32,524 nucleotides of DNA, from assembly GCA_021819125.1 (NCBI GenBank), contig JAKARW010000018.1, positions 1 to 32,524 on the forward strand. The letters are read 5' to 3'. Shown one piece after another: positions 1 to 32,524 of this stretch. The position numbers and the translations under genes were made by a program. Source of the stretch: Pseudomonadota bacterium (GTDB taxonomy: Bacteria > Pseudomonadota > Gammaproteobacteria > Acidiferrobacterales > Acidiferrobacteraceae). The notes beneath the pieces are model-generated. The model was not told the origin of the DNA. It did not search any database and worked only from the letters and a program-made list of their open reading frames with translations. How positions within the stretch are numbered: the first letter of the stretch is position 1; each line of letters begins with the position of its first letter.

Positions 1-2
1 TC

Positions 3-110
3 GTGATCTCGCCTGCCCTCAAGGACAAGGCCGCGCTCAAGGCCCAATTTCCTAAAGGCTATAAGGAGATCCGCCCTTACCTTCGCATGACGCCACAGCC
101 CGGGCCGTGA
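3..110 (+). CDS. 3' end of a CDS truncated by the window edge (VISPALKDKAALKAQFPKGYKEIRPYLRMTPQPGP*)
   Basis: Frame 3 is open from the window start to TGA at 108-110; no family recognised. Confidence 0.4.
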   Translation: MISPALKDKAALKAQFPKGYKEIRPYLRMTPQPGP

Positions 111-123
111 CCCCGCGACCGGC

Positions 124-1005
124 TTACGGGGCCGCGGGAAACAGTCGGCGGGCCTCGCGTACCGACTTCCAAAAGGCATAGCCTGCGATCGGCACGAGGA
201 GGATCGCAACAAGCATGAGGCCCACGCCTACGTGCGCCAGATTGTGAACACGCACGCCGGTCGTCCAAGACAGCGAGGCAAGGCCAGGATCCATGAGCCC
301 GATGGCGCCCACGAGCATGAAGCTCGCGCCGCCGCCGCTCAGCGTACGCCCGGCCATCTTGCGCGCGACATATATCCGCGCTCGGCCATCAAGCTTGCGC
401 CGGGCCATCCAGCCGCCGAACAAGGACCCGAGCAGTATCTGCGTCACCATGGTTCCAAGGCCGAAAAGAAGGCCCGGCAGGAATGCCAGGTAGGCGCTGT
501 GCATGGCTGGCGCGAGGACCGTATACACAATGATCGCAAACGCCCCCGTCCCCCACCCGGCGATGAAGCCATGGACGAGCGGCATATAGCGCGGTAAGGC
601 GGCGGGCTCGTCGTGGGTCTCGTTTTCAAGCGCGTGGCTGTGAAAGAGGTGCGGGACGCGACCCTTGCGCAATATGAAAAGCCCCGAGGCCACCATGACC
701 GCGCCCACTATGATATAAACGGTAAAATTCCAGCGTGCCCCGGCCAGAAAATCCGCCATGGCAAAGTAGGCAAGTTCGGAGGCGATCGCGCGCTGGAGAG
801 TGAAGGCAAGCGAAAACAGCAGACCGGCCCTGAAGCCTCCGCGGACCGAGTAGGACCCGATGGCGTAGTTGAACGTGATGGGCCAGGTATGCTCATCGGG
901 CGTTATCCCATGGACCATGCCAAGAAAAAACGCGGTGACGAGCGCAACGCCCACACCTAGACCGGCAAGCCCAGGGTTCCAAAGGTTCAAGTCCGCGATC
1001 GCCAC
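124..1005 (-). CDS. Multi-pass membrane protein, NicO/UreH-like (nickel/cobalt transporter-like)
   Basis: 293 aa ORF with several hydrophobic segments; N-terminal HGITPDEH resembles the HX4DH motif of Ni/Co transporters. Confidence 0.6.
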   Translation of the reverse strand: MAIADLNLWNPGLAGLGVGVALVTAFFLGMVHGITPDEHTWPITFNYAIGSYSVRGGFRAGLLFSLAFTLQRAIASELAYFAMADFLAGARWNFTVYIIVGAVMVASGLFILRKGRVPHLFHSHALENETHDEPAALPRYMPLVHGFIAGWGTGAFAIIVYTVLAPAMHSAYLAFLPGLLFGLGTMVTQILLGSLFGGWMARRKLDGRARIYVARKMAGRTLSGGGASFMLVGAIGLMDPGLASLSWTTGVRVHNLAHVGVGLMLVAILLVPIAGYAFWKSVREARRLFPAAP

Positions 1006-1038
1006 CCTATTTGCCCCACCTACACTTGATCGCGCACT

Positions 1039-2070
1039 TTACCAACAACCCGGGTCGGCGCCAACCGCGACCACAGGGACCTTCGCCGCGGCGCCCGCCT
1101 CCTCGCGCACCAGCCGCGGCACGAGATAGCCGGGAAGGCGGATACGCAAGGCCTCCCAAAGTCCCAGGGCGCGGGCGGTGTCAACCGCGAAATGGGCGGC
1201 CCCCTCCACACGATCGAGCATGTGAAGATAGTAGGGCAGGATGCCGGCCTCGAACGTCCGCTCGCTCAAGCCCGCCAGGACATCGGCGTCGTCATTGACC
1301 CCGGCGAGCAACACCGCTTGGTTCAAGAGCGTGACGCGCGCCGAGCGCAAGCGCGCGCAGGCGCGAACCACGGCGTCATCGATCTCTCGCGGATGGTTGA
1401 TATGCAGCACCATAACGACACCAAGCGGCGTCTCATCAAACAAGCCGAGAAGCCCATCGTCGACACGGTTCGGAATCACCACCGGCACGCGGGTGTGTAG
1501 CCGCAGGCGCTTTATGTGCGGCAAGCCGTGCAGCGCGTCCATGAGCCCGGCGAGTTTGTCATCGTTCAGGGTCAGGGGGTCGCCCCCGCTCAAAATCACC
1601 TCGCGAATCGAACGGTCGGCGGCGAGGTGGGCGATGGCCGCGGCCCAGCGGTCGCGCGCGGCGTGGGCCTGAGCGTAGGGAAAGTGGCGGCGAAAGCAAT
1701 AACGGCAGTGAATGGCGCAGGCCCCGGTGGCGGTCAGCAACACCCGGCCTTCGTACTTATGCAAGACCCCGGGCGCCACCTGAGCTGCGAGATCACCGAC
1801 CGGGTCCTTCGAAAACTGAGGCTGGAAGACCTCCTCGAGATCGAGCGGCAGGACCTGACGCAACAGGGGATCCTCGGGGTCGCCGGGACGGATACGCGCG
1901 AGATAGGCAGGAGGCACCCGCACCGGAAAAAGCTTATGCGCGCGTTGCGCGGCGACAAGCCAAGTATCCGGCAGTCCCAGGACCCGCGCAAGCGTCTCCG
2001 GATCACGGATGGCCGCGGCAAACTCCACCTGCCAGGGTGCCTGCCGTGCGGCATCGGTTCGATGTATCAT
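1039..2070 (-). CDS. epmB: EF-P beta-lysylation protein EpmB (lysine 2,3-aminomutase-like radical SAM)
   Basis: Radical SAM motif [36 protein letters not shown] and SGGDPL; divergent from efp. Start set at internal Met ([10 protein letters not shown]). Confidence 0.92.
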
Positions 2071-2145
2071 AGGCGCGCACTGTCCGTGTTCGGTCGACAA
2101 AAGGCAAGCGACACCGGCCAGTCCCCACTCCAATCCGAGATCGTC

Positions 2146-2715
2146 ATGACTACCTATAGCACCAACGAATTTAAGAGCGGACTCAAAATTATGCTCGACG
2201 CCGATCCCTGCGCGATCATAGAAAACGAGTTTGTGAAGCCCGGAAAGGGCCAGGCCTTCAACCGTGTCAGGATTCGCAACCTGAAAACCGGGCGCGTCGT
2301 CGAGCGCACCTTCAAGTCAGGGGACACCGTGGAGGGCGCCGACGTCGTCGATGTCGAGATGCAGTATCTGTATAGCGATGGCGAATTCTGGTATTTCATG
2401 TCGCCTGAGACCTACGAGCAGCTGGGGGCCGACAAGACCGCCGTGGGTGACGCCGCCAAGTGGTTGAAAGAACAGGCCCTGTGCCTCTTGACCTTGTGGA
2501 ACGGCGTGCCCTTGAGCGTGACCGCGCCGGTCCATGTCGTGCTCAAGGTCGCAGACACCGACCCCGGCGTGCGTGGCGACACGAGCGGTGGCGGCGGCAA
2601 GCCCGCGACCCTCGAGACCGGCGCGGTCGTGCGCGTGCCGCTTTTCATCAATGTCGGCGACAGCCTGAAGATCAATACTGAGACTGGCGAATACATTGCC
2701 CGCGCCAAGGAATAA
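2146..2715 (+). CDS. efp: Translation elongation factor P
   Basis: [18 protein letters not shown]...[14 protein letters not shown]...[16 protein letters not shown]; modifiable Lys in PGKGQ loop. Confidence 0.97.
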
Positions 2716-3688
2716 TGACACTTTCAGGCATGAAGACGCCGCCTCACCGCGTGCGCGCCTTGCGGCCGTGCGCCGCCGAGCGGCGCTCTTGGCCGAGGCG
2801 CGCGCCTTCTTCGGGGAGCGCGGCTATCTCGAGGTAGAAACGCCCGTGCTCGCGAGGGCCGGCGCGGCGGATGCGCAACTGGCGCAGTTTGCCCTAAACG
2901 ACCCGGTGCTCGGCACCCTATATCTGCAAACCTCTCCTGAATACGCCATGAAGCGTTTGATTATGGCCGGCAGCGGCTCGATCTTTCAAATCACAAAGGC
3001 GTTTCGTCAAGGCGAGGTCGGGCGGTTCCATAACCCCGAATTCACACTGGTGGAATGGTATGGCCTGGGCTACGATCACCGGCGCCTCATCGCCGAGGCC
3101 TGCGCCCTGATCGCGCGGCTCGTCCCATCTCTTCAGGCATCGGCGCGCATCATAAGTTACCGCGATGCATTTCGCGATGCCCTAAACATCGATCCCATCG
3201 AAGATCCGACCGATCGCCTGCGCGCGGTTGCATACGACTGTCTTGCGCCGGCACGAAAACTGACCCTAGACGATCGCGACGAGATCCTAGACCTGCTCAT
3301 GAGTCATGCCGTAGCGCCTGGCTTTGCAACAAAGGCCCTGACGGTAGTGACGGATTACCCGGCAAGCCAGGCTTCGCTCGCGCGCCTCAACGCCCAAGGG
3401 CTTGCCGATCGCTTTGAGATCTACCGGGGATCCCTGGAGCTTGCCAACGGGTTCCATGAGGCATCGCGCGCCGAGGAATACGCCGAACGATTCGCGCGCG
3501 AGGCGGCCAAGCGGCGCGAACGGGGATTGCCGAGCATTGATCCGGACCACCGCCTGCTTGCGGCGCTGACCCAAGGCCGCCTGCCGGACTGCGCCGGCTG
3601 CGCCCTTGGCTTCGACCGAGTCCTGATGCTGGCCATGGATGCCGCGCACATCGACGAGGTCCTGGCGTTTCCCATCGCACAGGCCTGA
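2696..3688 (+). CDS. epmA: EF-P--(R)-beta-lysine ligase EpmA (PoxA/GenX)
   Basis: Truncated LysRS-like: [21 protein letters not shown]...[47 protein letters not shown]...[12 protein letters not shown]. Start uncertain (TTG at 2696 or a later codon). Confidence 0.92.
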
Positions 3689-3719
3689 TAATGGATCACC
3701 ACAATCGACAGGAGGCCAC

Positions 3720-4784
3720 GTGAGCGCGCTATTTTCGTCCTTTCGTCTGCGCTCGCAGACATTTCGCAATCGCATTTTCGTCTCGCCGATGTGCCAATAC
3801 TCGAGCATCGACGGCTTTCCGACCGCGTGGCATCTCGTCCATCTCGGCAGCCGCGCGGTGGGCGGCGCGGGCCTTGTCATGATGGAGGCTACGGCGGTGA
3901 GTCCCGAGGGCCGCATAAGCCCGGGGGACCAGGGTCTGTGGAGCGATGAGCACGGTGAGGCATTAAAGCCCATCGTCCATTTCATCAGATCGCAGGGCGC
4001 GGCCGCCGGGGTCCAGATCGCCCACGCCGGTCGCAAGGCCTCCACTGACGCCCCCTGGCGCGGGGGAGGGCCACTGTCGCAAGCCGAGGGCGGCTGGTCT
4101 GTGATCGCGCCAAGCCCGGTGCCGTTTGCGACCAATCATCCCCGACCCGAGGCCTGCCGGGAGGCGGACCTGCGACGCATAGTGACGGATTTCACACACG
4201 CCGCGCGGCGCGCCCATGAGGCCGGATTCGATGTCCTCGAACTCCATATGGCGCATGGTTACCTGCTGCATGAATTTCTGTCCCCGCTCGCCAATCGCCG
4301 CGACGACCGCTACGGCGGGCGCCTCGAGAATCGCTTGCGGCTACCGCTGGAAGTGACCGACGCGGTGCGCGAGGTGTGGCCCGAGGCCAAGCCCCTGTTC
4401 GTGCGCCTATCGGCCACCGATTGGGTGGATGGCGGTTGGGACGTCGAACAATCCCTGGTCCTTGCCCGGGAACTGAAAAACCGTGGCGTCGATTTGATCG
4501 ATTGCTCGAGCGGGGGCATGGTTCCCGATGCGAAGATCCCGGCCGGCCCCGGCTATCAGACCCCGTTTGCCACCCGCGTACGCACCGACGTCGGCATCGC
4601 CGTGGGTGCCGTGGGCCTCATCAACGAACCGCTGCAGGCCGAGCAGATCGTGCGCACAAACCTCGCCGACTGCGTGTTCCTCGGGCGCGAACTGTTGCGC
4701 GATCCGTACTGGCCGCTCCACGCGGCGCGTGCGCTGCATAGCGATGAGAAATGGCCAGTGCAGTACGAGCGCGCCCGGCCCTGA
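3720..4784 (+). CDS. Old yellow enzyme family NADH:flavin oxidoreductase (YqjM-like)
   Basis: GTG start after AGGAGG; FRNRIFVSPMCQYSS, QIAHAGRKAS, DVLELHMAHGYLLHEFLSPLANRRDDRYGG. Confidence 0.92.
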   Translation: MSALFSSFRLRSQTFRNRIFVSPMCQYSSIDGFPTAWHLVHLGSRAVGGAGLVMMEATAVSPEGRISPGDQGLWSDEHGEALKPIVHFIRSQGAAAGVQIAHAGRKASTDAPWRGGGPLSQAEGGWSVIAPSPVPFATNHPRPEACREADLRRIVTDFTHAARRAHEAGFDVLELHMAHGYLLHEFLSPLANRRDDRYGGRLENRLRLPLEVTDAVREVWPEAKPLFVRLSATDWVDGGWDVEQSLVLARELKNRGVDLIDCSSGGMVPDAKIPAGPGYQTPFATRVRTDVGIAVGAVGLINEPLQAEQIVRTNLADCVFLGRELLRDPYWPLHAARALHSDEKWPVQYERARP

Positions 4785-4860
4785 CCGCCCCCGGGGCGGG
4801 TCTTCGCTGAAATCGGCGGGACCTTGCCCTTTTCAAGGCGGATCCTCGCCCGGAAGACAC

Positions 4861-4906
4861 GCGGCGCGCCTCCAGGCGCGAGCGAGCCTGCCAGGAGGCG
4901 CGCCGC
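4861..4906. terminator. Large hairpin between convergent genes, probable bidirectional terminator
   Basis: Perfect 13-bp arms GCGGCGCGCCTCC (4861-4873) / GGAGGCGCGCCGC (4894-4906) plus internal AGGC/GCCT pairing. Confidence 0.6.
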
Positions 4907-4936
4907 AATGGGCCCTGCGCCCACTTACAGCCGGCA

Positions 4937-5704
4937 CTAGCCGATGTGGTAAACGAGGTTGAGTGTGGTGAAAGTCGTGGTCCGGGCGTAATGCACCAGG
5001 GCCGTGGAGGGCAGGCTCGTATAATGGATGACCTGCTCTGAGAATTTGAGCGCCAAGTGGAATATGAGTGTCGTCGTCACCCCGGTCGTCGATGTGACGA
5101 GCGTGCCGCTACGCGCGCCCATGACGCTTACGCGTTCACTAAAGTGCGTCCCCCGGCGCAAATGCCACACGTAGTTCATCGCCACATCGCCCACCGGCTC
5201 ATCTTGCATGGGACGCCCAGTCGGGTAGTAGTTCTGTCGGGCACCCCCGCCGGCTTCGAGATCGAGGTGCATCGCGCGGGTCGCCACGACCCTGCGCCCG
5301 GCATTCACCATTTCCACATAATAATGGTCGTAGCCGTCGAACAGGTTATGGTCGTACTCCACACTACCGACCACAAAGCTTATGGGTTCTGACTTGAAGC
5401 TGCGCCGTACCTCAAGCGCGGTGACCAGGCGATTGACGCCCACCACATTGTTGTACGAAAAGTAGTTGTAGCTGAGGGTCCCGCCGTAGCTCCATAAACC
5501 TACGGTATCACGAAGACGATCCGTGGAATTCATACTGGTCGTGAGCGCAATCCCCGAAGACGACGAGAGGCCGGCCCCGAACGCGCCGTGCCAGCCAGGT
5601 TTAGGCAGCACACTCGCAGCCGCGTGCGCGCGGGCGATGATAGAAAGCGCCCACATGAGTCCGGCAGCGATGACAAGCTGCGGGCGACCGGCGTACCCCC
5701 TCAT
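4937..5704 (-). CDS. Predicted outer-membrane beta-barrel protein (DUF481-like)
   Basis: Signal-like N-terminus, alternating aromatic/polar beta-strand pattern, terminal ...TTTFTTLNLVYHIG. Confidence 0.5.
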   Translation of the reverse strand: MRGYAGRPQLVIAAGLMWALSIIARAHAAASVLPKPGWHGAFGAGLSSSSGIALTTSMNSTDRLRDTVGLWSYGGTLSYNYFSYNNVVGVNRLVTALEVRRSFKSEPISFVVGSVEYDHNLFDGYDHYYVEMVNAGRRVVATRAMHLDLEAGGGARQNYYPTGRPMQDEPVGDVAMNYVWHLRRGTHFSERVSVMGARSGTLVTSTTGVTTTLIFHLALKFSEQVIHYTSLPSTALVHYARTTTFTTLNLVYHIG

Positions 5705-6049
5705 GCCGGGCGTACGCCATGCGACCCGGGCTCGAGAAAATCGCCAACACATGTTCGCCCGGCGCCACCCACGGCCCCCAGGCGTGGCCGCGCGCCCCGC
5801 CTGGGGGCAAGTCGGCACGACACGCGTTGCGGGCTCGGAAGAAGGACCACCCAGACCTTGACGGGGCGACGCTTAGGGTTACGATCTCCTTGCTCGCTTT
5901 CCAATGAGGCCTCTATCCGTCTTTTCTGGTCGGACCCGTAACCGCGTAAGAGGTTCCCGGCAGCCGGCCCAAACAAGACCCTTGGGCCACGGGCCACCCG
6001 ACCACGCCTTAAGACGGACTGATGCGAGCCCACCTTGCGCGTATCGCGC

Positions 6050-7363
6050 TCAAGGGCTAGGCCCCATTGTTCGTGCCGACTCATGCAAGGTGGCGATAGC
6101 GGCCTCCAGGCCCAGGTGGCGGCGCGCGTTCAAAAACTCGAGCAACACTGCGATATCCGAGGTCAGGAGATCCAGAAACGGCTCGAGCTCCGCCCTCTGG
6201 CCGCTATTGAGGTAACACAGGGCGCGGTCGAGCCCCATCATCGCCCGCACCGGGCGGCCGGCCGGTTCGGGGGCGGAAAATGCCGGCGGCACGGCGGGCT
6301 CGGGCATGAATTCGGGTTCGAACAAGACTTCGGGGCCCGCATCCCCCTCAGGCTCGGCGGAAGACTCGGGCACGGCAATGCCATCGAGGACCAGCTCCTC
6401 GGCTCCGCCCAGGGTATCACTCAAGGCCAAGTCGCTCGCCCGGTTACCCCCCAGGGCCACCGCGCGCTTCAGCCGCTCCTCGGCCATCCGGTGCAGCGAC
6501 GCGCAGCCCCCGGCGCCCTCCTCCGACGACGCCACCCCCACGCTGATACTGAGGGTCTTGCCGTCATGAGTCGGGTGATGGGCGAACGCCGCCACCAGCC
6601 GTTGCGCCTGGGCGAGCCCCTGGCCCTTGGATATACCGGCCGTGAGTATACCGAACTCGGCCCCACCTAAGCGCGCCATCGCCGTCACGTCCCTCCCCGC
6701 CTCGTCGCGCAGCACCGTGGCGACGTGCCCCACCACTGTCTCCATCTGTTCATCACCGTATTCGCGGTACAGGATACGGACCCGATCGAGGGCTGCGAGC
6801 AGTAATGTGACCGGGCGTTGCCCCGAGGCCTCGCGCATGAGCGCCTCCCCGCGCTCGTAGAAGGCGGCTCGGCCGAGCAGGCCCTCATAGGGGGAGGTCT
6901 CCTCGGGAACCGGCTGCTCGAAACGCATGTAGGCCTGGGTGCAGGCCTGGAGCTGAGCCAGATTCAGGGGTTTGGTGATGAAATCCGTGGCCCCGCAGGC
7001 AAAGGCCCGGGTCTTGGTCTCCTCGTCGTCGGCGCCGGTGATCACGATGATCGGGAGTTCGCGTATGCGCGGCTCGTCGCTCGCCCGCACGCGACATATG
7101 AAGGCATAGCCATCGAGCCGCGGCATCTCGATATCGGTGATCAACACACCGATGTCGGGGGCCTTTACAAGCGCCTCCCAGCCGGCCTCGCCATCGCCTG
7201 CCACGGCGACATCGAAGTCCACCTTCAGCATCTTGCTGATCGCTTGGCGGATGACTGCGGAATCGTCCACCACAAGCACTCGACCACCGTTGCGCGCCGT
7301 CACCACCGCCGTAGTCGCACTCACGCTCACCCCTAGTTGTCGGCGGGGATTTAACGGCCACAA
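6050..7363 (-). CDS. Response regulator with degenerate GGDEF domain and C-terminal extension
   Basis: REC: VLVVDDSAVIRQ, VLITDIEMPRLDG, ITGADD, ITKPLN; GGDEF-like domain with RLGGAEF and LSISVGVA. Start uncertain (TTG at 7363 or nearby GTG). Confidence 0.85.
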   Translation of the reverse strand: MWPLNPRRQLGVSVSATTAVVTARNGGRVLVVDDSAVIRQAISKMLKVDFDVAVAGDGEAGWEALVKAPDIGVLITDIEMPRLDGYAFICRVRASDEPRIRELPIIVITGADDEETKTRAFACGATDFITKPLNLAQLQACTQAYMRFEQPVPEETSPYEGLLGRAAFYERGEALMREASGQRPVTLLLAALDRVRILYREYGDEQMETVVGHVATVLRDEAGRDVTAMARLGGAEFGILTAGISKGQGLAQAQRLVAAFAHHPTHDGKTLSISVGVASSEEGAGGCASLHRMAEERLKRAVALGGNRASDLALSDTLGGAEELVLDGIAVPESSAEPEGDAGPEVLFEPEFMPEPAVPPAFSAPEPAGRPVRAMMGLDRALCYLNSGQRAELEPFLDLLTSDIAVLLEFLNARRHLGLEAAIATLHESARTMGPSP

Positions 7364-7473
7364 ATCAAGGCCTTGCTCCCCGCATGATCATCCCTTGACC
7401 TTAGAACGAAAATCCCCAAAGTCAAATGACAGCATGCCGGAAATCCTCGACGGGCGGCCGTGCGCGTCCCACC

Positions 7474-7737
7474 TCAAGCGACGCGGGCACCGGGCGCAGC
7501 CTGGGCCTGCGCCACAAGGTCGACAAGACTGTTTACGGTACGGGCCTCGATAAAGCGTGTATCGTCTATGGCCGTGCCAAAGCGGCCCTCGAGCGCGAGC
7601 AAGATACTGATCGCATTGACCGACTCCACACCGAGATCGCTATAGAGATCCTTGTCCGGCGGGATCGGCCCTGCAAGCTTCCCGCAGGTCTCGATGATCG
7701 CCATCACATCCTTGCGTATCTCACTGATATCCGACAT
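7474..7737 (-). CDS. Stand-alone acyl carrier protein
   Basis: DLYSDLGVESVNAISILLALEGRFG: phosphopantetheine Ser in LGVESV. Confidence 0.8.
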   Translation of the reverse strand: MSDISEIRKDVMAIIETCGKLAGPIPPDKDLYSDLGVESVNAISILLALEGRFGTAIDDTRFIEARTVNSLVDLVAQAQAAPGARVA

Positions 7738-7836
7738 AAAACGACTCCTTACCACAGTTCTTGTCCTTAAAAGAACGCGCCCGCGCTTGGGGCCGCGCGA
7801 TCCGGTGGGTTGCCGACTTTAAGGGGCGCGGCCACT

Positions 7837-8013
7837 CTAGGAGGGCCCCACACGCATGTCAATCCCGCTCATAGGGCGCGGCCTTAAACGAGATCGACAA
7901 TCAAAAGCACCGGCAAGCCGCAACAAAACATGAATAAAACCACCCATCGTGCGCGAACTTACGATGCCCACGAGCCACAATACGAGTAAAATGACAAAAA
8001 TGGTCCATAGCAT
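7837..8013 (-). CDS. lmo0937-family mini membrane protein, probably frameshifted
   Basis: MLWTIFVILLVLWLVGIVSSRTMGGFIHVLL... ; hydrophobic C-terminus LPVLLIVDLV* recovered in another frame (stop at 7884-7886). Confidence 0.6.
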   Translation of the reverse strand: MLWTIFVILLVLWLVGIVSSRTMGGFIHVLLRLAGAFDCRSRLRPRPMSGIDMRVGPS

Positions 8014-8128
8014 GACTGTTCCCTCGGCGTGACCTGCAGCCCACCTTAAGGGGGCGATATGAGGGGGTCAATCGGCCTTCCTAAAAAGGCGCGCCACGAT
8101 ACCCACCCGACAAGACGCGGATATCCTC

Positions 8129-8512
8129 ATGAGCGAAAACGTTTTCCGACAGGCGATTCGGTTTTATACAGAAGAGGAGCTCGATGCCCTCGAGCAGACG
8201 GATCCCGACATGGCTTATCGCATCGCGCGCGCCCAGGCCATCGCCGGGCGTGAGCGGCGCCCGGCGGCCTCGGACACGGATACGAGACCGCCGGAACGGG
8301 CCGCCGTTGAGCACGCCATCGAGGATGTGCGCCGGATACTGCAACGCGACGGCGGCGATATCGAACTCGTGGATATTGTCGGCGCCGTCGTGCGCGTACG
8401 CATGAAAGGCGCTTGCGCCGGCTGCCCCAACTCGGTTCTGGATCTACGTAATGTCGTCGAAAAGGTGGTGTGCGCCGTGCCTGGAGTCCGTTCGGTCGTC
8501 AATACCTTCTGA
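8129..8512 (+). CDS. NifU C-terminal domain protein (Fe-S scaffold/carrier-like)
   Basis: EDVRRILQRDGGDIELVDIVGAVVRVRMKGACAGCPNSVLDLRNVVEKVV; CxxC conserved. Confidence 0.88.
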   Translation: MSENVFRQAIRFYTEEELDALEQTDPDMAYRIARAQAIAGRERRPAASDTDTRPPERAAVEHAIEDVRRILQRDGGDIELVDIVGAVVRVRMKGACAGCPNSVLDLRNVVEKVVCAVPGVRSVVNTF

Positions 8513-8562
8513 CACACAAAGCCCGCCCCTGACAACACCCCGTGACCGCGGTAAAATAACTC

Positions 8563-8880
8563 ATGGAAGATTATATTGACCTGCAGGCGCGCGTCCCGGG
8601 CCCCGAATCATTACGGCCCGATGCGGTCATCATCGAGGGGCGGACCCATGGCGGGCGTGCGTGCCGGATCGTGGATAACACCTGTTCGGTGGCGCGCGAG
8701 GATCTGGTCGGCGTCCTGAACGATCTCATCGCCGCGCGTCGATTCGGAACCGCGGCACTCTCGGCGCATGGCGGTCATACCCTGGTCATCGGTCGGCCGG
8801 AGGCCACCCATATCCAATTCGGCGAGACTCTCTACCGCCTACTCCTCTACCCTTACGAGGCGAGGATCGAGCGGTTCTGA
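8563..8880 (+). CDS. Small conserved-looking protein of unknown function
   Basis: 105 aa ORF downstream of the NifU-like gene; 3' end overlaps the convergent kdoO-like gene. Confidence 0.55.
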   Translation: MEDYIDLQARVPGPESLRPDAVIIEGRTHGGRACRIVDNTCSVAREDLVGVLNDLIAARRFGTAALSAHGGHTLVIGRPEATHIQFGETLYRLLLYPYEARIERF

Positions 8881-9771
8881 CTTCGAGGTCGCCGCCGTCA
8901 GAGTCCGTCCCAGGAGCCGCTCCAGCACCGAAAGCGGCGCGCTTGCCGGCTCATTCAGGCCCCGCACGGGCACATGGAAGGTCTGCTCTAAGAGGTATTG
9001 ACCGGCCATCGCCGCATGGGGGACTTGATCTGTAAAGACCATCCAGGTGGTCCCGGCCGGAAAGGTCACCTCATACTGGGGACAGTGGCGCTGGAAATAA
9101 TCATCACCCTTCATGGCATTGTGCAAAGCCAGCATGTAATGATCGTAAGCCGAGCGGTAGCCATGGGTGAGCCCGCATGCCGACAGTAACCAGCGCTGCC
9201 CGGGTAGCGGCGGACGTATGGCCGGCAAGAAGCGCCGGGCGCAGGTCTCGAAAGGCTCGCCAAGGCGCCATATCCGGCCATGGCCGTCGGGATTCACATT
9301 GCTAAAGACCCGCAATATGCGCCGGCCCCCGTTGGGGCGCGACGGAAAGGCATCCACGTGCAGGCGGCTGTCGTCCTTACGATAGGACGAGGGCCGCTCC
9401 TTGACCTCGACCGGGCGGTAGCTCGTGCGCCCCATACCCAAATGCGGTGCGTAGCTTGGCAGCAGGCCTTCGACCAGGTGACGCGCGCTCTGCGCAAACC
9501 GCGCCACCATGTCTTGCAGGCACTCCCGTTCGCGGCCGGTCAAGGTCGTCCCTTTCAGGCGGCCCGATGACGGATCATAACTGATGTTCTTGGCGCGGCC
9601 ATCCGAGCAGCGCGGATCCAGAAACCGTCGCTCATCGGCACTGAACACAAACGCAAGGCGCGGAAAGAACAAGACCCTCCCGGCCTCGAGCGCGCGCAGC
9701 GCCCGATCCCTGACGGCCTCCCCGAAGGCCGCATCGAATCGCTCGCCATCAATGTTCTCCAACGGATCCAT
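8839..9771 (-). CDS. Kdo hydroxylase family protein (KdoO-like dioxygenase)
   Basis: RAKNISYDP, RTSYRPVEV, SYRKDDSRLHVDAFPSRPNGGRRILRVFSNVNP, TDQVPHAAMAGQYLLEQTFHVP. Confidence 0.85.
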   Translation of the reverse strand: MDPLENIDGERFDAAFGEAVRDRALRALEAGRVLFFPRLAFVFSADERRFLDPRCSDGRAKNISYDPSSGRLKGTTLTGRERECLQDMVARFAQSARHLVEGLLPSYAPHLGMGRTSYRPVEVKERPSSYRKDDSRLHVDAFPSRPNGGRRILRVFSNVNPDGHGRIWRLGEPFETCARRFLPAIRPPLPGQRWLLSACGLTHGYRSAYDHYMLALHNAMKGDDYFQRHCPQYEVTFPAGTTWMVFTDQVPHAAMAGQYLLEQTFHVPVRGLNEPASAPLSVLERLLGRTLTAATSKSEPLDPRLVRVEE

Positions 9772-9831
9772 GACCCTCTCCCCGCCATCCGCGTCCATCG
9801 CCCTTAAGCCCCGAGAGCCGCTCGCACGCGC

Positions 9832-10497
9832 CTATCCGCTGGCTCCCAGCCGGCACAGCCGGTAAACCGCCTCCTCGCGCCACGCCAAGCCCTGCTCTGC
9901 AAGCTGCGGATCCTCCTGTGCGGTCTTACGTTCGCACTCCAAGACCTCCACCGTGAAGTGATCGGCGAATATCTCCTGGATCTCCGCTGCCGATACCGCA
10001 AAGGGCGGCCCGCTCTGCGGATCCTTCAGGGAGAACGGGGCGATCAGCAGGACCGGCGTCCCGGGGGCCAACAGGCGCGCCATCTGCTCGGCATAGGCGC
10101 GTCGCATCGTAGGCGGCATGGCGATCAGCGCCGCGCGATCGTAGACCGCCGCCACCGGCCCGAGCAGTTCCGCGGTCAGCCGAAAGTAATCCCCGAGCAA
10201 GATCGTGATGCCGGCACTCTGGTACTCGAGGAACTCGCCGCGTCCGACCCGATCGACCGGGATCTCCTGCTCCCGGAAAAACGCCTCGACGGCGAGCGGA
10301 CTGATCTCGATACCGACCACCTCGCGCCCCCGTTTCGCAAGCCAGTTCATGTCACGGCTCTTGCCGCACAGCGGCACGAACACAGCCCCCCCATCACCGA
10401 GGGTCTCGATGTGCTTAAGCAGAAAGCGGTTGATCTCGGCCTGATGGAAACCGATACGATTCTCATGCCAACGTGTATGCCAAAATTCCGCCTTCAT
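9832..10497 (-). CDS. tpm: Thiopurine S-methyltransferase
   Basis: MKAEFWHTRWHENRIGFHQAEINRFLLKH...VFVPLCGKSRDMNWLAKRGREVVGIEIS. Confidence 0.93.
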   Translation of the reverse strand: MKAEFWHTRWHENRIGFHQAEINRFLLKHIETLGDGGAVFVPLCGKSRDMNWLAKRGREVVGIEISPLAVEAFFREQEIPVDRVGRGEFLEYQSAGITILLGDYFRLTAELLGPVAAVYDRAALIAMPPTMRRAYAEQMARLLAPGTPVLLIAPFSLKDPQSGPPFAVSAAEIQEIFADHFTVEVLECERKTAQEDPQLAEQGLAWREEAVYRLCRLGASG

Positions 10498-11300
10498 GTC
10501 CCCTCCTGCGCGACCCCCAATAGGTCCGTGACCGCCGCTACCGCCGCGGGTCTTCCGAAAACGACTTGATAACGCCCGGCGGGCCCGCCCAGGCGCACAA
10601 AGGCCGCGCCCGCCTCGCGCGCGATCGCCCACGCCGCGCACACGTCCCAGAGCTGGGCATGCCAGTCGATGGCCACCGCCCCCTGGCCCTGCAAAACCAC
10701 GCTATGGGCATAACAGTCGCGGTAAACGCGCAGATTGGGATAAGCCGTCGCCAACCGGCCGAAGAGTTCCGGCCGCCCGCCCTTCACAAAATTCTCCGGG
10801 GCGGTGGCGATGACTATCGGTGCCCCGCGCTCATTGCGATCGGCAACCCGTACGGGGCGGCCATTGCACGAGGCGCCCAGTCCGTAAGCGGCGCTCACCC
10901 GCAGATCGAGCCGTGGGTGATCTATGACCCCCAGCACCGGAAGACCCTCATGGCACAGGGCCACCAGGGTTCCGAAGGTCGCCATGGCGTGCACGAAATT
11001 GTCAGTGCCGTCAATCGGGTCCAGGACCCATTCCCAGGCACTACCCCGACGCTGCGCCGGATACTCCTCGCCGACTACGTCATGATCGCCGAATTGTCCG
11101 GCGATGGCCTCCCGCCAGGCGGCCTCTATGCGCCGATCGGCCGCGCTCACATATGAGCCATCGGCCTTGACCACGATATCCGTTTCTCCGACCGGTGTCT
11201 CGGCGAGAAGCCGCCGCGCGAGATCGGCAAGGGAAAACGCAAAACGCAGGAAGCGGCGGCTGTCGGCCTCGCCGATACAAGGCAAAGATGCGGGCTTCAT
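10494..11300 (-). CDS. Inositol monophosphatase family protein
   Basis: VVGEEYP, WVLDPIDGTDNFVHAMATFGTLVAL, WDVCAAWAIAREAGA; overlaps tpm start by 4 bp. Confidence 0.88.
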   Translation of the reverse strand: MKPASLPCIGEADSRRFLRFAFSLADLARRLLAETPVGETDIVVKADGSYVSAADRRIEAAWREAIAGQFGDHDVVGEEYPAQRRGSAWEWVLDPIDGTDNFVHAMATFGTLVALCHEGLPVLGVIDHPRLDLRVSAAYGLGASCNGRPVRVADRNERGAPIVIATAPENFVKGGRPELFGRLATAYPNLRVYRDCYAHSVVLQGQGAVAIDWHAQLWDVCAAWAIAREAGAAFVRLGGPAGRYQVVFGRPAAVAAVTDLLGVAQEGT

Positions 11301-11509
11301 GGGTACCGAAGATACCGGCTCCCTAAGCCGCAGACAAGACCGGCCAGCCGCCTAAAGGGCGGTTTGATGCCGACCCATCGAGCCCGCGTCATGGCCCGGC
11401 GCCGGCCGGCGTTCGCACGGCACCCGGCGATGGCAAGACGATAAGGTCCGCGGATTCGACCCATGACCGATCCCGTTATTCGGTTATACTGGCGCGTAAT
11501 TTTGGACCC

Positions 11510-11539
11510 GGCACAAGCCGCCGCCGGGCGGCTTGTGCC
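11510..11539. repeat. Perfect 13-bp inverted repeat with 4-nt loop upstream of aspA-like gene
   Basis: GGCACAAGCCGCC-gccg-GGCGGCTTGTGCC. Confidence 0.85.
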
Positions 11540-11675
11540 ACGGCGCTCGCACGCCGCAGGCCTTCGCGAGCCGGCATCCATTTCAATCCTTACAGAGGAG
11601 GGCGAAAACGCAGCGGTCGCGCGATAGCCTTAAAAATAATAGGGGCTTTGCCGCACACCGGCGTTTCGCATACGC

Positions 11676-13061
11676 ATGACAACGCGCATAGAAAAAGACA
11701 GTCTTGGCGAATACCCGGTCGCGGCCGATGCCTGGTATGGCATCCAAACGGCGCGCGCCGTGGAGAATTTTCCGATATCGGGCCGCGGCCCCGATTGTGA
11801 CTTCATCATCGCCCACGCGCGGGTGAAAATTGCGGCGGCCCGGGTGAATACCCGCGCGGGTTGGCTCGAGGAGCGCCTCGCGCGCGAGATCGAACGCGCC
11901 GCGACCGCCATCGTCGACGGCCAGTACCATGGCGAGTTCGTGGTTGACCGGTTTCAGGCGGGGGCCGGCACCAGCCACAACATGAACACCAATGAGGTCA
12001 TCGCCAACCTCGCCAACGTGGCGCTCGGTGGTCAACGCGGCGTCTACCACCCGGTGCACCCCAATGACCATGTCAATATGGGGCAGAGCACGAACGACAC
12101 CATCCCGACGGCGATACGCTTGGCGGCCCTTGCCAAGCTTACGCGTCTTGTCTTTGCCACCCACGAGATGGCGCGCACCCTTGATGCCTTGGGCGTGCGC
12201 GAGCGCGACACCGTGAAAAGCGGCCGCACCCATCTGCAAGACGCCGTTCCGACGACGCTCGGGCGCGAATTTTCGGCCTACGCCTGGACCCTCAAACGCT
12301 GCGCCCGACGGATCCAAGATGCCGCCATCGATCTTGGTGAATTGGGGCTTGGTGGCAGCGCGGTCGGCACCGGCCTCAACACCCCGCCCCATTACGCCAA
12401 ACAGGTCTGCGAGGAGCTTGCCGCACTGACCGGCGAGGCCTTGCGTCCGGCGCCCGATCTTTGCGCTCAGATGCAATCGATGGCCGACATCATGCAGCTG
12501 TCGGCGGCGATCCGCGGACTTGCGCTCGAACTCACACGCATCGCCAACGACCTGCGGCTGCTCGCCTCGGGGCCGCGTACCGGTTTTGCCGAAATCCGCC
12601 TGCCTGCGGTGCAGCCGGGGTCGAGCATCATGCCCGGCAAGGTCAATCCGGTCATGCTCGAGATGTTGAACCAGACCTGCTATCAGGTTTTAGGACAAGA
12701 TGCGGCGGTGGCGGCCATGACCCAGGCCGGTCAACTTGAATTGAATGTCATGATGCCGGCGCTCGGGTCTGCGCTGTTTGACATGATGGACTGGCTGACC
12801 CATGCCATAGTCGCGGTGACCGCGCGATCGCTTACCGGTATCGAGGCCGACCGCGACCGCTGTCAGGCCTATGCGCACACGAGCGTGGGCCTTGCCACCT
12901 TGCTGAACCGGGCGATCGGCTATAGCGCGGCCGCGCGCGTGGCACAGGAGTCGGAGGCGAGCGGTCGGCCGATCGCCGAACTCGTAGCCGCCCACGGCCT
13001 CATGGATCATCAGGCGTTCGTGGACCTGGTAGCGCGCGCGGCGTCCGGCGACCCCTCATGA
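11676..13061 (+). CDS. aspA: Aspartase/fumarase superfamily lyase, probable aspartate ammonia-lyase
   Basis: TRIEKDSLGEYPVAADAWYGIQTARAVENFPISG, FQAGAGTSHNMNTNEVIAN, signature GSSIMPGKVNPVM. Confidence 0.8.
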   Translation: MTTRIEKDSLGEYPVAADAWYGIQTARAVENFPISGRGPDCDFIIAHARVKIAAARVNTRAGWLEERLAREIERAATAIVDGQYHGEFVVDRFQAGAGTSHNMNTNEVIANLANVALGGQRGVYHPVHPNDHVNMGQSTNDTIPTAIRLAALAKLTRLVFATHEMARTLDALGVRERDTVKSGRTHLQDAVPTTLGREFSAYAWTLKRCARRIQDAAIDLGELGLGGSAVGTGLNTPPHYAKQVCEELAALTGEALRPAPDLCAQMQSMADIMQLSAAIRGLALELTRIANDLRLLASGPRTGFAEIRLPAVQPGSSIMPGKVNPVMLEMLNQTCYQVLGQDAAVAAMTQAGQLELNVMMPALGSALFDMMDWLTHAIVAVTARSLTGIEADRDRCQAYAHTSVGLATLLNRAIGYSAAARVAQESEASGRPIAELVAAHGLMDHQAFVDLVARAASGDPS

Positions 13062-13660
13062 CACGGATCCTGGTGCTCTATTACAGCCGCCACGGCAGTG
13101 TGCGGCGCATGGCCGATCTGGTGGCGCGCGGCATAGCGTCGGTCCCCGGATGCGAGGCCGTGGTCCGTACCGTGCCCGAGGTCTCACCCGTCTCGGAGGC
13201 GACCGCCGCCATGGTCCCTGAAAGTGGCCCGCCCTATGCCGATCTCGACGATCTGCGCGGCTGCGACGGCTTGATCCTTGGCAGCCCCACGCGCTTTGGT
13301 CACATGGCCGCACCCCTCAAGCACTTCCTCGAAACCACGACACCCCTGTGGCTTGCCGGGGCACTCGCCGACAAGCCGGCCGGCGTCTTTACCTCGACTG
13401 GCACCCTGCATGGCGGGCAGGAGGCCACGCTTTTGTCGATGAGCGTGCCCCTCTGGCATCACGGCATGCTCCTGGTCGGCATCCCCTACACAAAGCCGGA
13501 ACTGACCACCACCACCTCCGGCGGCACACCCTACGGCGCAAGCCACCTCGCCGGCGCGCGCGACGATCGGCCGGTGAGCGCCGAGGAAAAGACCTTGTGT
13601 CTGGGGCTGGGCGAGCGCGTGGCGCGTATCGCGCAAAGACTTGCCTTGGCATCGGCCTAA
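13058..13660 (+). CDS. wrbA: NAD(P)H:quinone oxidoreductase WrbA
   Basis: ILVLYYSRHGSVRRMADLVARG, GSPTRFGHMAAPLKHFLE, FTSTGTLHGGQEATLLSM; overlaps aspA by 4 bp. Confidence 0.93.
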   Translation: MTRILVLYYSRHGSVRRMADLVARGIASVPGCEAVVRTVPEVSPVSEATAAMVPESGPPYADLDDLRGCDGLILGSPTRFGHMAAPLKHFLETTTPLWLAGALADKPAGVFTSTGTLHGGQEATLLSMSVPLWHHGMLLVGIPYTKPELTTTTSGGTPYGASHLAGARDDRPVSAEEKTLCLGLGERVARIAQRLALASA

Positions 13661-13681
13661 GTCTCGGCGCGCGGGGCGACC

Positions 13682-14368
13682 CTAGGGGCGCGCGAGGATG
13701 GCGCGCAGATAGGGGATGGTAAGACGCCGGCCGTCGACCAAAGTCTCGCGATCGAGGTCTTCGAGCAACGTGAAAAGCGCCTGAGGGTCACGCGGACCAT
13801 GAGCCAAAAGATAGGCGCTCGCGGCATCGCTCAAGTCGAGCCCGCGCAAGGAGGCGCGGTGACGCAGGGCCTGGGCCTTGACCTCGTCCGACAGGCGACG
13901 CATGGCGACGACGGGGCCGCTTGCAAGCCGCGTCCGCAAGTCCGCGCGCGCCACCGGTAGACCGGCGGGGTTACTACGCCCGGCGAGCGCGATGCGCCGC
14001 GCCGGCGCCAGCGTCTCAAACAAGACGAATAGGCGCCGCTCGCCATCGACGTGTCCCGCCAAGGCCTCCATGTCATCGACGCAGACGGTACTGTCAGGCG
14101 GCAGATCGGCAAGACTTCCCCAAGCCGCCTCAGATGTATGGGCGAGCGACACAAAGGCGCAAGGGCCGCTTTCCGAAACCGCGCGCGCCAGCGCCGCCAG
14201 GAGATGGGTCTTGCCGCAGCCCTCGGGACCAAACAGATACAAGGGTCCCGGTCGCCCCTGCGCAAGGGCGCGTGCGGCGGCGAGCGCCGCGCCGTTTTCG
14301 GCCGCCCAGAAGTTCGCAAACGAGGGGCGGTCGCGCACCGACAGATCAAGTGGCAGTTGGCGCGTCAT
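13682..14368 (-). CDS. hda: DnaA regulatory inactivator Hda
   Basis: Starts MTRQLPLDLSVRDRPSFANFWAAEN; Walker A-like GPEGCGKTHLLAA; DnaA-like AAA+ architecture. Confidence 0.88.
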   Translation of the reverse strand: MTRQLPLDLSVRDRPSFANFWAAENGAALAAARALAQGRPGPLYLFGPEGCGKTHLLAALARAVSESGPCAFVSLAHTSEAAWGSLADLPPDSTVCVDDMEALAGHVDGERRLFVLFETLAPARRIALAGRSNPAGLPVARADLRTRLASGPVVAMRRLSDEVKAQALRHRASLRGLDLSDAASAYLLAHGPRDPQALFTLLEDLDRETLVDGRRLTIPYLRAILARP

Positions 14369-14583
14369 CGCGTCGCGTAGGACGCATCGGTCGAGCGCCA
14401 GACCACTTCCCCTGTACCCACGCGCACCACGCGCACTTCTTGCTTTTTGGGATCGTCCACGCCTTCGATGGCCATCGCAATCGCAGCCGACCTGTCGCTG
14501 TCGTGTCGCGTAAACACATCGGCCGGCAACCCATCGCTTGCCAGCGGAAAGTCCGACTCAATTCGGTAACTCACAGCGCGCAT
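14365..14583 (-). CDS. 72-aa protein of unknown function, translationally coupled to hda; homologue of ORF in IS607-like element
   Basis: MRAVSYRIESDFPLASDGLPADVFTRHDSDRSAAIAMAIEGVDDPKKQEVRVVRVGTGEVVWRSTDASYATR; ATGA overlap with hda; clear similarity to the 24.5-24.7 kb ORF. Confidence 0.75.
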   Translation of the reverse strand: MRAVSYRIESDFPLASDGLPADVFTRHDSDRSAAIAMAIEGVDDPKKQEVRVVRVGTGEVVWRSTDASYATR

Positions 14584-14804
14584 CCGGTTTCCTAGGATAC
14601 GAGAGTCTAGCGCCATCACCCGCGCAAACCAAAAGCCGCGAACGCGACCGGAGAAACGGGGGGCGACGCGGTGGCCGGCGCCCTCTGCAAGACGGGAAAG
14701 TCGCGGCCTTGCGAAGCGATCCTGAGGCACGGCGCGACCCCCGGCGCCGGACCTTGCCTCACGCCTGGCGGGCAAGCGAGACTCCGGCGGCCCAGACGGG
14801 GCGC

Positions 14805-15371
14805 TCAGTCTTTCCCGGCGCGCCCGGCCTCGATCTCCCGCACGATCCCCCATGTCCACAAATAGTGTCCGCCGCTTGCGATCGTCGTGACAAGGACCAT
14901 GAAGACGAGCGCCGCCTGGATGTGGGCGGCAGGAAACGCAAAGGCGCGCTCGGTAAGGACAAACACCACAAGCAGGATCTGGGTGAAGGTGTTGAACTTG
15001 CTCACCCGGCTTGGACGCATCGATACCGGCCCATACAGCGAGGTATAGACGAGATAGCCGCCGACGATGACCACGTCCCGGAAGGTCACCACGAGCACCA
15101 GCCAAAACGGCACGAGCGCGAGGAGGGCCAGCATGATGTAAGCGCTCACCAGCAGGATCTTGTCCGCCAAGGGGTCGAGGATGGCGCCGAGCTGGCTCAC
15201 GAAACCAAATCGTTTGGCGATGTAGCCGTCCAGCCCGTCCGATATCCCGGCCACCAGAAAGACCGCCAACGCCTTCAAGTAATGATGATCCTTAAGGACC
15301 AGGATCAAAAGCGGCACGAACGCCACCCGCATCAGGGTGATCGTGTTCGGCAAATACTGCAGTCTTTTCAC
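14805..15371 (-). CDS. CDP-alcohol phosphatidyltransferase (PgsA-like)
   Basis: [43 protein letters not shown] (CDP-alcohol phosphotransferase motif). Confidence 0.9.
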
Positions 15372-15529
15372 GCGAACGCCTCTCTCTCTTACCGTGCGGG
15401 CTCGGCAAGACCCGACCGCAAGGGTTTGGTCCCGTTTACCCGCGCGTGCCGACGGATGTCAAGATTTACTTGCCGGGCCCTAGGCCCTACCATACAGCCA
15501 TCCTAAAGCCCGCCTGTGATAAGACTCTC

Positions 15530-16567
15530 GTGACTAAACCGAAGACCCCTGAGCCCTTAAGCTACCGCGCCGCCGGCGTCGACATCGAGGCCGGTGACGC
15601 GCTGGTCGAGTCCCTCAAGCCGATCGCGGCAAAGACCCACCGTCCCGGCGTTCTCGCGGGCCTCGGCGGCTTTGGTGCGCTCTTTGCGCTCTCTGGGCGC
15701 TATCGCGACCCGGTTCTGGTCTCCGGCACCGACGGTGTAGGCACCAAGCTCCTGCTCGCCATTGCGCTCGATCGCCATGACGACATCGGCATAGACCTGG
15801 TCGCCATGTGCGCCAACGACATTGTGGTCCAAGGGGCCGAACCGCTCTTTTTTCTGGACTACTTTGCGTCGGGCCGGCTCGACATCCACAAGGCTGAACG
15901 CATTATCGCCGGAATCGGGCGCGGCTGCGAGATGGCGGGTGCCGCTTTGGTCGGCGGCGAGACCGCGGAGATGCCGGGGATGTACCGCGACCAGGACTAC
16001 GACCTGGCCGGTTTTTGCGTAGGGGCGGTGGAGCGCGGTCGCCTGATCGACGGCCAACGCGTAAAGGAAGGCGATATTATCCTCGGCCTGCCCTCGTCGG
16101 GGTTGCACTCCAACGGCTACTCCCTGGCACGGGCGGTCATCGCCCGGCGCCAAGCGGACCTCACCGCGACCCTTGGTGACCGCCGCCTCGCCGACATCTT
16201 GCTTCACCCCACGCGTATCTATGTGAAGGCCTTGCTCGCGCTTCATGCCGCGATCGATGTCCATGCCATGGCCCATATCACGGGCGGGGGATTACCCGGC
16301 AACGTACCCCGCGTGATCCCGGGGGGCTTGCGCGCCGTCATCGATCGGTCATCGTGGTCACGGCCCCCCATCTTTGCCTGGCTTCAGGAGGGCGGGGACA
16401 TTGCCGACGAGGAGATGTACCGGACCTTTAACTGCGGCGTCGGCATGGTGGTGGTGGTGGATGCCGCCGACACCCAAACGGCCGAGGCCATCCTTCGCGA
16501 CCACGGGGAGGCGCCGTTTGTCATCGGCCACATCGATGCAGGTCCCGGCGAATTCGCGTGGGCCTAA
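15530..16567 (+). CDS. purM: Phosphoribosylformylglycinamidine cyclo-ligase
   Basis: [64 protein letters not shown]. Confidence 0.97.
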
Positions 16568-17148
16568 AACCGTCTTTGAAGGTGGCTGTCATGGTTTCGG
16601 GGCGCGGCAGCAATCTGCGCGCCCTGCAAGAACAGGCCCCCGAATATGGCTATGGGATCATCGGGGTCGTGAGCAACAACCCCGCGGCACCGGCCGTCGA
16701 CTACGCGCGTGCCGAAGGCCTTGCGGTCCACGTCATCGACCATCGCCTGTTTGCCACGCGCGCGGCCTTTGAAAACGCCTTGGTGGCGACACTCGATAGG
16801 CTCGCGCCCGACGTCATTGCGCTGGCCGGCTTTCTGAGGGTCCTCGGCACGGATTTTGTAGACCATTACCAGGGACGCCTGCTCAACATCCACCCCTCGC
16901 TTCTGCCCGCGTTCCCGGGGCTCGATACCCACCGACGCGCCCTGGCAGCCGGGGCCCGTGTCCACGGCGCCACGGTGCATCTGGTCACCCACGCCGTCGA
17001 TGGCGGCCCAATCATCGCCCAGGCCGGACTCACGGTCGATCCGAAAGAGTCGGCGGTAGCGCTGGGTGCGCGCGTGCTTGCCCTTGAGCACACCCTGTAC
17101 CCGTATGTGCTCGGCCGATGGGCACGCGGCGAGGTCGCCTACCACTAA
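16558..17148 (+). CDS. purN: Phosphoribosylglycinamide formyltransferase
   Basis: [48 protein letters not shown]; overlaps purM by 10 bp. Confidence 0.96.
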
Positions 17149-17190
17149 TCGGGCGCATGCTTCCCCTGAGCTTGGCGCGGGCATAAACTC

Positions 17191-17219
17191 CCCTATTTCT
17201 GGAATAAATAACAATAGGG
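17191..17219. promoter_or_regulatory. Perfect 7-bp inverted repeat upstream of the ECF sigma gene
   Basis: CCCTATT (17191-17197) - 15 nt - AATAGGG (17213-17219). Confidence 0.5.
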
Positions 17220-17226
17220 CACCGTC
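17201..17226 (+). promoter_or_regulatory. Candidate ECF-type (autoregulated) promoter
   Basis: GGAATA (17201-17206) - 16 nt - CGTC (17223-17226), 25 nt before the sigma ATG. Confidence 0.4.
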
Positions 17227-17251
17227 CCACCACCCGAGGAGACAGAAAAAT

Positions 17252-17800
17252 ATGGGCATCCGTCAGTTGTTATGCCGGTCGCGGGAGTTCAAAAAGACCC
17301 TGGAGGCTAGCCGCCCGCGCCTCTATCGTATTGCCTACGCCTGGACCCACAATGCCGCCCTGGCCGATGATCTGGTCCAGGAAACCCTTACCAAAGCCTG
17401 GCAAAAACACGACCAGCTCCGGGATCCCAAAGCCGAAGAGGCGTGGCTTTTCAGTATCATGACCAACTGTTTTCGCGACCATCATCGGCGCGAACGCGAG
17501 GCCGAAGACATCGACGAGATGGACATCCCCTGCGACCATTGTCTGGAGACCGAGCACATGCGCTCGGAGCTTGCCGTGCGCGTGCGCGCAGCCATCGCAA
17601 GACTCCCTCAAGGGCAGCGGCAGGTTGTGACCCTGGTTGATTTAGAAGGTTTCTCTTATAATGAAGTCTCGTCCATACTGGGGATACCGGGCGGGACGGT
17701 CATGAGTCGACTTTGCCGCGCGCGCGCCGCCCTGAAGGCGTTATTGCTCCCGGAGATGGCGATCGCCGCCCCGGCACCAAGGATGCGGAGAATAAAATGA
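17252..17800 (+). CDS. ECF-family RNA polymerase sigma factor
   Basis: Region 2 RLYRIAYAWTHNAALADDLVQETLTKAWQ...EEAWLFSIMTNCFRDHHRR; region 4 LPQGQRQVVTLVDLEGFSYNEVSSILGIPGGTVMSRLCRARAAL. Confidence 0.93.
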   Translation: MGIRQLLCRSREFKKTLEASRPRLYRIAYAWTHNAALADDLVQETLTKAWQKHDQLRDPKAEEAWLFSIMTNCFRDHHRREREAEDIDEMDIPCDHCLETEHMRSELAVRVRAAIARLPQGQRQVVTLVDLEGFSYNEVSSILGIPGGTVMSRLCRARAALKALLLPEMAIAAPAPRMRRIK

Positions 17801-18522
17801 TTCAATCGGAAGGGCCCCGGCTCTCGGATGAATTCCTCAACGCCTTTGTCGACAACCAGATCGACAGCGATGAGAAGGGCCGCGTCTATCCGATCATAAA
17901 CGACGACCAGGATCTGAACCGCAAGGTCTGTGAATTGCGCAAGGTCTCGGATCTGGTACGGCTCGCTTATGATAATCTGCCGCCACCAAAGCGCCGCGAG
18001 ACACCGCGCCGACACCTGGCCTCGCGCTTCGCCCCGCTGATTGCACCCATCGTCCTATTGATCGGGGTGACACTCGGCTGGGCGCTACGCGCCTTGTGGG
18101 CCCCGGCGGTACCGCCGCGTCCACCGATGGCCATCGCCCGCGCCACGACCCATTTCACCACCAAGGTCCTGTTTCATCTGGACAATGGCGACCGCACCCA
18201 TATGCGTCAGGTGCTCGAGGAGGCCCAGCATCTGCTCGCCCGTTACCGCGCCGACCACCGCCAGGCGAAGGTCGAGATCCTGGCCGACGGCCCGGGGCTC
18301 GCGCTTTTGCGCCGCCATCTGTCGCCATTCCCGGCCCGTATCGCCGCACTACAAGCACGCTATCCGAATCTGATATTCGCCGCCTGCCAAGATACGATCA
18401 ACCGCCTCAAGCGCCGTAAGGGCATCGATCCGCACCTGTTGCCGCAGACGGTGATCGTACCCTCGGCGATCGCCGAGATCGTCCGTCTTCAGCGCCGCGG
18501 CTGGACATATATCAGTGTCTGA
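17797..18522 (+). CDS. Anti-sigma-like N-terminus, one TM segment and C-terminal DsrE-like domain
   Basis: N-terminus LSDEFLNAFVDNQIDSDEKGRVYPIINDDQDLNRKVCELRKVSDLVRLAY; TM APLIAPIVLLIGVTLGWALRALW; C-terminus KVLFHLDNGDR...FAACQDTINRLKRRKG...IAEIVRLQRRGWTYISV. ATGA overlap with sigma gene. Confidence 0.8.
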   Translation: MIQSEGPRLSDEFLNAFVDNQIDSDEKGRVYPIINDDQDLNRKVCELRKVSDLVRLAYDNLPPPKRRETPRRHLASRFAPLIAPIVLLIGVTLGWALRALWAPAVPPRPPMAIARATTHFTTKVLFHLDNGDRTHMRQVLEEAQHLLARYRADHRQAKVEILADGPGLALLRRHLSPFPARIAALQARYPNLIFAACQDTINRLKRRKGIDPHLLPQTVIVPSAIAEIVRLQRRGWTYISV

Positions 18523-19699
18523 GCGCGCAGTGTCCGGGCGCGGGCTTACCCGGGTGGCTACGGGTCTACGCCGGGGCGCACCCCTTCTGATCCTCGGCCT
18601 ATGTCTGGTAGCAGGTCTTGCGCGCGCCCGCACCTTTGTCTATGTCGCCAATTACAATAACAGCACGATCGGCGTCTACACGGAAGACCACAGGGGCAAT
18701 CTCGTGACATCCCAAACCGTGCCCACACCCGGAGGACCGGAGTCGATCGTGGCCGATCCGCTTGGCTATGTGATCACCGCCGACAGCCTCGCGCATGCCG
18801 TCAGCGCGTATCGTGTCAACCCCGCCGATGGTCGGCTCACGCGCGCCGCAGTGCGTCTCGAGAGCCCACGCGCCAATCCGTTCAGCCTGACCGCAAGCCC
18901 CGGCGGACACTTCGTCTATGTTGCCAATAGCGGCGACAGCACGGTCGGCATTTATCGTCTGCGCCGAGGGCGCGCGAGGCTTTTCCCTGACGGGCGTGTC
19001 CACGAGGCGCCGGGGGCCACCCCCTACTCCGTGGCCTTCACGCCCAACGGCCGCTACGCCTATGTGGCAAACTTCGGGAACGCCACGATTGGCATGTATC
19101 GGCGGACACCACGTCACGCGGCGCTCACGTCGCTCGGGGTATTCCACGAGCCGCCGGATGACGGCCCCTACGGGCTGGCAGTCGGCCCCGACGGGCGGTT
19201 TTTGTATGTCGCCGACTTCCGGGCAAACGTCCTGCTGGTGCTTGGTATCGGAGCACACGGCCGGCTTTCCTTGAAGGACCGGGTGACTGAGCCCTTCGAC
19301 CATCACCCGGATTCGCTGGTCATAGATCCAAGTGGCCGCTACCTCTTCGTCGCCAACACCAGCGCCAACGATATCTCGATCTTTCGCATCGATCAGGCCG
19401 ATGGCCGCATCACGCACGTCGGGCGCGTACCGACCGGCGGCTACCCCTTCTCGCTCACGCTCGATCGCGCGGCACGGTTCGTATTCGCGGTCAACTACGG
19501 GAACAGCACGATCAGCCGCTATCGTCTGGATCGGCATAGCGGCCTGCTCACGGTCATCGGCACGACGCCCGAGGCGTCCGATGCCGACCCGTACGGGATC
19601 ACCGCCCTTACGGTTCCGGTGTCGGCCGCTCGCCACACTCCCAAAACCGCCGGTAGTCATCCAGTATCCGGGAGTGATCGAAAGCAAGCGGCACCGTGA
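18515..19699 (+). CDS. Secreted 7-blade beta-propeller (lactonase/YVTN-like)
   Basis: Signal peptide then seven repeats of the type FVYVANYNNSTIGVY/YAYVANFGNATIGMY; GTG start overlaps preceding stop by 8 bp. Confidence 0.85.
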   Translation: MSERAVSGRGLTRVATGLRRGAPLLILGLCLVAGLARARTFVYVANYNNSTIGVYTEDHRGNLVTSQTVPTPGGPESIVADPLGYVITADSLAHAVSAYRVNPADGRLTRAAVRLESPRANPFSLTASPGGHFVYVANSGDSTVGIYRLRRGRARLFPDGRVHEAPGATPYSVAFTPNGRYAYVANFGNATIGMYRRTPRHAALTSLGVFHEPPDDGPYGLAVGPDGRFLYVADFRANVLLVLGIGAHGRLSLKDRVTEPFDHHPDSLVIDPSGRYLFVANTSANDISIFRIDQADGRITHVGRVPTGGYPFSLTLDRAARFVFAVNYGNSTISRYRLDRHSGLLTVIGTTPEASDADPYGITALTVPVSAARHTPKTAGSHPVSGSDRKQAAP

Positions 19700-20042
19700 T
19701 GTGGTGGATATCGAATATCTCGCAGCGCGCGGCGTCGTCCCCGGCATGTGCAACCCCAGTGGCGCGCGCGACGTATACGAGAGAGACGGTATGGCCGCGC
19801 AAGTCACGGGCCGGATCGGAATAGCAGCCGAGCAAGGCCTCGAGCGTCACCGCAAGACCGGTCTCCTCACGGGCCTCGCGACGCGCGGCCTCCTCCACCC
19901 GTTCGCCAATATCCACAAAGCCCCCGGGCAGGGCCCAGCCGAGCGGGGAATGACGGCGCTCGATCAAGATCACGCCCAGCGGATGTCCATCCGGACGGAT
20001 AATGATGTCGACTGTCAAAAGCGGGGTCTTAGGAACTGCCAT
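19608..20042 (-). CDS. NUDIX hydrolase
   Basis: Nudix box GGFVDIGERVEEAARREAREETGL. Confidence 0.92.
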   Translation of the reverse strand: MAVPKTPLLTVDIIIRPDGHPLGVILIERRHSPLGWALPGGFVDIGERVEEAARREAREETGLAVTLEALLGCYSDPARDLRGHTVSLVYVARATGVAHAGDDAARCEIFDIHHITVPLAFDHSRILDDYRRFWECGERPTPEP

Positions 20043-20076
20043 CGTCGACCTCGATCCGTGGTATACTGTCTTTGAT

Positions 20077-20286
20077 ATGGAACAAATTACCGCACCCTCG
20101 GGACAGGTGATAGAGCTGCGACAGGTCTTCCATGAGACCGGGGTACGGCTCCTGCGGGTCATCATACGCGATGGCGTCAAATATTTTACCCTCGAACTCG
20201 ATGCCGCGACCGCCCATGATTGGGGAACGCGGATGCGGGACTGGGCAGGCGATGGCGCCCAGGACGCGCAGGGCCACCGATCATAA
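20077..20286 (+). CDS. Small conserved-looking protein (MEQITAPSGQVIELRQVFHETG...), function unknown
   Basis: 69 aa ORF between nudix and desaturase genes, compact soluble domain. Confidence 0.55.
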   Translation: MEQITAPSGQVIELRQVFHETGVRLLRVIIRDGVKYFTLELDAATAHDWGTRMRDWAGDGAQDAQGHRS

Positions 20287-20358
20287 GCCGCCTGTCGACC
20301 CACGGCACGCGTGCCGGGGCCGCAGCGGCTTTACGTTATCCATGAAGAGGTAAGGGCT

Positions 20359-21549
20359 ATGCTTCAAGGGTTTATTGTCTTGCCGTGGTGGGGCTATCTG
20401 CTGGTCGCGCTGGTCATGACCCACATCACGATCGCCTCGGTCACCATCTACTTGCACCGCCATCAGACGCACCGGGCGCTGGAGCTCCATCCCATGGTCG
20501 CCCACTTCTTCCGGCTGTGGTTATGGCTCACGACGGGCATGGTGACGAAGGAATGGGTGGCCATCCACCGCAAGCATCATGCACGCTGCGAGACGAAAGA
20601 GGACCCGCACAGCCCGCAGGTGCTGGGCCTGAGGAAAGTTTTGTGGCAAGGCGCGGAACTCTATCGCGCCGAGGCCAAGAATACCGACACGCTCGCCAAG
20701 TTCGGCCACAACACCCCGGACGACTGGCTGGAGCGGCATGTGTATACGCGCCATAGCGCCTTGGGCGTCGCCATTATGCTGATCATCGATCTTGTGGGCT
20801 TTGGCCCGCTTGGTCTTACGATCTGGGCCATCCAGATGATGTGGATCCCGTTTTTTGCAGCCGGCGTGGTCAACGGCATAGGCCATTACTACGGCTACCG
20901 CAACTTCGAGTGCGCCGATGCCGCCACCAATATTGCACCGATCGGCATCCTGATCGGCGGCGAAGAGCTGCACAACAACCACCACACCTATGCAAGTTCC
21001 GCCAAATTTTCATGCAAGCCCTGGGAGTTCGACATCGGCTGGGCGTACATTCGCACCCTCCAGACCTTGGGCTTGGCCACGGTCAAGAAGATCGCGCCGA
21101 TACCCGCCTACACTCCCGCGAAAGAGGTCTGCGATCTCGACACCGTCAAGGCGGTCATACACCACCGCTTCCAGGTGATGGCGCGCTTCACCCGCGAGGT
21201 CTTGCATGAGGTTTATGACGAGGAGCTGCGCAAGGCCGCAGCCGCCAATCGTCAGGCCGCCAAGTTCCTGAAAGGGGCCCGGCGGCTCATGGTGCGCGAA
21301 AAGGCCCTCATAGGCGAGGCCGGATACCGCGAGCTGCAGGAGATTCTGGCAACCAACAGCACGCTCCATACGGTCTACACCATGAAGGAGCGTCTTCAGG
21401 ATGTGTGGCGCCGGTCAGCCAGTACGCAGGAGCAGCTCCTCGAGGCCCTACAGGAATGGTGCCACCAAGCGGAGACGACCGGGATCAAAGCCCTTCACGA
21501 CTTCGCGGCCGCCATCCGCACCTACACCGCGACCCAAACCGCGGCCTGA
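20359..21549 (+). CDS. Fatty acid / acyl-CoA desaturase
   Basis: His boxes HRHQTHRA, HRKHHARC, EELHNNHHTY and membrane segments. Confidence 0.92.
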   Translation: MLQGFIVLPWWGYLLVALVMTHITIASVTIYLHRHQTHRALELHPMVAHFFRLWLWLTTGMVTKEWVAIHRKHHARCETKEDPHSPQVLGLRKVLWQGAELYRAEAKNTDTLAKFGHNTPDDWLERHVYTRHSALGVAIMLIIDLVGFGPLGLTIWAIQMMWIPFFAAGVVNGIGHYYGYRNFECADAATNIAPIGILIGGEELHNNHHTYASSAKFSCKPWEFDIGWAYIRTLQTLGLATVKKIAPIPAYTPAKEVCDLDTVKAVIHHRFQVMARFTREVLHEVYDEELRKAAAANRQAAKFLKGARRLMVREKALIGEAGYRELQEILATNSTLHTVYTMKERLQDVWRRSASTQEQLLEALQEWCHQAETTGIKALHDFAAAIRTYTATQTAA

Positions 21550-21599
21550 GGGTCGCGCGCCGCGACGGTCCGTGGCGCGCGCGTGACCCAAGGTTTTTT
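21550..21599 (+). terminator. Rho-independent terminator for the desaturase gene
   Basis: GGGTCGCGCGCC ... GGCGCGCGCGTGACCC stem followed by AAGGTTTTTT. Confidence 0.75.
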
Positions 21600-21647
21600 C
21601 ACCGTGCCGTTTAGAAAGACGCTCGCCCGCCTTGAGCGGGTGTGGCG

Positions 21648-22265
21648 TTACGCGTGCCCCACGGCCTGCTGGCTGCGCGCCAGGCGCTCATGCAAGGGGC
21701 TCGTGCGCGGGAAATGGGCCTTCAGAAAGGCCATCTGATCGGCGAGCACGCGTCGGCCCTGCAGATAGATGTATTCGGCGTGCGTCGGCACGAAAGGAAC
21801 GGCGAGCAGCGCCATGTCGGCCTCTTCCGGCGTACGCCCGGCCTTGTGATTGTTGCAGCGCTTACAGGCCGTCACGACATTGTTCCACACATCCTTGCCG
21901 CCACGACTCAATGGTGTCACATGGTCGCGCGAAAGGTCGCGAACTGAGAACCGCTCGCCGCAATAGAGACACAAACGGGCATCACGGGCAAACAAGGCCG
22001 GATTGCTGAGCGGAGGGACGTAGTGATCGCGCAGGCGCGCGAGCGCGCCATTTTCTCCATAAGTCGCGAGAATGGAGTTGACCTCGACGATGCTGCGCCG
22101 GCCGGTGGCGGCATTATAGCCGCCATGGACCCGATACAAGAGGATGCCACATGTGTAGGCCACCTGACCGAGGTGGCAAATACGGACCGCCTCACGGAAA
22201 TCGATCCACTCAAGCGGCATGCCGGCGACATCGGTGCGCAACACTTGTTGACTAAGCGGGTACAT
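21648..22265 (-). CDS. HNH endonuclease family protein
   Basis: CLYCGERFSVRDLSRDHVTPLSRGGKDVWNNVVTACKRCNNHKAGRTPEEADM. Confidence 0.92.
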   Translation of the reverse strand: MYPLSQQVLRTDVAGMPLEWIDFREAVRICHLGQVAYTCGILLYRVHGGYNAATGRRSIVEVNSILATYGENGALARLRDHYVPPLSNPALFARDARLCLYCGERFSVRDLSRDHVTPLSRGGKDVWNNVVTACKRCNNHKAGRTPEEADMALLAVPFVPTHAEYIYLQGRRVLADQMAFLKAHFPRTSPLHERLARSQQAVGHA

Positions 22266-22479
22266 GGCAACCTCGGGCGGCCCGGGCCGCCAACTGCAGC
22301 AATGGACCTCAACAGAGGGTTGGCGGTAATATACCGGGCACGGAACGCGAGGACAAGAGCGCCCGGCCCCCTTTTTGCTAGGGGATAGGGGCGCTTCGAA
22401 TAGGGAACGCCGTGCGGTGACCTCGCGGGCCTGTTACCACAGACACCGCTCAGGTCCCGAGAACCTCGGAAAACGCGGT

Positions 22480-22635
22480 TTACTTGATCTTCGCCTCGCG
22501 ATAGGGGACGTGTTTGCGGGCAACGGGATCGAACTTCTTGATTTCAAACTTCTCGGTCATGGTCCGTTTGTTCTTCGTAGTCGTGTAAAAATGGCCGGTA
22601 TCGGCGCTCGACACGAGCTTGATCTTGTCACGCAT
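22480..22635 (-). CDS. rpmG: 50S ribosomal protein L33 (51 aa, absent from ORF track)
   Basis: [51 protein letters not shown]. Confidence 0.97.
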
Positions 22636-22644
22636 GACTCTCTC

Positions 22645-22881
22645 CTAAAACGATTCACCGCGGGCACGCATCTCGGCCAAAACGACGTCGATGCCCTTCT
22701 TGTCGATGGTCCGCAGCGCATGGTGCGATAGACGCAGCCGTACCCAGCGATTCTCGCTATCGACCCACAACCTGCGGTAATGCAGATTGGGCAGAAACCG
22801 CCGGCGCGTCTTATTGTTGGCATGCGACACGTTATTACCACTCATGGGCCGCTTGCCGCTGACCTGGCATACCTTGGACAT
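22645..22881 (-). CDS. rpmB: 50S ribosomal protein L28
   Basis: [40 protein letters not shown]...; starts inside a longer ORF. Confidence 0.97.
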
Positions 22882-23162
22882 GGGAACCCCCAGATGAATC
22901 CGCGAATTGTGCCATAGCATGCGGCTCTTGCCAATCCCCTGTGTTGCGTACCGGCATCCCTCCCGTGCCGCGGGATCCGGGATTTTGGGAGTCGTCGGCG
23001 CCGCCCCAGGCCCTCTTGACCCCGCGATTGGCCTTGGGGACGCCCCGAAAGGGAGATTGATGGACCCCGTATCGATTACCATCGGAAATGGGAGGCGAGA
23101 AGGAAAGGCGCACCGGCGGCCACGGTACGCCGCCTGCCATGATGGGCACCCATCGCCTGCTA

Positions 23163-24503
23163 TCAAGAAAGTGCGCAAAGGTGCGCACAGTTCTTTTCCT
23201 GCCCCGACGTGTCTTGCTGACCACATTCGTGTCTGGCAGGCGTGACTTTCCCGGCTACGGTGGGGGCCATCCCCACCGTAGCGCCGCCGTTGCCGGACGG
23301 CCTCGCCACGGGTAGGGCAGTTGCGGTTGCCAGCCGTTTGAGGTTTTGCGCTGCGTTGTGGTCGCGGTCATGGTGCGTGCCGCATTGCGGACACGTCCAT
23401 TCCCGATCCTTCAATGTCAACGCTTCGTTCTTCCCGTCACAGATCGAGCACAGGCGGCTGCTTGGAAACCAACGATCAGCGATCACCAATCGCGTGCCGT
23501 AGCGTTTCGCCTTGTATTCCATCTGCGAGCGGAACATCCAAAAGCCCACATCGCTGATGGCGCGGGCGAGTGTTTCGTTCGCCAGCATCCCTTTGATGTG
23601 CAAATCCTCGATCACCACCGCTTGGTTTTCGCGGCAGAGCTGAGTCGTGAGCTTGTGGGTGAAATCCGCTCGGATATTGGCAATGCGGGCATGTCGCTTT
23701 GCCAATGTCGCAGAGGATTTCTTGCGATTGCGGGATACGGGCAGTCTCGTTCCTTTTGGCAGACGGGCGTTGGGCGCAAAGCCCGCAGTGATTTTTGCCG
23801 CCTCGATCTTGCGGCTAAGGCGACGGCTATGGATTTTCAGGCGACGCAATGCCGCCTTGAGTGGCTTCGGCGCTTCGATGGTCTCCCCGCTGGAAAGGGT
23901 GGCAGCCGCCTTGAGGCCGAGATCGACGCCCTGAACCCCGTTTGCGGTGCGTCGGCGGTAGAACTGCGCATCCGGCACTTCGACCTGAATCGCTACAAAC
24001 CAGTTGTCCGCTGTGCGCGAAACAGTCGCCCCAAGGATTTTGCGTTCGAAGCGCAGCGCCTCTGTCATGGCAACTTCGCCAATTTTTGGCAGACGGATCG
24101 TCTTTCCATCCACCCTGAACTTGTCGTTTGCCACGTAGAAGCTGTCGCGGCTGCGACCCTTCTTCTTGAACCGCGGTTCATGGGCAGGTTTGCCGGCTTT
24201 GATGTGGGCGAAGAACCGATTCCAAGCTTTGGCCAAGTGAGCAAACGGTTGTGCGTGGGCGTCGCGATGGATGGTCTTCAACCACGGTTGCCCATTCTCG
24301 TCGAGCCATTGCCGGTCACTGTACTTGATGGCGTTGAACCGCTTTTTCAGCGCCATCGCATTGGGCTTTTGCCCCGCTGCGTACTGCTTGTTCCACTCGC
24401 CCAACGCCCAGTTCCAGACGCGCCGCGCCGTCCCGCAGGCGCGGGCGAAGTTGTCCGCCTGCTCGGGCGTCGGACAAAGGGCGACCTTGTGCGTCAGTTG
24501 CAC
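23163..24503 (-). CDS. tnpB: TnpB (OrfB) RNA-guided nuclease family protein
   Basis: RuvC motifs [12 protein letters not shown] (D), [12 protein letters not shown] (E), [11 protein letters not shown] (D); zinc finger CSIC...CPQC; GTG start. Confidence 0.93.
23171..23188. repeat. Hairpin at the 3' end of tnpB
   Basis: GTGCGC-AAAGGT-GCGCAC, overlapping the last tnpB codons. Confidence 0.6.
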
Positions 24504-24512
24504 GGATTACTC

Positions 24513-24726
24513 CTATTCTTCATCAGTCGAGCGCCCTATCCCTTCGCCGGTTTCCACGCACATGACGCGCACCTCTTGCTCTGCCGGATCCCACACCTTC
24601 CACACCTTCGATGGCCGCAGCTACGGCTGCGCTCTCGTTGTCGTAATGCTGTTTGAATGCCTTGGCAGGCAGCCAATCGCTGTTTGGCGGAAAATCCGCT
24701 TCAATGCGACAGGTCATGTTCCGCAT
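24513..24726 (-). pseudogene. Frameshifted homologue of the 72-aa hda-coupled protein, located between tnpA and tnpB
   Basis: MRNMTCRIEADFPPNSDWLPAKAFKQHYDNESAAVAAAIEGVEGV then, in another frame, DPAEQEVRVMCVETGEGIGRSTDEE*; tandem CACACCTTC at 24592-24609. Confidence 0.75.
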
Positions 24727-25334
24727 CCTTCTTCAGTGCCTCGTCTAGCTTTTTTCGGTAGTCCCTCAACCCATACAGCCGGGACGAAAAGCCATGCACG
24801 ATGGTCATCAGGTCTTGCACCATTTCCTGTTCAGGTGACAACCGTTCCTGATTGAGCACCATCAGTTCGCAGCCATTGACCTTGGCAAAATGCTCAAACC
24901 ACTCAAAACCAAACCGCGTAAGCCGGTCGCGGTGCGCCAGAATCAGCGTCTTGACTTCCCGCCGCCCGATTTCGTCCATCAGCGCGAGGAACTGCTTGCG
25001 CTTGAAATTGAAGCCCTCACCCACTTCCTCGATGAACTCGACGTTCGCCCAAGCCTTTCGCCACCACAAACTCCTCCAACACCTGGCGCTGATGGGCGAG
25101 ATCGGGCTTTTGCGCGGCCCTTGACACGCGGCAGTAGGCAACCAGCCGTGTCGGCTCGGATACCGCATTGCGCAAGCCAATGAACTCGCGGATTTGCGTT
25201 TCGGTATACAGGCGTCGGTTGCTGTCCGTCCGTGCCACCGGAACCAACCGGCCCTCGCGCTCAAAGCGTTGCAGCGTCTTGACTGATATGCCCAGCAGCT
25301 TCGCCGCCTTGCCTGTGCTCATAGTGTTCTCCAT
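24701..25334 (-). pseudogene. tnpA: IS607-type TnpA (MerR-like HTH + serine recombinase), split by a single-base frameshift
   Basis: MSTGKAAKLLGISVKTLQRFEREGRL...RLVAYCRVSRAAQKPDLAHQRQVLEEFVVAKGLG | ANVEFIEEVGEGFNFKRKQFLALMDEIGRREVKTLILAHRDRLTRFGFEWFEHF; frame change near 25048-25050. Confidence 0.88.
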
Positions 25335-25451
25335 ATCTGCGGTAATACGCTATCGCGCACTCCTTGCAATACTAGAGTTTAGCTCCGCCCAGAACGATGC
25401 CCTCGCCGTGCGGCCCTTTTTGTGACCCGGTGCGCGCCACATACAGATCCG

Positions 25452-26126
25452 CTACAACCACCCGCGCTCCTTGAATGAGACGATATGGCCATCGCCGACC
25501 ACGAGATGGTCGACGACGCGCACGCCAATCAAAGCCAGCGCCTCGGCCAGGCGGCTGGTAAGATCGCGGTCGGCAAGGCTTGGTTCGGCGTGGCCGGAAG
25601 GATGGTTGTGCACGAAAATGGCCGCTGCGGCATTATGCAAAAGCGCGCGCTTGACCACCTCACGCGGATACACGACCGCTGCGTCTATCGTTCCCTCGAA
25701 CAGGACCTCCTCCACGAGCAGGCGGTGACGGACATCGAGAAAAAGGCAGGCAAAGGCCTCGCGCGGACGGTCGCGAAAGGCGGCGGTCAGGTAGCGGCGC
25801 GTTATAAGCGATGACGACAAGACGGTTTCGCGCCGCAGGCTTTCCCCGAGGTGGCGTCGGCCCATCTCCAATACCGCTCGCACCACCGCATATTTGGCGG
25901 GCCCAAGACCCGGCGCCTCGCAAAACAGACGCTGCTCGACCGTCAACAGGCCACGTAATCCCCCGAAACGCGCCAGCAACGAACGTGCGAGATCCACGGC
26001 GGTCTTGCCGCTCACCCCCGTTCTTAGGACAATGGCCAACAGCTCGGCGTCCGACAAGGCCTCCGGGCCGTGTTGCAACAGGCGCTCGCGCGGACGTTCG
26101 TCTACCGGCCAGGCGGAAATGGTCAT
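25452..26126 (-). CDS. radC: RadC-family (JAMM/MPN+) protein
   Basis: [29 protein letters not shown] motif [15 protein letters not shown]. Confidence 0.95.
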
Positions 26127-26211
26127 AGGGGCTCCTTGCCGCTACGATAGCAGCAGGCAGCAGGAAACGCTGTCCGGAAAATCACTGGCCACAAAGGGAT
26201 CGGGAAACGAC

Positions 26212-27414
26212 ATGCGGGATATGCCCGTGCTGCAAGACCGCCGTATCGTGTTGGGTATTACCGGTGGTGTTGCCGCCTACAAGACCCCGGAACTCGTGCG
26301 CCACCTACGCATGGCGGGTGCTGTGGTGCGCGTCGTATTATCGCGCGCCGCCCGGCAATTCGTCGCCGCCGGGGCCCTGGCGGCGGTCGGGGCCGAGATG
26401 GTCGACGACCGGGGACCCGGGATGGTCCATATCGAGCTTGCGCGCTGGGCCGATGTCGTGCTGATCGCACCGGCTACCGCGCATGTGTTATCCCGGCTGG
26501 CGGCCGGGGCCGCAGATGACCTCCTGACCACCCTTTGCCTTGCGACCGAGGCCCCGCTCTGCGTGGCTCCGGCCATGAACCGCATCATGTGGCTGAACGC
26601 CGCGACGTGCGCCAATTGCGCCGTACTCAGGGAGCGGGGTGTAGGGTTCGTCGGCCCCGGCGAGGGCGCGCAGGCATGCGGCGAAAGCGGCCCCGGGCGC
26701 ATGAGCGAACCCGGCGAGATCCTAACGGCCCTCGAGCGTCTGTGGGACACGGCCGGGTCCTTGCGCAAAGTCAGGGCGGTGGTGACCGCCGGCGCCACCT
26801 ACGAGGCCCTCGACCCGGCGCGCGGATTCACTAATCGCAGCTCCGGCAAGATGGGTTATGCGCTGGCTGCGGCGCTCGCCGATCACGGCGCCTCGGTGAC
26901 ACTGGTCTCGGGCCCCACGGCGTTGCCGATCCCTCCTCGCGTGCGCGGCATCACCGTGATGAGCGCATGCCAGATGCGCGATGCGGTATTGGCCTGCCGC
27001 GAAGAAATGGATCTCTTTGTCGCAGCCGCGGCGGTCGCCGACTACCGGCCGCAGACCATACTTACGCATAAGCTCAAAAAAGACGCCGAGACGTTGACCG
27101 TCACCCTCGTGCGCAACCCCGATATTCTGGCCGAGGTAGCGAGGCTTAACCCCCCGCCGTTTACCGTGGGATTTGCCGCCGAGACCGGCGATCTGGAGAC
27201 CTTGGCGCGCGCCAAGCGCGCGCGCAAGGGGATCGATCTCATCGTCGCCAACCCCATCGACGAAGCCGGTGTGGGCTTTGCGCAAGACGACAATCGTGTA
27301 ATCCTGATCGACAAGGAGGGCGCCGTGGCGTGGCCCACCGCGCCCAAGACCGAGATCGCACGCGCGCTTGTGCGCGAGATCATGAAACGCCTGCCAAGGA
27401 CCCCATCACCGTGA
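26212..27414 (+). CDS. coaBC: Bifunctional phosphopantothenoylcysteine decarboxylase/phosphopantothenate-cysteine ligase
   Basis: [59 protein letters not shown]. Confidence 0.96.
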
Positions 27415-27872
27415 CCGCACCTGTCGTCGACCTGAAGATCCTCGATCCCCGATACGGCCGGGAGTTCCCGCTCCCCACCTATGCCACCGCGGGTTCGGCG
27501 GCCATTGACCTGCGCGCCTGCGTGCCAGAACCCGTGGCGCTCGCACCATCGGACTGCCGGCTGGTCCCGGCCGGGATTGCCCTCCATATCGCCGACCGCG
27601 CATTCGCCGCGCTTATCCTGCCGCGTTCGGGTCTCGGCCATAAGGGCCTGGTCCTTGGCAACACAGTGGGCCTGATTGACTCGGACTATCAAGGCGAGAT
27701 CACATTATCGTGCTGGAACCGCGGCACCGAGTCGCTTGTGATTGCGCCCGGGGACCGCGTCGCGCAGCTTTTGATCGTGCCGGTGGTCACCGCGCACTTT
27801 CGCATCGTCGAGCAATTTTCGGCAGTGACAGACCGCGGCGCGGCGGGGTTCGGCCATTCGGGTATTCGTTGA
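27411..27872 (+). CDS. dut: dUTP diphosphatase
   Basis: [56 protein letters not shown]; overlaps coaBC by 4 bp. Confidence 0.96.
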
Positions 27873-27910
27873 TACCCATCATCCCAGATATCACGAGGAG
27901 ACTCCCCGCC

Positions 27911-29317
27911 ATGACGGCCATGCCTTTTGCGCCACGCGCCGAGCGCACGGATCTTCCGCCGCCCGGCATCTTCAAATCGTACGACATCCGCGGGATCGTC
28001 GACGTTGAACTCACGCCTGAGCACGTGCGCGCCATCGGCCAGGCCATCGGCAGCGAGGCACGCGATCGCGGGCGCTTTACGATCGTGATCGCCCGCGACG
28101 GCCGGCTCTCCGGACCCGGCCTGCTTCAGGCCTTGAGCGCGGGACTTAACGCAAGCGGCTGTGACGTCATCAATATCGGACTGGTCCCGACGCCTTTGCT
28201 GTACTTTGCGACGCTCGTCTTCGGCACCGGATCGGGCGTCATGCTTACGGGCAGCCATAACCCGCCGCAGTACAACGGCCTAAAGATCCTCCTTGATGAT
28301 GAGACCTTGTCCGGCGCACAGATCAAGGCCCTCTACGAACGACTAGTCGAGAACCGCCTTCACACAGGCGCCGGCACGAGCCGCGCGGCCGACGTCCGCC
28401 AGACCTACCTCGACCGCGTCATAAGCGACGTCCATCTCGAGCGCCCGCTCAAGATCATCCTCGACTGCGGTAATGGCGCCACAGGCGAGCTCGCTCCGAC
28501 GCTTTTTCGCGCACTGGGATGCGCGGTGACCACCTTGTTTGCCGACATCGACGGGCGGTTTCCCAATCATCACCCCGACCCGAGTCAGCCGGAAAACTTG
28601 AAGGATCTTCAGGCGCGCGTGACCGCAGACGGCGCCGATGTCGGACTGGCGTTTGACGGCGACGGCGACAGACTGGCCGTGATCGCGCCCAACGGCGATA
28701 TCATCTGGCCGGACCGGCAACTTATCCTGTTTGCGCGCGACGTGCTATCGCGCCATCCGGGCGGTCAGATTCTCTACGACGTCAAGTGCTCGCAGGTCGT
28801 GGACACGGCCATACGCAAGGCCGGTGGTCGCCCGCTCATGTGGAAAACCGGGCACTCGTTTATCAAGGCCCGTATCCGCCAAGGAGATGTCTTGCTCGCA
28901 GGCGAGATGAGTGGCCACATTTTCTTCAAAGAGCGCTGGACCGGGTTCGACGACGGACTTTATGCCGGCGCGCGCCTTCTGGAGCTGCTGGCCAAGGATC
29001 CCGCCTCACCGGCCGCGGTGTTCGCCGCTTTGCCCAACACGGTCAATACACCCGAGATCCAGTTACCGGTCACGGAAAATCCGCACGCGCTCGTAGACCT
29101 TCTGATCCAGGCCGCGCGCTTTGCCGACGCGAAGGTGACCACCATAGACGGGCTGCGGGTGGATTTCCCGGACGGCTTTGGACTCATTCGCGCGTCCAAC
29201 ACGACCCCCATCCTCGTGTTGCGTTTCGAAGGGACGACCCGGGCCGCGCTTGAACGGATTGAGGCGCGATTCCGCGAACTTGTGAAGGCCGTGAGACCGG
29301 CCCTGGCGGGTTGGTAG
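27911..29317 (+). CDS. algC: Phosphomannomutase/phosphoglucomutase (AlgC/ManB-like)
   Basis: FKSYDIRGIVD, VMLTGSHNPPQYNGLKI, AFDGDGDRLAVI, GEMSGHIFFKERW. Confidence 0.93.
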   Translation: MTAMPFAPRAERTDLPPPGIFKSYDIRGIVDVELTPEHVRAIGQAIGSEARDRGRFTIVIARDGRLSGPGLLQALSAGLNASGCDVINIGLVPTPLLYFATLVFGTGSGVMLTGSHNPPQYNGLKILLDDETLSGAQIKALYERLVENRLHTGAGTSRAADVRQTYLDRVISDVHLERPLKIILDCGNGATGELAPTLFRALGCAVTTLFADIDGRFPNHHPDPSQPENLKDLQARVTADGADVGLAFDGDGDRLAVIAPNGDIIWPDRQLILFARDVLSRHPGGQILYDVKCSQVVDTAIRKAGGRPLMWKTGHSFIKARIRQGDVLLAGEMSGHIFFKERWTGFDDGLYAGARLLELLAKDPASPAAVFAALPNTVNTPEIQLPVTENPHALVDLLIQAARFADAKVTTIDGLRVDFPDGFGLIRASNTTPILVLRFEGTTRAALERIEARFRELVKAVRPALAGW

Positions 29318-29456
29318 ACGCATCTGGGCTAGGAATTATTCCCAGGAAATTTCTGCGATCGCCCACGCCGTGGGGTTGTCAGCGCCGGGATTTGGCGCCA
29401 TCCTGTAGGGCTATTAAGATGACCCCCGATAACCGTTAAAGAGGAGAACCACCATC

Positions 29457-29963
29457 ATGCGCCGATTTCTCATCGGAGCCGCTTTCGCGCTCGGCACCGT
29501 CGGCACCTGCTACGCCCATAACCCGCTGAACGCCATCCAGGGACCGCGGATCGATCTTAACAAAACCATCATCAAGGTTCCGCTCGCCAAGGGCGTTTCC
29601 CCAAAGAGCGCGGTGCAGGCCATGAAGATCGAGGCCGATACCGTCAATATGAAGTATGTGGGCGACCTGCCGCTTTCCAAACAGCTAAAGAACATGGGCA
29701 TAAAGTCCGGGGTGCTCACGGTGTACGAGTTCTGCAGCCCGCCCATCGCCCACCTCATGGTCGATGCCAACCCGGCGTTTGCCGCCTATCTGCCCTGCCG
29801 GATCACCATGGTGGCGGCGGGCGGCCGCGTATGGCTTGAGATGCTAAACCTCAACATGATCATCAATGGCGCGCACCTGAAGGGCAAACTGCGTACGAAG
29901 GCCCTGCGCGTCCGCGACGACCTCGACTCCATTCTTTGGGCGGGCGCCCGGGGCAACTGGTAA
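29457..29963 (+). CDS. Exported DUF302-family protein
   Basis: Signal peptide; LTVYEFCSPPIAHLMVDANPAFAAYLPCRITMVAAGGRVWLEMLNL. Confidence 0.75.
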   Translation: MRRFLIGAAFALGTVGTCYAHNPLNAIQGPRIDLNKTIIKVPLAKGVSPKSAVQAMKIEADTVNMKYVGDLPLSKQLKNMGIKSGVLTVYEFCSPPIAHLMVDANPAFAAYLPCRITMVAAGGRVWLEMLNLNMIINGAHLKGKLRTKALRVRDDLDSILWAGARGNW

Positions 29964-29968
29964 CGCTG

Positions 29969-30376
29969 ATGCGCAAGATCGCGCTGGCGGGCGCGCTTGC
30001 CCTGCTGCTGACATGTCCGGCGCCCGGGCAGGCGGCGACCGTCGGCGTGGTCTTTCAGATCAGTACGACCAAGGCGAGTTCATGGAAGGTGGCGGTCCGC
30101 AATATCCACAACCTCGAAGTGGCCGGCACGAACGGCCACCACATCGAGGTCGTGGTCCTCGGGCCGGCGATCCGCATACTGCTCAAGGATTCGCCCGTGG
30201 CCCGCAATCTGAAGGCGCTTCATGCCTCGGGGGTTACCATAGACGCCTGTGAGGCGGCCATCGTTCGGGCCAGGCTCAAGCCTGGGGTGATCCTGCCGTT
30301 TGTCCATTACGTCCGCTCGGGCGTGGCCGAGGTCGTGCATCGCGAGCGTCAGGGCTGGGCCTACGTCCGTCCCTGA
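29969..30376 (+). CDS. Periplasmic DsrE-like protein
   Basis: MRKIALAGALALLLTCPAPGQAA signal; VGVVFQIST...GVTIDACEAAIVRA...SGVAEVVHRERQGWAYVRP. Confidence 0.78.
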   Translation: MRKIALAGALALLLTCPAPGQAATVGVVFQISTTKASSWKVAVRNIHNLEVAGTNGHHIEVVVLGPAIRILLKDSPVARNLKALHASGVTIDACEAAIVRARLKPGVILPFVHYVRSGVAEVVHRERQGWAYVRP

Positions 30377-30514
30377 CCCCCGCGACTTAAAAGGGCCTGT
30401 TTCCCGGAGACTGAATCTGGACTTTGGTAATCCGGCCCTTGAGCCGAATTTCAACAGGCCTCTTGCCTGCGCGCCTTCTTGGCATGGCCTACGCCGATAT
30501 ACCCGCCGCCTGCC

Positions 30515-31447
30515 TCAGGCGTGCAGGGGTGCCGCTCCCGTGGGTCCGTCATAATGGTAACGATGCAGGATCGCTTGGCCCATGGGCGTGCGCAACCACT
30601 CGATGAAATGCGACGCCGCGGTCCGGTTTTGGCTCGCCGTCAAGACGGCCGCATAGAACACGAGCGGAGAAGGCCTGTGGATCGTGCCGTGGAGCCGCAA
30701 GGATACCGCGTCGTAGGCCTTCTCGTAGGCCGCATCGCCGAGATTGATCTGCGGCGGCAAGGAGAGGTAAGGCAATCCTAGGGCGGCGGGCTGTGTCTTG
30801 TAGGCCGAGCTCGCATCGAGCTGTCCGCCCTGCAACCGCGCCATCACCTCCGGCTCCGGGAAGATCTGGCGGTGATTGATGACAGGACCCAAAATACGGC
30901 GCGCAAGATGCGGCGCGCGATAATAGCGCTCGGCGAGCCTCATCATGAAAACGACGTTGAGTCCCTGAGGGTCGGTCAGGGGATCGGTGCGCCCAAACCG
31001 GACGCCCGGCTCTTCCAATATCCGCCACCACGCCTCATGCCCGGCACGATCCGCCGCGCCCAAGGCCTGCGCGTAACGCGTATGCGGGCTGTAGGCGATG
31101 ACAAGCTCGGTGCTTGCGATCGCGAACGCCTCGCGCGCCTTGCCGGCACCGAGCACGATATCCATGGGGCCGCGTGTAATGGATATGAAGACATCCGGAT
31201 GGATGACGCCGGCTGCGATCATATGCGCAAGGCCGAGCGCCCCCTGCGCGCGCCCTTCTATAAGTGTCGCAAACTCGCGGGCCATGACGGGCGCTACCCC
31301 ATTATGCATGAGCGCTCCCATGGAGCCCGCATAGGCGACATGTAAGCGTGTCTTGATGCGCGCCTCGCCCCGCATGGGCACTAAAAGTGCGCCGGCGCCC
31401 ATCGCCGCTGACTTTAGAAACGCCCTCCTCGTAAAACCCATAGCCAC
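30515..31447 (-). CDS. Molybdate/tungstate-type ABC transporter substrate-binding protein with Tat-like signal
   Basis: TRRAFLKSAAMGAGALLV; LHVAYAGSMGALMHNGVAPVMARE...ISITRGPMDIVL...STELVIAYSP. Confidence 0.8.
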   Translation of the reverse strand: MAMGFTRRAFLKSAAMGAGALLVPMRGEARIKTRLHVAYAGSMGALMHNGVAPVMAREFATLIEGRAQGALGLAHMIAAGVIHPDVFISITRGPMDIVLGAGKAREAFAIASTELVIAYSPHTRYAQALGAADRAGHEAWWRILEEPGVRFGRTDPLTDPQGLNVVFMMRLAERYYRAPHLARRILGPVINHRQIFPEPEVMARLQGGQLDASSAYKTQPAALGLPYLSLPPQINLGDAAYEKAYDAVSLRLHGTIHRPSPLVFYAAVLTASQNRTAASHFIEWLRTPMGQAILHRYHYDGPTGAAPLHA

Positions 31448-31511
31448 TCCTTTTTGAGATCAAGATATAAAAACCACCCGCCGGGGCGCTCGGCCGCGAT
31501 GCACGCGCCGC

Positions 31512-32315
31512 CTAAGGGCTCACCGCAAGAATGATGTGCGAGGCCTTGATGAGGGCACAGGCGCGCACACCCTTCTTTAGCTGAAGGCTTTCGATACTCT
31601 CGTTTGTTATGATGGCGGCAATACTCTTGCCGCTCTCAAGCTCGATGATCACCTCGCCATTCACCGCACCGGTCTGACAGCGGGTTACAACCCCGCATAA
31701 GGTATTGCGCGCGCTGGTTTTGATGGGACTGTCCGCTGCCGTCACGATGACCCATGGGGCCTTGATGAGCGCATAGGCCTCGACACCCGGGGCCAACCCC
31801 AGGTTGTCCACGCTTTCGTTTGTGATGATGGCCACCAGGGCAAGGCCGTTGCCGATATCGAGTACCACCTCGGCGTTGACCGCCCCCTTCTTGACGACCT
31901 TGACCCGGCCGAGAAACTCGTTACGCGCACTCGTCTTCATGTCGAATCGCCTCATCAGCCGAAAAAATTGCTCGAAATCGTCATGACCCTGCAAGGCCTC
32001 CAGGAAACGCTGGTACTCGCCTTCGAGTCTCTGAAACGCCGACAGGGCCTGCAGACCAAAAGGGGTAAGGACCGTGCCTCCCCCGCTTTTGCCCCCCGAA
32101 ACCCGTGCCACGAGCGGGGTGGCGGCCAGATTGTTCATACCCTCGACCGCCTCCCAGGCGGCCTTGTAGCTGAGCCCCAAGGCCTTGGCGGCCGATGCGA
32201 TCGATCCGAGCTCGGCGATCTTCTCCAAGAGTTCGATGCGGCCCTTGCCACGATTCCCGCCGGACTTTGCGACCAAGCGCATGATTGAGGGATGCGGCGC
32301 TCCTCGCCCCTTCAT
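31512..32315 (-). CDS. modE: ModE-type molybdate-responsive regulator with tandem Mop/TOBE domains
   Basis: HTH LEKIAELGSIASAAKALGLSYKAAWEAVEGMNN, SGGKSGGGTVLTPFG; two repeats MKTSARNEFLGRV..., IKTSARNTLCGVV... Confidence 0.94.
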   Translation of the reverse strand: MKGRGAPHPSIMRLVAKSGGNRGKGRIELLEKIAELGSIASAAKALGLSYKAAWEAVEGMNNLAATPLVARVSGGKSGGGTVLTPFGLQALSAFQRLEGEYQRFLEALQGHDDFEQFFRLMRRFDMKTSARNEFLGRVKVVKKGAVNAEVVLDIGNGLALVAIITNESVDNLGLAPGVEAYALIKAPWVIVTAADSPIKTSARNTLCGVVTRCQTGAVNGEVIIELESGKSIAAIITNESIESLQLKKGVRACALIKASHIILAVSP

Positions 32316-32334
32316 AAGACCTCGCCTCTATATG

Positions 32335-32357
32335 GTTATGTACTTTTAATACATAAC
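32335..32357 (-). promoter_or_regulatory. Candidate ModE operator upstream of modE
   Basis: Perfect inverted repeat GTTATGTA-CTTTTAA-TACATAAC just upstream of the modE start. Confidence 0.65.
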
Positions 32358-32524
32358 GCTTTGCGCGTCAACGACGTTCGGACTCAGCCGTACAGAAACT
32401 TTTGATCCGTAAACTCAAAGCGGCGCTTGCAGCGCAGCGCGAGGCGAGAAAACTCGACCCTCCCGGGCACGCGGTATCGGACGCAAGGAAGATATCAAAC
32501 GCTCCGGTTGTGGCGGTGGCTTAG

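Follow-up and report, generated by a model that had tools for sequence, protein, structure and literature searches.

A small open reading frame (ORF) situated between tnpA and tnpB of an IS607-type element most probably belongs as a passenger gene to a single IS607 sublineage, its homologue beside hda in the same window (the whole stretch of 32,524 nucleotides that was analyzed) being a second, independent acquisition. The ORF occupies positions 24513–24726 on the reverse strand. It starts at 24726, within tnpA and 26 nt from the 3′ end of that gene (stop codon at 24701), and it ends, once the reading frame is followed past a frameshift, in the TAG at 24515–24513, the GTG start codon of tnpB following 9 nt further at 24503. 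These coordinates bear out the earlier note, which had placed the ORF between the two genes of an IS607-type element, with a start 26 nt within tnpA and a restored stop about 10 nt before tnpB. It had also regarded the ORF as integral to the element, and this holds since homologues share the tnpA/tnpB junction in other genomes, making the ORF an integral third gene of this IS607 lineage. In the window the gene is a pseudogene, and intact copies exist in other genomes. A DNA alignment with intact homologues showed that the frame is broken by a 7-nt insertion, AGGTGTG, adjoining the repeated GGTGTGGAA, and revealed a premature stop near the C-terminus as a further lesion. Moreover, a tryptophan conserved in the other homologues is lost.

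The element spans about 23157–25386 on the reverse strand, as delimited by alignments of its ends with related elements. Its left end, beginning with GGAGCTAAACTC, lies near 25386 and its right end, closing with TTGATAGCAG, near 23157. IS607 elements are characterized by insertion at GG without terminal inverted repeats or target duplication; here the left end reads GGAG, and since the ends were deduced from relatives with differing flanks, the position of the crossover is approximate. The insertion site is located between radC (25452–26126, reverse strand) as left and rpmB (22645–22881, reverse strand) as right neighbor, and both genes are contiguous without the element in two genomes (G012 and G013). 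The tnpA gene (24701–25334, reverse strand) is broken by a 1-nt frameshift near 25047–25055, identified by alignment with L026, L004 and L027, and therefore matches the IS607 transposase model NF033518 in two halves; PF00376 and PF00239 were matched as well, i.e., the N-terminal MerR-type helix-turn-helix and the serine recombinase catalytic domain of the family are present. Downstream follows tnpB (23163–24503, reverse strand), encoding 446 amino acids in an intact frame, which matches NF040570 (1.1e-89, above the cut-off), PF07282 and PF01385, as well as NF038280 at 2.2e-73, below the 350-bit cut-off of that model. TnpB contains the RuvC D/E/D motifs, and dN/dS values of 0.13–0.21 were obtained for tnpB against its relatives. 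The element in the window is thus decaying, with tnpA and the third ORF broken and tnpB open.

In retaining tnpA (NF033518) and tnpB (NF038280/NF040570) in the usual order, with tnpB reaching to the right end, the element resembles other members of the IS607 family. It differs from them in having a third gene between tnpA and tnpB, whereas the family is described with two ORFs (PMC6188088). This two-ORF content, which is typical of IS607 and not strictly defining, is found neither in the window nor in the ORF-bearing relatives; the element is an IS607 variant, both usual genes of which still belong to the family. No third gene in IS607 elements was found in the open-access literature searched, an absence which is no proof. 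It was shown that TnpA alone is sufficient for IS607 transposition (PMC6188088), so the product of the third ORF need not take part in it.

The earlier note had made its reading dependent on the occurrence of homologues in other IS607/IS605 elements, and these are present in four other genomes, either at the tnpA/tnpB junction or directly before tnpB. In a genome of the same genus (L006, G008) the ORF lies between tnpA and tnpB of a decayed element, and it takes the same position in a Chloroflexus metagenome-assembled genome (MAG; L004), a MAG contig that could be misbinned. A genome of the order Burkholderiales (G1065) carries it at the junction in a deleted form (L109), and the Sulfuricystis plasmid pSTJ2 (L009) carries an intact ORF directly before tnpB, with no tnpA. 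Two rearrangements were observed alongside: in the Chloroflexus IS607 element a tnpB-only element is inserted into the small ORF (L004:2790-4060), and G1065 contains a further deleted copy elsewhere (L104:2-304), in which an internal deletion has produced an in-frame fusion of the TnpA N-terminus with the C-terminal portion of the small ORF. Elements in which tnpA is directly followed by tnpB without the ORF are L026 (TnpB 75% identical, N-terminal half of TnpA 88%), L027 (TnpB 68%) and L029 (TnpB 82%). The same arrangement was found in the distant plasmid-borne IS607 elements that keep tnpA, among those examined, favoring a gain of the ORF by the insertion sequence over its ancestral presence. 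In a TnpB tree, presence and absence of the ORF need a minimum of two changes and 43% of the bootstraps allow a single one, i.e., the elements with the ORF are not firmly grouped together. In a further close relative (L028:2450-2500), the part of tnpA upstream of tnpB is replaced by the apparent end of another insertion sequence.

Homologues also occur as stand-alone genes. In two genomes (G317 and G1001) a homologue is located between a VirB8 gene and an uncharacterized 123-aa gene in a conjugation cluster with TrbL/VirB6 nearby. At L011:1504-2072 and L073 the conjugation-cluster homologue overlaps the following 123-aa protein, for which no Pfam match was obtained. A distant stand-alone homologue with about 31–36% identity is present in G768. 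Overall, the ORF family is rare, with strong matches in just a handful of genomes of the sampled class, phylum and order sets. A scan of genome contigs with the single read-through protein as query matched only the Chloroflexus locus, and an alignment query might find more; a scan of IMG/VR with the ORF alignment returned no homologues, nor were any found in phage records. Four weak order-level matches (L105–L108) were set aside as probable chance matches: the three inspected closely, L106, L107 and L108, cross in-frame stops, and L106 and L108 fall inside longer unrelated frames.

Pairs of ORF homologues with measurable dS have a dN/dS of about 0.2, and most of their differences are at third codon positions. 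This dN/dS value shows that the ORF encodes a protein, which is maintained by selection in the intact copies. The broken frame in the window might suggest a functional RNA or a chance reading frame instead of a protein-coding gene, but this reading is contradicted by the dN/dS together with the third-position bias among the homologues and by the conservation of protein length and fold; it was rejected on the dN/dS, and its probability is negligible. For five natural sequences AlphaFold2 predicted a β-α-β-β fold with a mean pLDDT of 85.7. The intact IS-borne proteins and those of the conjugation clusters are acidic (pI 4.05–4.85), the hda-linked copy less so (pI 5.2). Comparing the fold of the ORF product with PDB and BFVD yielded nothing significant; Foldseek against PDB returned nothing at an E-value of 0.001 or better, and 2hjj (YkfF) was not among the 50 matches listed. 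The nearest family is DUF905 (PF06006), matched over residues 16–64 with E-values of 0.001–0.05. The likeness is weak: four homologues scored 19.2, 17.5, 14.5 and 14.1 bits, all below the Pfam gathering threshold of 22.3 bits, and a profile comparison with hhalign gave a probability of 63 at an E-value of 7e-5. The ORF product and DUF905 (YkfF, PDB 2hjj) are of similar length and both families occur on mobile DNA, whereas the C-terminal WNFEP..LN.Y region is not common to the two. Membership in DUF905 was rejected because the scores are below the cut-off and the fold comparison added no support. No biochemical function of the ORF product emerged from the family and fold searches, and it qualifies for none of the curated families.

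The homologue beside hda is an intact gene of 72 amino acids (14365–14583, reverse strand). The alignment of the ORF with this protein, proposed in the earlier note, proved highly significant: in a whole-genome search the read-through protein matched it with 58% identity over residues 1–67 (E 2.5e-18; match at 14383–14583), and the two halves of the unrepaired ORF scored 114 and 70 against shuffle maxima of 44 and 40, each exceeding 2000 of 2000 shuffles. The stop codon of the hda-linked gene overlaps the start of hda (13682–14368, reverse strand; DnaA regulatory inactivator homologue with PF22688 Hda_lid and PF00308) as ATGA (14368/14365). On its other side lies a gene for a CDP-alcohol phosphatidyltransferase (pgsA-like; 14805–15371, reverse strand). 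Most relatives have an AI-2E transporter gene between the pgsA-like gene and hda. Among the 14 hda loci found elsewhere in the genus, this gene precedes and overlaps hda at ten (verified with PF01594 in G004 and judged from the sequence in the others), and at the remaining loci it looks decayed or deleted. No AI-2E transporter gene remains at 14365–14805 in the window; here the small ORF overlaps hda by an identical ATGA, and its frame apparently extends beyond the point at which it normally stops. Upstream of the small ORF, 20 of 22 nt give no more than a hint of a remnant of the transporter gene.

The earlier note had considered a host gene coupled to hda that was captured by the element, for which the homology of the two copies and their presence in the same window can be cited. 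However, none of the 14 further hda loci, from 13 genomes of the genus, has the small ORF; most have the AI-2E transporter gene, or what is left of it, in that place. Homologues are lacking altogether in 12 of these 13 genomes and occur in the remaining one only within an IS607 remnant. The hda-linked copy is therefore unique among the 14 genomes of the genus and is not a conserved host gene. Moreover, IS-borne copies are already present in other genomes, and the two copies in the window are only 65% identical in DNA with a dS above 1, too far apart for either to have been copied recently from the other. A recent duplication within the window was rejected on these values, and local capture of the hda-linked gene as the origin of the ORF, judged from the same divergence and the absence in relatives, is highly improbable. 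The hda-linked copy is a separate acquisition standing where most relatives have the AI-2E transporter gene. It might derive from an IS607 element of this lineage by insertion and subsequent loss of tnpA and tnpB, a route that we regard as possible and somewhat doubtful. At hda as in the element, the ORF is immediately followed by the next gene, and the similarity of the two copies includes GGATGCG around the first start codon; however, tblastn around 14 kb detected no tnpA or tnpB remnant near the hda-linked copy, the stand-alone homologues of the conjugation clusters are an equally possible source, and the available proteins are too few to root a tree.

Taking the ORF as a passenger gene, a small stand-alone gene of the kind otherwise found in a conjugation cluster and now and then in chromosomes would have entered between tnpA and tnpB, taking the place of a few codons at the end of tnpA. 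By this replacement tnpA, the ORF and tnpB would have stayed abutting and could be co-translated. The element would then have carried the gene into Acidiferrobacter-like, Burkholderiales-order and possibly Chloroflexus hosts. Counted against the passenger gene are the loose grouping in the TnpB tree, the small number of intact IS-borne copies known, the dead copy in the window, the possible misbinning of the Chloroflexus contig and the negative outcome of the family and fold searches for a function. A conserved third gene at this junction means that even minimal two-gene IS607 elements can gain and spread passenger genes. Regarding its function, the ORF product may plausibly, with a chance a little short of even, be an accessory factor that binds proteins, assists mobile DNA in its host and is dispensable for transposition. 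An accessory factor of the element itself, one of the two readings in the earlier note, is conceivable.

Next to the accessory factor, a direct role on TnpB is the following candidate. As the ORF directly precedes the gene of an RNA-guided nuclease, its product is a concrete, testable candidate for a protein that naturally associates with TnpB. If the product served TnpB as a dedicated partner or regulator, e.g., by limiting or directing RNA-guided cleavage, this would explain the location of the ORF immediately before tnpB; the acidic nature of the product is consistent with such a role. Furthermore, the intact ORF and tnpB stay together on the Sulfuricystis plasmid despite the loss of tnpA, and the TnpB encoded there (L009:4208-5548) has an asparagine that aligns with the catalytic Asp361 of ISDra2. 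This makes it a candidate nuclease-dead TnpB, and the ORF–tnpB pair may thus be kept for DNA binding. However, homologues beside hda and in the conjugation clusters lack tnpB, and close TnpBs at 75–82% identity lack the ORF, so that a dedicated TnpB partner is rather unlikely. Exapted TnpBs of the TldR type are recognized by a lost RuvC catalytic residue, a missing tnpA and a guide RNA that matches a promoter elsewhere. The Sulfuricystis relative resembles these proteins in the substituted RuvC catalytic residue and the lack of tnpA, a likeness that is not claimed as membership, and the TnpB of the window differs from them in keeping the D/E/D motifs. Less probable still is a three-gene unit, evolved by an IS607 lineage, in which the small acidic protein tunes the RNA-guided nuclease, with the Sulfuricystis pair of ORF and substituted TnpB, devoid of a transposase, being kept for a role outside transposition. 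Upstream of the ORF–tnpB pair on pSTJ2 (L009:3670-3900), a reverse-strand stretch resembles the C-terminal tail of another TnpB, perhaps marking how tnpA was lost.
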